From NCBI RefSeq assembly GCF_000369505.1, contig NZ_KB850055.1:62001-126000 (forward strand): a DNA stretch of 64,000 nucleotides, written 5' to 3'. Below are positions 1 to 64,000 of the stretch, piece by piece; the first letter of the stretch is position 1, and each line of letters begins with the position of its first letter. The translations under genes were made by a program, and so were the position numbers. Below the pieces are notes generated by a model. That model was given only the letters and a program-made list of their open reading frames with translations, did no database searches and had not been told where the DNA came from. This DNA is from Acinetobacter sp. NIPH 298 (GTDB taxonomy: Bacteria > Pseudomonadota > Gammaproteobacteria > Pseudomonadales > Moraxellaceae).

Positions 1-1067
1 AAGGTAATATTTACCTCTGCGCCGCCAGAATCTTGGCTAAAGCCCGAACTTGCATTTTGAACGCGTTCGCCAGTCAAAATACGACTACGATTGAGCAATA
101 ATTGACGACCACTATCCATTGATTCAAAAGCAAACACTTCTGTTCCAGGAGGAACAGGTTGCCCATTATATTGACGCGTATAAGGATCAATATATTGATC
201 ATTGCTATCGGCAACTAAGCGGAATTCTAAGTTCGCAGTACGACCTAAAACACGCTTTGCTTCAGCAGTATCCTGTATCCCTGGTAACTCCACCACGATA
301 CGATTGCTGCCTTGGGTTTGTACCAATGCCTCAGCAACACCCAATTCATTAATACGGTTACGTAAGGTGGTTAAGTTTTGGTTCACTGCATAAGATTGAA
401 TTTCTTGACGACGTGCATCAGTGTAGCTCAGTCTTAAGGTTGCACCTGTTGCGGTAGCAACTGGCTGCTGCGTAAACTCGTTACCGTTACGACGTAAGAA
501 ATCAGCCGCAGCTTCTCGGTCTGCATTCTCTGCAAACTGGACGGTAATGGTGTTGTTACTTAAAGCGAGATTATTGAATTTAATTTTATTGTCACGAAAT
601 TGACGACGCAAATCAGTCGCAGATGTTTCCATACGCTGACTAATCGCTTTATCCATGTCGACTTCGAGCAAGAAATGTACACCACCACGTAAGTCTAAGC
701 CGAGTTTCATCGGTTTAGCCCCAATCTTTTGCAACCATTCTGGTGTTGTTGGCGCAAGATTGAGTGCAATCACGTAGTCTTCGCCTAAATCACGGCTCAG
801 AATCGCTTTCGCCTTCAGCTGTTCTTCTGATGAGTCTAAACGTAATAAAGCTGCATTATTAGAGAAACTATTATCGTGACTGCTAATATTGGCAGTTTTT
901 AAAATCTGCTCAGCTTTTTGCACGACACTCTGATCAATCTGAGTACCTGCTTTTGCGCCCGAAATTTGGACAGCAGGTTCATCAGGATACAGACTAGGAA
1001 GTGCATATAACGTACTGATCACAAATACCACAATGATCAGTAAATATTTCCATGCAGGGTAACGCAT
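1..1067 (-). CDS. secD: SecD, protein translocase subunit (N-terminal part; 3' end outside window)
   Basis: The reading frame opens at an ATG at 1067 (MRYPAWKYLLIIVVFVIS) and stays open to the window edge, giving about 355 residues without the C-terminus. A single N-terminal membrane helix (about residues 7-25) is followed by a large periplasmic region. The SecD signature KLGLDLRGGVHF lies near residue 120. SecD works with SecF and YajC at the SecYEG channel and uses the proton gradient to help pull proteins to the periplasmic side (family knowledge). It sits directly downstream of yajC on the same strand, the usual yajC-secD-secF order; secF would lie outside the window. A hairpin with a T-tract separates it from yajC. 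Confidence 0.96.
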   Translation of the reverse strand, partial: MRYPAWKYLLIIVVFVISTLYALPSLYPDEPAVQISGAKAGTQIDQSVVQKAEQILKTANISSHDNSFSNNAALLRLDSSEEQLKAKAILSRDLGEDYVIALNLAPTTPEWLQKIGAKPMKLGLDLRGGVHFLLEVDMDKAISQRMETSATDLRRQFRDNKIKFNNLALSNNTITVQFAENADREAAADFLRRNGNEFTQQPVATATGATLRLSYTDARRQEIQSYAVNQNLTTLRNRINELGVAEALVQTQGSNRIVVELPGIQDTAEAKRVLGRTANLEFRLVADSNDQYIDPYTRQYNGQPVPPGTEVFAFESMDSGRQLLLNRSRILTGERVQNASSGFSQDSGGAEVNIT

Positions 1068-1084
1068 TCGCTTTCTTCTTAAAT

Positions 1085-1109
1085 GAAAAAGTCGTGCTGA
1101 GGCACGACT
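1085..1109 (-). terminator. Intrinsic terminator-like hairpin between yajC and secD
   Basis: On the minus strand a perfect 8-bp stem AGTCGTGC/GCACGACT (1102-1109 with 1090-1097) with a 4-nt loop is followed at once by TTTTTC. It lies inside a gene pair that is normally co-transcribed, so it may act as a partial terminator rather than a full stop. Confidence 0.65.
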
Positions 1110-1118
1110 ATTTTATGA

Positions 1119-1448
1119 TTAAAGGTTATTGAGTGTGCCTTCAGGTAACACTGAAATAACGCTTGCACGTTGAATTTTAACTTCTACACCACGGCTCAGT
1201 TCAACGGTTGCAAAGTCACCATCTAAGCGAATGATTTTGCCCATTAAGCCGCCAGCAAATACGATTTCACTGCCAACACCAAGACTATCAACCAAGCTAC
1301 GATGCTCTTTGGCACGTTTTGCTTGAGGACGCCAGATTAAGAAATAAAAGATCGCAACAAATACAGCGATCATCAATATGTTAGCCATCAAGCTTGGTCC
1401 TTGTTGAGCAGCCTCAGCAGCGTGGGCAGTAGAAATGAAAAAGCTCAT
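1119..1448 (-). CDS. yajC: YajC, preprotein translocase accessory subunit
   Basis: This is a 109-residue protein with one N-terminal membrane helix (about residues 22-40, ending FYFLIWRPQAKRAKEH) and a cytoplasmic beta-rich domain containing GSEIVFAGGLMGKI, both typical of YajC. YajC binds SecDF and is a non-essential part of the holotranslocon (family knowledge). It sits between tgt and secD in the widespread tgt-yajC-secD order. Length matches the family (about 110 residues). A terminator-like hairpin follows it at 1085-1109. Confidence 0.95.
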   Translation of the reverse strand: MSFFISTAHAAEAAQQGPSLMANILMIAVFVAIFYFLIWRPQAKRAKEHRSLVDSLGVGSEIVFAGGLMGKIIRLDGDFATVELSRGVEVKIQRASVISVLPEGTLNNL

Positions 1449-1548
1449 TTTGATTTCCTAAAGTTTAAAAAGGTCAAAAAATTGACAATAAGTTCCAATT
1501 CGTTTTGCAATGTACCTTGTCTTGGCTTTGCGTGCAAATCCAGATGAA

Positions 1549-2706
<1,158 letters not shown>

Positions 2707-2804
2707 TTAAGGGAGTACTAGGAGGCGAAAAAACAGTTCGCTGATCAAAAACGGCTATTTTCCTTGATTATGGCGCGCAGTTCTACTACTAAATGTAGCT
2801 GGCG

Positions 2805-3374
2805 TTAAAAATTCGGTTTATAGTCAAAATTACGATCAATCACGGGATCACGGAAAGGGCGAATCGCTTTCTTTGATAAAGTGAGGGTATTGACCAAATT
2901 ATTTGGAAAAACTTGAATGTGATTATTAAACAATTCGACATTGCGGTTAAAGATGGTAATCGCAGCACCGACATTTTCATTCTGTTCTTGAATATCATCC
3001 ATCATCTTGCTATACAGCGTATCTGCTTTCAGCTCAGGATAATTTTCAACCACAACATTTAAACTTCTCATTAAATCGGTATTTAATTTTTCGATGTGCT
3101 GTAACTTGGCAATATCGGTATCATTGATATTGAGATTCATGATCTGCTGACGTAAAGCAGTCACTTGTTCTAAGGTCGATTTTTCAAAAACCGTATATTT
3201 GCTTAAGGTATCTTCGAGTGCTTCCAGTGTTTTGACTTTCTGGCGCTCAAAATTGGCAACTTCTGCCCAAGCACGTTTGGTGGCATTGAAATATCGCACG
3301 ATCGTGTTGCGGATATGAATTCCCCAAACGATGAGTACAACAAAAATCCCCAAGAAAATGAGTAAACCTGTCAT
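2805..3374 (-). CDS. lemA: LemA family protein
   Basis: This 189-residue protein has an N-terminal membrane helix (about residues 2-20, LLIFLGIFVVLIVWGIHI) and a long helical domain. The LemA hallmark NATKRAWAEVANFERQKVKTL follows, split here as RAWAEVANFERQKV near residues 35-50. The start at 3374 is chosen because AAGGGGA lies about 6 nt upstream; the ATG at 3380 directly abuts that site. LemA proteins are membrane-anchored helical bundles with no proven biochemical role. The two genes upstream on the same strand (3462-5582) encode DUF3137 proteins, a frequent genomic partner of LemA, which suggests that the three act together in the envelope. Confidence 0.9.
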   Translation of the reverse strand: MTGLLIFLGIFVVLIVWGIHIRNTIVRYFNATKRAWAEVANFERQKVKTLEALEDTLSKYTVFEKSTLEQVTALRQQIMNLNINDTDIAKLQHIEKLNTDLMRSLNVVVENYPELKADTLYSKMMDDIQEQNENVGAAITIFNRNVELFNNHIQVFPNNLVNTLTLSKKAIRPFRDPVIDRNFDYKPNF

Positions 3375-3461
3375 TGCCATTCCCCTTTATTATTTACCTA
3401 GTCGAACTTTTATCGTTCCTCATCCCTTACCGTTTTAGTTGTGGATCAGGGCTAGGATGAG

Positions 3462-4490
3462 TTATTTAATTAAATTGAGCATCATTTCTTGAAATCTTTG
3501 ATATTGAGGCATGGTCATGGTACGAAGATGGCCACGTAGTGCTGGAATATCATTGATTTGGTCGCGTTTACTCGTTGTTTGTAATAGGTTTTGTTCACCA
3601 ACATAACAAAGAATTTGCTCTTGATGATGATAGATTAAATCGCCTTTAAAATGTTGAAAAAAATCATGTAATTTTAAGGTCATGCTTGGGCTAATGCTTT
3701 TAGCGAGTTCATGTTGGCTTCGCCCAAAAATTTTAAGATTGCGATTGACTGAGATATCACTACTTTCCCACGCATGAGCATAAGGTTCAAAAAAACGAGA
3801 ACGTTGGTTACTGACAGCAATCCCTAAAGCAGGAATTTGAAAAATAAATGCGCCCCATAAGTCTTTATGTATTTCTTTACTGATCTGTTGATTCTTATCA
3901 CCATTTCTAAGAATGGGCAGTTCGCTGACATAATGATATTGGAAGATCAGCACCTGATGTTCCGTGACACCATCATGCCATGTTGTGGAGGCGTATTGCG
4001 TAATGTCATTTGATTCAGTGCCCCGATGAAACAATGGAAAAAATTGTTTAAGTCGGCTGATCACCAGTGTTGGCTGCGCTTGAATTGGGAGATATGCAGG
4101 GAGTTGTTGGAAGTTTAAATGATAACGTAGTGTCATCAAGCGTTGTTCTAGATATTCTGTTACTTGTATCAAGGGCTGTTTCGGTTCATAAAGCAAATAG
4201 GCTAAAAATCCAGAAAGAAATGCGCCTAAAAAGCTCCAAATAAATTGAATGTGCGGATGAATAAAATAGCCGAAAACCAAACAGCATGCACTGATAATCG
4301 CAAGGAGTAGGGGCAGTATATTAAAGAAATGCAAGCTATGCGCTTCACCCCAAGGATGTAGTTTATCGAGCAGTTCTTGATCGGTTGTTGATTTATTTCC
4401 AATATCCCAAAGCCGAGCAATATTGCGAAAAACTTGAGCGTTTTTTTTACGTCTTATATGGAGTGCTTGTTGTACAGTGTCGATCGGCAT
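3462..4490 (-). CDS. DUF3137-type membrane protein, copy 1
   Basis: About 342 residues. Two adjacent hydrophobic helices lie near residues 55-100 (LPLLLAIISACCLVFGYFI, then an FLGAFLSGFLAYLLY stretch), followed by a long soluble domain. The soluble part has features I associate with DUF3137: WGAFIFQIPALGIAVSNQR, an ESSDISVNRNLKIFG block and a late HHQEQILCYVG strand. It is a paralogue of the next gene upstream (4596-5582), which has WGVLMKNFPFKGISIS and KSSDILFNKKYQQTG at matching places. The upstream in-frame start at 4502 is TTG; ATG 4490 is preferred, with no clear ribosome site for either. Function unknown; linkage to lemA is the only clue. Confidence 0.7.
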   Translation of the reverse strand: MPIDTVQQALHIRRKKNAQVFRNIARLWDIGNKSTTDQELLDKLHPWGEAHSLHFFNILPLLLAIISACCLVFGYFIHPHIQFIWSFLGAFLSGFLAYLLYEPKQPLIQVTEYLEQRLMTLRYHLNFQQLPAYLPIQAQPTLVISRLKQFFPLFHRGTESNDITQYASTTWHDGVTEHQVLIFQYHYVSELPILRNGDKNQQISKEIHKDLWGAFIFQIPALGIAVSNQRSRFFEPYAHAWESSDISVNRNLKIFGRSQHELAKSISPSMTLKLHDFFQHFKGDLIYHHQEQILCYVGEQNLLQTTSKRDQINDIPALRGHLRTMTMPQYQRFQEMMLNLIK

Positions 4491-4595
4491 GGCGATGATC
4501 AATTCATTATATTAGATTGATGAGGTATAGATTATGCTTTAAATTTCAGAAACTAAGAAGTGCCTTGTGGGCTATTTTAATCAGTATAGATGGAA

Positions 4596-5582
4596 TTAGA
4601 GAGTCTTGAGCAGACTGGTGAGAGCTTCTTGTAAACGTTGAAGTTTTGGCATTTGAAGTTGTTCTAGTTTTTCAGCAAGTTTATTAACCGTGATTGCCTG
4701 AAATAAATAATTATTCTCCGCTAAAGGGGATTCATTGAATAGCCAGCACATCACACTCGTTTGTGGGTGTACATAAAAATCTCCATAAAAAGTCTGCATC
4801 ATTTTTTCCAATGACAATACTCTTTCTGGAGTTAAAAACTTAACAAACTCGTATTCATTTACGCCAGTTTGCTGATACTTCTTATTAAAGAGAATATCAC
4901 TAGATTTCCACTCTATACCTAGATGACATTGATGTTTATAGTGAGCTGAGATGCTGATGCCTTTGAATGGAAAATTCTTCATCAGTACGCCCCATAGATC
5001 ACAATGGGTTGTTTGCCAAATTTCTTTTCCCTGATCATCGGTTGTCCTTGTTTGATAGGTGTAGTGATAATTAAAAACAGAATAATCATATGTTTTTTGT
5101 TTAATCACTAATTGCCCATCTAGCAATATTTTAACAGTATTGTCTTTATTACCTAATTTAAATAAGGGATGATCCAGTAAAGCAGGATTTAAGGGGGTGC
5201 TATCAGCATGAAACTTAACCTGATAGGTCTGCTCCAGAACATAGATTCTTAATTGTTCTTTTAGGCTGTCTAATTCAGTTGTCGGAATACGATAACGAGT
5301 ACCAACACCAAACAGAACAACACAAACAATTAGATAGTAGGCAGAGAACAAAAGGCCTGCCAATAAAAAAATCAGACTCAGCGTGCACATTGTCCAATAT
5401 AGGTAATTCTTGATATACAGATATTGCTCGCCATCCCAGTGTTTTAAGGTATTAATTAAAAGTTCTGGTGAGGGTTGTTTCTCTAGCAAGTGGCGAATGG
5501 TCTCAATATTTTTTAAGGTCGACTGATTATGAGTAGATTGATTTTGAAAAGTTTTTTTAATTTTATTGGATATGAATGGCAT
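4596..5582 (-). CDS. DUF3137-type membrane protein, copy 2
   Basis: A 328-residue paralogue of the gene at 3462-4490. It has an N-terminal cytoplasmic stretch and a hydrophobic pair around residues 60-95 (TMCTLSLIFLLAGLLFSAYY and the following YLIVCVVLFGVG). The soluble domain carries WGVLMKNFPFKGISIS, KSSDILFNKKYQQTG and a late YVHPQTSVMCWLFNES strand. The three-gene array DUF3137-DUF3137-lemA runs on one strand with gaps of roughly 90-110 bp, so it may be one transcript. Both copies keep the ESSDI/KSSDI core, so neither looks decayed. No enzymatic motif is visible. The family assignment rests on recalled family patterns, not a search. Confidence 0.68.
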   Translation of the reverse strand: MPFISNKIKKTFQNQSTHNQSTLKNIETIRHLLEKQPSPELLINTLKHWDGEQYLYIKNYLYWTMCTLSLIFLLAGLLFSAYYLIVCVVLFGVGTRYRIPTTELDSLKEQLRIYVLEQTYQVKFHADSTPLNPALLDHPLFKLGNKDNTVKILLDGQLVIKQKTYDYSVFNYHYTYQTRTTDDQGKEIWQTTHCDLWGVLMKNFPFKGISISAHYKHQCHLGIEWKSSDILFNKKYQQTGVNEYEFVKFLTPERVLSLEKMMQTFYGDFYVHPQTSVMCWLFNESPLAENNYLFQAITVNKLAEKLEQLQMPKLQRLQEALTSLLKTL

Positions 5583-5603
5583 AGTTTTTTAGATAATCAT
5601 TCT

Positions 5604-5634
5604 GAAAAAATAGGCTAAACCATGATTTAGCCTA
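5604..5634 (-). terminator. Intrinsic terminator of queA
   Basis: A 9-bp perfect stem TAGGCTAAA/TTTAGCCTA (5611-5619 with 5626-5634) with a 6-nt loop. On the minus strand it is followed by TTTTTTCAG. It lies 10 bp past the queA stop. Confidence 0.85.
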
Positions 5635-5644
5635 TGAGTGATAT

Positions 5645-6679
5645 TTATGCGAGTTGATCAATCAACATCGCATCGCCATAGCTAAAGAAGCGATAGCGTT
5701 GTTCAACGGCATGCTGATATGCCGCCAAAATATTATTCCGATTTGATAGGGCGGAAACAAGCATCAATAGCGTGGACTCAGGTAAATGGAAATTAGTAAT
5801 CAAACGATCCACCATGCAGAACTGATAACCTGGGTAGATAAAGATTTGAGTGTCACCTGTCCAAGCTGCAATCTTACCACCATTTGCTTGCGCTGCACTT
5901 TCTAAGGCACGTGTCGCAGTTGTGCCAACGGCAATCACTTTATTGCCTCGTGCTTTGGTTGCTAAAATTAAATCAATCGTCGCTTGCGGTACATCACACC
6001 ATTCACTGTGCATAATATGGTTACTAATGTCTGTGGTGCGAACTGGCATGAAGGTTCCCGCACCAACATGCAAAGTGACAAAAGTTTTTTGAATGCCTTT
6101 TTCTGCCAATTTTACTAACAAATCTTGGTCGAAATGTAAGCTTGCAGTCGGAGCAGCTACACTGGCGATTTTTTCAGGATCATGAAAAACCGTTTGATAA
6201 CGTTCAGTATCAATCTCTTCAGCTTCACGATTGAAATAAGGTGGAATCGGTAACTGACCGTATTGATCCAACACCGACAAAATTGGTTGTGAAAATTTCA
6301 CCACAAATAGATTTTCGTGGCGACCTTGTACCGTCACAGGAATTGCATCTTCACCAATATACAGTTCTGCGCCTGCTTTAGGTGAGTTGCTCGATTTGAT
6401 ATGGCAATGTGCTGTATGTGTATCCAACATACGTTCAACCAAAACTTCGATAGCACCGCCAGTGGCACGTTTTCCTTTTAATCGTGCTTTCATGACTTTA
6501 GTATCATTCAGAACCAGTAAATCACCATCTTCCAATAAATCTAAAATATCGGTAAAAGCATGGTCGTGATATTGACCTTGTGCATCGATATGCAATAAGC
6601 GTGATGCGCTACGGCTTTCTAGTGGGTAGCGAGCGATAAGTTCATCTGGAAGATCAAAAGAAAAGTCGGAGAGCTGCAT
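5645..6679 (-). CDS. queA: S-adenosylmethionine:tRNA ribosyltransferase-isomerase
   Basis: This 344-residue enzyme moves the ribosyl part of SAM onto preQ1-tRNA to make epoxyqueuosine, the step after Tgt. Seen: the N-terminal [20 protein letters not shown], the strand [49 protein letters not shown], and the C-terminal [16 protein letters not shown] followed by [12 protein letters not shown]. All are standard for QueA. The start at 6679 matches the family; an in-frame ATG at 6697 would add six atypical residues. It ends with its own terminator and is followed by the DUF3137-lemA block rather than by tgt. Confidence 0.97.
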
Positions 6680-6806
6680 ACATCTAAAACATTGCAAAAA
6701 ATTGGGCGTAGTATAGTCTTTTTTGTGTTTTTTCGCTGAGCTTGATGTTTATAGCTAAAAAAATATCTGAATGATTTAAAAGTGAGCAATAAGTGCGAGA
6801 TGGGGT

Positions 6807-6834
6807 TTGACAATAAAATCAAACAGGTTATGAT
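6807..6834 (+). promoter_or_regulatory. Promoter of tRNA-Leu
   Basis: A perfect -35 TTGACA (6807-6812), a 16-bp spacer and a near-consensus -10 TATGAT (6829-6834) lie 25 bp before the mature tRNA. A GC-containing discriminator (ACGCAAC) follows, as in stable-RNA promoters. Confidence 0.85.
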
Positions 6835-6859
6835 ACGCAACACAAAGCATCGCACTCTT

Positions 6860-6946
6860 CCCGAGGTGGTGAAATTGGTAGACGCGGCGGACTCAAAATC
6901 CGCTGTCAGAGATGACGTGTCGGTTCGAGTCCGACCCTCGGGACCA
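6860..6946 (+). tRNA. leuX: tRNA-Leu, anticodon CAA
   Basis: The 87-nt class II tRNA includes an encoded CCA (6944-6946). The acceptor stem pairs CCCGAGG (6860-6866) with CCTCGGG (6936-6942), with discriminator A at 6943. The anticodon loop CTCAAAA sits on a GCGGA/TCCGC stem, giving anticodon CAA, which reads UUG. A long variable arm (CTGTCAGAGATGACGTG region) and the T-loop GGTTCGAGTCC are present. It has its own promoter and terminator. The symbol is by analogy with the E. coli CAA isoacceptor. Confidence 0.97.
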
Positions 6947-6957
6947 AGATTCAAAGA

Positions 6958-6991
6958 CCCCAAGCTGGTATTAAAGGCTTGGGGTTTTTTT
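6958..6991 (+). terminator. Terminator of tRNA-Leu
   Basis: Stem CCCCAAGC (6958-6965) with GCTTGGGG (6977-6984), an 11-nt loop and seven T residues (6985-6991). It lies 11 bp past the tRNA CCA end. Confidence 0.92.
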
Positions 6992-7220
6992 ATGGCGATT
7001 AAAAATGTTAGTCTAAGAAGCTTGTTTAATTTTTACTCTAGTTTAGGTCGTGGTTGCTTTATAGCCATAGGCGTAAATTTTTTGAAGAATAATCAGGATC
7101 TGTTGTCATTCTAATTGTTCATTATGTTATGCCTCGTACTGTTTAGGATTGCTTAAGTCGAAAACACTTGAGTCGTCAGTATTTGTGTAATGTCAGCAGA
7201 TCCTATGAAAAGGATAAATA

Positions 7221-7583
7221 ATGAAGCCGTATCAAAGAGCCGCACTTGCTTTGGCAGTACTAAAGCTGGAAACCAATAACACAAAACGCAATATCTATGA
7301 TTATACTCAGTCTTGTTATCCTCGTATTTCAGGTCATGCCGATAAAGAGTGCATAAAGTTTTTTGATTACGATCGAAATACCTATTTTGAGGGGCGGTTT
7401 AATGACGGTGAATATCGTCTTTATGACTACGGGCATGGTGAATACATCTCGATAAAACAAAAATCTGCTGGTTGTTACGAGGGGTATCATTATGGAAGTG
7501 GTCGTTATTATTCGATTGCATGTCAGGGAAATAATGTGAGTTTTTATGACTATGGCACTGCGCTATACTATAACTATGCATAA
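7221..7583 (+). CDS. Small Tyr-rich repeat protein, unknown function
   Basis: A 120-residue protein with a usable ribosome site (AAAAGGATAA just before the ATG). I do not recognise a family. The body is built of about four imperfect units of 18-22 residues centred on a [FY][DH]Y[DG] core: FFDYDRNTYFEG, LYDYGHGEYIS, GYHYGSGRYYS and FYDYGTALYYN. Tyr, Gly and Asp are strongly enriched, as in small beta-repeat proteins. There is no signal peptide or membrane helix. Three Cys in the repeats (CIKFF, GCYEGY, ACQGN) could pair or bind metal; this is speculation. It stands alone between tRNA-Leu and a histidine kinase. Confidence 0.65.
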   Translation: MKPYQRAALALAVLKLETNNTKRNIYDYTQSCYPRISGHADKECIKFFDYDRNTYFEGRFNDGEYRLYDYGHGEYISIKQKSAGCYEGYHYGSGRYYSIACQGNNVSFYDYGTALYYNYA

Positions 7584-8027
7584 AAAGATCTTTATTGCTT
7601 CATCTTTTATAAATTAATAATTTTCAATTGCTTGTCGTTAAATAATTTTTAAACAAACATCAATGGCGAAGAGCAGTGGTCTATGACTGCTTCTTTGCGC
7701 ATTGATGACAAGTGTAATCTGCTTTATTCGTCCGCAAGTTTTAGTAGACTTCTTTCATACATACCCTTGCGGTACTTCAATCGCTCATCATTCTCTCTAT
7801 GGGGAAATACAAAGCGGCTAAAAACGATAGAAGAGCGCTTGTGTGATACGGTTCTCTTTAATCAAATGTTCATGTTAAGATTTAATGAAATTTCACGTTT
7901 TGTTTCGAAATAATGAGAAGCATTTATTGCCTTTTATGTTAAACTTTGTTAATACTAAGTGATAGTTGTCACATTTTTCTTAATAAAACGTAAGCAACCG
8001 TATAATGATAATATTCGAGAGGCGGGC
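7584..8027. other. 444-bp gene-poor intergenic region
   Basis: Very AT-rich. It holds only a 76-codon open frame (7683-7913) with no ribosome site, no recognisable domain and unlikely composition, so I do not call it a gene. The promoter of the kinase at 8028 should lie in its last 150 bp. Confidence 0.6.
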
Positions 8028-9299
8028 ATGGCTATTCAACTATTAGAATTACAGCAGGCCGAAAAGTTAAGTGCTTGTAAGATATCTTTGTCTTTAGGCC
8101 TAAACACTGAACAGAACTTGATTGAACATTTCCTGCAATTTAATCGTAAATTGATGCAGGCCAGCACAGCATTGCTCTCTTTTCACCAAGAACCTTATCT
8201 TTGGCATCGTTGCCCTGAAAAATTACAAGCAATTGATTCTACAAAGATTGCAAAAAGTTTAAATACATTATTTGTCAATGATGATCTGATCGATAGTGAA
8301 CATCCTCGCTATCCAACCTTGATTGCCTTTTTAAATACGTTCAAGCGAAAAGTTCAAAGTGCCATTGCATTGCATCTCAGACATCCAGATCAAACCTCAT
8401 TAGGATATGTGGTTTTATTTGATGAGGATGCCCAAGCATTCAGCGAGTTACAAAAACAGCTCTTACAAGCCCACTGTGTTAATTTTATGCAACAGCTAGA
8501 GTTGAAATTCAATCATGATGAATTAAAAGAATTGTACGAACAAGAAGCGGCTTTGAACGTCAGTAAAACCAAATTCTTTTCGATCATTTCACATGATTTA
8601 CGCGCACCTTTTCATGGCTTACTTGGCTTTTCTGAAATATTGGCGAAAGAGCGTGATACTTTAGATGAATCCAGTATCCAAAATATCGCAGACTATCTCC
8701 ATGATACTTCGCAATCGACTTATAACTTATTGGAAAGTTTGTTGAATTGGGCAATGGCTGAGGGTGGCCGTTTTGTTTATCATCCCATCAACTTTAAGTT
8801 GCGGCAGATTACCAACATTGTCACTGATATTTTGAAAACGTTGGCTTTGAAAAAACATATCGAACTGGTCAATGAAGTCGATGAGAATCTTAAAGTTTAT
8901 GCCGATATGAATATGATCACTTCGGTGATACAGAACCTCGTTTCAAATGCATTGAAATTTACCGATGTTGATAGCGCTGGAAAAGTCTTTATTCGAGCGA
9001 AAAACAACGGTGACTTTGTAGAAATCCATGTCAAAGATACAGGATTAGGTATGACTCAAGCACAGATAAAGGAACTATTTCAACCTAGGATTACCATGAG
9101 TTTAAAAGGGACGGCTGGGGAAAAAGGCGCTGGTTTAGGGCTGGCTTTGTGTAAGCGGTTTGTTGAAATGAACCTTGGTGAAATTAGTGCCAGCTCGAAA
9201 GAAGGGGAAGGTACGCTCTTTACTGTACGATTGCCTATAGCACGTGAACATGTGGATTCATGTGTTGAACAGCATAAAAGTCAAGAAAAATTAGCCTAA
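8028..9299 (+). CDS. Orphan cytoplasmic sensor histidine kinase
   Basis: A 423-residue kinase starting at ATG 8028 behind GAGAGGCGG. The frame extends 23 codons upstream, but that part lacks a ribosome site. Domains: an N-terminal sensor part of about 170 residues with no membrane helix; then a HisKA domain with H-box FSIISHDLRAPFHGLLGF (phospho-accepting His near residue 189); then an HATPase domain with N-box VIQNLVSNALKFTD, G1 VKDTGLGMTQ and G2 GEKGAGLGLALCKRF. No receiver domain and no response regulator gene lie next to it, so its partner must be elsewhere. It is followed 76 bp later by glnE on the same strand. Whether it takes part in nitrogen control is only an inference from that position. 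Confidence 0.88.
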   Translation: MAIQLLELQQAEKLSACKISLSLGLNTEQNLIEHFLQFNRKLMQASTALLSFHQEPYLWHRCPEKLQAIDSTKIAKSLNTLFVNDDLIDSEHPRYPTLIAFLNTFKRKVQSAIALHLRHPDQTSLGYVVLFDEDAQAFSELQKQLLQAHCVNFMQQLELKFNHDELKELYEQEAALNVSKTKFFSIISHDLRAPFHGLLGFSEILAKERDTLDESSIQNIADYLHDTSQSTYNLLESLLNWAMAEGGRFVYHPINFKLRQITNIVTDILKTLALKKHIELVNEVDENLKVYADMNMITSVIQNLVSNALKFTDVDSAGKVFIRAKNNGDFVEIHVKDTGLGMTQAQIKELFQPRITMSLKGTAGEKGAGLGLALCKRFVEMNLGEISASSKEGEGTLFTVRLPIAREHVDSCVEQHKSQEKLA

Positions 9300-9375
9300 A
9301 GAGATTTTAAAGATAAGGATATAACTTGAAAGGTCTACAGACCTCATTAAGATGACATCAGTCGAGCTTTTTTAT

Positions 9376-12123
9376 ATGAATGCAGCACAGCTACAAAGAA
9401 CTTTAGTTGCCAGTCAGTATGCAGAGCAAGTTTTAAATTTTTATACATTACAATTAGAACAAGATTACGCTGAAGATCAATTTCTTGGTCCACTTTCGAC
9501 GGAAAGTATTTTTCAAAAAGTTCAACAGGCCATTGCAGATTTAAGTGATGAACAAGCTTGGATGAAAGCTTTGCGTGTCTTGCGTGCCAAGCTGATGTTT
9601 CGCTGGATTTGGCAAGATGCCAATCAACTGACGGATGTGGTTACCCTGACTCGTGAGCTTTCCGACTTTGCTGATGCCAGTATTTGTGCTGCGAAAGCTT
9701 TCGCACGTGTTCCATTAATTGCCAAACATGGTGAACCAATCGGTTATTCAGGTCAGGTGCAAGATCTCATAATCATCGGTATGGGCAAACTTGGTGCTCA
9801 GGAGCTTAATCTTTCTAGCGATATTGATTTGATTTTTGCTTTTGATGAACAAGGCGAAACCAATGGTCGTAAATGTATTGATGTTCAGCAGTTCTGTATT
9901 TTGTGGGGACAAAAACTGATTTATTTGCTGGATCAAATTACCGCAGATGGCTTTGTGTTTCGCGTGGATATGCGGTTACGTCCGTGGGGAGATGGTTCCG
10001 CGCTTGCGATTAGCCACATAGGTTTAGAAAAATATTTAAGTCAGCATGGTCGGGAATGGGAACGCTATGCGTGGATTAAAGCACGGGTAATTACTGGTGG
10101 CAAAGAGGGTGCAGATTTGATGGCGATGGCACGTCCTTTTGTGTTCCGTCGCTATGTCGATTATTCCGCATTTTCTGCAATGCGTGAAATGAAAGCCATG
10201 ATCGAACGTGAGGTGATGCGTCGTAATATAGAGGATGATATTAAACTGGGCGCAGGCGGGATTCGTGAAATTGAGTTTATTGTCCAAGTTTTTCAGTTGA
10301 TTTATGGTGGATCAAGACGCGAACTGCATGATCGTCAGTGCTTGGTCAATTTACAGCATTTGGGGCAGGCCGAATTACTTGATCAGCAGGCAGTGACTGA
10401 CCTAGAGGATGCTTATTTATTTTTAAGACGAGTCGAACATGCGATTCAAGCACTCAATGATCAGCAGACACAATCCTTACCGACTGAACCTGAACTCAGA
10501 CAACGTATGTTGGATACCTTGGGTTTTACGGATTGGTCATCATTTTTAAATGTGCTGAACCAGAAGCGCGATAAGGTTAAAGTCCAATTTAAACAATTGA
10601 TTCAAGAAAACGAATTTGCTGAGCCTGTTGATGATTTTGAGCAGTTGGAACAGCAACTGAATGCGGTATTAGATGATGATGCACAGAAACTAATTCAGAA
10701 CTTCTGGCATGGACAGGCCTTAAAGAAAATTCCTGCAAGTGCACTCGAACGGCTAAAGAAATTTTGGCCACATTTGATTGAAGCGATTTTACAGTCTGAT
10801 CGACCGCAAATGGCATTGTTACGTTTGATGCCCTTGGTGGAGTCGGTACTGCGCCGTACCGTGTATTTGGTCATGTTGATGGAAAGCCGTGGTGCTTTGC
10901 AACGCTTGGTGAAAATGGCAACGGTGAGCCCGTGGATTTGTGAGGAGTTAGCACAATATCCAGTATTGCTCGATGAGTTCTTATCAATGGACTTTGGTTT
11001 GCCCTTACGCAAAGACCTAGAGGACTCTCTACGGCAGCAATTACTGCGTATCGAGATTGATCAAGTTGAAGATCAAATGCGTGTGCTACGTTTATTTAAA
11101 AAGAGCAACGTTTTAACTGTTGCTGCCAGTGATGTATTGGCTGAAAGTCCATTGATGAAAGTTTCAGATGCTTTAACCGATATCGCTGAGGTCAGTGTTC
11201 AAGCCACCTTAAATCTGGCCTATCAAGCGGTTGCGCAACGACATGGTTATCCGATGGGGAGCAATGGACAGCGTTGCAGTCTGGATGTAAAAGGCTTCAC
11301 CGTGATTGGCTATGGCAAGCTCGGTGGAATTGAATTGGGCTATGGCTCTGATCTTGATTTGGTATTTATCCATGCCTTTGAAGAACAAAGTGAAACGGAT
11401 GGCAGAAAGCATATTAGTGGTGCTGAATTTGCCATTCGTGTGGCACAGAAATTTATGTCGCTCATGACCACGCAAACGCTAGATGGGCGCGTCTATGAAA
11501 TTGATACTCGTCTAAGACCGTCAGGCGAGGCGGGAATGTTGGTTACTAGCCTAAAGGCCTTTGAGCAATATCAGCAAAAACATGCATGGCTATGGGAGCA
11601 TCAAGCCTTGGTACGTGCTCGTTCGATTGCAGGTGATACACAGCTTTGTCAGCAGTTTGAAATGGTTCGGTGCAAAATCCTTACTCAAGTTCGTGATGAA
11701 AACGTAGTACGTGACGAAGTGATCAAAATGCGGCAAAAAATGAAAGATCATTTGGGTTCATCTTCTGAGCAAAAAAAACATGGCATTTTTCATTTAAAAC
11801 AGGATGCGGGTGGTATCGTTGACATAGAATTTATGGCACAGTATGCAGTGCTTGCATGGAGTGGGACGAATACAGATCTCGCCCATTTTTCCGACAATGT
11901 GAGAATTTTAGAGGATGCTGCTAAAGCAGGCTGCTTATCAAGTGAAGATGCCACAGCATTAATACAAGCTTACCTCCGTGAACGAGCTGAGAGTCACCGT
12001 TTAGCGCTTGCAAATCAATCTATGCAAGTCAATGCTGCGGATTGGCACGATACCCGCGAGATCGTTTGCAAGTTATGGCAAAGATTAGTTGATCCAAATG
12101 CAATAGCATTGGAAAGTGAATAA
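9376..12123 (+). CDS. glnE: Glutamine synthetase adenylyltransferase/adenylyl-removing enzyme
   Basis: A 915-residue two-headed enzyme that adds AMP to glutamine synthetase and removes it, under control of PII proteins. Both nucleotidyltransferase domains are visible: the N-terminal adenylyl-removing head with GMGKLGAQELNLSSDIDLIF (near residue 145) and the C-terminal adenylylating head with GYGKLGGIELGYGSDLDLVF (near 650). Each has the G-G-x11-DxD pattern. The regulatory helical linker lies between. MNAAQLQRTL at 9376 looks like the native start; an in-frame ATG at 9352 would add eight residues, and neither has a strong ribosome site. The coding end comes 25 bp before ilvE, so the two genes may be co-transcribed. 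Confidence 0.95.
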   Translation: MNAAQLQRTLVASQYAEQVLNFYTLQLEQDYAEDQFLGPLSTESIFQKVQQAIADLSDEQAWMKALRVLRAKLMFRWIWQDANQLTDVVTLTRELSDFADASICAAKAFARVPLIAKHGEPIGYSGQVQDLIIIGMGKLGAQELNLSSDIDLIFAFDEQGETNGRKCIDVQQFCILWGQKLIYLLDQITADGFVFRVDMRLRPWGDGSALAISHIGLEKYLSQHGREWERYAWIKARVITGGKEGADLMAMARPFVFRRYVDYSAFSAMREMKAMIEREVMRRNIEDDIKLGAGGIREIEFIVQVFQLIYGGSRRELHDRQCLVNLQHLGQAELLDQQAVTDLEDAYLFLRRVEHAIQALNDQQTQSLPTEPELRQRMLDTLGFTDWSSFLNVLNQKRDKVKVQFKQLIQENEFAEPVDDFEQLEQQLNAVLDDDAQKLIQNFWHGQALKKIPASALERLKKFWPHLIEAILQSDRPQMALLRLMPLVESVLRRTVYLVMLMESRGALQRLVKMATVSPWICEELAQYPVLLDEFLSMDFGLPLRKDLEDSLRQQLLRIEIDQVEDQMRVLRLFKKSNVLTVAASDVLAESPLMKVSDALTDIAEVSVQATLNLAYQAVAQRHGYPMGSNGQRCSLDVKGFTVIGYGKLGGIELGYGSDLDLVFIHAFEEQSETDGRKHISGAEFAIRVAQKFMSLMTTQTLDGRVYEIDTRLRPSGEAGMLVTSLKAFEQYQQKHAWLWEHQALVRARSIAGDTQLCQQFEMVRCKILTQVRDENVVRDEVIKMRQKMKDHLGSSSEQKKHGIFHLKQDAGGIVDIEFMAQYAVLAWSGTNTDLAHFSDNVRILEDAAKAGCLSSEDATALIQAYLRERAESHRLALANQSMQVNAADWHDTREIVCKLWQRLVDPNAIALESE

Positions 12124-12148
12124 TAGTGAAAAAAATGGAGTATGTGCG

Positions 12149-13075
12149 ATGAGTTTGGCTGATCGTGATGGTTTTATTTGGCAAGATGGAAAAATGGTTG
12201 ATTGGCGTGATGCAAAGATTCACGTCTTAACACATACACTACATTATAGTATGGGTGTGTTTGAGGGTGTTCGTGCCTATGAAACTCCGAACGGTACAGC
12301 AATCTTCCGTTTGCAAGATCACACCAAACGCTTATTAAATTCAGCAAAAATTTATCAAATGAAAGTTCCATTTGATCAAGCGACTTTAGAACAAGCACAA
12401 ATTGATGTCGTGCGTGAAAATAAATTGGTGTCATGCTATTTACGTCCATTGATTTGGATCGGTTCTGAGAAGTTAGGCATCGCGGCAACGGATAATACCG
12501 TTCATGCAGCGGTTGCGGCGTGGTCTTGGGGAACGTATCTTGGTGACGAAGCAATGGCGCACGGTATTCGTGTAAAAACGTCTTCATTTACGCATCACCA
12601 TCCAAACGTGACCATGTGTAAAGCAAAAGCTTGTGGTAACTACACAGTATCAATCTTGGCACACCAAGAAGTTGCTCGTGCGGGTTATGACGAAGCAATG
12701 CTGCTTGACCCACAAGGTTTTGTTTGCCAAGGCGCTGGTGAAAATGTCTTCTTGATCAAAGATGGCGTGTTACATACCCCAGATTTAGCAGGGGGTGCAC
12801 TTGAAGGGATTACTCGTCAAACAGTGATGACCATTGCTAAAGACCTTGGCTATGAAGTCGTAGAGCGTCGTATTACTCGTGATGAGTTTTATATTGCTGA
12901 CGAAGCATTCTTTACTGGTACTGCTGCTGAAGTAACCCCAATTCGTGAATATGATGATCGTGAAATCGGTTGTGGTTCACGTGGCCCGATCACCACTGAA
13001 ATTCAAAAGACTTTCTTTGATGCTGTTCAAGGCCGTAATGATAAATATGCGCATTGGTTGACTTATGTGAAATAA
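12149..13075 (+). CDS. ilvE: Branched-chain amino acid aminotransferase
   Basis: This 308-residue PLP enzyme performs the last step of Leu, Ile and Val synthesis. Seen: HTLHYSMGVFEGVRAYET near the N-terminus, the PLP-lysine region TMCKAKACGNYTVSILA (Lys near residue 160), GAGENVFLIKDG, GITRQTVMTIAKDLGY and FFTGTAAEVTPIREYD. All are typical of class IV aminotransferases of the IlvE type. ATG 12149 follows GGAG by 8 nt, so the longer in-frame start is rejected. A strong terminator follows. In Acinetobacter, ilvE marks one border of the LOS outer-core locus, which fits the genes found next. Confidence 0.96.
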   Translation: MSLADRDGFIWQDGKMVDWRDAKIHVLTHTLHYSMGVFEGVRAYETPNGTAIFRLQDHTKRLLNSAKIYQMKVPFDQATLEQAQIDVVRENKLVSCYLRPLIWIGSEKLGIAATDNTVHAAVAAWSWGTYLGDEAMAHGIRVKTSSFTHHHPNVTMCKAKACGNYTVSILAHQEVARAGYDEAMLLDPQGFVCQGAGENVFLIKDGVLHTPDLAGGALEGITRQTVMTIAKDLGYEVVERRITRDEFYIADEAFFTGTAAEVTPIREYDDREIGCGSRGPITTEIQKTFFDAVQGRNDKYAHWLTYVK

Positions 13076-13092
13076 GTAAATAACCATAGATT

Positions 13093-13118
13093 AAGCGAAG
13101 CTCAGGCTTCGCTTTTTT
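13093..13118 (+). terminator. Terminator of ilvE
   Basis: A 9-bp perfect stem AAGCGAAGC (13093-13101) with GCTTCGCTT (13106-13114), loop TCAG, and a T-run to 13118. Confidence 0.9.
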
Positions 13119-13231
13119 ATTAGCTGCTTTTTAATAGTGAAGCTGTCAACAGATTGCAATCAAAGCATCATCAATCCTTAATTAAACTCGGCTACGTTGA
13201 TCTCTAAGCACAATTAAAAAATAGAGAAACA

Positions 13232-14392
13232 ATGAAAATTACCGTGGTCGGCGCAGGTTATGTGGGTTTATCCAATGCCTTGTTATTTTCCAAACAACAC
13301 GATGTGATCGTACTAGATATTGACCAAACAAGAATTAAGCAGATCAATCAAAAGATATCCCCAATCAGTGATGCCTGTATCCAAAGCTACTTAGCCGAAT
13401 CGCATATTGAAGCCACCAGTGATAAAGAACTGGCTTATCAACAGGCAAAATTGATTATTATTGCCACCCCAACCAATTACAATCCTGAAACCAATTACTT
13501 TGATACTTCAAGTATTGAAAGCGTGATCGCAGATATTCACAGCATCAATCCCAAAGCACTCATGTTGATTAAATCCACCGTACCCGTTGGCTATACTGCT
13601 GAAATTTCTAAAAGACTCAAGTTGAAAAATCTGATCTTTTCGCCTGAGTTTCTTAGAGAGGGGCAGGCATTGCAGGATAATCTATATCCATCACGAATTA
13701 TTGTCGGCGAAAAATCCAAACGCGCAGAAAAAATCGCCAAGTTGTATCTAAAAGCAACGATTAAAAAAGATGCTGTGTTGCTCTGTGTCGACTCGACTGA
13801 AGCTGAAGCGATTAAGCTGTTTTCAAATACCTATTTGGCGATGCGAGTGGCTTTCTTTAATGAACTCGATACCTATTGTTTGAAGAATAAATTGAGTGCT
13901 TTAGATATTGTTACAGGTGTTGCTTTGGATCAGCGTATCGGAGATCACTATAACAATCCATCCTTTGGTTATGGTGGCTATTGCTTGCCGAAAGATACCA
14001 AGCAACTGTTAGCCAATTATTACGATACGCCACAAGAACTGATTTCAGCGATTATTCGTTCCAACCAGACACGTAAACAGGCGATTATTGAAGATATTTT
14101 GAGTCGAAAAGTATCCTGTGTCGGGGTTTATCGACTAACCATGAAAGCTGATTCAGACAATTTTAGAGAGTCGGCTGTGCATGATGTGTTGCAAGGTTTG
14201 GCTGAGCAAGGTATCAATATTGTGATTTATGAGCCGACCTTGGATGTAAAGGAATATTTAGGTCATCCGATTGAATCAAGCCTACAAAAATTTAAGAGCA
14301 AATCTGATTTAATTATTGTGAACCGAATGGTTCCTATGTTTAGTGATGTAATGGAAAAAATTTATACACGGGATTTGTTTGGAGTGAACTAG
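13232..14392 (+). CDS. ugd: UDP-glucose 6-dehydrogenase (UDPG/GDP-mannose dehydrogenase family)
   Basis: A 386-residue NAD-dependent enzyme that oxidises a UDP-hexose to the uronic acid, most likely UDP-glucose to UDP-glucuronate. Seen: the N-terminal Rossmann motif VVGAGYVGLSNALLF, IIIATPTNYNPETNYFDT, KSTVPVGYT, FSPEFLREGQALQDNLYPSR, and the catalytic-cysteine motif GYGGYCLPKDTKQL (Cys near residue 252). Length fits the short bacterial Ugd subgroup. It opens the LOS locus after the ilvE terminator, so a uronic acid or a sugar derived from it probably occurs in the surface glycan. The exact UDP-sugar cannot be told from sequence alone. Confidence 0.88.
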   Translation: MKITVVGAGYVGLSNALLFSKQHDVIVLDIDQTRIKQINQKISPISDACIQSYLAESHIEATSDKELAYQQAKLIIIATPTNYNPETNYFDTSSIESVIADIHSINPKALMLIKSTVPVGYTAEISKRLKLKNLIFSPEFLREGQALQDNLYPSRIIVGEKSKRAEKIAKLYLKATIKKDAVLLCVDSTEAEAIKLFSNTYLAMRVAFFNELDTYCLKNKLSALDIVTGVALDQRIGDHYNNPSFGYGGYCLPKDTKQLLANYYDTPQELISAIIRSNQTRKQAIIEDILSRKVSCVGVYRLTMKADSDNFRESAVHDVLQGLAEQGINIVIYEPTLDVKEYLGHPIESSLQKFKSKSDLIIVNRMVPMFSDVMEKIYTRDLFGVN

Positions 14393-14563
14393 CTTTTGTA
14401 GCAAAAACAAAATGAAATAATCCTAATCGTTTGACGAATTTATAATAATCAATTTAATCATGCCTATGCTAAGATAGCTCAATATTCGGTGCGTACTATT
14501 TAAGGCTTGCGATATCGGACGCGCAACGCAAAAAATATTATTTCAGGCATTCAAGGTTATCAA

Positions 14564-15319
14564 ATGGTCGACATTCAACAAAGCTCAGCAACACACGAAG
14601 AAAATATCATTTTGTGTATGAAATGGGGAACCAAATACGGTGCTGAATACGTCAATCGTTTGTATAACATGGTCAAACGCCACTTGACCCTACCTTTTAA
14701 AATGGTCTGTCTCACTGATCGTACCGAGGGGATTGACCCCAATGTACAATGTTTCCCAATCCCACCTTTAGATTTGCCAGCAGGTGCGCCTGAGCGTGGT
14801 TGGAATAAACTTTCTACCTTTGAGCCAGATTTATACGGCTTGAAAGGTAATGCACTTTTTCTTGATCTTGATGTTGTGATTATTGATAACATCGATTGCT
14901 TCTTTCAAGAATCAGGTGAGTTCCTGGTTATCCATGATTGGAAACGTCCTTGGCGTGTCACAGGCAATAGCTCAGTTTATCGTTTTAAGTTGGGTGCTTT
15001 TTCTGGAATTTTGCCGTATTTCCGCGAAAACTTTGATGAAATCAGTCATAAATTTAGAAATGAGCAAGAATACTTATCTTGGTTTGTGCATAAAGAAGGT
15101 AAATTAAGCTACTGGAATAAAGAATGGTGTAAGAGCTATAAATACCATTGCTTAAGAAAAGTACCATTTGCTTATTTTCAGCCACCAATCAAACCAAAAG
15201 GTGCAAAAATTATTATTTTCCACGGTGAGATTAATCCACCTGATGCAGTCAGCGGCGGCGGTGGGAAATGGTATCGTTATGTATTGCCATCGGATTGGAT
15301 TAAAGACGCTTGGCAGTAA
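14564..15319 (+). CDS. Putative glycosyltransferase with DLD motif (LOS core)
   Basis: A 251-residue protein starting MVDIQQSS behind AAGGTTATCAA; an upstream in-frame extension from 14507 lacks a ribosome site. The fold is suggested by an N-terminal ENIILCMKWGTKYGAEYVNR strand-helix, PFKMVCLTDRTEGI, and the metal-binding candidate ALFLDLDVVIIDNID near residue 100. These fit a GT-A type sugar transferase. A late segment has IIIFHGEINPPDAVSGGGGK. The exact CAZy family is not clear to me. It heads a run of four same-strand genes (14564-18097) with gaps of 34, 14 and 63 bp, which is probably one transcript for LOS outer core assembly. Confidence 0.72.
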   Translation: MVDIQQSSATHEENIILCMKWGTKYGAEYVNRLYNMVKRHLTLPFKMVCLTDRTEGIDPNVQCFPIPPLDLPAGAPERGWNKLSTFEPDLYGLKGNALFLDLDVVIIDNIDCFFQESGEFLVIHDWKRPWRVTGNSSVYRFKLGAFSGILPYFRENFDEISHKFRNEQEYLSWFVHKEGKLSYWNKEWCKSYKYHCLRKVPFAYFQPPIKPKGAKIIIFHGEINPPDAVSGGGGKWYRYVLPSDWIKDAWQ

Positions 15320-15353
15320 GTGTAACTGCGATAAGGACAAAAGAGTTTGATTT

Positions 15354-16349
15354 ATGATAGATACCATACAACCTATTGATATCGTGATTGCTTGGGTTGA
15401 TGGGAGCGATCCTAAGTTAAAAAACAAGCGTCAACAATTTATAAACCCATCTGCACCATCAAATGCTGTAGAAGCCACCCGTTTTGCCAGTAATGATGAA
15501 ATTTATTTTTGTATTGCCTCAATCCTAAAATATGTGCCGTATTGTGGAACAATCTATGTGGTGACAGATCAACAGTCACCACAATGGTTAGATCAATTTG
15601 AACAACAAAATCTCTGTGAAAAAGACAAAATTAGAATCGTCGATCATACCGAATTATTTGAAGGCCATGAGTCTGCACTGCCGACGTTTAATTCATTGAG
15701 CATAGAAACGATGCTTTGGAATATCCGAGGGCTATCGGAGCGTTTTATTTATCTAAATGATGATTTCTTTTTTAATCGTATCTCTAATATCCATGATTTT
15801 TTAGATGCTAGCCGTATGGTGATCTATGGTCATTGGCAAAGTAATTTTATAAAAAAAATGAAATACATCATTCGTCGATTTCTCCAAGAAAAAATGGGGA
15901 AAATCGCGCAACCCAAATATTCAATTGCACAGATGTTAAGTGCAGATATGCTCGGTTTACCTAAATATTATGAAATACACCACCGTCCGCATATTCTCGA
16001 TAAAACAATTTTAACTCAGTATTTTCAACAACATCCTAGTGTTTTAGCAAAGCAAATAAGTTTTAGATTTAGACATATCGACCAATTTTTGCCTGTCGGC
16101 TTGTCAAATCATTTAGCTATTCAGTCTAATCAAACGATTTTAAATGATGACGTTGAAATTGCCTATTTGAAAGATGGTCGTGATCTAGAATGGTTTATGC
16201 AGCAACTGAAAAAAGGTGAAACCAAGTTTGGCTGTATCCAAAGTCTAGATCAGTTAGAGCCAAATGCAGAGCAAACAGTACGTTCAGCATTGATCGATAA
16301 ATTTAATGATGTTTTGCCGAGTCAGATTCGAGCAAGTGTCGCAGTATAA
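15354..16349 (+). CDS. Stealth-family sugar-phosphate transferase
   Basis: A 331-residue protein with the ordered conserved regions of the Stealth family: CR1 PIDIVIAWVDGSDPKLKNKR (residues 5-24); CR2 with RFASNDEIYFCIASILKYVP, IYVVTDQQSPQWLD, LPTFNSLSIETMLWNIRGLS and RFIYLNDDFFF (about 45-145); and a CR3-like YEIHHRPHILDKTIL near 205. Stealth enzymes transfer hexose-1-phosphate to form phosphodiester links and are best known from capsule synthesis. Its place here, between glycosyltransferases of the LOS locus with no capsule export genes, suggests that a phosphodiester-linked sugar is put on the LOS core. That is inference. No signal peptide; cytoplasmic. Confidence 0.86.
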   Translation: MIDTIQPIDIVIAWVDGSDPKLKNKRQQFINPSAPSNAVEATRFASNDEIYFCIASILKYVPYCGTIYVVTDQQSPQWLDQFEQQNLCEKDKIRIVDHTELFEGHESALPTFNSLSIETMLWNIRGLSERFIYLNDDFFFNRISNIHDFLDASRMVIYGHWQSNFIKKMKYIIRRFLQEKMGKIAQPKYSIAQMLSADMLGLPKYYEIHHRPHILDKTILTQYFQQHPSVLAKQISFRFRHIDQFLPVGLSNHLAIQSNQTILNDDVEIAYLKDGRDLEWFMQQLKKGETKFGCIQSLDQLEPNAEQTVRSALIDKFNDVLPSQIRASVAV

Positions 16350-16363
16350 GGTAGAGATCTCAT

Positions 16364-17122
16364 ATGAAAGTCGTAACTTATCTGATCAATCTTGAAGGTA
16401 GTGAGCAACGCTTAGCCAATGCAACAGCCCAATTACAAAAAGAAAATTGGGCGTTTAGTCGTTTCCCTGCATACGATGGTCGAGGCAAAGCACTCACTGA
16501 GTTTGAAAATTATGATGATCAAAGCGCTCAAAAAATCTTAGGGCGTAGTTTGATCAGTTCAGAGCTCGGTTGTTATTTGAGTCACTATGGCTGTGCTGAA
16601 AAATTTTTAGAAACTGATGCAGATTATCTCGTAGTACTAGAAGATGATATTGATGTTTTACCGAACTTTAAGCAAAATCTAAACTCACTTTTAAGTTATC
16701 TCGATCAGCATAAAGAACTTGATTGGTATGTGGTAAACCTTGCTGCAAAAAAGAAAAAACTCGCAAAAGATATTGTTCAAATCCATGAATATACACTCTG
16801 GCATGCTTATTATTTCCCGATTCGCGGTGTGGGATTGGTTTGGTCAAGACAGGGGGCAGAAGCGTTTGTTCGACTTGGTAAAACGATGCAAGTTCCTGTC
16901 GATATTTTCCTCCAAAGCTGGTTAAGTAAAAATGGTAAAGGATTGGGAGTATGGCAACCCTTTGTGCAGCCGGCGGGTATAGATAGTGATATTTTAGGTA
17001 CTGTTGCGACACAGGGTATCAAACGTAAAGATTTAGAAAACCGCAGTGCGTCTCATGGTTTAAAGAAGCAGAAGCGAATGTGGCGTGACCGCTTTTATGC
17101 TATTCGACATTTGATTTCTTAA
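16364..17122 (+). CDS. Glycosyltransferase family 25 protein (LOS)
   Basis: 252 residues. The GT25 pattern is clear: the N-terminal VVTYLINLEGSEQRLANATA; SELGCYLSHYGCAEKFLETD (residues 66-85); the metal-site motif DYLVVLEDDIDVLPNF (about 88-103); and a later YFPIRGVGLVWSRQGAEAF. GT25 enzymes of this type add galactose or glucose to lipooligosaccharide in Haemophilus, Neisseria and Acinetobacter. The start codon lies 14 bp past the Stealth gene and is probably coupled to it. A second GT25 gene in this locus (20451-21364) is broken, so this is the only intact one. Donor and acceptor sugars cannot be read from sequence. Confidence 0.9.
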   Translation: MKVVTYLINLEGSEQRLANATAQLQKENWAFSRFPAYDGRGKALTEFENYDDQSAQKILGRSLISSELGCYLSHYGCAEKFLETDADYLVVLEDDIDVLPNFKQNLNSLLSYLDQHKELDWYVVNLAAKKKKLAKDIVQIHEYTLWHAYYFPIRGVGLVWSRQGAEAFVRLGKTMQVPVDIFLQSWLSKNGKGLGVWQPFVQPAGIDSDILGTVATQGIKRKDLENRSASHGLKKQKRMWRDRFYAIRHLIS

Positions 17123-17185
17123 AGGTTAGTCACTTGAGTGGATCACAATGCACCACATTATATTTATTTATAGCTGAGTATTTTG

Positions 17186-18097
17186 ATGAAAATTTTTAAA
17201 AAATTATTCTATTTAGCAAAATTTCATTTGATGTATTCCTATAAAGTTAGGCATAAGAATAAAAAAATCGACAATTATGCGGGAATGCTCACATTTAATC
17301 CAACCGAGAAAAATATTGTTCTACCGAAAAAAATATGGATGTATTGGGAAAATGATATTCCCGAATTTGTTGAAAAGTGTATTGATCGGATGCGTGAGAA
17401 AAACCCTGATTATGAGGTTTTTGTGCTCAATCCAGATAATGTCAAGCAATATAGCCAAATTGACTTTAGCCTACTTAAAGATGCAACAGCCCAGCAAAAA
17501 GCTGATTTACTTAGATTTGATCTGATGTACCAGCACGGTGGTATTTGGTTAGATGCCAGTATTATTTTGTATGATAGCTTGGATTGGATATCGGATATTA
17601 TGCAAAAAAATAAGACAGAGAACTTCGCATATTATCGACGGAAAAATACAACAAATTTGAGTTATCCTGTTTTGGAGAACTGGTTATTGGCCAGCGTTGG
17701 AAATCATCTTTTCTTTAAACAGTGGTATGATGAATTGTATTTAGCAATTCAACAGACACCCAAAAAATATATACAGCATATTAAAGCAACGGAATCAAAT
17801 ACTAAGGATATATTTCAACAGATCAGTAATCTAGAATACTTGGTGGCCTATGTTGCATGCCAAAAAATTATGAGAAAAAATTTCCCTAGTATTACTTTGA
17901 TTGATTGTGATGAAAATGCATTCTATTACCAAGTCAAAAATAGATGGGTGAAAGAAAAAATATTAATCAATATGGCAATTAATTATCCAGCAGATGAATA
18001 CCCGAAATTGATAAAACTGGCAGGGAAAGAGCGTAACTATTTGTGCCAGTTTTATAATAAAGGTATGTATTTCGAAGGATCGTTGATTGATATTTAG
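17186..18097 (+). CDS. Capsular polysaccharide synthesis-type glycosyltransferase (GT32-like)
   Basis: 303 residues starting at ATG 17186; the preceding TTG in frame adds one residue only. Diagnostic stretches are LPKKIWMYWENDIPEFVEKC (residues 47-66) and, near 110-125, QKADLLRFDLMYQHGGIWLD followed by ASIILYD. The usual DxD of this group appears as DAS. This is the Caps_synth/GT32-like pattern, so the protein should move a sugar onto a surface glycan from the cytoplasmic side. An N-terminal basic-hydrophobic stretch (FKKLFYLAKFHLMYSYKV) may attach it to the membrane. The gene is visibly more AT-rich than ilvE or aspS, in keeping with horizontal origin of the locus. Confidence 0.8.
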   Translation: MKIFKKLFYLAKFHLMYSYKVRHKNKKIDNYAGMLTFNPTEKNIVLPKKIWMYWENDIPEFVEKCIDRMREKNPDYEVFVLNPDNVKQYSQIDFSLLKDATAQQKADLLRFDLMYQHGGIWLDASIILYDSLDWISDIMQKNKTENFAYYRRKNTTNLSYPVLENWLLASVGNHLFFKQWYDELYLAIQQTPKKYIQHIKATESNTKDIFQQISNLEYLVAYVACQKIMRKNFPSITLIDCDENAFYYQVKNRWVKEKILINMAINYPADEYPKLIKLAGKERNYLCQFYNKGMYFEGSLIDI

Positions 18098-18176
18098 TCA
18101 GATGTAGTGGATTCTCATTTAATTTGGCTTAAATAGTTCCTGTTGGGTGAGCAGTATTGTATTTGGATGTTTAATT

Positions 18177-19064
18177 TTAGAGTTGTATCTTTTTAAAGGA
18201 CTCTATCGCACTCTGAGGCGAAAGGTTATAGACCTGAACATTCTGCTCTGAAAGGAATGTTGCGGCTGCATCAAATGCAGGAAAGATTAAATGTAAATAT
18301 TGGTCTAGCATGGTCGGTTGCTTATTTTCGCTATTTTCATAAAAACGTGGTTGTGAGAAATTGTTCATATCTAGCCCCGCGATATAAATTTCTTTGAAAC
18401 CAATAGCATAACAAACTTGCAGAGCAACGTAAGGTACAGTCAAATAGTCAAAAACAGCATTAAATATATTGGTTGAGAAGCCAAATTTGTCATATAAATG
18501 GAAATATGGTTTTGTTGGGTCAATCTTTTGCTTTTTACCCATAAAAGGTTCTATCGTGTCATCTTGAAGTATGGTCTCGATGATTTTGATTTGACACTTA
18601 ATCTGACTCGGATCTATTTTATTTAAGATAATACCTAAACAGCGCGGTGTGGTAAAAAAAATACAATCACTTTTAAGTACTTTTAAGACAAGATCAAAGC
18701 GTTTAGTTGTAAAGTTAAAATCAATAATTACATAATATTTAAAATGAATATAATCGAGTGAGATGGCACCATTGACACCAATATAGTCATAATCAGGGTT
18801 TGAAAAAAAACGATGATCTATCTCTTTGATTGAAGGTCCTGTTGCAACCAATACACAGGTTTTTTTGTCGCTCTTAAATGGTTTTGTATGGTCGGCGATC
18901 AATCTTTTGTTGAAGAATAATTGCTCTAGGTCACCCTCGTCATTGCGAATGGCTTTGTAATACGGCCAATAACGTCGATTATGTTTATATGCTTTGGAAT
19001 GAAAAGACTTATATAGGAATTTGAGAATATTCTTGGTGATGTGATTAAAAAAAAACTGTTGCAT
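18177..19064 (-). CDS. WaaZ/CstII-like LPS core glycosyltransferase
   Basis: 295 residues, AT-rich, opposite to its left neighbours. Seen: TCVLVATGPSIKEIDHRFF near residue 70, which is like the nucleotide-sugar-binding GPS motif of GT42 sialyltransferases and of WaaZ-type Kdo transferases; DYDYIGVNGAISLDYIHF; GFSTNIFNAVFDYLTVPY; and VCYAIGFKEIYIAGLDM followed by NNFSQPRFYE. Both families use CMP-activated acidic sugars (CMP-Kdo or CMP-sialic acid). No CMP-sialate synthesis genes lie in the window, so transfer of Kdo or a related sugar is more likely. The assignment is from motif memory, so moderate certainty. No obvious ribosome site precedes the ATG. Confidence 0.6.
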   Translation of the reverse strand: MQQFFFNHITKNILKFLYKSFHSKAYKHNRRYWPYYKAIRNDEGDLEQLFFNKRLIADHTKPFKSDKKTCVLVATGPSIKEIDHRFFSNPDYDYIGVNGAISLDYIHFKYYVIIDFNFTTKRFDLVLKVLKSDCIFFTTPRCLGIILNKIDPSQIKCQIKIIETILQDDTIEPFMGKKQKIDPTKPYFHLYDKFGFSTNIFNAVFDYLTVPYVALQVCYAIGFKEIYIAGLDMNNFSQPRFYENSENKQPTMLDQYLHLIFPAFDAAATFLSEQNVQVYNLSPQSAIESFKKIQL

Positions 19065-19200
19065 TGAGGATACCCAGTAATAAGTTTATCGCTGTAGCAA
19101 TGGAGGCGAACCATGACTAACAGGTTAATTATATTATATCTTTAATGCAAAGAGTGCTCAGCGTGTCAAAAAATCTATATTGAATATTTTTCAATCGATG

Positions 19201-19236
19201 AACGGTACTCAGACATATATGGTCAACAGTACCGTT
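19201..19236 (-). terminator. Possible terminator downstream of the gene at 19254
   Basis: A 9-bp perfect inverted repeat AACGGTACT (19201-19209)/AGTACCGTT (19228-19236) lies 18 bp past the stop of the 19254-20162 gene. The T-tract is weak on the minus strand and moderate (TTTT) on the plus strand. Confidence 0.4.
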
Positions 19237-19253
19237 TTAAAGTGTGGGTTCAC

Positions 19254-20162
19254 TCAATCATCTAAAGTAAACTTCTTCTTTTCTTTAAACGTAGACTTAA
19301 GATATTTGATCGATCGGCTGAACCAGTTCCCGTCATCTTCAGGGCGAGTTACCTTGTTACCCTGATAGTTAACTTGGGTGGCTTTTTGAAATGCGCCAAA
19401 AGGTTCCACTAGATAGTTTTCAGGTTTAAAACCGTGATCCAAAGCTTCTTGATAATATTGATCAAATAGCTCAACTAAATCCTGTCTTGGATGAGGCATG
19501 ATTTTACCATCAAACCAATGTTTTTGGCCTGCGGCTTCAAGACGTGGTAGCGCATATTTGTGGCTAAATTGCGTCCCCATATCTGAGTAATGCAAAATTT
19601 TAATCTGTTCAATAGTTAAGCCTTCACCATCAATATTATTGTAGGAATCTTGATAAGGTTGAACTAACTCAGGTTTGTCTTTCAAAAGCTGCATTAATTG
19701 TTTGTGGCTATTTGGATCTGCTTGGATCGCTTTCAAGGAGGGGAGGTATTGCTTTGCTTTTTCACAATCCCAAACACATGTACAAAGACGAGCTGTGCTT
19801 TTACCGCCTTTGGCGATCACGATGGCATCATCATGCATTGGGTGAGACCATAATTCAGCAATATCACAGAGTACAATGACATCAGCATCCATATAGATCG
19901 AACGACCTTCAAAGTTTGATGACTCAGCAACAGCCCAGCGGAAACCAGAAAAGGGTGTTGCCCATTTCTCAGTATGCCAGCCTTCATCGGCTTGTGGGTT
20001 GGTATACCACGGACTTTGTGGATCGTGACTGAGTTGCATCCAAACAATTTCGACTTGATGTTGGGTATGTTTACGAATGCTGTAATCAAGCACCATCATT
20101 TGCTCGAGATCACAGTTATTGGGATCACAGCCCACAAAAATTTTAATTACTTCACTATTCAT
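19254..20162 (-). CDS. GT8-like glycosyltransferase (LOS core)
   Basis: 302 residues starting MNSEVIKIFVGCDPNNCDLE; an in-frame ATG at 20180 adds six residues and has no better ribosome site. Seen: QMMVLDYSIRKHT, TPFSGFRWAVAESSNFEGRS (about residues 70-90), and the metal-binding motif SIYMDADVIVLCDIAELW near 92-108. These fit a GT-A retaining enzyme like GT8, which includes LPS glucosyl- and galactosyltransferases. The late part (HYSDMGTQFSHKYALPRLE) carries the His expected after the active site. It faces the broken GT25 gene across a 288-bp intergenic gap and may share a divergent promoter region with it. Confidence 0.75.
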   Translation of the reverse strand: MNSEVIKIFVGCDPNNCDLEQMMVLDYSIRKHTQHQVEIVWMQLSHDPQSPWYTNPQADEGWHTEKWATPFSGFRWAVAESSNFEGRSIYMDADVIVLCDIAELWSHPMHDDAIVIAKGGKSTARLCTCVWDCEKAKQYLPSLKAIQADPNSHKQLMQLLKDKPELVQPYQDSYNNIDGEGLTIEQIKILHYSDMGTQFSHKYALPRLEAAGQKHWFDGKIMPHPRQDLVELFDQYYQEALDHGFKPENYLVEPFGAFQKATQVNYQGNKVTRPEDDGNWFSRSIKYLKSTFKEKKKFTLDD

Positions 20163-20450
20163 ATCTGCAATACACTTCATAATATATAAATCAATGCAGT
20201 AGGTAGAAATGGATCTCTAAAAATGCACTGCATGACGAATTAAAGCTAACATTGTAAGTCTATATTTTCAACATGACTAGGGTTGATGTGTGTTGAAACA
20301 AATTAGTCTAGAGGTTTCATATGGGGCATGGTTTTTAGGTAATACAAATGAGATATAGTTTGTGGTTGAATTTACAATATATAATATGAATAATACGTTA
20401 GATTTACTGCCTTAATATTGTGACCTGTTGTGGTTGATGAAGATTATACT

Positions 20451-21364
20451 ATGAAAAATTTTGTGATTAGTCTCACGTTTGCTAATCAGCGTCGCGATCA
20501 TATTCTCTCTATTTTTGAAAAACAATCGATCGAATTTAGTTTTTTTGATGCGATAACACCAATCACTCTGGAACAAGTTGCCAAGGATCTAGATTTAGAT
20601 ATTACAAAAACAGACTTAGCAAAAAGTGAAATAGCTTGTTTATTAAGTCATGCGGCATTGTGGAAAAAGGCAATTGATGAAAACCTGAGCTACATTGCTA
20701 TTTTTGAAGATGATATACATTTAGGTGAAAATGCTGATCGCTTCTTGACGAAGAGTGATTGGATACCTGAAAACTGTTCAATTGTTAAACTAGAAGCTTT
20801 TTATCCCAAAGTTGGCGTGGCTTCATCCTCCTTTAGACCATTGCCAATGGAACGTAATCTATCATCATTAAAAACGGTACATATGGGCTGTGGTGGATAT
20901 ATTTTATCTCAGCAATCAGCTCGTGAATTACTATCACTATTAAAACAGTACATATGGGCTGTGGTGGATATATTTTATCTCAGCAATCAGCTCGTGAATT
21001 ACTATCACTATTAAAACAGTACGATAAGTTAATTCCTGTCGATCATATTGTTTTTAAAGATTATATGATGAAATTCCCTGATGACATTTTTCAAATGTTA
21101 CCTGCTCTTTGTATCCAAGATCACCTATTAGCGAAGAGATATAATCTAGAGAACGAGCATAATAATTTCTCAAGTTTTTTAGAGCAAGACCGGAATATTC
21201 GTAAAGGTGAATATGAATATAAGGCTAAAAATAAGATGAAACGTAGTCTAACGCATAAAATACGAAGAGAAGGATTGCGCCCTGTTATCCAAATCATGAA
21301 GTGCTTTAAAGTGTTAGCGCGAAAGTTGAGAGGGGAGAGACTGGTAAAAGTTACATTTAAATAA
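20451..21364 (+). pseudogene. Glycosyltransferase family 25 gene, frameshifted by a 71-bp tandem duplication
   Basis: The 5' part from ATG 20451 encodes a GT25 N-terminus: FVISLTFANQRRDHILSIF, SEIACLLSHAALWKKAI and YIAIFEDDIHLGENADRF. It runs normally to LSLLKQY, then shifts frame and stops at 21014. The rest of the protein (GCGGYILSQQSARELLSLLK, DKLIPVDHIVFKDYMMKF, HLLAKRYNLENEHNN) continues in another frame to 21364. The cause is visible: bases 20880-20950 are repeated exactly at 20951-21021. Removing one 71-bp copy joins both parts into one 280-residue frame. The lesion therefore looks recent, and could revert by slippage. As it stands, the protein loses about 100 C-terminal residues. Confidence 0.9.
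20880..21021. repeat. 71-bp perfect tandem duplication inside GT25 gene
   Basis: Two identical adjacent 71-bp copies, 20880-20950 and 20951-21021. The junctions carry a short imperfect direct repeat: AAAACGGTAC ends at 20880 and AAAACAGTAC ends at 20951, with GTAC shared. This suggests that slippage or microhomology made the copy. 71 is not a multiple of 3, hence the frameshift. Confidence 0.97.
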
Positions 21365-21377
21365 TTGTGTAACTTTT
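21346..21377 (+). terminator. Terminator at the end of the broken GT25 gene
   Basis: A 9-bp stem AAAAGTTAC (21346-21354) with GTAACTTTT (21369-21377), covering the stop codon at 21362-21364. It lies just before the facing acyltransferase gene and may serve both strands. Confidence 0.55.
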
Positions 21378-21390
21378 GGGTTTTAAGGAA

Positions 21391-22266
21391 TCAGCTCTTT
21401 TTATAGAGGTCCTCAGAACCTTTACCACCCTTAAACCGTTTATATCCCCACATATATTCACTAGGAAAACGGTTGATCATCTGTTCAACTGCTTTATTCA
21501 GTGCAGTCGTTGCAACCTCAATATCTCGATCATAGAGTTGAGGATCATTAAGATCATCACAGTAGACTTCAAAACCTTCATCATCTTCGCGACGAAAACA
21601 GCTTAAACCTACTAAACGACATTGGGTTTTTTGTGCCATTTTACTTGCTAATGTGCTCGTAAGGCAGGGAATGCCGAAGAAAGGAACCACAACACCACCT
21701 GAAGGTTGAGGTACATGATCGGGCAGGATCACGCTAAACCCGCCTTGTTTAAGGTTTTTAAATAAAGCCTTTACACCATTGGCATCAGTTGGAACCAATG
21801 TTGCATTGAGTCGCTGACGAGCATGGAGAGCAAAGCTATTAAAGCCACTATCTTTCATCGGTTTGTACATGATGGTGGGGATACCGTATTGGTGTACCCA
21901 TGCATTCATCATTTCCCAAGTTCCGAGATGCGGTGTAATGATCAATGCGCCTTTAGGGTCTTTTAAGGCATCTGTTAAGACATCTAAGTGATGAACTTTT
22001 TGGATTTGTTGGATGCTCCATTCGGGCGACATAGCCCAACATTTTCCAGATTCAATATAGCTCAAACATTGCTTGGTAACGCTTTCTCTTGCAAGGTGCT
22101 CGCGTTCATTCTCTGGAATGCTTGGATAAGCTAAACCTAGATTGATTCGTGTTTTCCACAACATGCTTTTGTTGGGATTTTGATTGATCAAATACGCTGC
22201 CACTTTTGCAATACTACGCAAAAATGGCAAAGGTAAAAGACGAAGCAGTGCGCTATAAAAGGACAT
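21391..22266 (-). CDS. Lipid A late acyltransferase (LpxL/LpxM/HtrB family)
   Basis: 291 residues. The N-terminus has a membrane-binding helix (YSALLRLLPLPFLRSIAKVA). The catalytic HX4E motif is ALIITPHLGTWEMMNAW near residues 108-124. Later come GFSVILPDHVPQPSGGVVVP, VPFFGIPCLTSTLASKMAQK and the C-terminal SEYMWGYKRFKGG, the usual end of late acyltransferases. These inner-membrane enzymes add secondary acyl chains to lipid A. LpxL or LpxM cannot be decided here. It starts 5 bp after the small membrane protein gene (22272-22493), so the two are very likely one operon at the aspS-side edge of the LOS locus. Confidence 0.9.
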   Translation of the reverse strand: MSFYSALLRLLPLPFLRSIAKVAAYLINQNPNKSMLWKTRINLGLAYPSIPENEREHLARESVTKQCLSYIESGKCWAMSPEWSIQQIQKVHHLDVLTDALKDPKGALIITPHLGTWEMMNAWVHQYGIPTIMYKPMKDSGFNSFALHARQRLNATLVPTDANGVKALFKNLKQGGFSVILPDHVPQPSGGVVVPFFGIPCLTSTLASKMAQKTQCRLVGLSCFRREDDEGFEVYCDDLNDPQLYDRDIEVATTALNKAVEQMINRFPSEYMWGYKRFKGGKGSEDLYKKS

Positions 22267-22271
22267 TTGAA

Positions 22272-22493
22272 TTAGTCTTTTTTATCTGCATTGCCTTTGA
22301 GCACCATGTAAATCAGTGCGGCAAAAATCACTAATGCACCTGCTAGACTGCTGACGCAAAAATATAAAATTCGTTGATAGGTGGTCATATTGAAGAGTTC
22401 ATTCGACAAGATGTAACGCATAAGAAACCATTGCGCAAGTGAAAACACAATAAGGACAATTGTGTGTCGACGCACATCTGGACGCATGGCCAT
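22272..22493 (-). CDS. Small two-helix inner-membrane protein
   Basis: 73 residues with two hydrophobic helices, TIVLIVFSLAQWFLMRYIL (about 11-29) and VSSLAGALVIFAALIYMVLK (about 46-66), and a lysine-rich C-terminus. No named family is recognised. It lies 5 bp upstream of the lipid A acyltransferase gene on the same strand, which points to a job in the envelope. The upstream aspS transcript is cut by a strong terminator, so the pair should have its own promoter around 22500-22550. Confidence 0.75.
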   Translation of the reverse strand: MAMRPDVRRHTIVLIVFSLAQWFLMRYILSNELFNMTTYQRILYFCVSSLAGALVIFAALIYMVLKGNADKKD

Positions 22494-22561
22494 GGGCAGA
22501 TACCTTCAATAAAAAACTGGTTTATTATGCCATTAAAGAGAATCAATCTCAATTTACAAAA

Positions 22562-22585
22562 AAAGGCGCTGTAAACAGCGCCTTT
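22562..22585 (-). terminator. Terminator of aspS
   Basis: A 10-bp perfect stem AAAGGCGCTG (22562-22571)/CAGCGCCTTT (22576-22585) with loop TAAA. On the minus strand it is followed by a run of seven T. It lies 15 bp past the aspS stop. Confidence 0.93.
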
Positions 22586-22600
22586 CCTTTGCTTAAATGA

Positions 22601-24379
22601 TTAAGCTTCTTTCTTTTGTTGTTCGCGTAAACGAATACCCAAATCACGTAATTGATTTGCTTCAACTGGTGCAGGTGCTTGAGTCAATGGACATTCAGCC
22701 GTTTTGGTTTTCGGGAATGCAATCACATCACGAATCGAAGATGCGCCTGTCATTAACATCACTAGACGATCTAAACCAAATGCCAAACCACCATGTGGAG
22801 GCGCGCCATAACGTAATGCATTGAGTAAGAAGCTGAATTTCTCTTCTGCTTCTTCATCAGAAATACCTAAAGCTTCAAAGATCGCTTTTTGCATTTCTAA
22901 GTTATAAATACGCAATGAACCACCACCGACTTCAGTACCGTTGAGTACCATGTCGTAAGCAACCGAGAGTGCAGCACCTGGGTTGTTCTTCACTTCTTCA
23001 ACACTTGATTTTGGTAATGTGAATGGATGGTGAACCGAGGTCCATTTACCATCATCCGTTTCTTCAAACATTGGGAAGTCTACAACCCAAAGAGGAGCCC
23101 ACTCACACGTTGCAAGATTCAAGTCATGACCGATCTTGACACGAAGAGCACCCATCGCGTCATTGACGACTTTAGCTTTATCCGCACCAAAGAACACGAT
23201 ATCGCCATCTTGAGCGCCGACACGTTCTAACAGTTCAAGTACGATTGGCTCGATGAATTTAACGATTGGAGATTGAAGACCTTCAATACCTTTTGCCAAT
23301 TCATTGACTTTGATATATGCCAAACCTTTCGCGCCGTAGATGCCGACGAATTTGGTATATTCATCAATCGCACTACGTGGTAATGATGCTGCGCCTGGAA
23401 CACGTAAAGCAACGATACGACCTTTAGGGTCTTTAGCAGGCCCCGCGAACACTTTGAACTCAACTTCTTGCATCAGATCAGCAACATCGATGAGTTTCAA
23501 CGGAATACGCATATCAGGTTTGTCTGACGCATAATCACGCATTGCATCCGCATAAGTCATACGTTGGAATTTATCGAATTTAACACCAAGAAGTTCATCG
23601 AACATCTTCACTGTTAAGACTTCCATCAAATCCATGATGTCATCGTCACTCATGAACGATGTTTCAACGTCGATTTGGGTAAATTCAGGCTGGCGATCAG
23701 CACGCAAGTCTTCATCACGGAAGCATTTAGCGATTTGGTAGTAACGATCAATACCACCGACCATCAGTAATTGTTTAAACAATTGTGGTGATTGTGGCAG
23801 AGCGTAAAAGCTACCATTTGAAACACGGCTAGGAACGAGATAGTCACGTGCACCTTCTGGTGTTGCACGAGTGAGAATCGGTGTCTCAACGTCCAAGAAA
23901 CCATTGTCTTCGAAATAATTACGAATTAAGTTGGTTAATTTAGAACGGAAACGCAGACGGTCTAACATTTCTGGACGACGAATGTCCAAGAAACGATATT
24001 TCAAACGAATTTCTTCAGAAATATTGGTATTTTCATCATTCAAAGGGAAAGGCGGCGTTTCTGAAGCAGCAAGTACTTCAATCTCTTTGCCTAAAACTTC
24101 AATTTGACCACTCACCATATTGGCATTTTCAGTGCCTTCATAGCGGCGACGAACGCGACCAGTAATTTTTAAAACAAATTCTGAACGTGCTTTATCCGCA
24201 GTTGCAAAAGCTTCTGGGGTATCTGGATCAATGACCACTTGCACGAGACCATCGCGGTCGCGCATATCAAGGAAAATCACACCGCCATGGTCACGGCGAC
24301 GATGAACCCAACCACATAAAGTTACGGTTTGATCGATTTGGGCTTCAGTTAAAGAGCCACAGTAATGAGTGCGCATCAT
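22601..24379 (-). CDS. aspS: Aspartyl-tRNA synthetase
   Basis: 592 residues, the bacterial-type length. Seen: the N-terminal OB fold with [20 protein letters not shown] (anticodon binding); class II motif 2 around [20 protein letters not shown] (residues about 213-232); the bacterial GAD insertion in the middle; and class II motif 3, [20 protein letters not shown], near the C-terminus. It charges tRNA-Asp in the cytoplasm. In Acinetobacter it is the conserved right border of the LOS outer-core locus, with ilvE as the left border. Codon use is typical of a highly expressed gene, unlike the AT-rich glycosyltransferases next to it. Confidence 0.98.
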
Positions 24380-24506
24380 ATTGAATTATTTATCCAAACT
24401 ATATTGGCTGTAAAGGTGAATGCGTAAACAGCGCAGCACCAATGAAGAGGGAGATTATGCCTTGTTGAGCGGATTGTCTCAAGTCTTAAGCGGGTTTATT
24501 GGCACT

Positions 24507-25274
24507 TCACAAATGCTGAGGTGATTTTCGATCGAAAAATAACAATAATAAGCAAGACAGTGTGAAGATCGTTAGTCCTGTTTGAGTAAATTCATTGATT
24601 GATTTACCAATGAAAAAGTAAGGCTCTTTCATCCAAATCTCGGATGCGATATGACGATTATAATCCCAAAGTGATAACAGTCCACCAATGCTTGAAATGA
24701 TCAGGCTAATCCATAAAAAAAATTTAAACGCCTTTGGAGCAATCCCGTTTTGCTTATGTTTTTGGTAATAACCTAAACACATCCAAAAGATAAAGGGCAG
24801 TGCAATAATGGATGAGCCAATCTGTAAAACGAAATGTAATGGATAGTTAAAGCCAAACAATGAGATTTGCTGAGCAAGCATTGTTTTAAATGCAAAAGTA
24901 CGGAAATCTAAATGGGTGAGTCCATCCCAAATTAGATGTGTTGCAGTTCCCACGATAACCGCAAAACAACTCATCAAACTAAAGGCAATAAAACGGTCAA
25001 ATGAGTGGATATGTAAAGGATCTTGGATCGCGAACAGACGGTAGATCACTGGACGATAAAGTAAATACCACAGGATGCAAAAGAATAGGCCAATTGGAAG
25101 ATTTGGAAATAAAATGCCGCTCCATTGGTGGGTCAGTGCAATATTTCCTTGTGTAAATAAACGATATAAGTCAGGTGTCATACAGCCAATCGCTAAAGCT
25201 GCGATGGGCAAATGACCTTTACTGATTTTTGATAATGGTGGTGCAAGAACTGCATGAGACAGGGTAAAAGGCAT
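24507..25274 (-). CDS. DUF4184 family membrane protein
   Basis: 255 residues starting MPFTLSHAVLAPPLSKI, the usual DUF4184 N-terminus; an in-frame ATG at 25322 is rejected. The conserved opening continues with LPIAALAIGCMTPDLYRLF, in which the His, Asp and surrounding residues resemble membrane-bound metal-dependent hydrolase families. A GTATHLIWDGLTHLDF motif (about residues 103-118) adds more His and Asp. About six hydrophobic helices are visible. Biochemical function unknown. It is divergent from the zinc receptor gene, and a Zur box lies between them; whether Zur also affects this gene is unknown. Confidence 0.82.
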   Translation of the reverse strand: MPFTLSHAVLAPPLSKISKGHLPIAALAIGCMTPDLYRLFTQGNIALTHQWSGILFPNLPIGLFFCILWYLLYRPVIYRLFAIQDPLHIHSFDRFIAFSLMSCFAVIVGTATHLIWDGLTHLDFRTFAFKTMLAQQISLFGFNYPLHFVLQIGSSIIALPFIFWMCLGYYQKHKQNGIAPKAFKFFLWISLIISSIGGLLSLWDYNRHIASEIWMKEPYFFIGKSINEFTQTGLTIFTLSCLLLLFFDRKSPQHL

Positions 25275-25360
25275 ATCGTTAGAAAACGAGTTTTTTAAAA
25301 TCATGGAGCGACAGTGTAGCAAATGTTTTTTTCAGCTATGTTTTTTATTGCAAATTAAGT

Positions 25361-25383
25361 GAAATGTTATAGTATAACAATTA
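25361..25383 (+). promoter_or_regulatory. Zur box in the znuD promoter
   Basis: GAAATGTTATAGTATAACA followed by ATTA is nearly the classic gammaproteobacterial Zur operator (GAAATGTTATANTATAACATTTC), with dyad symmetry around 25371. It starts 49 bp before the receptor ATG. A possible -35 TTGCAA lies just upstream and a TATAGT/TAGTAT -10 lies inside the box, so bound Zn-Zur would block RNA polymerase. Confidence 0.85.
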
Positions 25384-25409
25384 ATATTTGAGCTGATCCG
25401 AGACACGGT

Positions 25410-27488
<2,079 letters not shown>

Positions 27489-27562
27489 GCTTAAGTAAAA
27501 TTGATTATAAAACTTTGATTTTATAAACGATCACCAAATTAGCATTGAAAAATCAAAGCATA

Positions 27563-27597
27563 AGCTCTAGCCTTAACTCATTAGGCTAGGGCTTTTT
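27563..27597 (+). terminator. Terminator of znuD
   Basis: Stem AGCTCTAGCC (27563-27572) with GGCTAGGGCT (27583-27592), one G-T wobble, then TTTTT. It ends only 9 bp before the next start codon. Confidence 0.85.
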
Positions 27598-27605
27598 CTG
27601 TTTAT

Positions 27606-29069
27606 ATGCGTATCTTCCAACGAATCCATCAAAAATTAAACTGGTCAGGTCGGCGTTACATGGCAGTCATATTGAGTATTTTGGTGATTGGGTATCTTGC
27701 TTCTGCAATTTACCATACCGTAAAACCACTTCCGAAAGGATTGGATTTTACTGGTCAACTACGGCATGCCAATGTGAAGTTCTTAGCTGATCAGACCTAT
27801 CTAGATGCTCAGGGTCAGCAGCAAGTTGATCAGCAGATTTTTAAAGCAGTGTTTCAGTTGATTGAAGATGCGAGAAGCACCATTGTTTTGGATATGTTTC
27901 TATTCAATCAAGAAGTGGGCGCATCTAAAGTAAAGCAGTTTACCTTGATGCAACAGTTGACTGACGCTTTGATTGCCAAGCGCCATGAAAATCCATTGAT
28001 ACAAATTGTGGTGATTACAGATCCGATTAATTCTGTTTATGGTGGGCTTAAACCAAAGCATTATGAACAACTCCGCCAAGCAAACATTGAAGTGATCGAA
28101 ACCGATTTAAAACCATTGCGTGCATCGAATCCGCTATGGTCGGGATTTTGGTATATCTGTTGTCAAGATGTCGGCAATAATCCTGAAAAAGGCTGGCTAA
28201 AAAATCCATTTGGTGAGCAGAAGATCACGCTACGCAGTTATCTCGCATTGTTTAATTTTAAAGCCAATCACCGTAAAACCTTGGTAGTGGATACTGAGGC
28301 AGGTTGGAAAAGTCTAGTGACTTCGGCGAATCCACATGATGGAAGTTCGCATCATAGCAATGTCGCTTTGGTGGTCGATGGTGCTACAGCGATTGATATG
28401 CTGCAAACTGAACAGGCGGTTGCGCAAATGTCGCAGGGGGGAAGCCCAATTGTGATCATGGGTGAGCTAACGGAAGATAAAAGCTTGCCCCAAGTTCAGG
28501 TGCTGACTGAAAAAGCAATTTATGATGCAGTATTGGAAATGATAAACACCGCTAAACAGGATGAACATTTGGATATCGCGATGTTCTACTTGTCTGAACG
28601 GAAGATTATTTCAGCATTAAAGCAAGCTAAACAGCGTGGTGTCCGCATCCGTATGGTGCTTGATCCGAATAAAGATGCATTTGGTCGTCAAAAGAATGGT
28701 ATGCCAAATCGACAAGTGGCTTCTGAACTCAATGCTGTTGGTATTCCAATTCGCTGGTGTGATACGCATGGTGAGCAATGCCACAGTAAAATGCTGTTGA
28801 AATACAATTCTCAACAAGCTGAGTTGATTTTGGGTTCTGCAAACCTAACGGCACGCAATCTGAAAAACTATAATCTTGAGACCAATATGCGTGTGATTGG
28901 TTCAGTTCAAGCGCAAGTGTTTAAGGATGCTGGACAGTATTTTGATTCTTCTTGGACCAATGCCAATGGTCGCCAGATCAGCGTTGAATATGCAAAATAT
29001 GCTGACGAGTCGAAAACCAAGTACTGGGTGTATCGTTTTATGGAATGGTCGGGGCTATCGACTTTTTGA
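27606..29069 (+). CDS. Phospholipase D-like protein, membrane anchored
   Basis: 487 residues with an N-terminal membrane helix (YMAVILSILVIGYLASAIYH, about 18-37). Two PLD half-domains are visible. The first has NHRKTLVVD (HxKx4D complete) followed by TSANPHDG. The second has CHSKMLLKYN, keeping HxK but with Tyr where the Asp is expected, followed by LGSANLTARN. The family covers cardiolipin synthases, phospholipases D and nucleases; the exact reaction cannot be chosen. The ATG at 27606 lies right after the znuD terminator and has no ribosome site; ATG 27660 is an alternative but would cut into the helix region. Confidence 0.8.
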   Translation: MRIFQRIHQKLNWSGRRYMAVILSILVIGYLASAIYHTVKPLPKGLDFTGQLRHANVKFLADQTYLDAQGQQQVDQQIFKAVFQLIEDARSTIVLDMFLFNQEVGASKVKQFTLMQQLTDALIAKRHENPLIQIVVITDPINSVYGGLKPKHYEQLRQANIEVIETDLKPLRASNPLWSGFWYICCQDVGNNPEKGWLKNPFGEQKITLRSYLALFNFKANHRKTLVVDTEAGWKSLVTSANPHDGSSHHSNVALVVDGATAIDMLQTEQAVAQMSQGGSPIVIMGELTEDKSLPQVQVLTEKAIYDAVLEMINTAKQDEHLDIAMFYLSERKIISALKQAKQRGVRIRMVLDPNKDAFGRQKNGMPNRQVASELNAVGIPIRWCDTHGEQCHSKMLLKYNSQQAELILGSANLTARNLKNYNLETNMRVIGSVQAQVFKDAGQYFDSSWTNANGRQISVEYAKYADESKTKYWVYRFMEWSGLSTF

Positions 29070-29079
29070 AGAAAAAAGA

Positions 29080-29103
29080 AAAGAGGCGTAATGCCTCTTT
29101 TTA
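29080..29103 (+). terminator. Bidirectional terminator after the PLD gene
   Basis: Stem AAAGAGGC (29080-29087)/GCCTCTTT (29093-29100), loop GTAAT, T-run on the plus strand and a T-rich run (TTTTCTTTTTTC) on the minus strand. It sits between converging genes. Confidence 0.88.
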
Positions 29104-29104
29104 A

Positions 29105-29542
29105 TTATGGGCTTGGCGGAATCAGCTGATCCAAATCTTTATCGCTTAACTTTTCTAATTCATTGAGATCGGTTTTAATTGCCCACTGCTTTTCATCATC
29201 AACAGGATTCGGCAAACGACCTTCTAACCAGTCACAAACGACATCCGGCGTAAAGTCTGCATGATTACATTGAATCACCCAAGCTAAAAAGTCTTTGGCT
29301 TCACCATTCATATACGGTGGTGGCGATACAGGAAAGAATTGTGTCGGTAAACGTTCATTGGTGGATAAATAATTCAGTACATGCCCTAGCTCTTGAACCG
29401 TTTGCCAAGCGAGTGGATGTTGTACATCAATGCTAAATTTAAACCACCACGCATGTTGACCATCTGAGCCATGCGCAACAATACGAGACTCTTGAACGCT
29501 AGGAACATTACAAAAAAATTGATAGAGACGATCAAAGTTCAT
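29105..29542 (-). CDS. Conserved hypothetical protein
   Basis: 145 residues from ATG 29542; an in-frame GTG at 29551 would add three. No named family is recognised. It is cytoplasmic by composition, with no signal peptide or membrane helix. Notable parts are VAHGSDGQHAWWFKFSIDV, NERLPTQFFPVSPPPYMNGE and a charged, acidic C-terminal helix (TDLNELEKLSDKDLDQLIPP). A single Cys pair position (QCNHADFTPDVVCDW) is present. It stands alone, converging on the PLD gene with a shared terminator. The codon pattern is like that of its neighbours, so it looks genuine. Confidence 0.65.
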   Translation of the reverse strand: MNFDRLYQFFCNVPSVQESRIVAHGSDGQHAWWFKFSIDVQHPLAWQTVQELGHVLNYLSTNERLPTQFFPVSPPPYMNGEAKDFLAWVIQCNHADFTPDVVCDWLEGRLPNPVDDEKQWAIKTDLNELEKLSDKDLDQLIPPSP

Positions 29543-29720
29543 TTCCGACACAGCTATTGACTCAAAACTGAAAAATGGATTCTAGCATATTCTAAAAGTG
29601 AGCTAAAAATGGCCTCCTTATTTCATCCTCAATCTGCGCTAAAAAGTATAGAAAGGTAACAGTCACTGCTGTTTTTTTGTTCTAAAATAAGACAATAGTA
29701 CTCAATATGGGGGGAGCGCA

Positions 29721-30212
29721 ATGCTGCAATCTAAATATTATCATTATGCTTTGATTGGTGTGTTCAGCTGTTTCCCTACACTGCTGTATGCCGACAATGC
29801 TTGGGGTGGTTATGGTGGAGTAGAACGTCGTTCATACCATCAAACTTCGCCGTCTTATCAAGCGCCTGCGCAAGACCCATTTGCATTTTCAAATCAGCGC
29901 TATACCCCTACAGCACCGCCGAAAGGATATTACTATCAGCCTTACCAAAACAACCATCCTTATCCTCACTATCCACAGCCGCGAGTACGGATAGAGTATT
30001 ATCCAGATACTCAAACTGAGTACCGCTATAGCCGAGAGTCTTTCGTAGTCGGCAATGCCTTGCCGAGTGAGTTTCGTAGTGAGCGTTATGTGGTTCGGGA
30101 TTGGGGATATTATTCATTGCGCGAACCACCAAAAGGGCGACACTGGGTGATGGTTGATGGTCGTTACTTTCTGGTCACCAATGATAACTTCACCATTGAG
30201 ATTATTCGTTGA
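29721..30212 (+). CDS. RcnB-like secreted protein, copy 1
   Basis: 163 residues. A signal peptide (YYHYALIGVFSCFPTLLYAD) is followed by a Pro/Tyr-rich linker (about 30-95). The C-terminal domain has the RcnB-type pattern: GNALPSEFRSERYVVRDWGY, LREPPKGRHWVMVDGRYFLV and NFTIEIIR. RcnB of E. coli is a periplasmic protein tied to nickel/cobalt homeostasis, but most members are uncharacterised. A GGGGGAG ribosome site lies ahead of the ATG. The next gene (30365-30730) is a shorter relative with the same terminal domain. No metal efflux gene lies nearby, so a metal role is uncertain. Confidence 0.72.
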   Translation: MLQSKYYHYALIGVFSCFPTLLYADNAWGGYGGVERRSYHQTSPSYQAPAQDPFAFSNQRYTPTAPPKGYYYQPYQNNHPYPHYPQPRVRIEYYPDTQTEYRYSRESFVVGNALPSEFRSERYVVRDWGYYSLREPPKGRHWVMVDGRYFLVTNDNFTIEIIR

Positions 30213-30364
30213 TGAATAGAAGTGTTGGAGATCTGCTCAGGTGATAGCTCTCCACAATTTCTTGGATATCATTACAAAGCTTTGCAATGTCCTTTGTTTT
30301 ATTCATGGTTTCTCCTTGAGTTTCTTTTAATCTGAGTTCAGATCAAAACACTGAGGATCAAAGA

Positions 30365-30730
30365 ATGAAAAAGACATTGGTATTGCTTGTTTCAGCCCTT
30401 ATGCTAGGCATGTCAGCATCTGCGATGGCGGACTCATCAAATCGTTGGAAAAACGAGCATAAAGATCGTTACGATCAACGCTATGATCACCGCCAAGACC
30501 ATCGTAATCCGCCACATTGGTCAAATGCCAACAAAGGGCATCATTATGGTCAACGCATTAGCTTTAACCGTGGAGAACGTTTACCATCACAGTTCCGTAG
30601 TAGCCGTTATGTCGTATCAAACTATCGCCAGCATCGCCTGTATCAACCACCGCGTGGTTATAAGTGGATGCAAGTACAAGGTCGCTATGTGCTAGTCGAT
30701 TCCAAATACCGTGTGTATCGTGTTGCATAA
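30365..30730 (+). CDS. RcnB-like secreted protein, copy 2
   Basis: 121 residues. A clear signal peptide, KKTLVLLVSALMLGMSASAMA, is cleaved after residue 22. The linker is rich in Asp, His and Arg (RYDQRYDHRQDHRNPPHW), which could bind metal. The terminal domain matches copy 1: GERLPSQFRSSRYVVSNYRQ, YQPPRGYKWMQVQGRYVLVD and YRVYRV. The start is supported by a TGAGGATCAAAG ribosome site. It is separated from copy 1 by 152 bp and has its own terminator. The pair looks like an old tandem duplication, since the linkers differ completely. Confidence 0.78.
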   Translation: MKKTLVLLVSALMLGMSASAMADSSNRWKNEHKDRYDQRYDHRQDHRNPPHWSNANKGHHYGQRISFNRGERLPSQFRSSRYVVSNYRQHRLYQPPRGYKWMQVQGRYVLVDSKYRVYRVA

Positions 30731-30746
30731 GTATGGTCAAAAATCC

Positions 30747-30771
30747 AAGCAGGCATTTGCCTGCTTTTTTT
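30747..30771 (+). terminator. Terminator of the second RcnB-like gene
   Basis: An 8-bp perfect stem AAGCAGGC (30747-30754)/GCCTGCTT (30759-30766), loop ATTT, then a T-run to 30771, which overlaps the stop codon of the convergent psiE-like gene. Confidence 0.9.
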
Positions 30772-31267
30772 ATGCCAGTTCATCATCTTGCGGTTTTGGT
30801 GTTTTGTTGGCAGCTAAAGTTTGTTCTTGATCTTTACCGCGAAGTACAGAAGGATAATGCCATGATGCAAAACGCACTACCAATATGGCGGCCGCCAAAA
30901 TCAAGATAGAGCCAGTAATGATCACTAAATCCATGGATGCTTTATGATTATGTTGAATATCGGCAATTAGAAGGCGAGTCAGTGCGGTAATGGCGATATA
31001 AATCAGAAAGCGCACAGGCATGTGATTGGTTTTGAAATAGATACCGACCATGGCACCGAGTTCAAGATAAATAAACAGCAGTAGGATATCGTCAATCGTT
31101 GCGTATTGTTTAACCGTCAGCATTTCGATGATGGTATGCACTGCTGACCAAGCAATCATACAGCCGATAATAAACAGCGCAGTATAATGAAAAGCCTCTA
31201 CCGCATAGTGGCCTAGACGATCGAATAAGCGGTGATAGCTTGCAAGTTTATCTTTTTGAGTAGACAT
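30770..31267 (-). CDS. PsiE family phosphate-starvation-inducible membrane protein
   Basis: 165 residues starting MSTQKDKLASYHRLF; a longer in-frame start at 31309 is hydrophobic but unlike the family. Four membrane helices can be seen: FHYTALFIIGCMIAWSAV, TIDDILLLFIYLELGAMVGI, VRFLIYIAITALTRLLIADI and MDLVIITGSILILAAAILVV. The pattern LLLFIYLELGAMVGIYFK, then NHMPVRFLIYIAITA, is typical of PsiE. In E. coli the gene is controlled by PhoB and CRP and its function is unknown. It faces the RcnB-like genes across a shared terminator region. Confidence 0.85.
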   Translation of the reverse strand: MSTQKDKLASYHRLFDRLGHYAVEAFHYTALFIIGCMIAWSAVHTIIEMLTVKQYATIDDILLLFIYLELGAMVGIYFKTNHMPVRFLIYIAITALTRLLIADIQHNHKASMDLVIITGSILILAAAILVVRFASWHYPSVLRGKDQEQTLAANKTPKPQDDELA

Positions 31268-31342
31268 AGCAATAACGACTCTCAGCATGATGATAAGAAT
31301 GTTATGCAAGTTCTGTGCTGTTTTTATGAAAAGTGAATATAA

Positions 31343-31376
31343 AAAACTGCTTAAACCAAATGATTTAGGCAGTTTT
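31343..31376 (-). terminator. Terminator next to the acyl-CoA dehydrogenase remnant
   Basis: A 13-bp stem of AAAACTGC plus TTAAA with TTTAG plus GCAGTTTT (31343-31355 with 31364-31376), one wobble/mismatch, followed by TTTTTT on the minus strand. It lies just past the remnant stop at 31394, as a terminator of a once complete gene would. Confidence 0.7.
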
Positions 31377-31393
31377 GATTAGCTTCGTAAAAA

Positions 31394-31467
31394 TTAAGCT
31401 TGATTGGTGAAGTAATCTTCACTGAAGTTCATCATTAATGAGCTAATGGAATAATTTCAGTGATGTA
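31394..31467 (-). pseudogene. Remnant of an acyl-CoA dehydrogenase 3' end
   Basis: The minus strand encodes LMMNFSEDYFTNQA and a stop, nearly the same as the last residues of the intact enzyme at 33277-35058 (LLMNFSEDYFTNQA). Thirty-seven bases are identical (31396-31432 and 33279-33315). Fourteen more bases (31454-31467, coding YITEI) match 33647-33660 of the intact gene, in the same order but with the roughly 330 bp between lost. Only these pieces remain, so no protein is made. The remnant and the intact gene flank the GST and LysR genes. Confidence 0.8.
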
Positions 31468-31478
31468 AGTCGAAGACG

Positions 31479-32189
31479 TTATTTTAGGTTAGGGTATTGT
31501 TGTAAGATTTTTTCAAGTGAGACATGACCTAAAAATTTGCCCGAACTCCCAGTGGGGTGTTGTTGTTCGATCGCATGTGCAAACTGAGTGGCTGCCTGTT
31601 CTTGTAGCTGCTGATAAAGACGTTGGCAGTTTGGAAAATGATCAATATCAATCACATTGTGATATTTTAACCATCGGGCAATGCCTGCATAGTAAGCGTC
31701 TGCAAAAGACTTTTGTTCACCTAGTAGCCATTCCTGTCCTGTTAACGCATGTTCTAAAGCAGTGAATGCCTTTTCAGCTTGTGTGGTTCCATACGCTCGT
31801 AATGCTTGTGTTGCATCTTCAGATGATGGATGTTCAAGGCTATACCACAACGGGCTGAATGCATTGAATAAGGTGGTATTCAAGAATGCGAGTTTTTGAT
31901 TAAACAGATTAAATGCTTCAGTCCCTTGTTGATAATGAAAAGCTGTATTTGAGCTTTTTGCGATAAGATGATTCAAAATCGCCATGCTTTCGGTTAAAAC
32001 TTTACCACTGTCGTAGAGTAGTGCAGGCGTTTCACCCAATGGGTTGATTCGATAGTATGCCTCGGTATTGCTTTGAGCTGGCATTTCTATTCTGCATAGC
32101 TGATAGGGTAAGCCAGACCATTCCAGCGCAACAATTGAACCAAATGAACAACCAGAAGGGATACCGTAGAATAAAGTGAAAACTGACAT
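31479..32189 (-). CDS. Glutathione S-transferase family protein
   Basis: 236 residues. The N-terminal thioredoxin-like part has FTLFYGIPSGCSFGSIVALE, QSNTEAYYRINPLGETPALL (with the cis-Pro of the glutathione site) and GKVLTESMAILNHLI (the Glu-Ser pair that holds the gamma-glutamyl part). The C-terminal helical domain has LTGQEWLLGEQKSFADAYYA, with the conserved Asp of the N-capping box. GSTs conjugate glutathione to electrophiles; the substrate is unknown. It is divergent from a LysR gene with only 105 bp between the chosen starts, so that regulator probably controls it. Confidence 0.88.
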   Translation of the reverse strand: MSVFTLFYGIPSGCSFGSIVALEWSGLPYQLCRIEMPAQSNTEAYYRINPLGETPALLYDSGKVLTESMAILNHLIAKSSNTAFHYQQGTEAFNLFNQKLAFLNTTLFNAFSPLWYSLEHPSSEDATQALRAYGTTQAEKAFTALEHALTGQEWLLGEQKSFADAYYAGIARWLKYHNVIDIDHFPNCQRLYQQLQEQAATQFAHAIEQQHPTGSSGKFLGHVSLEKILQQYPNLK

Positions 32190-32294
32190 GATGTTTACTC
32201 ATTCATTGAAGATAGAGTTATCTTAAGACAGCGGAAAGGTTTCGAGTAGTCAGGTATTATGAAACCTATTGTCTACATATATGGACATTGGCTT

Positions 32295-33191
32295 ATGCGA
32301 CTCAGACAAAATTTAAATGACGTTTTTCTATTTGTAATCGCAGTAGAGCATCAGGGATTTTCTGCTGCAGCAAGACAGCTAAATATTCCTAAATCCACGG
32401 TAAGCAAGCGTGTTGCGATATTGGAAGACAAATTAGGTCTAACACTGATTCATCGCAGCTCAAGAAGTTTTTCTCTGACTGAGGCAGGGCAAATTTTTTA
32501 TCGACATGCTAAAAATGCGGTAGATGAGTTCCGTTACGCTGAAGAAAATTTGCTAATGCGTCAGCAAGAACCCAGCGGTGTAGTACGACTGAGTGCTTCT
32601 GTCCCTGTCGCACAGTATATTTTATCTGATTGTTTGCCTGAACTCGCAGAACGCTATCCTAAACTACTTTTACAACTTGAAGTGACTGACCGATATGTTG
32701 ATGTCATGAATGAAAACTTTGATATTGTGATACGCAGTCATTTCCATACCTTGGCAGACTCAGGTTTAATTCAGCGGGTACTTAGCCATGAAAATATTAT
32801 CGCAATTGCTGCGCCGTGTTATTTAGCCAAAGTCGGCTCAATACATGAACCTCAAGACCTCGTGAATCATGCTGGGTTGTGGTCAGACATGCAAATGAAT
32901 CCGTGGCATTTTCAGCATCGCTCAGGAGAGGAGTGTTCTGTTCGTCCGAATATCCGTTTTATGGCGAATGAGACTGAGGTGTTAAAAGGGGCTGCTAAGC
33001 GCGGTATCGGGATCGCATTATTGCCAGAAGCCTTTTGTACACCTGAATTGTCTGATGGAGGTTTGGTTAATGTTTTACCTGAGTGGTATGCAGGGAGTGT
33101 AACTACCAGTTTATTGATGCCGACAAGACGTGGATTATTACCGAGTGTCACGACTACGGCTGATTTCCTCGTTGAAAAATTAAAAAAATAA
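32295..33191 (+). CDS. LysR family transcriptional regulator
   Basis: 298 residues from ATG 32295. ATG 32259, with an AGG upstream, would add 12 residues and cannot be excluded. The N-terminal winged helix reads LNDVFLFVIAVEHQGFSAAA, RQLNIPKSTVSKRVAILEDK, LGLTLIHRSSRSFSLTEAGQ, the classic LysR DNA-binding domain, followed by the linker helix and an effector domain (VVRLSASVPVAQYILSDCLP, GAAKRGIGIALLPEAFC). It belongs to the group whose effector region senses small ligands. It is divergent from the GST gene, so autoregulation and GST control are likely. The two genes form a possible transferred module. Confidence 0.9.
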   Translation: MRLRQNLNDVFLFVIAVEHQGFSAAARQLNIPKSTVSKRVAILEDKLGLTLIHRSSRSFSLTEAGQIFYRHAKNAVDEFRYAEENLLMRQQEPSGVVRLSASVPVAQYILSDCLPELAERYPKLLLQLEVTDRYVDVMNENFDIVIRSHFHTLADSGLIQRVLSHENIIAIAAPCYLAKVGSIHEPQDLVNHAGLWSDMQMNPWHFQHRSGEECSVRPNIRFMANETEVLKGAAKRGIGIALLPEAFCTPELSDGGLVNVLPEWYAGSVTTSLLMPTRRGLLPSVTTTADFLVEKLKK

Positions 33192-33230
33192 AAATGCGTT
33201 TCACCGATATGTAAATTTGATTGGAACATA

Positions 33231-33262
33231 AAAAAAGCGCCTGAATAATCAGACGCTTTTTT
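33231..33262. terminator. Bidirectional terminator between lysR and acyl-CoA dehydrogenase
   Basis: An inverted repeat with AAAAAAGCG and CGCTTTTTT arms (inner CTGA/TCAG, one unpaired base on each side) and loop ATAA. T-runs are present on both strands. Confidence 0.85.
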
Positions 33263-33276
33263 GTTTACTTAGATGA

Positions 33277-35058
33277 TCAAGCTTGATTGGTGAAGTAATC
33301 TTCACTGAAGTTCATTAGTAAGTCAGAACCTGCTTCAACTTTCTTAATGCGTGAATCTAACTCAGGCAAGATACGCGTTACAAAGTATTGCGCTAAGGCA
33401 AGTTTGTTTTGGTAGAAATCACCAGACTTGTCTTTAGCTGCCGCAGCAATCTTAGCGAACATATAAGCAAAGCTGAGTAAGCCAACCGCATGCAAGTAAT
33501 CAACTGCAGCAGCATTCGGGAAGTCTACATTTTCAGCCGCTTGTTCAATAATGAACTGGGTAACTGCTTCAATTTCAGTTGCAGCATCTAGTGTTGCATC
33601 TTTAATGAAGTTTAAATCAGCATCTAAGGTATTCGCAAAGTCACGGATTTCAGTGATGTATTCTGCAATGAATGCACCGCCACACTTAATGGTTTTACGA
33701 CCAATTAAGTCTTGTGATTGAACACCGTTGGTACCTTCGTAGATTTGAGCAATACGAAGATCACGAATACATTGTTCCATACCCCATTCACGAATATAAC
33801 CGTGACCACCAAAGACCATTTGTGCATCTAAAGTCGCTTGGAATGCGGTATCCGTAAGGTATGCTTTTGCGATTGGTGTTAACAATGCAACACGGTTGTT
33901 GGCTTGCTTTACTGCTTCAGGATCAGTCGAGAACTTGGTGATATCCAGTTGTTGACCGACATAGACTGCAAATGCACGAGAAGCTTCATTGTTAGCACGT
34001 ACGTTGAGTAGCATACGACGAACATCGCCATGTACTAAGATGCTGTCAGCAGGTTTGTTTGGTGATTGAGCACCGGCAGCGCTACGACCTTGTAAACGGT
34101 CAGTCGCATATTGTGCTGCATTTTGATAGGCAAATTCAGAAGCACCAAGGCCTTGGATACCCATAGACAAACGTTCGTAATTCATCATCACGAACATTGC
34201 TGCAAGACCTTCATTTTCTTTGCCAACGAGGTAACCTTTTGCACCGTCAAAGTTCATGACACAAGTTGCAGAAGCTTTGATCCCCATTTTGTGTTCGATA
34301 GAACCTGGACCAACTGGGTTACGTTCGCCTAAAGAACCATCTTCATTTACAAGGTACTTCGGTACGATGAATAAAGAAATACCGCGTGAGCCAGCAGGGG
34401 CATCAGGGGTTTTCGCAAGCACGAGGTGAATAATGTTTTCTGCTAAATCGTTATCACCACCAGTGATGAAGATTTTAGTACCCGTAATGTTATAAGTACC
34501 GTCTTCGTTACGTTCAGCTTTAGTCTTGATAATACCTAAATCAGTACCCGCATGTGGTTCTGTTAAGCACATGGTACCTGACCATTCGCCAGAATAGATC
34601 TTAGGTAAGTAAGTTTCTTTTTGTGCTTGTGATGCATAGCTGTTTAACGCCATACCAGCACCCACAGAAAGCAGTGGGTAAAGCATGAATGATGGATTCG
34701 TCGCAAATAACATCTCATCAGAAAGTACAGTCAGCATTTTTGGCATTGCTTGACCGCCCCATTCTTCTTCAGCACCTAAACCAATCCAACCGCCTTCAGC
34801 GTATTGACGGAAGGCTTCTTTAAAGCCTGTAGGTGTGAATACTTCACCATTTTCCCAACGCGCGCCTTCTTCATCACCTGTGCGGTTAAGCGGGTGAGTG
34901 ACGTTTTGAGCAAATTTAGCCATTTCTTCTAAAATTGCTTCAGCGGTTGCAGCATCTACATGAGCAAGTTTCTCATTAGACTGCCAAAATTGTTCTGCTT
35001 TAAATACATCATTTAAGATGAATTTCATGTCTGCTAAAGGCGCGTTGTAAACTGGCAT
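33277..35058 (-). CDS. Acyl-CoA dehydrogenase, copy 2
   Basis: 593 residues starting MPVYNAPLADMKFILNDVFK; an in-frame upstream ATG at 35100 is rejected. It is a long-type acyl-CoA dehydrogenase with an extra C-terminal domain. Seen: MCLTEPHAGTDLGIIKTKAE (FAD/substrate side, about residue 160-180), ITGTKIFITGGDNDLAENII, GIKASATCVMNFDGAKGYLV, LDAQMVFGGHGYIREWGMEQ and RIAQIYEGTNGVQSQDLIGR, in which the Glu of YEGT is the catalytic base. It oxidises fatty acyl-CoA at the alpha-beta bond; chain length is unknown. Its paralogue lies 160 bp upstream. Its final 37 bases are duplicated at 31396-31432. Confidence 0.93.
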   Translation of the reverse strand: MPVYNAPLADMKFILNDVFKAEQFWQSNEKLAHVDAATAEAILEEMAKFAQNVTHPLNRTGDEEGARWENGEVFTPTGFKEAFRQYAEGGWIGLGAEEEWGGQAMPKMLTVLSDEMLFATNPSFMLYPLLSVGAGMALNSYASQAQKETYLPKIYSGEWSGTMCLTEPHAGTDLGIIKTKAERNEDGTYNITGTKIFITGGDNDLAENIIHLVLAKTPDAPAGSRGISLFIVPKYLVNEDGSLGERNPVGPGSIEHKMGIKASATCVMNFDGAKGYLVGKENEGLAAMFVMMNYERLSMGIQGLGASEFAYQNAAQYATDRLQGRSAAGAQSPNKPADSILVHGDVRRMLLNVRANNEASRAFAVYVGQQLDITKFSTDPEAVKQANNRVALLTPIAKAYLTDTAFQATLDAQMVFGGHGYIREWGMEQCIRDLRIAQIYEGTNGVQSQDLIGRKTIKCGGAFIAEYITEIRDFANTLDADLNFIKDATLDAATEIEAVTQFIIEQAAENVDFPNAAAVDYLHAVGLLSFAYMFAKIAAAAKDKSGDFYQNKLALAQYFVTRILPELDSRIKKVEAGSDLLMNFSEDYFTNQA

Positions 35059-35149
35059 AATCGTTCCCTTATACGCACAACTTATGTGCAAAGTGATCAA
35101 ATAAAACGAAGAAATAAATCAATGCTATAAATTTAGCACTGATTAAACA

Positions 35150-35185
35150 AAAAAAGGACGGTCAAAACTGACCAGTCCTTTTTTT
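35150..35185 (-). terminator. Terminator between the two acyl-CoA dehydrogenase genes
   Basis: A long inverted repeat: AAAAAAAGGAC ... GTCCTTTTTTT with inner GTCA/TGAC and loop AAAC (about 35150-35185). T-runs occur on both strands. It shows that the two paralogues are not simply one transcript. Confidence 0.9.
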
Positions 35186-35218
35186 GTGATGAACGTTGCA
35201 TCCCATTCTAATCTATGA

Positions 35219-37021
35219 TTAGAACGCGAAGTGTTCCGCATCGAGTTCAAACAATGGCTCAACACCAGTTGAAAGTACATCTACGTGAGAACGAACGCGT
35301 GGCAAGATCTTCTTGAAGTAGAAGCGAGCTGTCGTGATTTTCGCATTGTAGAAGTCAACTTCAGTTGTACCTTCAGCCAATTTCTCTTGAGCTACAAGCG
35401 CCATGCGTGCCCATAAGTATGCAAGTGTTACATAACCAGCGAAGTATAAGTAGTCAACCGCAGCTGCACCCACTTCATCAGGGTTTTGCATCGCACGCAT
35501 ACCGATTTGCATAGTGATGTCGCCCCATTCTTTGTTCGCCGCAGCCAATGGTGCAACAAATTCTTGCATCGCAGCATTGTCTTTGTTTGCTTCAACAAAT
35601 TTATGGATGATCTTGGTGAAGTCTTTCAGCATTGCACCTTGAGTTTGCAATACTTTACGACCTAACAAGTCAAGTGCTTGAATCTCAGTTGTACCTTCGT
35701 ATAAGCAAGCGATACGTGTATCACGTACGATTTGCTCCATACCATGTTCAGAAATAAAGCCGTGACCACCAAAGACTTGTACACCGTGCTTCGCAGATTC
35801 AGAACCAGTTTCAGTTAAGAATGCTTTAGCAATTGGCGTTAATAAAGACAAGATGTTGTCAGCAAACTTACGCTCTTCTTCAGTTTCGCCTTTTTCAACG
35901 ATATCTGCATATTGAGCCAATAAGTAAACAAGTGCGCGACCACCTTCAGCAAATGCTTTTTGCGTTAAAAGCATGTTACGAACAGCAGGGTGAACGATAA
36001 TTGGATCAGCGTCTTTTTCAGGTGCTTTCGGACCTGAAAGTGAACGCATTGCTAAACGATCTTTCGCATATGCTAAAGCACCTTGGAAAGAGCCTTCAGA
36101 TGCAGCAAGACCTTGAACTGCCGTACCAATACGTGCTGTGTTCATGAATGTGAACATGCAGTTTAGGCCGCGGTTTTCTGGTCCAATCAAGTAACCTTTT
36201 GCTTGATCAAAGTTGATCACGCAAGTTGCGTTACCATGGATACCCATTTTGTGTTCGATAGAACCACAACGTACAGCGTTACGCTCGCCAACTGAACCGT
36301 CAGCATTTACAAGGAACTTAGGTACGATGAAGAGTGAAATCCCTTTCGTGCCTTTAGGTGCACCTGGTAAACGAGCAAGTACGATATGGATGATGTTGTC
36401 AGCCATGTCATGTTCACCAGCAGAGATAAAGATTTTCTCGCCAGAAATTGCATAGCTACCATCATCATTTGGTTCTGCTTTAGTACGAATAATACCGAGG
36501 TCTGAACCAGCATGAGACTCTGTTAAGCACATTGTACCTGTCCAAACACCTGATACAAGGTTTGGCATATAAGTCGCTTTTTGCTCATCAGAACCATGGT
36601 GTTCAATTGTACGAACAGCACCATGAGAAAGACCTGGGTACATACCCCAAGACCAGTTCGCTGTACCCACCATTTCAGAGATGGTAATCCCTAAAGAGTT
36701 CGGTAATGCTTGACCGCCAAATTCTTCATCTGCAGAAAGAGAAGGGAAGCCAAGTTCGATATATTTTTGATACGCTTCTTTAAAGCCAGTCGGTGTAGTA
36801 ACAACACCATCATTCCAAGTACAACCTTCGCGGTCGCCTGTTTGGTTAATAGGAGAAAGTTCGTTCTCACAGAAATCAGCCGCTGCTTCTAGATATTGAT
36901 CAACCAATTCACGGCTTACTGTGTCTTGAAATGCAGGAAGTTTCGCGTAATGTGCTTCAGCATTTAATAATTCGTGCAATACGAACTGCATATCACGTAA
37001 GGGTGCTTTGTATTGTGGCAT
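35219..37021 (-). CDS. Acyl-CoA dehydrogenase, copy 1
   Basis: 600 residues, MPQYKAPLRDMQFVLHELLN at the start. The same layout as copy 2: MCLTESHAGSDLGIIRTKAE, ISGEKIFISAGEHDMADNII, GIHGNATCVINFDQAKGYLI, GVQVFGGHGFISEHGMEQIV and RIACLYEGTTEIQALDLLGR with the catalytic Glu in YEGT. It is a fatty acyl-CoA dehydrogenase of beta-oxidation. The two copies differ along their whole length, so the duplication is old and substrate ranges may differ. No electron-transfer flavoprotein gene is nearby. It has its own promoter space upstream (37022-37311) and a strong terminator downstream. Confidence 0.94.
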   Translation of the reverse strand: MPQYKAPLRDMQFVLHELLNAEAHYAKLPAFQDTVSRELVDQYLEAAADFCENELSPINQTGDREGCTWNDGVVTTPTGFKEAYQKYIELGFPSLSADEEFGGQALPNSLGITISEMVGTANWSWGMYPGLSHGAVRTIEHHGSDEQKATYMPNLVSGVWTGTMCLTESHAGSDLGIIRTKAEPNDDGSYAISGEKIFISAGEHDMADNIIHIVLARLPGAPKGTKGISLFIVPKFLVNADGSVGERNAVRCGSIEHKMGIHGNATCVINFDQAKGYLIGPENRGLNCMFTFMNTARIGTAVQGLAASEGSFQGALAYAKDRLAMRSLSGPKAPEKDADPIIVHPAVRNMLLTQKAFAEGGRALVYLLAQYADIVEKGETEEERKFADNILSLLTPIAKAFLTETGSESAKHGVQVFGGHGFISEHGMEQIVRDTRIACLYEGTTEIQALDLLGRKVLQTQGAMLKDFTKIIHKFVEANKDNAAMQEFVAPLAAANKEWGDITMQIGMRAMQNPDEVGAAAVDYLYFAGYVTLAYLWARMALVAQEKLAEGTTEVDFYNAKITTARFYFKKILPRVRSHVDVLSTGVEPLFELDAEHFAF

Positions 37022-37311
37022 AGCGGGTTCCTCAATACTGGTTAAACCAGAGTTATAATCTTAGTCAATGATAAATGTGCCCAATGGCACCATTTTGTAC
37101 CGCTAATCGTGCAACAAGTTATAGTTCGGTACAAGCTCTTGCAGGTCATTTCTTAGTGACTGCTAAGTCAAAGTTTGTGATGTCACCTGCTCAAACCATT
37201 AGATTGTAGCGGTTTTATTGTTTTTTACTCCAACTGCTTACTGAAAATCGTAAGCAGCTGTGTATCAGGTATTGGGCCTTCATTTATTCATGCTACTCAA
37301 TGGCGCACACT

Positions 37312-37333
37312 AAAAAGGCGCTTAGTGCGCCTT
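37312..37333 (-). terminator. Terminator of the small lipoprotein gene
   Basis: An 8-bp perfect stem AAAGGCGC/GCGCCTTT with loop TTAGT. The minus-strand continuation is TTTTTAG. The rest of the 335-bp gap to 37021 shows no gene; it should hold the promoter of acyl-CoA dehydrogenase copy 1. Confidence 0.88.
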
Positions 37334-37356
37334 TGAGGAAATCCAAATTAAGTTGT

Positions 37357-37755
37357 TTAATTGCTTTGACGTTTATATTGCGATTTTTCAGGGCTAAAGC
37401 GCATTTCACATTTGCCTTGAATGGTACGTTGTTGCCATCGTACGTTAACAGTTTGCCCTGCTTTTTTGCCGACACAGGCTTTTTCAATTAATGCGCGCTG
37501 TTGTTGGCGTTCTTGACGGATTTTCCCTTGTTGATGTTGGCGGTGATCACGTTTTGCTTGCCATTCTTTACGTTGTTCTGGTGTAAGCTGTGGGCGTTGT
37601 TTGTGATCACGATAGTCACCGTCTCGTTGCATTTGATATTTACCATGATGGTGTCTTTCATCTGCATATTTGCTTGGTGGTGTTGATTGGCATGCAGTTA
37701 AAGCAAACATGGATCCGAGTAGTGTAGTCATAAAGGCAACTTTTGTTTTGTTCAT
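37357..37755 (-). CDS. Small basic lipoprotein, unknown function
   Basis: 132 residues from ATG 37755, preceded by GGAT; the longer in-frame ORF to 37869 lacks support. The signal peptide KTKVAFMTTLLGSMFALTAC ends in a lipobox (LTAC), so Cys near residue 22 is lipidated. The mature part is very rich in Arg, Lys, Gln and His (DHKQRPQLTPEQRKEWQAKR, HQQGKIRQERQQQRALIEKA) and is probably one long helix, followed by a small domain with two Cys (KACVGKKAG, QGKCEMRFSPE). It is divergent from baeS with 130 bp between them, so BaeR may act on it. No family is recognised. Confidence 0.75.
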   Translation of the reverse strand: MNKTKVAFMTTLLGSMFALTACQSTPPSKYADERHHHGKYQMQRDGDYRDHKQRPQLTPEQRKEWQAKRDHRQHQQGKIRQERQQQRALIEKACVGKKAGQTVNVRWQQRTIQGKCEMRFSPEKSQYKRQSN

Positions 37756-37885
37756 TGTTTTATCCAGCAAATAGGTTGTGATTTGATGGTTAAAGATTAG
37801 ATAATAAACATGAAGAAACAATGGAGAGTTTTTTTGGACCATGTTGGTTACAATCCATAAATAGAACACTATTGAGACTTAGCTT

Positions 37886-39556
37886 TTGAATGTTCGTCGT
37901 ATTCCGATAGCCTTACGTTTATTTCTGACTGTGCTACTGACCACTTTGTTGATCGCAACGATCAGCTTGGGTGTTTTGCATTGGACCATGCAAAAGAACT
38001 TTGCACGTTATGTTGCTGATGTAGAAATGCAGAAGCTCGATCGACTGATTGCCAACTTAGCCAATGTGTATACGATTTATCATGATTGGGGCAATGCGGT
38101 TCAGGCACAAATTTTACAGATTGAAGGTACTGCTGCGCCTGACGATTATGATCGTTTATCTCAGTGGTGGTTGCGTCGTCAATATGATATTGCACTGCAA
38201 CAGCGCTATTTTAATGAGCATACTTTATTAAACCTTTCTCCAGCTTTGACTCAAAACAATACTGAAATAAGAAATCGTCAGATTTTTAATGAAGAAGAAC
38301 TCAGTGTTTTAAAGCAGAATTTGCCTTCTGAATACCAACCCTTTGAGGGCTTACGCTTTCCGCTCAGTCCAAGTCAATTTCGTCTAAAGAAAGAAGGCTC
38401 AGAAGGTGAACAGGAAAGTAAATCGAACAATGTGAATGCGCAAGGGAAAAAGCGCTTTGTATCCATTCCTGATCGTCTGGGGCTAAGTTCTCGACTATCT
38501 TTATATAATGAAAAACAACAATTTATTGTGGGTGAGCCAACCACAGATCAAATTTCGTATCGTCCGATTATGGTTGAGCAAAAGGTGGTGGGCTATCTCG
38601 GCTTAAAGCCTGTGCTAGATCAAGATGATGCATCAAGTATTAACTTTTTTAGCAATCAAAAGCGCTATTTACTTTTAGTATACGCATTAACAGTGTTATC
38701 CAGTATGGTGGCTGCTTTACTGATGGCCGCTTACTTTAGAAATCCGATTCGTCGTTTGCTTGATGCCACATTGGAGCTGACGCGAGGCAATTATCAGTAC
38801 CAAGTTAAGATTAGACGAAATGATGAATTGGGTGATTTGTCCAATCAGTTGAACCATTTGGCTGATATTCTGCATCAACATGAACAATCACGCCGTCAAT
38901 GGGTCGCCGATACTTCACACGAGCTAAAAACCCCATTGGCTGTATTGCAAGCGCAAATTGAGGCGATGCAAGATGGGATTCGTAAAGCGACACCAGAGCA
39001 TTTAGATGCAATGATGCGACAAGTCGCCAGTTTAAAGAAGCTGACGCAGGATTTGGCCGATTTAGCGCAAGCCGAAGCACAACAATTGAAATGTTATTTT
39101 GCTGAAGTGAATCCTTGGGATGTGGTGTTACAAGAAGTTGAGAATTTTAAGTCAACCTTTGAACAACATCAGTTGGAAGTATTGCTTGCAGGAGAGGATG
39201 CAACTTTATCTTTAGATCGAGATCGGTTTAAACAGATTATCGTGAATTTATTAGGCAATTGTGTCCGCTATACCGAACAGGGTGGAAAAATACAGATTCA
39301 CACTCAACAAGATGAGCAACAATGGATATTGTATGTAGACGATAGTCCATTTGGGGTCAATGACGAACAATTGGCACGACTAGGAGAGCGTTTCTATCGC
39401 GTCGATGACTCACGTACCCGCAGTACAGGTGGAACAGGTTTAGGCTTGGCACTTTCATGTAAATTGGCACAGGCATTGGGTGGTTCGTTGACTTTTGATC
39501 ATTCACCATTAGGTGGATTGCGTTGTGTGCTGACTTTTCCCAAACAAATGAAATAA
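37886..39556 (+). CDS. baeS: Envelope stress sensor histidine kinase BaeS
   Basis: 556 residues with a TTG start, chosen because the first membrane helix (RLFLTVLLTTLLIATISLGV) begins at residue 11. A periplasmic sensor domain covers about 35-255, a second helix about 256-280 (YLLLVYALTVLSSMVAALLM), then HAMP. The HisKA H-box is WVADTSHELKTPLAVLQAQI (His near 347). The ATPase domain has FKQIIVNLLGNCVRYTEQGG, DDSPFGVNDEQLARLGERF and RSTGGTGLGLALSCKLAQAL. The G1 box reads DDSPFGV, as usual for BaeS. In Acinetobacter BaeSR helps control drug efflux and envelope stress. It is followed by baeR after 45 bp. Confidence 0.85.
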   Translation: MNVRRIPIALRLFLTVLLTTLLIATISLGVLHWTMQKNFARYVADVEMQKLDRLIANLANVYTIYHDWGNAVQAQILQIEGTAAPDDYDRLSQWWLRRQYDIALQQRYFNEHTLLNLSPALTQNNTEIRNRQIFNEEELSVLKQNLPSEYQPFEGLRFPLSPSQFRLKKEGSEGEQESKSNNVNAQGKKRFVSIPDRLGLSSRLSLYNEKQQFIVGEPTTDQISYRPIMVEQKVVGYLGLKPVLDQDDASSINFFSNQKRYLLLVYALTVLSSMVAALLMAAYFRNPIRRLLDATLELTRGNYQYQVKIRRNDELGDLSNQLNHLADILHQHEQSRRQWVADTSHELKTPLAVLQAQIEAMQDGIRKATPEHLDAMMRQVASLKKLTQDLADLAQAEAQQLKCYFAEVNPWDVVLQEVENFKSTFEQHQLEVLLAGEDATLSLDRDRFKQIIVNLLGNCVRYTEQGGKIQIHTQQDEQQWILYVDDSPFGVNDEQLARLGERFYRVDDSRTRSTGGTGLGLALSCKLAQALGGSLTFDHSPLGGLRCVLTFPKQMK

Positions 39557-39601
39557 CGTTGAGATCCTCTTTTGCTTGAGGATAATGAATAGGATGAAGA
39601 C

Positions 39602-40288
39602 ATGAAACATATTATGTTGGTTGAAGATGAAGTGGAACTGGCGCAGTTGGTTCGTGATTATTTAGAAGCGGCTGGTTTTGAAGTCAGTATGTTTCATGAT
39701 GGTCAGGAGGCTTATACGCATTTTCAACAACGCAAACCAACCTTGATGATTTTAGATTTGATGGTGCCACGGATGGATGGTTTGACCATTTGCCGTAAAG
39801 TACGTGAACAATCAGATTTACCCATCATTATGGTGACAGCCCGTACTGAAGAAATTGATCGAGTTTTGGGCTTAAACATGGGGGCAGATGATTATATCTG
39901 TAAACCGTTTAGCCCGAAAGAGTTGGTTGCACGTGTGCAAGCGGTTTTACGCCGTTTAGAACGTAAAGCCGAGCCTGAGCAAAATGATTTATTCCGTATT
40001 GATAAAGCACAGCAACGGATTTGGTATCAACAAAAAGCGTTGACCTTAACCCCGACAGAGTTCCGTTTATTGGAGCTATTTTTAGAGCACTTAGGGCAGG
40101 TGTATTCACGTGCGCAGTTATTGGATCACATCAACCCGGATAGTTTTGATGTGGCAGACCGTGTGATTGATAGTCACATTAAGAATCTGCGCCGCAAGAT
40201 CTCTGATGCTGCCGAAACAGGGAATCGTCATGAATGGATTCAAGCTGTGTATGGCGTAGGCTATCGTTTCGAATATCCTGATGAGTAA
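39602..40288 (+). CDS. baeR: Response regulator BaeR
   Basis: 228 residues of the OmpR/PhoB class. Receiver domain: HIMLVEDEVELAQLVRDYLE (acidic pocket), LMILDLMVPRMDGLTICRKV with the phosphorylated Asp near residue 54, IIMVTARTEEIDRVLGLNMG and DDYICKPFSPKELVARVQAV. The C-terminal winged helix has LTLTPTEFRLLELFLEHLGQ, VYSRAQLLDHINPDSFDVAD, RVIDSHIKNLRRKISDA and VYGVGYRFEYP. It is activated by BaeS, encoded 45 bp upstream on the same strand. Length agrees with Acinetobacter BaeR as I recall it. Confidence 0.88.
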   Translation: MKHIMLVEDEVELAQLVRDYLEAAGFEVSMFHDGQEAYTHFQQRKPTLMILDLMVPRMDGLTICRKVREQSDLPIIMVTARTEEIDRVLGLNMGADDYICKPFSPKELVARVQAVLRRLERKAEPEQNDLFRIDKAQQRIWYQQKALTLTPTEFRLLELFLEHLGQVYSRAQLLDHINPDSFDVADRVIDSHIKNLRRKISDAAETGNRHEWIQAVYGVGYRFEYPDE

Positions 40289-40337
40289 ATAAAAGTTTAT
40301 CCTGTGGGCAACCCTTGCGCCACTACAATCGTGGCTC

Positions 40338-40366
40338 ATATCCACAGAAAATGTGGATAGTTTTCT
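40338..40366 (+). terminator. Possible terminator of baeR
   Basis: Stem ATCCACA (40340-40346) with TGTGGAT (40352-40358), loop GAAAA, followed after two bases by TTTTCTTT. The stem is short. Confidence 0.5.
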
Positions 40367-40413
40367 TTATATAGTACTGCTTATATCTACTGCTAGTCTA
40401 GATTGTTTCGATA

Positions 40414-41010
40414 TTATGGATGAATCTTAATTTTGGTATTGTTATCCACCAATTGCCAGATTTCATCCATATCAATATTGCGTACAGCGATGCAGCCTAA
40501 AGTCCAATCGCCTTGTGGCATATAGGTTGCACTTGAGGGGATCGCCGTCCGATCTTTGGGCACCGTGCCGTGAATCATAATATCGCCACCCGCAGATTGA
40601 CCATGTTGCTGTGCATAGGCAAGGTCAGCTTGATTGGGGTAAGAAATATGCAGTGATTTATAAAAAGCACTTTGTGGATTGCGCCAATCAATTCGGTATT
40701 CACCTTCAGGCGTTTTTCCATCACCTTCAAATTGTTTATGCCCAATTGGATCAAAGCCTAAACGCATCGGATAATCACGTACGATTTCATCATGGTGTTT
40801 AAGATGAAGACGACGTTTTTCTTTAAAGACTTCGATCTCGGTAATTGGCTTGCTTTGTTTAAGTTGCTGAATCTCTTCGGTCGAAAGTGCTTTGGGCACG
40901 TGTGTTTGCTGTGTCGAAATCGAACTGGGGAGGTATTGTTTATAATGATAAACCACAACGCCAATGATGATTAGAATTACAATAATGCATAGTGCCAGCC
41001 AAACTTTCAT
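40414..41010 (-). CDS. L,D-transpeptidase (YkuD/ErfK family)
   Basis: 198 residues with an N-terminal membrane helix (WLALCIIVILIIIGVVVYHY), so it is anchored and faces the periplasm. The catalytic domain has LGFDPIGHKQFEGDGKTPEG, YRIDWRNPQSAFYKSLHISY, GGDIMIHGT and the active-site stretch GDWTLGCIAVRNIDMDEIW, with catalytic Cys near residue 171. Such enzymes form 3-3 peptidoglycan crosslinks or attach lipoproteins. It begins 15 bp after selO on the same strand, so the two are likely co-transcribed. The active-site His (IMIHGT) and Cys (LGCI) are both kept. Confidence 0.88.
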   Translation of the reverse strand: MKVWLALCIIVILIIIGVVVYHYKQYLPSSISTQQTHVPKALSTEEIQQLKQSKPITEIEVFKEKRRLHLKHHDEIVRDYPMRLGFDPIGHKQFEGDGKTPEGEYRIDWRNPQSAFYKSLHISYPNQADLAYAQQHGQSAGGDIMIHGTVPKDRTAIPSSATYMPQGDWTLGCIAVRNIDMDEIWQLVDNNTKIKIHP

Positions 41011-41025
41011 TAATTGAACCTCTTT

Positions 41026-42468
41026 TTAAGATGAACAGCTCACTACAACTTCAGGCACATCACTTGGCAATGGTGCGATATCTTGTTCAGTTTCTAAATC
41101 AGGTTGCTTCTGATAAGGCTGATTGAGCAGTTGAAATAGACGTTCTACCTCACTAAAATCACCGCGTTCAGCCAGTTCGATGGCTTTTTGCGCCATATGA
41201 TTGCGTAAAATATAGTGTGGGTTTGCCTGTTGCATCGCCAGATCCAATTCATCAGTGTCTTGATGCTGACGAATGTTTTGATAACGTGTGAGGAAGTTAT
41301 CAAACTGTTGCACATCGATACAATCATCTCTCAAAGCTTTGTACTCGTGTTGCTGTAAACGAATAAAGCTTTGGGTGTAATCCAGTTGCTCTGATTGCAG
41401 GATTCCGAGGAAAGCAAAACTACAATCTAAACTGTCTTTATGAAAATTTGGCAAACCCATCTTTTTACATAATCCTTGACCATAATATTGTAAAAAGGTC
41501 GGTTCATATTGTTCTAAACATTGCGCCAAATCATGTTTGAATTGTTCTTTATCTTCAGGCTTTGCCAATGGAATTAGTGTATTTAACCATTTCCAAAGAT
41601 TCCAATGTCCAATACTCGGTTGGTTTTGATAAGTATATCTGCCTTGATAGTCCGAATGATTGTTGATCCAGTTCGGTCGGAAGCGTTCTAAAAATCCATA
41701 AGGCCCAAAATCTAGGGTTGAACCAGTAATGTTTAGATTGTCGGTATTCATGACACCGTGTGCAAAACCGACAAGTTGCCATTGGGCAATCATCAGTGCG
41801 GTTCGATCAATCACCGCTTGAGCAAAAGCGAGAATTGGCTGTTCAGCATTTAAACATTCTGGATAATGCCATTCGATACATTTTTGTGTGAATTCTGGCA
41901 AAAGTTCAGGTGCGTATTGATTGATCCACTCAAAATGCCCAAAACGAATATGACATTCTGAGGTGCGTAATAACATTGCCCCCAGTTCTAATGTTTCACG
42001 TTGGACCCCTTGGGTCGAGGTGGTAAAACCAACTGCATGACTTGAGGCGATACCCAAGGCATTGAGTGCATGGCCAGCTAAGTACTCACGAATGACTGAG
42101 CGAAGTACCGCACGACCATCACCCATACGAGAGTAGGGGGTCGCACCAGCACCTTTGAGATGTAGGTCTATGGTTTGACCTTGCTGATTTAAAATTTGCC
42201 CAATCAACAAACCACGGCCATCTCCAAGCTGCCCAGCCCACTGTCCAAACTGATGACCTGCATAGACCATTGCCAATGGGGTGAATTCGGAAAAAGTTTT
42301 TTGCCCACTACAAATCTCAACCCAGTTGGCTTTATCTTCTTCACTCCATTGCAATTCGTCAGCTAAGCTTTCATTGAAATGTCCTGCTTTCGCACCACGT
42401 AAGGGGGTGGGCTGTTGCTGATGATAAAGCTTGGAATCGAGAGACGCATAACGTGGGTTAAAATGCAT
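41026..42468 (-). CDS. selO: Protein adenylyltransferase SelO
   Basis: 480 residues, YdiU/UPF0061 family. SelO is a pseudokinase that transfers AMP from ATP to Ser, Thr or Tyr of target proteins. Seen: VYAGHQFGQWAGQLGDGRGL, LKGAGATPYSRMGDGRAVLR, SVIREYLAGHALNALGI, MNTDNLNITGSTLDFGPYGF (the metal-binding DFG-like site) and the C-terminal VVVSCSS with the conserved Cys that is selenocysteine in eukaryotic SelO. Length is normal. In E. coli it has been linked to redox proteins. It precedes the L,D-transpeptidase gene in a two-gene unit. Confidence 0.95.
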   Translation of the reverse strand: MHFNPRYASLDSKLYHQQQPTPLRGAKAGHFNESLADELQWSEEDKANWVEICSGQKTFSEFTPLAMVYAGHQFGQWAGQLGDGRGLLIGQILNQQGQTIDLHLKGAGATPYSRMGDGRAVLRSVIREYLAGHALNALGIASSHAVGFTTSTQGVQRETLELGAMLLRTSECHIRFGHFEWINQYAPELLPEFTQKCIEWHYPECLNAEQPILAFAQAVIDRTALMIAQWQLVGFAHGVMNTDNLNITGSTLDFGPYGFLERFRPNWINNHSDYQGRYTYQNQPSIGHWNLWKWLNTLIPLAKPEDKEQFKHDLAQCLEQYEPTFLQYYGQGLCKKMGLPNFHKDSLDCSFAFLGILQSEQLDYTQSFIRLQQHEYKALRDDCIDVQQFDNFLTRYQNIRQHQDTDELDLAMQQANPHYILRNHMAQKAIELAERGDFSEVERLFQLLNQPYQKQPDLETEQDIAPLPSDVPEVVVSCSS

Positions 42469-42574
42469 AAGATAGAAATCTTGAAAGGGCAGAGCAAAGA
42501 CTATAGCAAATTTTGATTTGAGTCGCGATTAAAGCCGTGTAAGGGGGGCTGCTTGTACATGCACTTAGGCATAA

Positions 42575-42601
42575 AAAATGGCCCCATAAAGAGACCATTT
42601 T
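42575..42601 (-). terminator. Terminator of the desaturase gene
   Basis: Stem AAAATGG (42575-42581)/CCATTTT (42595-42601). On the minus strand it is followed by a T-rich tail TTTTTTATGCC. The loop is 13 nt. Confidence 0.6.
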
Positions 42602-42618
42602 AGAAATTATTTAGTCAG

Positions 42619-43788
42619 TTATTCAGAAACAGGCGCTTTTTTGATGTTGCGCATTAAGGTTTCTAAACATTCACGATGGTGGCTTAAACGATGTTCAAGC
42701 AATTGGAAATCGACTTTCAGCTTGTGGTCGATTTGATGGATTCTTTCAGCCATCGCTGCTTTTTTCGCTTGAAGCTCTTGTTCTTTCAATTTTGCCCAAT
42801 CATTTAAGGTATGGGTAAATGCTTCATATTCTTGAGCAATACGTTGTTTCATTTGTACGATGTCAGTATTGACGTCATGCCCATAAATCGCCAAATCCTG
42901 TTCAGCATATTTAAAGCGCATTGCAAGCTCAGCTTTTTTGATATTAAAGCTTGGAATACGGCGTAAATTTTTGGCTAAACCGAGTTTAGAACTGGTCCAA
43001 ATCAACCATTTTGTTGGGTCATACTGCCACCATTTCACGCCGTTACGATAATCGTATTGGAAAATGTGGTGATAGTTATGATAGCCCTCACCCCAAGTGA
43101 AAATAGCCAAGACAAAATTGTCACGTGCAGTATTTTCATCGGTATAAGGACGTTTGCCCCACATGTGGCAAAGTGAGTTGATAAAGAAGGTAACATGATG
43201 GCTAATGATGAGACGCAGTAAACCACCAAGTAAAACCACACCCCAAATATCGCCGACAGCCCAACCAATACCACCTAAGACACCAACATGGACAGCAATC
43301 ACCAGTGGGACATAGTATTTATGTTGGAACATCACCAATTTATCATTCAATAAATCAGGTGAGTTTTTATAGTCAGGTTCAGATGGTGAGTGATCACGAA
43401 TCATCCAGCCTAAATGAGCATACCAAAAGCCGCGTTTAATTGAATACGGGTCTTGATCAATGTCATCGACATGACGATGATGAGTACGGTGACCTGAAGC
43501 CCAAAACAAAATACTGTTCTGAACTGCAAAAGTACCGCCAATCATCAGTAAGATTTTGAGTGGTAATGCCGCATCATAAGCACGATGTGCCCAAAGACGG
43601 TGGTAACCTGCTGTAATTCCTAAGCTACTTAAAGCCAAAAGGAAAAACAAACTGACCCAAGCACTTACACTAAAATCATAATAATAAGCATATAAAGGGA
43701 TTAAAATAGCAGCAAGAATTGGAGTTCCAATTAAGGTAATGCTAGCAGTCCAGTTAATGGGTGCTTTTTTGAGTGGGGCGGAATTCAT
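42619..43788 (-). CDS. Acyl-CoA/fatty-acid desaturase (delta-9 type)
   Basis: 389 residues. The three histidine boxes of membrane desaturases are present: HRLWAHR (about 64-70), HRTHHRHVDD (about 101-110) and WGEGYHNYHHIFQYDYR (about 234-250). Four membrane helices flank them (VSLFFLLALSSLGITAGYH, LKILLMIGGTFAVQNSILFW, VPLVIAVHVGVLGGIGWAVG, WGVVLLGGLLRLIISHHVTF). It uses a di-iron centre and oxygen to insert a cis double bond in a saturated acyl chain. A C-terminal extension of about 100 residues is charged and helical (AKLKEQELQAKKAAMAERIH), likely a coiled coil. No regulator lies adjacent. Confidence 0.93.
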   Translation of the reverse strand: MNSAPLKKAPINWTASITLIGTPILAAILIPLYAYYYDFSVSAWVSLFFLLALSSLGITAGYHRLWAHRAYDAALPLKILLMIGGTFAVQNSILFWASGHRTHHRHVDDIDQDPYSIKRGFWYAHLGWMIRDHSPSEPDYKNSPDLLNDKLVMFQHKYYVPLVIAVHVGVLGGIGWAVGDIWGVVLLGGLLRLIISHHVTFFINSLCHMWGKRPYTDENTARDNFVLAIFTWGEGYHNYHHIFQYDYRNGVKWWQYDPTKWLIWTSSKLGLAKNLRRIPSFNIKKAELAMRFKYAEQDLAIYGHDVNTDIVQMKQRIAQEYEAFTHTLNDWAKLKEQELQAKKAAMAERIHQIDHKLKVDFQLLEHRLSHHRECLETLMRNIKKAPVSE

Positions 43789-43999
43789 ATCCGTCAGCGC
43801 TCCTAATAACCTTGTTCACACAAGATAATAAAACTAAACGAGATAGCAAGACCAATCATGACGATATATTGCTATTTTAGTCCTGATATTAACATGCTCA
43901 AATCAATAAGCACTAGTATTATTCTACAGTTGTATCGAAAGAACCGTAACAGAATTCGTTTACCACATCGGCTTATCTATTAAAAGGTGAAACAAATCA

Positions 44000-44527
44000 A
44001 TGTCTGAGCAAATTATCGTGAAAAATCCCATTTACGCTTTGAAGGCATATGTTCACAAAACTTTAATACTTTCTGCTGTTTTGATGCTTGCCGCTTGTCA
44101 AAGTCAACCAACTCAAATGCAAAAGAAGACCTTACAAACCAAACATGGTAACCAACTACCGAGTTTGCAGGTTCGTAAGAGTATAGATGGAATACAAGAT
44201 GTTGATTGGCAAATTACCATGATCCAGAACAAGCGTGCGTTGTTCTTTAACCAATACCCGAGTTTTTCGCTGAACTCAATTAGCAAGAGTGTTTCTGGGC
44301 ATACGGGTTGCAATAATATGTATGGGGGCTACACCTTTGATTTTGCTCAGCGTAAACTTGATTTTGATGTGAGAGCTGGTCATTTGAGTTGTAATAAAGC
44401 ATTGGCACAAGAGGCCGATCTATTAGATGCCATTCAACGTGTTCAGCGTTTTCAATTTGATGGAACTCATTTGTATTTGCTAGATGCAAAAGGGCAGCGT
44501 TTGATTCAGGCACAAAAGAAAAAATAG
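44000..44527 (+). CDS. META domain lipoprotein (HslJ-like)
   Basis: 175 residues. AAAGGTGAAACAAATCA precedes the ATG. The signal is long: about 20 residues come before the hydrophobic core TLILSAVLMLAACQSQ, whose LAAC lipobox puts the lipidated Cys near residue 33. The META domain follows: DVDWQITMIQNKRALFF, FSLNSISKSVSGHTGCNNMY (the typical G-x-x-GCN pattern), DFDVRAGHLSCNKALAQEAD and FDGTHLYLLDAKGQRLIQAQ. HslJ of E. coli is a heat-inducible META protein linked to novobiocin resistance. Role here unknown; outer-membrane or inner-membrane location not decided. Confidence 0.85.
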   Translation: MSEQIIVKNPIYALKAYVHKTLILSAVLMLAACQSQPTQMQKKTLQTKHGNQLPSLQVRKSIDGIQDVDWQITMIQNKRALFFNQYPSFSLNSISKSVSGHTGCNNMYGGYTFDFAQRKLDFDVRAGHLSCNKALAQEADLLDAIQRVQRFQFDGTHLYLLDAKGQRLIQAQKKK

Positions 44528-44531
44528 AGGA

Positions 44532-44557
44532 AAATGGTGGAATTTATTCCACCATTT
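44532..44557. terminator. Bidirectional terminator between META lipoprotein and GDPD genes
   Basis: An 11-bp perfect stem AAATGGTGGAA (44532-44542)/TTCCACCATTT (44547-44557), loop TTTA. It lies between converging genes; T-tracts are short. Confidence 0.75.
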
Positions 44558-45277
44558 CTATAAGGATAAATGTTGCAACATGGTGCTTGGAATATCAGTA
44601 ATTAAGCCATGGATGCCTAACTGCTGTAAGTGTTTAGCTCGTTCTATATCGTTGACTGTCCAAACACTGACATTTAGATCTGCTTGGTGAGTGAGTTTAA
44701 TCATCTCATCTGTTGCAAGTTGATCTTTCCAACCTATTTGATGACACCCATATTGCTGAGCCAATTCAATTGCATGTCCAGCGATGGGAATCTCAACCAA
44801 TAAACCACGTTTAAAATGACTCTGATACTGTTGTAATGCCGCAAAAATTTTGACATCAAAACTGGTAATAATTGCCGTTTTCTCAAAGTCTTTAAGGTCT
44901 TGGTGTAGCTGGATAATCAGCTTTTCCGCAGCAGCTTCATCAGGCACCGCTTTAATTTCAACTTCGATATGCTCAAAGTCGGTTAAGCATGCCATGACTT
45001 GCACTAAACTCGGCGTGTATTCTGGTTCAGCCCAAGTTTGCCATAGATGGCGATGGTCGAATTGTTGAGCCTGAGCTAAGCTGCAGCTTTCGACATGCTG
45101 CGACAGACCTGTGGTACGAATAAAGTTGTCATCGTGAATTACAACCAGTTGCTCATCTTCAAGTTGTCGAACATCAAATTCGACAGCACGGACGCCAAGA
45201 CCATGCAGATAATGAAAACCACCTAAGGTATTTTCTGGTGCTTCACCACGTGCTCCACGATGACCGATGATTCGCAT
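44558..45277 (-). CDS. Glycerophosphodiester phosphodiesterase
   Basis: 239 residues. The GDPD catalytic core is intact: IIGHRGARGEAPENTLGGFH (residues 3-22, with His, Arg, Glu and Asn), VRAVEFDVRQLEDEQLVVIH (metal-binding Glu and Asp) and DDNFIRTTG. Later HIEVEIKAVPDEAAAEKLI supplies another metal-binding Glu, and NVSVWTVNDIERAKHLQQLG and GLITDIPS close the barrel. It splits glycerophosphodiesters such as glycerophosphocholine to glycerol-3-phosphate and an alcohol. There is no signal peptide, so it is cytoplasmic (UgpQ-like). Its start lies 20 bp past the adenosyltransferase gene and the two are probably co-transcribed. Confidence 0.92.
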   Translation of the reverse strand: MRIIGHRGARGEAPENTLGGFHYLHGLGVRAVEFDVRQLEDEQLVVIHDDNFIRTTGLSQHVESCSLAQAQQFDHRHLWQTWAEPEYTPSLVQVMACLTDFEHIEVEIKAVPDEAAAEKLIIQLHQDLKDFEKTAIITSFDVKIFAALQQYQSHFKRGLLVEIPIAGHAIELAQQYGCHQIGWKDQLATDEMIKLTHQADLNVSVWTVNDIERAKHLQQLGIHGLITDIPSTMLQHLSL

Positions 45278-45297
45278 TTATGTGCTGCCTAATATGG

Positions 45298-45885
45298 TTA
45301 TTCTGGATCAATACTGTCATTAATATTTTTCTGCCACAACACTTCACTGCCACCTTCAGCACGTTGTAATGCACGAGAAGCGACAAATAACCAATCTGAT
45401 AGACGATTGAGTAATTGTAATGCGGTTGCTTGGATATTTTGGTCACGTGCATGCACTGACATCAATGCGCGTTCTGCACGACGACATACCGCACGTGCTT
45501 GATGTGCATAGCTACACGCTAAAGTACCTGAGGGTAAAATGAACTCTTTCAACATCGGTAAGGATTCATTCATGCGATCAATTTCTTTTTCTAGAAATTC
45601 GATACAAACAGGTTGAAGCAGGTGGTAGTTTGGAATACAAACTTCGCCGCCTAAATCAAAGAGCCAATGTTGAATCAAGCTCAGGCTTTGGTCCCATTGA
45701 TGTTTATCACTGATTTGACTCGCGCTAATTTGTGAGCGAAGCACGCCAATCGTCGCATTGAGTTCATCGACATCCCCCAAAGCGGTGATACGTAAGTCAT
45801 CTTTGGCAACACGTGAACCGTCGCCTAAACCTGTTGTGCCTGAATCACCTGTACGTGTATAGATTTTACTTAAACGATGTCCCAT
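45298..45885 (-). CDS. ATP:cob(I)alamin adenosyltransferase, PduO type
   Basis: 195 residues. Seen: the N-terminal SKIYTRTGDSGTTGLGDGSR (ATP loop), ITALGDVDELNATIGVLRSQ, the central LFDLGGEVCIP, and the C-terminal ARAVCRRAERALMSVHARDQ followed by QLLNRLSDWLFVASRAL, with the Arg, Glu and Asn residues of the active site. It adds the adenosyl group to cobalamin to make coenzyme B12. Imported cobalamin is its substrate, and btuB lies directly upstream on the same strand, so the two form an uptake-and-activation module. A terminator-like hairpin at 45901-45933 separates them. Confidence 0.92.
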   Translation of the reverse strand: MGHRLSKIYTRTGDSGTTGLGDGSRVAKDDLRITALGDVDELNATIGVLRSQISASQISDKHQWDQSLSLIQHWLFDLGGEVCIPNYHLLQPVCIEFLEKEIDRMNESLPMLKEFILPSGTLACSYAHQARAVCRRAERALMSVHARDQNIQATALQLLNRLSDWLFVASRALQRAEGGSEVLWQKNINDSIDPE

Positions 45886-45900
45886 CGGATTTCCTAAAAT

Positions 45901-45933
45901 AAAAAAGAGGCAATGCGGTCAAGACATTACCTC
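45901..45933 (-). terminator. Terminator of btuB
   Basis: On the minus strand GAGGTAATG pairs with CATTGCCTC (one G-T wobble), followed by TTTTTTATTTT. It lies between btuB and the adenosyltransferase gene. Confidence 0.75.
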
Positions 45934-45976
45934 GAAACTGGAGTTAAGAAAATATGTTTATGATGTTATCGCAAGA

Positions 45977-47788
45977 TTAATAACGGAATGTGACACCCGC
46001 TGAAGCTAAGCGACCGCCATTGATGTAATAACCGCCACTACCATATGCTGTACGATATTTTGAATCACCTACATTTTGAATGTTCGCAAAGACATCGACA
46101 TTTTTATTTACTTTGTACTGTCCATGCATGTCTACGCGGAAATGTCCAGGGATTTGAACATCGTCAAAGGCAGTGTTATCGTAATCATCATTCGCAAGCA
46201 TCGTGGTCGAGAAAGTATATTGTTCATCTGTCCAACCTGCAGTCAATGAAACACTTTGGCGAGGTCGTCGGCTAAGGTCTTCATCTGTCTTTTTATCTTT
46301 GGCACGAACATAGCTATAACCTAAATTAGTATAGAGATTGTCACCTTGCCATTTGATATAACTTTCAGCACCTTCGATTTTAGCTTTATCAATATTCACC
46401 ATTTGATAGGTGACAGGATCTGAATTAATCAGATCATCCACTTTGGTAACAAATGCAGAGAGTCCAGCATTAATTCCATAGTTAAATTTCTGATCTATTC
46501 CGATTTCATAAGAAATACTTTCTTCTGGTTTAAGGTCAGGGTTGCCACCCCAACCATACATATCGTTAAAGGTCGGTGCTTTAAATGCACTGCCAATATT
46601 GGTGTAGATGCTGGTTAATGGTAAAAGTTGGTAACGAATACCGCCTTGTGCGACTGTATGTGTTCCAAATTTTTCATTGTCTTCAACACGAACACCAACC
46701 TGCGTATTAAATCCATGATCATTGTATTGATGTTGGATGTAATAGCCTGTTGAATCTACATCCTCTTTAATAGAGGCGGTTTTTGCATCAGTATTACGGA
46801 ATGTTGCTCCAACAAGGATGTTTTGATACTTTGCTAAATTATAGACTGTATAGAGTTCAGCTTCTTCTGTGGTGCTATGTACAAAGCTTGGGCTATCCAC
46901 TTGATCAAGATCATCTTTAAATTGAGATAGCCGAGCATGTATATCGAATTGTTCATTGATCGATACACGACCTTTTAGGTTAATACTTTGATTTTTGAAG
47001 TCTTGGCTGGTCATTGTACCGAAATTATCATAGGTACTATTGCCTTCATTTTGACTAAAATCCACAGAGGTTGCGACACGATTAGAATCATAGCCTACTT
47101 TCGTACTGTAGCCTTTTTGATCATAGGGCGCACGTTCAGCATTGGCAACTTCTTTAATAATAGTGCCATCAGTTTCTAAACGTTGACCGCGAATTTGTGT
47201 ATAAAAACCATTTTCGGCAAGATCAGCACCAACAATTGCTTTATAAGTATTGTGTTCACCCATTTCACCTGTCACAAAGGCAGAGGTTTTCTCAGGTGTT
47301 TTAGAAATAAGTTGTACCACACCACCAATCGCATCTGTTCCATACAACACCGATGCTGGACCTTTTAAAACCTCAATACGCTGTAAGCCAGTTGTATCTA
47401 AAAATGGTAGTGAGGCTGCACCTGTAGTAGCGGTATTTAAACGGACACCATCAAGTAACACAAGTGTTTGGTTGGAGTTTGTACCACGTAAAAAGATCGA
47501 GGTTTGTTGTCCGTAGCCACCCAATTGTACTACATTGGCTGCCGCTTCTCGTGCCAATAGATTTGGTAAATCCGCAATCGGAGATTGCTCAATTGTTCTT
47601 TCATCAATAACGGTTATTCTTGCGGGCACGTTTTTAATTGATTCAGGTGTTTTTGACGCTGTTACAACAATGGTATCAAGTGAAGCTATTTTATCAGTTG
47701 TTTGTTCTTGAGCAAAAGCAGGAGAGGAAAACCCCATCGCAATAGCGATAGCACCAACTAAACGAGTCGGTTGAAAAGTAGTAGACAT
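45977..47788 (-). CDS. btuB: BtuB, TonB-dependent vitamin B12 receptor
   Basis: 603 residues from ATG 47788, preceded by GGAG at 7 nt; a GTG at 47809 in the leader hairpin is rejected. Signal peptide: LVGAIAIAMGFSSPAFAQ. TonB box DTIVVTASKTPESIK (about residue 30-45). Plug: REAAANVVQLGGYGQQTSIF, LRGTNSNQTLVLLDGVRLNT, GLQRIEVLKGPASVLYGTDA and IGGVVQLISKTPEK. The barrel ends with YINGGRLASAGVTFRY. It imports cobalamin across the outer membrane. A cobalamin riboswitch and a consensus-like promoter lie upstream, so it is shut off when B12 is plentiful. The adenosyltransferase follows downstream. Confidence 0.94.
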   Translation of the reverse strand: MSTTFQPTRLVGAIAIAMGFSSPAFAQEQTTDKIASLDTIVVTASKTPESIKNVPARITVIDERTIEQSPIADLPNLLAREAAANVVQLGGYGQQTSIFLRGTNSNQTLVLLDGVRLNTATTGAASLPFLDTTGLQRIEVLKGPASVLYGTDAIGGVVQLISKTPEKTSAFVTGEMGEHNTYKAIVGADLAENGFYTQIRGQRLETDGTIIKEVANAERAPYDQKGYSTKVGYDSNRVATSVDFSQNEGNSTYDNFGTMTSQDFKNQSINLKGRVSINEQFDIHARLSQFKDDLDQVDSPSFVHSTTEEAELYTVYNLAKYQNILVGATFRNTDAKTASIKEDVDSTGYYIQHQYNDHGFNTQVGVRVEDNEKFGTHTVAQGGIRYQLLPLTSIYTNIGSAFKAPTFNDMYGWGGNPDLKPEESISYEIGIDQKFNYGINAGLSAFVTKVDDLINSDPVTYQMVNIDKAKIEGAESYIKWQGDNLYTNLGYSYVRAKDKKTDEDLSRRPRQSVSLTAGWTDEQYTFSTTMLANDDYDNTAFDDVQIPGHFRVDMHGQYKVNKNVDVFANIQNVGDSKYRTAYGSGGYYINGGRLASAGVTFRY

Positions 47789-47801
47789 GATGTTGCTCCA
47801 T

Positions 47802-48018
47802 ACATTCACCCTTCGTGAATGTTTGCGTAGAAGATAACAACAAGCAGGTCTCCGGACTTCACTATATCATCACAATAATGATGCTATTAATCATCTTCCC
47901 ACATCATTCAGATGCAGTGATTTGGCGTAGAGCTAAGATTAATAATACGGTGTTACCGTTGCGAGGGCAGTGTTGGACTTACACCAACTTCCCTATAAGC
48001 AAAAGAAATTGCTTTAGA
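47802..48018 (-). promoter_or_regulatory. Cobalamin riboswitch in the btuB leader
   Basis: Minus strand, 5' to 3': GGGAAGTTGGTGTAAGTCC near 47975-47993; the conserved core GCCCTCGCAACGGTAAC around 47953-47969; and the B12 box GAAGTCCGGAGACCTGCTTG (47841-47860). This is the classic order of the adenosylcobalamin riboswitch. Next comes a hairpin ACATTCAC/GTGAATGT (47815-47822 with 47802-47809) just before the ribosome site GGAG at 47796-47799. No T-run follows, so translational control fits better than termination. The outer limits are estimated. Confidence 0.92.
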
Positions 48019-48038
48019 CTTGTTGCAAAATTTATCAA

Positions 48039-48067
48039 AGTATAAAGTGTTAACGTTTTTTAAACAA
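48039..48067 (-). promoter_or_regulatory. Promoter of btuB riboswitch transcript
   Basis: On the minus strand, -35 TTGTTT (48067-48062), a 17-bp spacer and -10 TATACT (48044-48039). Transcription would start near 48032, just ahead of the riboswitch. Confidence 0.75.
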
Positions 48068-48156
48068 TCGCATTTCGGAATGAACTTTGCCCTATGAAGG
48101 TCAAATTGCATTACAATATGATGGTTTAAAAGTATTCATTTAAAATTGGACATGAC

Positions 48157-48816
48157 ATGCACCAAATCCAACTGCGAACTCGCGCCAAGATTTGTGGAAT
48201 TACCCGAGCACAAGATATTCAGGCTGTAGTGCAAGCTGGTGCGGATGCGATTGGTTTGGTGTTTTTCCCACCGAGTCCACGTCATGTCAGCATTGAACAA
48301 GCTCAATCATTAGCAGTGCTCGTTCCGCCGTATGTACAATTGGTGGGCTTGTTTGTCAATGCAAGCCCCGCAGAAATACAAACGGTGCTTGATTCAGTTC
48401 CTTTGGATGTATTACAACTACATGGTGATGAAACACCTGAACAATGCCAACAGATTGCTCAACACTGCAAGCGTCGTTGGTATAAAGCGATTCAGGTAAA
48501 ACCAGATATCGATGTTGTGACCGAAATTCAACGTTATCAAGCTGCGGGTGCTAGTGCAGTCTTATTAGATGCATGGCATCCTGAGTTAAAGGGTGGAACA
48601 GGGCACAGCTTTGATTGGAATCAATTTCCACAACTAGATATTCCACTAATTTTGGCAGGCGGACTAACCCCTGAAAATGTGAGTGAAGCTATTGATACTA
48701 CAGCTGCTTTTGCTGTGGATGTCAGCGGAGGCGTAGAGTCCGCAAAAGGTATAAAAGACCAACAACTCATTGAAAAATTTATGCAAGGAGTCCAACGTGG
48801 ATCAGCAAAATCTTAG
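48157..48816 (+). CDS. trpF: Phosphoribosylanthranilate isomerase
   Basis: 219 residues. It catalyses the third step of tryptophan synthesis, turning phosphoribosylanthranilate into CdRP. Seen: [20 protein letters not shown] with the catalytic Cys near residue 13, [57 protein letters not shown] (catalytic Asp), [17 protein letters not shown] and [13 protein letters not shown]. The TIM-barrel phosphate site is intact. It overlaps the GTG start of trpB by 20 bp. The btuB leader and promoter lie divergently upstream, so the trpF promoter must lie between about 48070 and 48150. Confidence 0.96.
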
Positions 48817-50041
48817 TCAAAAAAATCAGACAATTGACTATACCCAGTTTCCAGATGCTCGAGGGCATTTTGGTATTCATGGTGGACGTTTTGTGTCAGA
48901 GACGCTGATGGCTGCACTTGAAGATTTAGAAAATCTTTATGGTCGTATGAAAAATGATGCACAGTTTTTGGCAGAATTTGACCGTGATCTTGCGTTCTAT
49001 GTTGGTCGCCCTAGCCCACTTTATCATGCAGAGCGATGGTCACAGCACCTCGGCGGTGCGCAGATTTACTTGAAACGTGAAGACTTAAATCACACAGGTT
49101 CACATAAGGTCAATAACACCATTGGTCAGGCCTTATTGGCAAAACTATCAGGTAAAAAACGTATCATTGCAGAAACAGGCGCTGGTCAGCATGGCGTTGC
49201 GACAGCAACGATCGCAGCGCGTTTAGGCCTTGAGTGTGTGGTATTTATGGGCGCGGAAGATGTTAAACGTCAAGCGATGAATGTATACCGCATGCGTTTA
49301 CTCGGTGCGAAGGTTGTGCCTGTGCAAAGCGGTTCAAAAACATTGAAAGATGCCATGAACGAAGCGATGCGTGACTGGGTCACCAATGTGGATAGCACTT
49401 ATTACGTGATTGGTACCGTGGCTGGTCCACATCCATATCCGCAGCTAGTTCGTGATTTCCAGTCGATTATTGGTCGTGAAGCGCGCCGTCAAATCCAAGA
49501 GCAAGCAGGGCGTTTACCTGATGCTTTGGTGGCTTGTGTTGGTGGCGGTTCAAATGCAATGGGCTTGTTCTATCCATTCTTGAATGATCAAGATGTGAAA
49601 ATGTACGGTGTTGAAGCTGCAGGCTATGGCATTGAAACAGGCAAGCATTCGGCACCATTGAATGCAGGTCATGTGGGTGTATTACATGGCAACCGTACCT
49701 ACTTGATGTCGGACGAACAAGGTCAGATTATTGAGACACATAGTATTTCAGCAGGTCTTGATTATCCAGGTGTAGGACCAGAACATAGTTTCTTAAAAGA
49801 TATGCACCGTGTTGAATATGTGCCGATCAATGATGAAGAAGCGTTACAAGGTTTCCGTGATTTAACCAAGATCGAAGGGATTATTCCTGCGCTTGAAAGC
49901 GCTCATGCCATGGCCTATGTCACCAAACTTGCGCCAACGATGTCTAAAGATCAAATCATTATTGCCACTGTCTCAGGTCGCGGTGATAAAGATTTGATGA
50001 CTGTTGCACGTATTGATGGTGTGGAAATGGTTGAGATGTAA
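48797..50041 (+). CDS. trpB: Tryptophan synthase beta chain
   Basis: 414 residues. The GTG start at 48797 is chosen for its AAGGAG site 6 nt upstream; it lies inside the trpF end, and a TTG at 48770 gives a longer frame without support. TrpB joins indole with serine using PLP. Seen: [40 protein letters not shown] with the PLP Lys, [40 protein letters not shown] (phosphate loop) and [20 protein letters not shown]. The last region [17 protein letters not shown] binds PLP N1. The partner trpA lies about 6.8 kb away. Confidence 0.97.
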
Positions 50042-50054
50042 ATCTCAGCGGAAT

Positions 50055-50090
50055 AAAAAAACAGGGAAGCAAATGCTTCCCTGTTTTTTT
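50055..50090. terminator. Bidirectional terminator after trpB
   Basis: A 16-bp perfect inverted repeat: AAAAAA plus ACAGGGAAGC, loop AAAT, GCTTCCCTGT plus TTTTTT. Strong on both strands and shared with the facing nucleotidase gene. Confidence 0.95.
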
Positions 50091-50106
50091 TATTGTCTAA
50101 AACCTA

Positions 50107-51882
50107 TTATTGAATCAGTTTGATACGATTTGTCGCAGGTGCACTAAGCGGTGAGTTTTGAGTCACGTATTGCTCTAAAACATCAATATCTTGTCCGCCA
50201 CCGATTGGGTTCTTCCCTTGTTTTAAAACTGTGAAGTTATCACCACCATCGGCAATAAAACTATTCACAGTAACGCGATAGACTTGAGTATCGACCAAAG
50301 CTTGTCCTGCAATCATGATATTGCTGGTGCGAGGAGATACTGCGGCATCTTGTTTATACGAATAACTGAATTCTTTTGACGGCTGTAATATCCGAGTGGT
50401 TGCCGCATTGGCACCAGACCATTGTTGTTCTAATAGCTCACGAATTTGTTTGCCTGTGAGACTCAGCGTGACTAACGAATTACCAAACGGTTGTACGCTG
50501 AATACATCACCGAAGGTAATCTGATTACTACTATTAATCAATAAGTCTGCGCGTACACCACCCGCATTCATCAATGTAAAATCTGAACCTTGATTGCTGG
50601 CTGCAAGTGCTGCCGCTTGTTGAGCATCCGCGATCAAATTACCCAGCGCGGTTTCGCCACTTTCAGTACGATTACGATCAATAACAGTGCTTGCTGATCC
50701 GACCACGCGTGCGGAAATAGTCGCAACGGCTGGACGGTATTTATCTAATATCGCTTCGATACTTTGTGTTTTACTAAACTTTTGGTATAGATCCGTTAAG
50801 CTGACCGTGGTCGTCCCAGAGGTATAGCTTTCGCTTTGCACAGGAACTTGGGTCGCGTCTTTCTTGATCACATCACCTGTTTTTCCATCTAGTTCGAGTT
50901 GGATATTGGTAATGGCTGTGCCGTATTGTCCTGCAGATGTGAGTAAGAACGGTTTTTGTGGATTTTGGGTTGCATAGTCACAGATATAAGATTGATGTGT
51001 ATGACCCGATACGACAACATCAACCGCAGGATCTAAGCGTTCCAATACATCGATTAATGGGCCACTCAACCCATCACAGGTTTTCTTGTTGAATTTGGTA
51101 CTTGGCGCAACGCCTTCATGCACCACCACCACAATCGCTTCAATCCCTTGTTTCTTTAACTCAGGAATCAATGCATTGACGGTATCTGCTTCATCATGAA
51201 AGTTGACATCGGTAATACCAGCAGCAGAAACGATGCTCGGAGTTGCCTCTAAAGTAAGCCCAACAAACGCAACAGGGATGCCACCATAAGTTTTGACTTT
51301 ATAGGCAGGAAAAAGCGTCTTATTTGGATCGGCCTTCATGGAAACATTGGCAGCGAGAAAGTTAAACTTTGCCCCAGTGAAGTTTGGATTGATTTGACAT
51401 GGCTTAGTACTGGTGTATTGCTGACAGCCACCATTTTGTAAACGACGAAGTTCATCGGTTCCACGATCAAACTCATGATTTCCAACCGCATTAAAATCGA
51501 TTTGAATGTCATTCATTACTTCAATGGTCGGTTCATCTAAGAATAACGATGAGATTAATGGGGAAGCACTAATTAAGTCACCAGCCGAGACCACAGCATT
51601 ATTGGGATATTGTGCCCGTAATTTTTTGATTGCATCGGCAAAATAGCTGACACCACCAACAGGTATCTGTACCGTTTTACTATGGTCATGTGGATCATCT
51701 GCTTCAATAAAGCGTTTAGGTGGTTCTAAATTGCCATGAAAGTCATTAAAGGCAAGAACATTGATACTTTGATTTTTTCGTTCGGTTTTGGGTGCTTGAT
51801 TATCATCACTATCATTACAGGCGGTTAGCGCCAACAGCATTACACACAATGCATTTACTTTAAAAAGAGTACGCGTCTTCAT
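50107..51882 (-). CDS. 5'-nucleotidase/UDP-sugar hydrolase family lipoprotein
   Basis: 591 residues, UshA-like. The signal peptide ends in a lipobox (LCVMLLALTACNDSDDN). Metallophosphatase domain: INVLAFNDFHGNLEPPKRFI, NNAVVSAGDLISASPLISSL, FNAVGNHEFDRGTDELRRLQ, AIVVVVHEGV and VDVVVSGHTHQSYICDYAT, all metal ligands kept. The C-terminal nucleotide-binding domain has FTLMNAGGVRADLLINSSNQ and VFSVQPFGNSLVTLSLTGKQ, then FSYSYKQDAAVSPRTSNIMI. It hydrolyses nucleotides or UDP-sugars in the periplasm. Unlike E. coli UshA it is a lipoprotein, so it should be tethered to a membrane. It faces trpB across a shared terminator. Confidence 0.92.
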   Translation of the reverse strand: MKTRTLFKVNALCVMLLALTACNDSDDNQAPKTERKNQSINVLAFNDFHGNLEPPKRFIEADDPHDHSKTVQIPVGGVSYFADAIKKLRAQYPNNAVVSAGDLISASPLISSLFLDEPTIEVMNDIQIDFNAVGNHEFDRGTDELRRLQNGGCQQYTSTKPCQINPNFTGAKFNFLAANVSMKADPNKTLFPAYKVKTYGGIPVAFVGLTLEATPSIVSAAGITDVNFHDEADTVNALIPELKKQGIEAIVVVVHEGVAPSTKFNKKTCDGLSGPLIDVLERLDPAVDVVVSGHTHQSYICDYATQNPQKPFLLTSAGQYGTAITNIQLELDGKTGDVIKKDATQVPVQSESYTSGTTTVSLTDLYQKFSKTQSIEAILDKYRPAVATISARVVGSASTVIDRNRTESGETALGNLIADAQQAAALAASNQGSDFTLMNAGGVRADLLINSSNQITFGDVFSVQPFGNSLVTLSLTGKQIRELLEQQWSGANAATTRILQPSKEFSYSYKQDAAVSPRTSNIMIAGQALVDTQVYRVTVNSFIADGGDNFTVLKQGKNPIGGGQDIDVLEQYVTQNSPLSAPATNRIKLIQ

Positions 51883-52089
51883 GATTTTTTGATCAAGTGG
51901 TATAAGATTGTTTTTAAAGATAAAACTTATGTATGAATATTTGATGAAATATTGAACTTTAATGCGAATGAAATGAAGATCGAGTGAAGTTGAAATATGC
52001 TCAAAAATTGTGAATGGTTTTGAGTAAATATTATGAATTAGCGGCTATGATAGACAGGAAGCTCTCATGCGGTCACGGAATCAAAAATC

Positions 52090-53085
52090 ATGGATTTGAT
52101 ACAAGCCAATGGTCAGCCACGTTATGGGCGTTTTGATCAGGTACCATCTGGAATTAACCTCGATGACTATATCTATAAAACGCCGTATGGTCAGATACTT
52201 AAAGGCTGGCGTAAACAGTTAAAATATAAGAAATTCAAGTTTTGCGGTATACAGCATGAGCACTACAGTATCGGCGTCGCAATCGTTGATTTATCGTGGG
52301 CTGGACATGCTTTCTTTTATATCTATGATCATCATGCTGAACAAGTGATTGAATGCAATGCAATTCAACCTTTTGGCTATCAAACCAAACTGGATGAACA
52401 ACCGCTATTTAGTCAAAGCTATTTTAAAAAATCAGGCTATTGTTTTAACATGAAACACGCCAATGGTGTGCGTTATATCCAAATCACCAGACATGGTGAA
52501 GTTCAGCTTAAAGCGCGTATCTTTTGTGCGGGGACTGATGCACTGAGTTTATGTAGTCCAACTGGGATCAATGGTTGGACGTATACCCAAAAGCAAACCA
52601 CCTTAGCGGTTGAAGGTTATTTTATAAGTCCAAAACAGCAACAGATAAAATTTAATGCACAAAGCCTTGCATCATTAGATGATACCTGTGGTTTTTTACG
52701 CCCTGAAACGGCTTGGTTCTGGTTGTCTTGTCAGTTCCGTGATGAACAAGATCGTCGTATTGGGCTTAACCTTGCTTCTGGTGTGAATGAAAGCTTTGGC
52801 AATGAAAATGCCTTGTGGGTTGATGGGCGTTTATATCCACTTACGGATGTTTTATTTGAACAACAAGATGAAAAAAATTGGTCAATTCGCTCTTTGGATG
52901 CCCGATTAAATTTATTGGTGCAAACAGGGTGGTGTCGTTTTGAAAATATCAATTTGCGTTTGATCGGAAGCCAGTTTAATCAATGGCAAGCCAAAGTGAG
53001 TGGCACGATTGAGCAAGAAAATGGTGAATTGCTGGTGTTGAATGATCAGTATGGTTTATTGGAACAGCATTATGCGAAGTGGTGA
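52090..53085 (+). CDS. DUF2804 family protein
   Basis: 331 residues, no signal peptide or membrane helix. The DUF2804 pattern is visible: the N-terminal GQPRYGRFDQVPSGINLDDY, RKQLKYKKFKFCGIQHEHYS, VAIVDLSWAGHAFFYIYD, a central CSPTGINGWTYTQKQTTLAV, and LNLASGVNESFGNENALWVD. The fold is predicted to be a beta sandwich, like lipocalin-type or carotenoid-processing proteins. Function unknown. The next genes are a PF10118 hydrolase-like protein and an AraC regulator, but on different strands, so no operon can be claimed. Confidence 0.82.
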   Translation: MDLIQANGQPRYGRFDQVPSGINLDDYIYKTPYGQILKGWRKQLKYKKFKFCGIQHEHYSIGVAIVDLSWAGHAFFYIYDHHAEQVIECNAIQPFGYQTKLDEQPLFSQSYFKKSGYCFNMKHANGVRYIQITRHGEVQLKARIFCAGTDALSLCSPTGINGWTYTQKQTTLAVEGYFISPKQQQIKFNAQSLASLDDTCGFLRPETAWFWLSCQFRDEQDRRIGLNLASGVNESFGNENALWVDGRLYPLTDVLFEQQDEKNWSIRSLDARLNLLVQTGWCRFENINLRLIGSQFNQWQAKVSGTIEQENGELLVLNDQYGLLEQHYAKW

Positions 53086-53091
53086 TGGTTG

Positions 53092-53136
53092 AGAAATCCT
53101 CCCAAACCTCCTTTTAAAAAGGAGGGGGATTCTTCT
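53092..53136. repeat. Extragenic palindromic repeat between converging genes
   Basis: AATCCTCCC..CCTCCTTTT and AAAAGGAGGGGGATT form a hairpin with a CCTCCTTTT/AAAAGGAGG core (53107-53115 with 53117-53126). Similar AATCCCCC...GGGGGATT elements are common between genes in Acinetobacter and other bacteria (memory, not searched). It may also end both transcripts. Confidence 0.6.
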
Positions 53137-53145
53137 CTTTAAATA

Positions 53146-54021
53146 TTATAGCCCTGCTTGCCAAAAAGCCTCACCCGCTGCAATTGGGTCATTGGTTTTA
53201 GCTAAAGTATCAATCCAAACATCGTATTGACGAATCACAGGATGCTGATTCGGATGGAAGTCTTTTTTAAACCAGTCGCTATATTGCGCTCTTTTTGCGG
53301 TCAAAATACCGTTACGACCAAAGAACCAAGGTAAACCTTTATGCGCCATATCAAAACGTTGTCTTAAACTGAAACCATCACATTTTAGCATCACGTCGGT
53401 ACGATAAAGGGTAAATCCAAACATTAATACCGTCGTAATCACCAATGCAGATTTACGGGTAAACTCAGGTACTTCGCCGACTTGTTGCATTACATCAAAT
53501 GCCACATCACGATGTTCCATTTCTTCAATAGCATGCCAAGCAAACAGGGCACGAACAAAAGGATCTGCATCCGCTAACGTTTCTTTTTGGCTATAGAAGG
53601 TATCCGCCATCAGTGCAGTTAGATGTTCTGCCGCTGCAGTCATGGCAATGTTGTATTGTGGAGAGCGATTCATCAATTCAAATTTAAATATTTTCTTTAA
53701 ACGATGGGTGAATTGATCAACAGGCATACCTTGTTGTTTCATGACTTGGTTCATTTTGTCATGCGCAATCCCATGTTGAGCTTCTTGACGAATGAAGTCC
53801 GTCACGCGTTCCTGCAATTCAGGATCATTGATTTTGTCACGAAATAAACGAACACATTCAATGAAATAGCGCTCACCATCAGGAAATGTGAGGCTCAAGG
53901 CATCAAACATACGGGTACGGAACGGATCGCCTCCAAACCAAAAACGAGGTGCTTCATTTAAGTGGAAGTCTAAGTTCGTTCTTACGATTGGATCAACTTG
54001 ATAGGAAACATGTGCATTCAT
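53146..54021 (-). CDS. Metal-dependent hydrolase-like protein (PF10118 type)
   Basis: 291 residues from ATG 54021, with AAAGGAATAG nearby; a longer frame to 54045 is not supported. Di-iron-like His/Glu motifs are visible: VTDFIRQEAQHGIAHDKMNQ (about residue 85-104) and ALFAWHAIEEMEHRDVAFDV (about 175-194). These E-x6-H and E-x2-H patterns are the mark of this family. One hydrophobic segment, SALVITTVLMFGFTLYRTDV, follows and may anchor it. The enzyme reaction is not known. It is divergent from the AraC gene at 54136, which may control it. Confidence 0.85.
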   Translation of the reverse strand: MNAHVSYQVDPIVRTNLDFHLNEAPRFWFGGDPFRTRMFDALSLTFPDGERYFIECVRLFRDKINDPELQERVTDFIRQEAQHGIAHDKMNQVMKQQGMPVDQFTHRLKKIFKFELMNRSPQYNIAMTAAAEHLTALMADTFYSQKETLADADPFVRALFAWHAIEEMEHRDVAFDVMQQVGEVPEFTRKSALVITTVLMFGFTLYRTDVMLKCDGFSLRQRFDMAHKGLPWFFGRNGILTAKRAQYSDWFKKDFHPNQHPVIRQYDVWIDTLAKTNDPIAAGEAFWQAGL

Positions 54022-54135
54022 CGGTGCTATTCCTTTTCTTTTCATGAGTTCAGTATGGAAAAAGTTCGATGAAATGTTTTGACAGTTACAGCCAATTTTT
54101 ATACAAATAACGACAGATCAGGATGAGATTGACGT

Positions 54136-55158
54136 ATGTCAGTTAAAATAATTATTGGATACTTACGATTGTTTAATCGTGTTTTGCAACAGGAACACAT
54201 TGATTTGTCTAAAGTTGTTGCGCCTGAACTTTGGCAGACTTTTCAGGCCTGCTTGGCGAATCCAGATGAACAAGATTTTGATGTTGAACGCTATGCTTTG
54301 TTGTTGCAAGCCGCACAACCCTATTTTTCTCGTCCAATTGCGTTGATTTTGGCTGAACATGCCAATTTGCAAGATTTTGGCCTCATGGGGTATCTGGCAT
54401 CGACCAGTTTAGATTTACAACAAGCTTTACAGCTATTACAACGTTATTATTCCTTGATTTTTAAACAGACCAATTTAGAACAACTTAATGTTCAGCAATT
54501 TTCGGATCATATCCAAATAGTGTGGAGTGCTTCATATCCTGATTATCGTGGGATGTATGAGTTGAATTTGGCTCTGATCTTTAAAATTGCGCAGTCTATT
54601 GTGCAAGATGCCTTAATTCCTCCTCAAGTTATCCAGTTTGGTTATACGCCGCATATGGCTTTATATCATTTTGAGCGCTTTTATGGATGTTCAATACAAG
54701 TACAAGCAGGACATTATGCGATTCATTTTTCTAATCAAGTTTTAAAAGCTAAAAGTATTGCCGCCGACCAACAGCTCAATCAGGTTTTATCGAGTCAAGC
54801 ACAGCAATCAATGAATAGCATTACTTCGGTGGAAATGCAGCAACAACAATTTAAACAGAAAATTCAAAGTTATATTGAGCAAGGTTTATTGCAGCAAGAA
54901 GAAGTTTTGCAACGTTATGTCGCCAAGCGTTTGCATTGTTCTGAACGAACTTTACAGCGTCAACTTAAAGCCTATCAGTTGAATTTTCAGGATATTTTAG
55001 ATCAATATCGGTTGGAGCAAAGTAAGCTTTATTTGCAGCAAGGCAAATCATTTTCTGAGATTGCAGAACGTTTAAATTATGCGGATCAAAGCGCATTTGG
55101 GCGTGCGTTTAAGCGTTGGACAGGTATTACACCAAAGCAGTTTTTAAAGTCTCTTTAG
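54136..55158 (+). CDS. AraC family transcriptional regulator
   Basis: 340 residues. The N-terminal 210 residues form the sensor part seen in OruR/ArgR-like AraC proteins (LILAEHANLQDFGLMGYLAS, TSLDLQQALQLLQRYYSLIF, QFGYTPHMALYHFERFYGCS). The C-terminal double helix-turn-helix reads VAKRLHCSERTLQRQLKAYQ, LNFQDILDQYRLEQSKLYLQ, SFSEIAERLNYADQSAFGRA and FKRWTGITPKQF. It is divergent from the PF10118 gene (start at 54021), with 114 bp between them. Control of that gene is a fair guess, and its small-molecule signal is unknown. Confidence 0.93.
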   Translation: MSVKIIIGYLRLFNRVLQQEHIDLSKVVAPELWQTFQACLANPDEQDFDVERYALLLQAAQPYFSRPIALILAEHANLQDFGLMGYLASTSLDLQQALQLLQRYYSLIFKQTNLEQLNVQQFSDHIQIVWSASYPDYRGMYELNLALIFKIAQSIVQDALIPPQVIQFGYTPHMALYHFERFYGCSIQVQAGHYAIHFSNQVLKAKSIAADQQLNQVLSSQAQQSMNSITSVEMQQQQFKQKIQSYIEQGLLQQEEVLQRYVAKRLHCSERTLQRQLKAYQLNFQDILDQYRLEQSKLYLQQGKSFSEIAERLNYADQSAFGRAFKRWTGITPKQFLKSL

Positions 55159-55182
55159 TTTTCAGAACAAACTAAAGAGACT
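55148..55182. terminator. 14-bp inverted repeat over the AraC stop codon
   Basis: AGTCTCTTTAGTTT (55148-55161) and AAACTAAAGAGACT (55169-55182) are exact reverse complements with a 7-nt loop. It covers the AraC stop codon and ends 12 bp before the stop of the facing NhaC-like gene. A bidirectional terminator is likely, though T-tracts are weak. Confidence 0.65.
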
Positions 55183-55193
55183 CATATAAGTTT

Positions 55194-56525
55194 TTAAGAT
55201 GTTCTTAAGCGTGGATAATTAAATACAATTGCCAGTATCGCAACGATAGCTAAAATCCAGCAATAGTAGATATGTCCAATCAATTCTATAGGCGAAAGTT
55301 TGGCTATCGAGCAGGCAAGAAGTAATTGTGCGCCATAGGGGATAATCCCTTGGGTTACACAAGAAAAAATATCAAGTAAAGCGGCACTACGTTTCGGATC
55401 AACCCCGTATTCTTTGGCGACCTCACGTGCCATATCTCCCGATAAAATAATCGCAACAGTATTGTTGGCAACGAATAGATTTGAGAAGACCACAAGGAAA
55501 CTAATGCCTAATTCACCTGCACGTTGTCTCCCAAATTTAAATAAGCGAGTAATGGCGTAGATTCGTTGGATTAACCATTGTAAACCGCCTTCTTTTTGCA
55601 TCAAAGCTGACAGTCCGCCAAGGAGCATGGAAAGTAATGCCACCTCAAACATGCCCACAAAACCGTTATAAATTGAATTATTCAATTGCAGCAGGTTGAA
55701 TTCTGGCTTTTCAATAAGCCCCATAACCCCAGATAAAACCACACCAATCATTAAAACAGCAAGTACATGTAAGCGGCTAAATGCGAGGAAGAAAACGGCT
55801 AGATAGGGCAGAATTAACCATAAATCATACGGCTTGGATTGAATCTCCTCGGCATGCTGGCTCAATGAAACATAAACGATCAAGCTGATCAATGCTGCAG
55901 GCAAAGCAATCCAGATATTGACTCTGAATTTATCTCTTAATTCAACATTTTGGCTGCGTGTTGCGGCAATAGTCGTGTCTGAAATCATCGATAAGTTATC
56001 GCCAAACATTGCACCACCCACCACGGCACCAATGGCATAAATCGGAGCAATATCGGTTGCTTGAGAAAAGCCAAATGCAATCGGGGCACAGGCTGCAATC
56101 GTACCCATTGACGTTCCCATTGCTGTTGCAATAAACGCGGAGATGATAAACAGCATGGGTAAAACATACTCTGCTGAAATCAATGAAAGCCCTAGTTGGA
56201 CTGTAGCATCGACACTGCCAATGGTATTGGAAACACTGGCAAATGCGCCCGCCAACATAAACACCATAAACATCAAAATCAGGTTGGGATGACTTGCGCC
56301 CTGTAGGAAATCTTCAATAGCAGTATTGAGTTTTTGTTTGTAGAGGAGTAGTGCAAGAATCACTGCTGGAACTGCAGCGACAGGGGCTTTGATTTGATAA
56401 AAGGCAAATTCTGTCCCAATCATTGAATGATAAATACCACTCCCTAGAAAGATGATCAAAAATACCAATAGAGGTAGCAACGCAAGCGCATTACTGTGCA
56501 CTTTTTCCTGAGAGTGGGAAGACAT
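55194..56525 (-). CDS. Na+/H+ antiporter, NhaC family
   Basis: 443 residues with about eleven hydrophobic helices, for example LALLPLLVFLIIFLGSGIYH, APVAAVPAVILALLLYK, LILMFMVFMLAGAFASVSNT and VLPMLFIISAFIATAMGTSM. The stretch GTSMGTIAACAPIAFGFSQA, then GAVVGGAMFGDNLSMISDTT and IAATRSQNVELRDKFRVNIW, is typical of NhaC-type antiporters (GDNLS-SDTT). The second half repeats the theme with FLVVFSNLFVANNTVAIILS and CSVTQG-like FSCVTQGIIPYGAQ. It probably moves sodium out in exchange for protons; organic ions are possible in this family. No partner subunit is needed. Confidence 0.88.
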   Translation of the reverse strand: MSSHSQEKVHSNALALLPLLVFLIIFLGSGIYHSMIGTEFAFYQIKAPVAAVPAVILALLLYKQKLNTAIEDFLQGASHPNLILMFMVFMLAGAFASVSNTIGSVDATVQLGLSLISAEYVLPMLFIISAFIATAMGTSMGTIAACAPIAFGFSQATDIAPIYAIGAVVGGAMFGDNLSMISDTTIAATRSQNVELRDKFRVNIWIALPAALISLIVYVSLSQHAEEIQSKPYDLWLILPYLAVFFLAFSRLHVLAVLMIGVVLSGVMGLIEKPEFNLLQLNNSIYNGFVGMFEVALLSMLLGGLSALMQKEGGLQWLIQRIYAITRLFKFGRQRAGELGISFLVVFSNLFVANNTVAIILSGDMAREVAKEYGVDPKRSAALLDIFSCVTQGIIPYGAQLLLACSIAKLSPIELIGHIYYCWILAIVAILAIVFNYPRLRTS

Positions 56526-56798
56526 AAAATCAAAAGAACATTCAAAAATTGCGCATAGTATAAAGGAGCTTGGCGGATTTCTAAAATGTAGTGCGATTGG
56601 TCTAAAATTAGGAAGCTTTGATCATTGAGAAAAAGTCCAAAATATAGATAAATGTATTAGGGCTGTTGTTGGTGGTCATAATCAGCACGTGCAATCACGT
56701 CAAACGCTGTTCAATGTACAAAAAATAGCGTTACAATGCAGTGTTTTTTGTACGACTACAAACAACTCCTCAACATAAATCAAGGAAAGCATAATCCT

Positions 56799-57602
56799 AT
56801 GTCACGTCTTGCCACTCGTTTTGAACAGCTTAAATCTCAGCAACGTAAAGCGCTTGTTTCTTATGTGATGGCAGGTGATCCGCATCCACAGGTAACCGTT
56901 CCTTTACTTCACCAAATGGTTGAAGCGGGCGTTGATGTCATTGAACTGGGTCTACCATTTTCTGACCCAATGGCAGATGGTCCAGTCATTGCCTTAGCCG
57001 CTGAACGTGCTTTAGCAGGTGGAACAAATACCTTAGATGCTTTGAATATGGTGAAAGAATTTCGTCAACAAGATCAAACGACACCTGTTGTTTTAATGGG
57101 CTATTTAAACCCTGTTGAAGTGATTGGTTATGAAAAGTTTGCAGCTTATGCGAAAGATTGTGGCGTTGATGGTGTTCTTCTCGTGGATTTACCACCAGAA
57201 GAATCACAGCAGTTGGGAGACATCTTAAAACAAAATGAGATGGATCAAATCTTCTTGCTTGCACCAACTTCGACAGATCAGCGTATTCAACATGTGGTCA
57301 ATCAAGCCAGTGGCTTTGTTTACTATGTGTCCCTCAAAGGTGTGACAGGTGCAGCAACATTAGATACCTCAGAAGCAGCAGCGCGGATTGCAAAAATTAA
57401 ATCTAAAACTAATGTGCCAGTCGGTGTGGGTTTTGGGATTAGTGATGCTGCATCTGCAAAAGCTATGGGACAAGTTGCCGACGCCGTGATTGTAGGTAGT
57501 GCTTTCGTTAAATCTTTTGCAACATTGCCAGTCGATGAGGCTGTGCAACAGACGGTGAATAAAGTGAAGGAGCTTCGAGCTGCGCTCGATGAGTTAGTAT
57601 GA
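56799..57602 (+). CDS. trpA: Tryptophan synthase alpha chain
   Basis: 267 residues from ATG 56799, with AAGGAAAGC upstream; an in-frame start at 56736 is rejected. It splits indole-3-glycerol phosphate to indole and G3P. Seen: ALVSYVMAGDPHPQVTVPLL, AGVDVIELGLPFSDPMADGP with catalytic Glu and Asp, GVDGVLLVDLPPEES, FLLAPTSTDQRIQHVVNQAS and VPVGVGFGISDAASAKAM. The phosphate loop (VYYVSLKGVTGA, DAVIVGSAFVK) is kept. It overlaps accD by 4 bp (ATGA), so the trpA-accD-folC-SPOR genes form one operon; trpF and trpB are 6.8 kb upstream. Confidence 0.97.
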   Translation: MSRLATRFEQLKSQQRKALVSYVMAGDPHPQVTVPLLHQMVEAGVDVIELGLPFSDPMADGPVIALAAERALAGGTNTLDALNMVKEFRQQDQTTPVVLMGYLNPVEVIGYEKFAAYAKDCGVDGVLLVDLPPEESQQLGDILKQNEMDQIFLLAPTSTDQRIQHVVNQASGFVYYVSLKGVTGAATLDTSEAAARIAKIKSKTNVPVGVGFGISDAASAKAMGQVADAVIVGSAFVKSFATLPVDEAVQQTVNKVKELRAALDELV

Positions 57603-58501
57603 GTCAAGACGTAGAAATCATAACAGGGAAAGTACTTCACCCTGCAACCCCTTGGACGGAGCGTGAAGTTCCTGGGATTCAGGTCGCGGATCAACAACAG
57701 ATATTCAAAGCGACCTTTACTGAACCGACGATTGAATGTCCTGAGTGTCATGCACTGGTTACTCGTACTGCGATGTCATTCAATGCTTATGTTTGCCCAC
57801 AATGCGACGAACACTTACGCATGCGTGCGCGTGATCGTTTGAATTGGTTTTTTGATCAAGTCAACACTGAGTTAGGTCAAGAGTTTAGCGCCAAAGATCC
57901 ATTGAAGTTTGTAGATACTAAACCTTATCCAGATCGTATGCGTGAAGCACAAGATAAAACGGGTGAGACAGAAGCACTCGTGGTCATGCAAGGTTCTCTG
58001 AAAGGTTTAGATTTGATTGCCTGTGCTTTTGAATTTGATTTCATGGGCGGTTCAATGGGTACAGTTGTGGGTGATCGCTTTGTACAAGCGGCTGAACGCG
58101 CGATTGAACTGCATCAACCTATGATTTGTTTTGCTGCTTCGGGCGGTGCACGTATGCAAGAAGGGATGTTGTCCCTCATGCAAATGGCACGTACCTCGGC
58201 TGTGATTCAAAAAATGAAAGAAGCACGTGTACCTTATGTGGTGGTATTGACGCATCCAGTTTATGGCGGCGTAACTGCATCATTGGCGATGCTGGGTGAT
58301 GTACATATTGCTGAACCGAAAGCCATGATTGGTTTTGCGGGCAAACGTGTGATTGAACAAACGGTACGTGAAAAACTGGAAGAACCATTCCAACGCGCAG
58401 AATATTTACTCGATCATGGTGTGATCGATCAGATTGTTCACCGTCATGCGTTACGTGATACTGTATATCGACTTGTTGCAAAGCTGATGAATTTACCTTG
58501 A
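57599..58501 (+). CDS. accD: Acetyl-CoA carboxylase carboxyltransferase subunit beta
   Basis: 300 residues. With AccA it transfers the carboxyl group from biotin to acetyl-CoA, the first step of fatty acid synthesis. The N-terminal zinc finger is visible: ECPECHALVTRTAMSFNAYV and CPQCDEHLRMRARDR (Cys at about 41, 44, 60 and 63). The crotonase-like core has FEFDFMGGSMGTVVGDRFVQ, CFAASGGARMQEGMLSLMQM, VVLTHPVYGGVTASLAMLGD and IGFAGKRVIEQTVREKLEEP. It overlaps trpA and folC by 4 bp each (ATGA and TTGA), indicating translational coupling. Confidence 0.98.
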   Translation: MSQDVEIITGKVLHPATPWTEREVPGIQVADQQQIFKATFTEPTIECPECHALVTRTAMSFNAYVCPQCDEHLRMRARDRLNWFFDQVNTELGQEFSAKDPLKFVDTKPYPDRMREAQDKTGETEALVVMQGSLKGLDLIACAFEFDFMGGSMGTVVGDRFVQAAERAIELHQPMICFAASGGARMQEGMLSLMQMARTSAVIQKMKEARVPYVVVLTHPVYGGVTASLAMLGDVHIAEPKAMIGFAGKRVIEQTVREKLEEPFQRAEYLLDHGVIDQIVHRHALRDTVYRLVAKLMNLP

Positions 58502-59784
58502 AACCGCACGACCCACATTCAAAAGATACCCTAACAACATGGCTCGATTATTGGAGCCATGTTCATGTTACAGGCATTGATTTAGGCCTAGAACGTGTCA
58601 TTCCAGTCGCTGAAAGATTAGGTGTGATGCAGCCTGATGCAAAAGTATTTACGGTCGCGGGTACCAATGGTAAAGGTTCAACCACAACCACTTTAGCCGC
58701 TATTTTAAATGCGCAAGGCTATAAAGTTGGTCTCTATCAGTCACCGCATATTTATCGTTTCAACGAGCGTGTGAAGTTGGCTGGCGTGGAAGTCGCCGAT
58801 CAAACTTTGATTGATGCTTTTGTTTTGGTCGATCAAGCCCGCCGTGAATGTGGTTTATCACTTTCTTTCTTTGAAGCAACCACTTTGGCTGCTTTTGTTA
58901 TTTTTAAACAACAACAATGTGATGTTTGGGTGCTTGAAGTCGGTCTTGGCGGTCGTCTAGATGTGGTCAATGTCATCGATCCTGACATTGCAGTCATTAC
59001 CAATATCGGTTTAGACCATACTGATTGGCTTGGTGATAGCATCGAAAAAATTGCGTTTGAGAAAGCAGGCATTATTCGCCCAAATATTCCCGTTATTTTT
59101 GCAGGTCAACAACAGCTACCTCAAGCAGTGCAAGATAAAGTGACCGAGACTCAAGCTCACTTGTCTATTTTAAATCGAGATTATTTTTATCAGCTCAATG
59201 ATGATGGTCAAACATGGTCATTTGCATCATCAGGAACGACATTACAGCTCCCAGTCGGGCAGTTAGCGCTTGATAATATTTCTACGGCTGTTGCTGCTGT
59301 GCTCTTGAGTGGCATAGAAATATCGCAAACAGCAATCGCACAAGGAATTCAGCAAGCGTGTTTGCAAGGTCGTTTTGAAATACGTCAAATTCAAGGTAAA
59401 ACGGTTGTTTTTGATGCAGGTCACAATCCGCATGGTGTTGAATTTTTATTGAAGCAGTTGCGAAAATTCCTAAAATACAATAAACAGTACACAGAAGTTG
59501 TTGCGGTATTTTCAATGTTGGCAGATAAAGACATTGCATCGGTCACTGATTTACTAAAAACAACAGTAAAAAATTGGTTTATTGCTAATTTAGATGTGCC
59601 TAGAGCCGCGCCTGTGCAACAGTTACATGATGCATTGCACGGTCAACAGGTACATGAGTTTGGCAGTATCCAACAAGCTTTTGAAACTGCGCTGAACAAA
59701 TGTAATAACAATCAGCTGATTTTAGTCTGTGGTTCGTTTCATACCTTAGAAGCGGTCTGGGAGTATTTAGAACAATGTCAATGA
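58498..59784 (+). CDS. folC: Folylpolyglutamate/dihydrofolate synthase
   Basis: 428 residues with a TTG start at 58498 that overlaps the accD stop as TTGA. It adds glutamate to dihydropteroate and to folates. Seen: the P-loop VFTVAGTNGKGSTTTTLAAI (about residue 50-70), SPHIYRFNERVKLAGVEVAD, VWVLEVGLGGRLDVVNVIDP, AVITNIGLDHTDWLGDSIEK and IAFEKAGIIRP, then VVFDAGHNPHGVEFLLKQLR and LILVCGSFHTLEAVWEYLEQ. All are standard for the family. The SPOR gene begins in its last codons. accD-folC-SPOR protein is a common gammaproteobacterial order. Confidence 0.96.
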   Translation: MKPHDPHSKDTLTTWLDYWSHVHVTGIDLGLERVIPVAERLGVMQPDAKVFTVAGTNGKGSTTTTLAAILNAQGYKVGLYQSPHIYRFNERVKLAGVEVADQTLIDAFVLVDQARRECGLSLSFFEATTLAAFVIFKQQQCDVWVLEVGLGGRLDVVNVIDPDIAVITNIGLDHTDWLGDSIEKIAFEKAGIIRPNIPVIFAGQQQLPQAVQDKVTETQAHLSILNRDYFYQLNDDGQTWSFASSGTTLQLPVGQLALDNISTAVAAVLLSGIEISQTAIAQGIQQACLQGRFEIRQIQGKTVVFDAGHNPHGVEFLLKQLRKFLKYNKQYTEVVAVFSMLADKDIASVTDLLKTTVKNWFIANLDVPRAAPVQQLHDALHGQQVHEFGSIQQAFETALNKCNNNQLILVCGSFHTLEAVWEYLEQCQ

Positions 59785-60854
59785 ATAACAAACAACGCTG
59801 GATGGGCGGCGTTGTTTTACTTGGAGGTGGTGTTTTATTGGCAGCATTACTTCTCAAAGGTAATGAAGAAATAGAACAAGACAAGACACAGACTCAGATT
59901 GAACACCCAAGTGCTCAAACTGAGTCTAAACCAAAACTTGCACAGCCTGCGCAAGACAGTGAAATGGTATCGTTACAACCCATGGCTGTTGACATTGAAA
60001 CCGAAAAACGTCTGCTTGAAGAGCAGCGCCAAGCGCGTGAAAAAGCCGTTGCTGAACAAGAAGCGCTTGCTGCTGATTTTTTAAAGATGCAACAAGAAGC
60101 AGAAGCTGCTGCAGCACGTAAGGCAGCGGAGGAATATGCTGCAATTAATGCCCGTCGAAATGCTGCACAAGAAAGCTCGGATAATATTCCACCAGAGTTG
60201 ATTGAAGATGACAAAGTCAAAGCACAACGACTTGCGGAAGAAAAGCGTAAGTTAGAAGAGAAGCGTAAAGCGGACGCAGACAAGAAAGCCGCTGATGATA
60301 AACGTAAAGCGGACGCAGACAAGAAAGCTGCTGAAGATAAACGTAAAGCGGAAGCGGACAAGAAAGCTGCTGAAGATAAACGTAAAGCGGAAGCAGACAA
60401 GAAAGCTGCCGAAGATAAACGTAAAGCGGAAGCAGATAAGAAAGCTGCCGAAGATAAACGTAAAGCGGAAGCCGATAAGAAAGCTGCCGAAGATAAGCGT
60501 AAAGCCGAAGCAGACAAGAAAGCTGCTGATGAAAAACGCAAAGCCGAAGAAGATGCGAAGAAGAAAGCAGATGCTGAAAAGGCACGCGAACTTTTGGAAA
60601 ATGGCGACAAGAACTGGATGGTACAAGTGGCTTTGGCTGCAAACCAAGCCAATGCAGATGCCGTAGTATCCAAGTTGCGAGCGAAAGGCTATAAAGTTAC
60701 AACTAGCCCAACCTCTAAAGGGATTCGCATCATGGTTGGTCCATCCAAAGACAGAGAAACTGCGGATGCCGCGCGTAAGAAAATTGCTGCAGATGAAAGT
60801 TTAAATATGAAATCAGCTTGGGTGATTGACTGGGTGCCACTCGAACAGCGCTAA
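59781..60854 (+). CDS. SPOR-domain membrane protein with repeated charged helix
   Basis: 357 residues from ATG 59781 (ATGA overlap with folC); ATG 59775 is also possible. One N-terminal membrane helix, WMGGVVLLGGGVLLAALLLK, then a long periplasmic rod: Gln/Glu/Ala-rich, followed by seven perfect-length copies of a 13-residue unit (KRKAEADKKAAED type, 60261-60533), TolA-like. The last 80 residues form a SPOR domain (NWMVQVALAANQANADAVVS, LRAKGYKVTTSPTSKGIRIM, VGPSKDRETADAARKKIAAD), which binds septal denuded peptidoglycan. It corresponds in place to DedD of E. coli. Role in cell division is a family-based inference. Confidence 0.9.
   Translation: MNNKQRWMGGVVLLGGGVLLAALLLKGNEEIEQDKTQTQIEHPSAQTESKPKLAQPAQDSEMVSLQPMAVDIETEKRLLEEQRQAREKAVAEQEALAADFLKMQQEAEAAAARKAAEEYAAINARRNAAQESSDNIPPELIEDDKVKAQRLAEEKRKLEEKRKADADKKAADDKRKADADKKAAEDKRKAEADKKAAEDKRKAEADKKAAEDKRKAEADKKAAEDKRKAEADKKAAEDKRKAEADKKAADEKRKAEEDAKKKADAEKARELLENGDKNWMVQVALAANQANADAVVSKLRAKGYKVTTSPTSKGIRIMVGPSKDRETADAARKKIAADESLNMKSAWVIDWVPLEQR
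60261..60533 (+). repeat. Seven tandem 39-bp repeats in the SPOR gene
   Basis: Seven contiguous 39-bp units, each coding 13 residues (KRKA[DE]ADKKAA[DE][DE]). Sequence identity between units is high but with synonymous differences, so the array is partly diverged. Copy-number change keeps the frame and alters only rod length. Confidence 0.95.
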
Positions 60855-60873
60855 ATCAAACACTTACTAAGTG

Positions 60874-61210
60874 CTAAGTTAATGGATTCTTCAGTTGCTG
60901 TTGAATCCATTTTACATTTTCAGGACTAAGCAAATGATCAATGTTCTTCCAAATGACATGGTAGCCGTAGTCCCTTTGCTTCATTTCTTGCTTTGCATCG
61001 TCAATTGACCAGTTTTCAAAGACAATACGATACATTGTGATCGTGGCCCCTGTACGGTCAGAACCATGATAGCAATGTACTAAGACTTTTTAATTGTGTT
61101 GTTTTGCTGTTTGAATGGCGCGCAAGAGGTCATTACGATTGATTGCTACGAAATACATCTGGGCTAATTTGATAAAAATTATGAATATTGGAAATAAGCG
61201 TTCCCCAGTT
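60874..61210 (-). pseudogene. Decayed tyrosine/dual-specificity phosphatase gene
   Basis: The minus strand encodes a phosphatase tail with the P-loop VHCYHGSDRTGATITMYRIV (HCX5R; catalytic Cys codon at 61072-61074) and ends NWSIDDAKQEMKQRDYGYHV ... WIQQQLKNPLT with a stop at 60874. Just upstream in the same frame is a stop codon (61090-61092) after AIQTAKQHN. Further upstream, in another frame, is NFYQISPDVFRSNQ, like the usual N-terminal (Y/F)RS motif of these phosphatases. The middle part is missing. So an internal deletion plus a nonsense change have killed the gene. It follows the peroxiredoxin gene directly and was probably co-transcribed with it. Confidence 0.82.
60881..60914 (+). terminator. 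Possible terminator after the SPOR gene
   Basis: Stem AATGGATTC (60881-60889)/GAATCCATT (60903-60911), loop of 13 nt, then TTT. It lies 27 bp past the SPOR stop and within the remnant phosphatase gene on the other strand, so it could be chance. Confidence 0.5.
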
Positions 61211-61214
61211 ATCC

Positions 61215-61850
61215 TCACTCAGGCTGGGGGGTTAATCGTAAATACGGTTTTATTGCTGTATAGCCTTGAGGAAAACGTTGTTTAATTTCTTCTTCATCTT
61301 TAAGTGATGGAATAATGACGACATCTTCGCCTTGTTGCCAATTTGCAGGCGTTGCGACCTTATGTTTGTCCGTCAACTGTAATGAGTCGACCACACGTAA
61401 CACCTCATTGAAGTTCCGACCCGTAGAGGCAGGATAGGTAATAATCAAACGCACTTTTTTATTTGGGTCAATGATGACCAACGAGCGTACTGTCAGTGTT
61501 TCATTGGCATTGGGGTGAATAAATCCATAAAGCTCAGAAACTTTACGATCTTTATCTGCAATAATCGGGAAGTTCACTGTTGTATTTTGGGTTTCATTAA
61601 TGTCTTGAATCCAGCTTTGATGAGATTCAACATCATCCACAGAAAGCGCAATCGCTTTGACGCCACGTTTTGCAAATTCATCTTTAAGTTTGGCGGTAAA
61701 GCCAAGTTCAGTGGTGCAAACGGGGGTAAAATCCGCTGGGTGTGAAAATAAAATCCCCCAACTGTCAGCTAAAAACTCATAAAAATCAACTGTTCCATCG
61801 CTTGATTGTTGCTGGAAATTTGGGGCAATATCGCCTAAACGTAGTGTCAT
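61215..61850 (-). CDS. 1-Cys peroxiredoxin (Prx6 family)
   Basis: 211 residues. The peroxidatic motif is GILFSHPADFTPVCTTELGF (about residue 32-51, Cys near 45) after LRLGDIAPNFQQQSSDGTVD. Also seen: VKAIALSVDDVESHQSWIQD, FPIIADKDRKVSELYG, TVRSLVIIDPNKKVRLIITY and ASTGRNFNEVLRVVDSLQLT. The long C-terminal domain (VATPANWQQGEDVVIIPSLK) marks the Prx6/AhpE-type 1-Cys group. It reduces hydrogen peroxide and organic peroxides, needing an outside thiol donor. The decayed phosphatase gene follows. Promoter must lie in 61851-62000. Confidence 0.94.
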   Translation of the reverse strand: MTLRLGDIAPNFQQQSSDGTVDFYEFLADSWGILFSHPADFTPVCTTELGFTAKLKDEFAKRGVKAIALSVDDVESHQSWIQDINETQNTTVNFPIIADKDRKVSELYGFIHPNANETLTVRSLVIIDPNKKVRLIITYPASTGRNFNEVLRVVDSLQLTDKHKVATPANWQQGEDVVIIPSLKDEEEIKQRFPQGYTAIKPYLRLTPQPE

Positions 61851-62191
61851 TTCAATTCTCCATCCATACTATAGGTGCTCAATGTTTATTTAATATGCAG
61901 TATCGATTTTATAAATAAAATTATTGTTTTTTCATATGTTTATGATGTTTTTAGATATCGAATAAGTAGCGTGGTTAAAAAATTGATCAGGAATTCACAT
62001 TTAAATCGGTGTAACTTAAATGCAAATTTGCTACATTAACGCTCTTTGGTTGTGTGATGTCAGAATCGTAGGGCAGATTTTTTTACCTGTTTGAATGTAA
62101 AGCCCTTGTAGTTCTTATTTCTGACTCCATAATAACAGCTAAGAAAAAATTACCTATTTAAACTTAAACAAACAGGATTAGAGAGTTCTTC
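61851..62191. other. 341-bp gene-free region with divergent promoters for peroxiredoxin and secA
   Basis: Very AT-rich. No gene is supported. A short frame at 62020-62094 (24 codons) has no ribosome site. It contains the candidate secA promoter at 62106-62135. I see no SecM-like arrest peptide gene. Confidence 0.6.
62106..62135 (+). promoter_or_regulatory. Candidate promoter of secA
   Basis: -35 TTGTAG (62106-62111), a 17-bp spacer and -10 ATAATA (62129-62134), 57 bp before the secA ATG. Fair but not perfect match. Confidence 0.5.
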
Positions 62192-64000
62192 ATGTTGGCA
62201 AGTCTGATCGGAGGTATCTTCGGTACTAAAAATGAGCGTGAGCTCAAACGTATGCGTAAAATCGTCGAACGAATTAACGCGCTCGAACCGACGGTATCTG
62301 TTCTTAACGATGCAGACCTATCTGCAAAAACTCAAGAATTCAAACAACGTTATAAAGACGGTGAAAGTTTAGATCAATTATTGCCTGAAGCATTTGCGGT
62401 CTGCCGTGAAGCTGCAAAGCGTGTCATGGGCATGCGTCATTATGATGTGCAGTTGATTGGTGGTATTACCTTGCACGAAGGTAAAATTGCTGAGATGCGT
62501 ACAGGTGAAGGTAAAACCCTCATGGGTACCTTGGCATGTTACCTCAATACATTGAGTGGACAAGGCGTGCATGTGATCACCGTAAATGATTACTTAGCGC
62601 AACGTGATGCTGAGCTTAACCGCCCATTATTTGAGTTTTTAGGTTTAAGCATTGGCGTGATTTATTCCATGCAAATGCCAGATGAAAAAGCGCAAGCCTA
62701 TATTGCCGACATTACTTACGGAACCAATAACGAATTTGGTTTTGATTATTTGCGTGACAACATGGTGTTTTCTCTACAAGAGAAAAAACAACGTGGTTTA
62801 AGTTATGCGATTATCGATGAAGTTGACTCCATCCTGATCGATGAAGCACGTACACCATTGATTATTTCTGGGCAAAGTGAAGATTCATCGCATCTTTACC
62901 AGTTAATCAATAGTATTCCACCAACCTTACGCCCGCAGAAAGAAGAAAAAGTGGCTGACGGTGGACACTTTTGGGTGGATGAAAAACAACGTTCAGTTGA
63001 AATGACTGAAATCGGTTATGAAACAGTTGAAGATGAACTGATTCGTATGGGTTTATTGGCTGAAGGCGAGAGCTTATATTCAGCAACCAATTTGAACTTG
63101 GTTCATCATGTTACGGCTGCGATTCGTGCGCATTATCTGTATCAAAAAAATGTGCACTATATCATCGGTGTAAATCCACAGACTCAAAAAGAAGAAGTCA
63201 TTATTGTGGATGAAAGCACAGGTCGTACCATGCCTGGTCGCCGTTGGTCAGAAGGTCTGCATCAAGCGGTTGAAGCCAAAGAAGGTATGGAAATTCAACC
63301 TGAGAATCAAACGCTTGCTACAACAACCTTCCAGAACTATTTCCGTCTCTATAAAAAACTTTCAGGTATGACTGGTACTGCTGATACAGAAGCAGCAGAA
63401 ATGAAAGAGATTTATGGTTTGGATGTGATCATTATTCCAACGCATCGTCCGATGGTGCGTAAAGATCATAATGACTTAATTTATTTAAATCGTAATGGCA
63501 AATATAGTGCCATTATTGAAGAAATTGCCAATATTCGTCAGCAGGGTGTTGCACCGATTCTGATCGGTACGGCAACGATTGAAGCCAGTGAAATCTTATC
63601 TTCTAAGTTATTACAGGCGGGTATTCAGCATGAAGTTTTGAATGCAAAACAACATGAGCGCGAAGCCGATATTATTGCCCAAGCAGGTAGCCCAAATGCA
63701 GTCACGATCGCCACCAACATGGCAGGTCGTGGTACAGATATTTTGCTAGGTGGTAACTGGAAAGCAAAACTGGCGAAAATTGAAAATCCAACAGCAGAAG
63801 ATGAAGCACGTTTACAAGCGCAATGGGAAAAAGACCATGAGGATGTTCTAAGTTCTGGTGGTTTGCATATCATTGGTTCTGAGCGTCATGAGTCTCGTCG
63901 TATTGATAACCAGTTGCGTGGTCGTGCTGGTCGTCAAGGTGACCCAGGTGTATCTCGTTTCTATTTATCGCTTGAAGATGACTTGATGCGTATCTTCGCC
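62192..64000 (+). CDS. secA: SecA, preprotein translocase ATPase (N-terminal part; 3' end outside window)
   Basis: 603 codons are present and open to the window edge. ATG 62192 follows GATTAGAGAG. SecA drives preproteins through SecYEG using ATP. Seen: the start [20 protein letters not shown], Walker [21 protein letters not shown] (Lys 108), the DEAD-type stretch [60 protein letters not shown] and the second helicase half with [17 protein letters not shown]. The preprotein crosslinking region lies between. The other Sec genes in the window (yajC, secD) are 61 kb away, so these form separate transcription units. Confidence 0.98.

What the first reader, a model, noticed from the sequence alone, without database searches (positions are those of the whole stretch)
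20451..21364. GT25 gene switched off by a perfect 71-bp tandem duplication
Bases 20880-20950 are repeated without change at 20951-21021. The duplication shifts the frame, and removing one copy restores a single 280-residue GT25 protein. The copies are identical, so the event is recent. An imperfect 10-bp direct repeat (AAAACGGTAC/AAAACAGTAC) sits at the junctions, so RecA-independent slippage could both create and delete the extra copy. This would be an on/off switch for one LOS sugar.
Basis: seen in the sequence. Interest (0 to 1): 0.78.

Follow-up and report, generated by a model that had tools for sequence, protein, structure and literature searches.

The report
Recent duplication breaks sugar-transferase gene
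An exact 71-base tandem duplication breaks the reading frame of a predicted sugar-adding gene in an Acinetobacter surface-sugar cluster; it likely arose recently by copying slippage, likely inactivates the enzyme and could in principle be lost again, but it looks like a one-off mutation rather than a built-in on/off switch.

Summary
Bases 20880-20950 equal 20951-21021 exactly; the perfect period-71 run is 20877-21022. The gene is a GT25 (PF01755) glycosyltransferase in the ilvE-aspS outer-core (OC) LOS locus of an Acinetobacter. The native frame ends after residue 167 with 20 foreign residues; a 136-codon tail stays open in another frame. The lost tail holds 4 of 28 invariant family columns and, in a model of the A. 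halotolerans orthologue, a helix and two strands of the fold, so inactivation is likely. A database allele (P0002) is unbroken and differs by 1 of 143 residues before the break and 0 of 136 after it. A. halotolerans and A. haemolyticus are single-copy and intact; 56 GT25 matches in 38 other congeneric genomes show no comparable break. So the event is likely recent and not fixed. A 9/10 direct repeat at the junction (0.2% by chance) fits slipped-strand duplication. The 'switch' half is not supported: the repeat is absent from those two orthologues, the gene is not unusually repeat-rich, and no population data were available. Best reading: a recent, in principle revertible, null allele of a known kind (compare pneumococcal capsule genes). 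Assembly error cannot be excluded without reads.

The parts
20451..21364 (+). GT25 glycosyltransferase gene of the outer-core LOS locus, interrupted by the duplication
   Evidence: PF01755 140.6 bits (cut-off 24) for the 5' piece; orthologues in A. halotolerans and A. haemolyticus
20451..21014 (+). 5' open reading frame: 167 native residues, then 20 out-of-frame residues and a stop
20880..20950 (+). copy 1 of the 71-bp unit
20951..21021 (+). copy 2 of the 71-bp unit, identical to copy 1
   Evidence: perfect period-71 run 20877-21022
20871..20880 (+). left arm of the imperfect direct repeat (9 of 10 match)
20942..20951 (+). junction arm of the direct repeat; repeated exactly at 21013-21022
20954..21364 (+). 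3' remainder, open in another frame, 136 codons from an ATG inside copy 2; its product is identical to the tail of the intact allele P0002
12116..13075 (+). ilvE, one boundary of the OC locus
   Evidence: TIGR01122 426.7 bits
22601..24379 (-). aspS, other boundary of the OC locus
   Evidence: TIGR00459 795.2 bits
16364..17122 (+). second GT25 gene of the locus, intact
   Evidence: PF01755 86.2 bits; the three PF01755 rows in the own genome are this gene and the two halves of the broken one

Best explanation
An exact 71-bp tandem duplication, likely made by slipped-strand mispairing at a short imperfect direct repeat, shifts the frame of a predicted GT25 glycosyltransferase gene in the outer-core LOS locus and likely makes it a recent null allele that could revert by losing one copy. 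Shown: the duplication, the frame break, the locus, and an otherwise near-identical unbroken allele elsewhere. Inferred: origin by slippage; loss of activity because the truncated product lacks a conserved part of the catalytic fold; one outer-core sugar (perhaps galactose, after the nearest solved relatives) missing from LOS; a low reversion rate as for any perfect tandem repeat of this size. It is most likely a spontaneous mutation carried by this isolate, by chance or under selection such as phage or laboratory passage, not an evolved switch.
For: Identity of copies and frame break. P0002: 1 difference of 143 residues before the break, 0 of 136 after it, unbroken. A. halotolerans and A. haemolyticus single-copy and intact; BLAST places one stretch of each twice on the window. 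Of 149 congeneric genomes searched, 39 (the own one included) had a GT25 match; the 56 rows from the 38 others all have open frames of 253 aa or more, and the one flagged TAA (G078) belongs to an intact 264-aa ORF. A 9/10 match abutting the junction occurs at 0.2% of random 71-bp offsets in the window, perfect microhomology of 4 bp or more at 2.0%. Lost tail: 4 of 28 invariant and 7 of 29 nearly invariant columns in 34 aligned proteins, among them the Asp of PVD that aligns with human COLGALT1; the model of the A. halotolerans orthologue (pLDDT 90.9) puts helix 172-183 and strands 188-192 and 196-198 in the lost part. Nearest folds are entries titled beta-1,4-galactosyltransferase, such as 8xgx (E 4.2e-20).
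Against: No reads: assembly error not excluded. No same-species genome of known source: P0002's source is withheld, so allele polymorphism rests on one protein cluster. The truncated ORF still covers profile positions 3-196 of 199 of PF01755, so complete inactivity is not proven. dN/dS of the tail is 0.149 against A. halotolerans and 0.126 against A. haemolyticus, higher than between these two (0.063), which could hint at relaxed constraint; but P0002 shares that tail, so it likely predates the duplication. The single-strand fold of the unit is only mildly stable (z -2.07).
Confidence: 0.62

Rival explanations
1. A true contingency switch: the 71-bp unit is gained and lost often enough to alternate LOS forms within the population.
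For: Perfect tandem copies, out-of-frame unit, imperfect repeat at the junction, a surface-glycan gene, a single-copy allele in existence. Another genome's GT25 orthologue carries a different, in-frame 24-bp tandem duplication (L037), so such events recur in this gene family. Precedent in pneumococcal capsule genes (PMC4022640 passages and reference titles).
Against: Junction repeat not shared by the A. halotolerans and A. haemolyticus orthologues; only three separate 9/10 pairs at 20-200 bp in the 5' 501 bp, in line with other stretches of the window; no second genome with this duplication seen.
Confidence: 0.13
2. Assembly or polishing artefact: the genome has one copy.
For: No reads available; the intact allele is otherwise almost identical; a 146-bp perfect run is close to short-read length.
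Against: Assemblers more often collapse repeats than invent them (general knowledge); the only perfect chromosomal tandem duplication of unit 20 bp or more in the 413 kb of this assembly that I scanned; junction microhomology is biologically typical (general knowledge); the genome is in 4 contigs.
Confidence: 0.15
3. First step of ordinary gene decay: a fixed loss of this outer-core sugar, alongside the already deleted OC acyltransferase.
For: The acyltransferase of A. halotolerans (L016:3741-5666) is gone from the window, with a 57-bp match left at 18116-18172, so this locus is losing decoration genes.
Against: No second break in the gene; the tail is identical to that of the intact allele.
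Confidence: 0.08
4. The two-copy gene still makes a working, altered enzyme (truncated product, or re-initiation at the ATG in copy 2).
For: PF01755 nearly covered by the 5' ORF; the 3' ORF has its own ATG.
Against: Conserved tail residues and fold elements missing from the 5' product; no clear ribosome-binding site before 20954 (by eye).
Confidence: 0.02

Closest known systems
Spontaneous sequence duplications in pneumococcal capsule genes (type 3 locus, cap8E/wchA, tts; Waite et al. 2001, 2003)
   Same: Tandem duplication inside a surface-glycan synthesis gene abolishes the product; the titles of both papers tie such duplications to phase variation.
   Different: There switching was studied; here only one state is seen, in a Gram-negative LOS gene. 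The Waite papers were seen only as references and one sentence in PMC4022640 (passages), which itself found one short duplication and no fixed pattern among wchA mutants; other details are recalled.
IS-interrupted OC loci of Acinetobacter baumannii (PMC4110982, abstract and opening text; PMC4172580, passages)
   Same: Loss of one OC-locus gene in single isolates; shorter LOS was shown in PMC4110982.
   Different: Caused by insertion sequences, in A. baumannii; here by a 71-bp tandem duplication in another species, LOS untested.
gtr6 frameshifts in the A. baumannii K3 capsule (PMC9927144, passages)
   Same: Slippage-type frameshift in a glycosyltransferase gene removes a sugar; the authors raise, without testing, that it may be reversible.
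   Different: Single-base loss in A-tracts of a capsule gene, with the loss of the sugar shown.

Membership tests
GT25 / PF01755 glycosyltransferase | Profile match above the curated cut-off | tested here: met
   5' ORF 140.6 bits vs 24; the 3' piece alone 20.0, below the cut-off
GT25 / PF01755 glycosyltransferase | EDD and the C-terminal invariant residues (D, Q, P, Q) in one polypeptide | tested here: not met
   EDD in the 5' ORF, the tail residues only in the other frame; hence a broken member
Acinetobacter OC locus | Glycosyltransferase cluster between ilvE and aspS | tested here: met
   definition from PMC4110982 and the PMC4172580 abstract listing
Slippage-made tandem duplication | Short direct repeat at the junction | tested here: met
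   9/10 match, 4 bp perfect; 0.2% and 2.0% by chance
Phase-variable (contingency) gene | Both states present, reversible and frequent, in one clone | not testable with these tools
   no reads or colonies
Phase-variable (contingency) gene | Repeat kept across relatives | tested here: not met
   junction repeat absent in L016 and L017, the two orthologues compared
Phase-variable (contingency) gene | A one-copy allele exists | tested here: met
   P0002

The most novel reading that the evidence does not exclude
A naturally occurring, reversible 71-bp duplication switch in the LOS outer core of an Acinetobacter: cells drop or regain a terminal sugar by slippage at a lineage-specific 10-bp repeat, giving phase variation without any simple-sequence tract.
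Probability: 0.13. Interest if true: 0.5.

Novelty: new member of a known kind. Interest (0 to 1): 0.27.

Why it matters
If real, it is a clear natural example of how a short chance repeat can make a possibly reversible loss of a surface sugar in Acinetobacter, a kind of variation that scans for simple-repeat tracts would miss. It could bear on phage sensitivity and LOS typing. As it stands it is one allele in one assembly.

Tried and rejected
Conserved hypermutable site: rejected, since A. halotolerans and A. haemolyticus lack the second repeat arm. Exceptional hotspot: not found; the 5' 501 bp hold 7 overlapping 10-mer pairs of 9/10 or better at 20-200 bp, forming 3 separate pairs, against 1-15 such pairs in 25 of 26 sampled 501-bp stretches of the window (one of them overlaps the gene by 51 bases) and 491 in the remaining one, which lies in the 39-bp repeat region. 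Second broken gene: G078 was flagged with a TAA, but its ORF is intact, 264 aa. Ongoing decay: the tail dN/dS is higher than between the two relatives, but the intact allele shares the tail; dS against A. haemolyticus is near saturation. Hairpin-driven slippage: weak, z -2.07. Promoters: 5 found where shuffles give 5.5; terminators: none. A viral-contig scan with a pattern across the copy junction gave no match, as expected for a chromosomal gene.

Papers. Searches for tandem-duplication phase variation in glycan genes, in Acinetobacter and in general (1 paper; 33, 20 listed; 136, 15 listed; 32, 12 listed) listed no title or abstract start on such a case in Acinetobacter LOS; the library holds only openly licensed papers and lists were cut, so this is no proof of absence. 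Passages of the phase-variation review PMC11868660 hold no 'duplication' or 'tandem'; PMC12892936 passages describe IS-driven capsule loss in A. baumannii; in PMC12054119 the tandem duplication is 11 kb and not in a glycosyltransferase (passages). Searches gave nothing used.

Full report
What is there. The window lies in an Acinetobacter genome: the A. halotolerans protein P0003 matches genome G112 at 100%, which is listed as the same genus as the window's genome. Between ilvE (12116-13075) and aspS (22601-24379) lies a cluster with a nucleotide-sugar dehydrogenase, a Stealth-type protein, two GT25 genes, a Caps_synth protein, a protein weakly like WaaZ (57.6 bits, cut-off 200), a lipid A acyltransferase-like protein and two proteins without a match. 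This is the position and make-up of the outer-core (OC) LOS locus as defined for A. baumannii (PMC4110982, abstract and opening text; PMC4172580, passages, where five OC glycosyltransferases are listed with Glyco_transf_25).

The duplication. Bases 20880-20950 and 20951-21021 are identical; the perfect run is 20877-21022. Because 71 is not a multiple of three, the frame from the ATG at 20451 runs for 167 native residues and 20 foreign ones to a stop at 21012-21014, and the rest of the gene is open in another frame.

Is it recent? The two copies have no difference. The database protein P0002 (287 aa, 10 member sequences in its cluster, source withheld) is unbroken, differs from the window at 1 of 143 residues before the break and is identical over the 136 residues of the tail. 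The orthologues in A. halotolerans and A. haemolyticus are single-copy and intact, and BLAST maps the same stretch of each twice onto the window. In a genus sample of 149 genomes, 39 including the own one had GT25 matches at E <= 1e-20, 58 rows in all; 2 rows are the halves of the window's gene and 56 come from 38 other genomes. None of the 56 shows a comparable break: their open frames are 253 aa or longer, and the one flagged stop proved to be an intact ORF. Many of these 56 are distant (36-50% identity) and some are paralogues, so they speak about GT25 genes in general.

How it arose. The arms AAAACGGTAC and AAAACAGTAC match at 9 of 10 bases and abut the junction; such a match occurs at 0.2% of random 71-bp offsets in the window. 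This fits slipped-strand mispairing (inference). The repeat is particular to this lineage as far as seen: in the two orthologues the second arm is not alike. In 413,173 bases of the genome no other perfect chromosomal tandem duplication with a unit of 20-999 bp was found; a 22-bp pair lies on the small contig C4. In 435,889 bases of loci from other genomes (some overlapping) the same scan, units 20-499, found one more perfect pair besides a simple GGTT run: an in-frame 24-bp duplication at the 3' end of another genome's GT25 orthologue (L037). So tandem duplications do occur elsewhere in this family, at other places.

What it does. The 5' product still covers most of PF01755 but lacks 4 of 28 invariant and 7 of 29 nearly invariant columns of an alignment of 34 of the 120 listed homologues (of 159 found; alignment), including the Asp of the PVD motif that aligns with human COLGALT1. 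In the model of P0003 (pLDDT 90.9) the missing part holds a helix, two strands and the C-terminal helices. In most inverting GT-A enzymes the catalytic base lies in an xED motif on helix F (PMC7185993, passages); that the GT25 PVD is its counterpart is my inference. The nearest solved structures are GT25 entries titled beta-1,4-galactosyltransferase, and COLGALT1, so galactose is the likeliest sugar, but the donor is not shown. In A. baumannii, IS insertions in the OC locus shorten LOS (PMC4110982), which makes a shorter LOS likely here.

Switch or accident? A perfect 71-bp tandem duplication can be lost by slippage or recombination at a low rate (general knowledge, recalled), and in pneumococcus such duplications in capsule genes are tied to phase variation (PMC4022640, passages and the titles of Waite et al. 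in its reference list). But nothing here shows two states in one clone, and the repeat is not conserved. I therefore read it as a recent null allele that happens to be revertible.

Limits. No reads, no colonies, no same-species genomes of known source. Two results lean the other way: the tail has a higher dN/dS against A. halotolerans (0.149) and A. haemolyticus (0.126) than these two have between them (0.063), although the intact allele shares it; and the truncated product keeps most of the Pfam domain.

Noticed in passing
window 18116-18172: 57-bp match (82%) to an OC acyltransferase gene (PF01757 plus SGNH) that is whole in A. halotolerans (L016:3741-5666) and in two pieces around a transposase-like ORF (by eye) in A. 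haemolyticus (L017); the window has lost the gene.
   Followed up: partly
L037:1480-1529: In another Acinetobacter genome (G164) the GT25 orthologue carries a perfect 24-bp in-frame tandem duplication at its 3' end (QGERVVRI twice); the same residues are doubled in proteins P0005 and P0008.
   Followed up: partly
window 26289-26320: GACCAC repeated 5.3 times in a ZnuD zinc receptor gene, coding for a His/Asp tract; the tract differs in A. halotolerans and A. haemolyticus.
   Followed up: no
window 60255-60553: 39-bp, 7.7-copy repeat; its consensus unit reads as Lys/Ala/Glu-rich, TolA-like by eye.
   Followed up: no
L082:768-811 (contig C4, 9173 bp): Perfect 22-bp direct pair on a small contig, perhaps plasmid iterons.
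   Followed up: no
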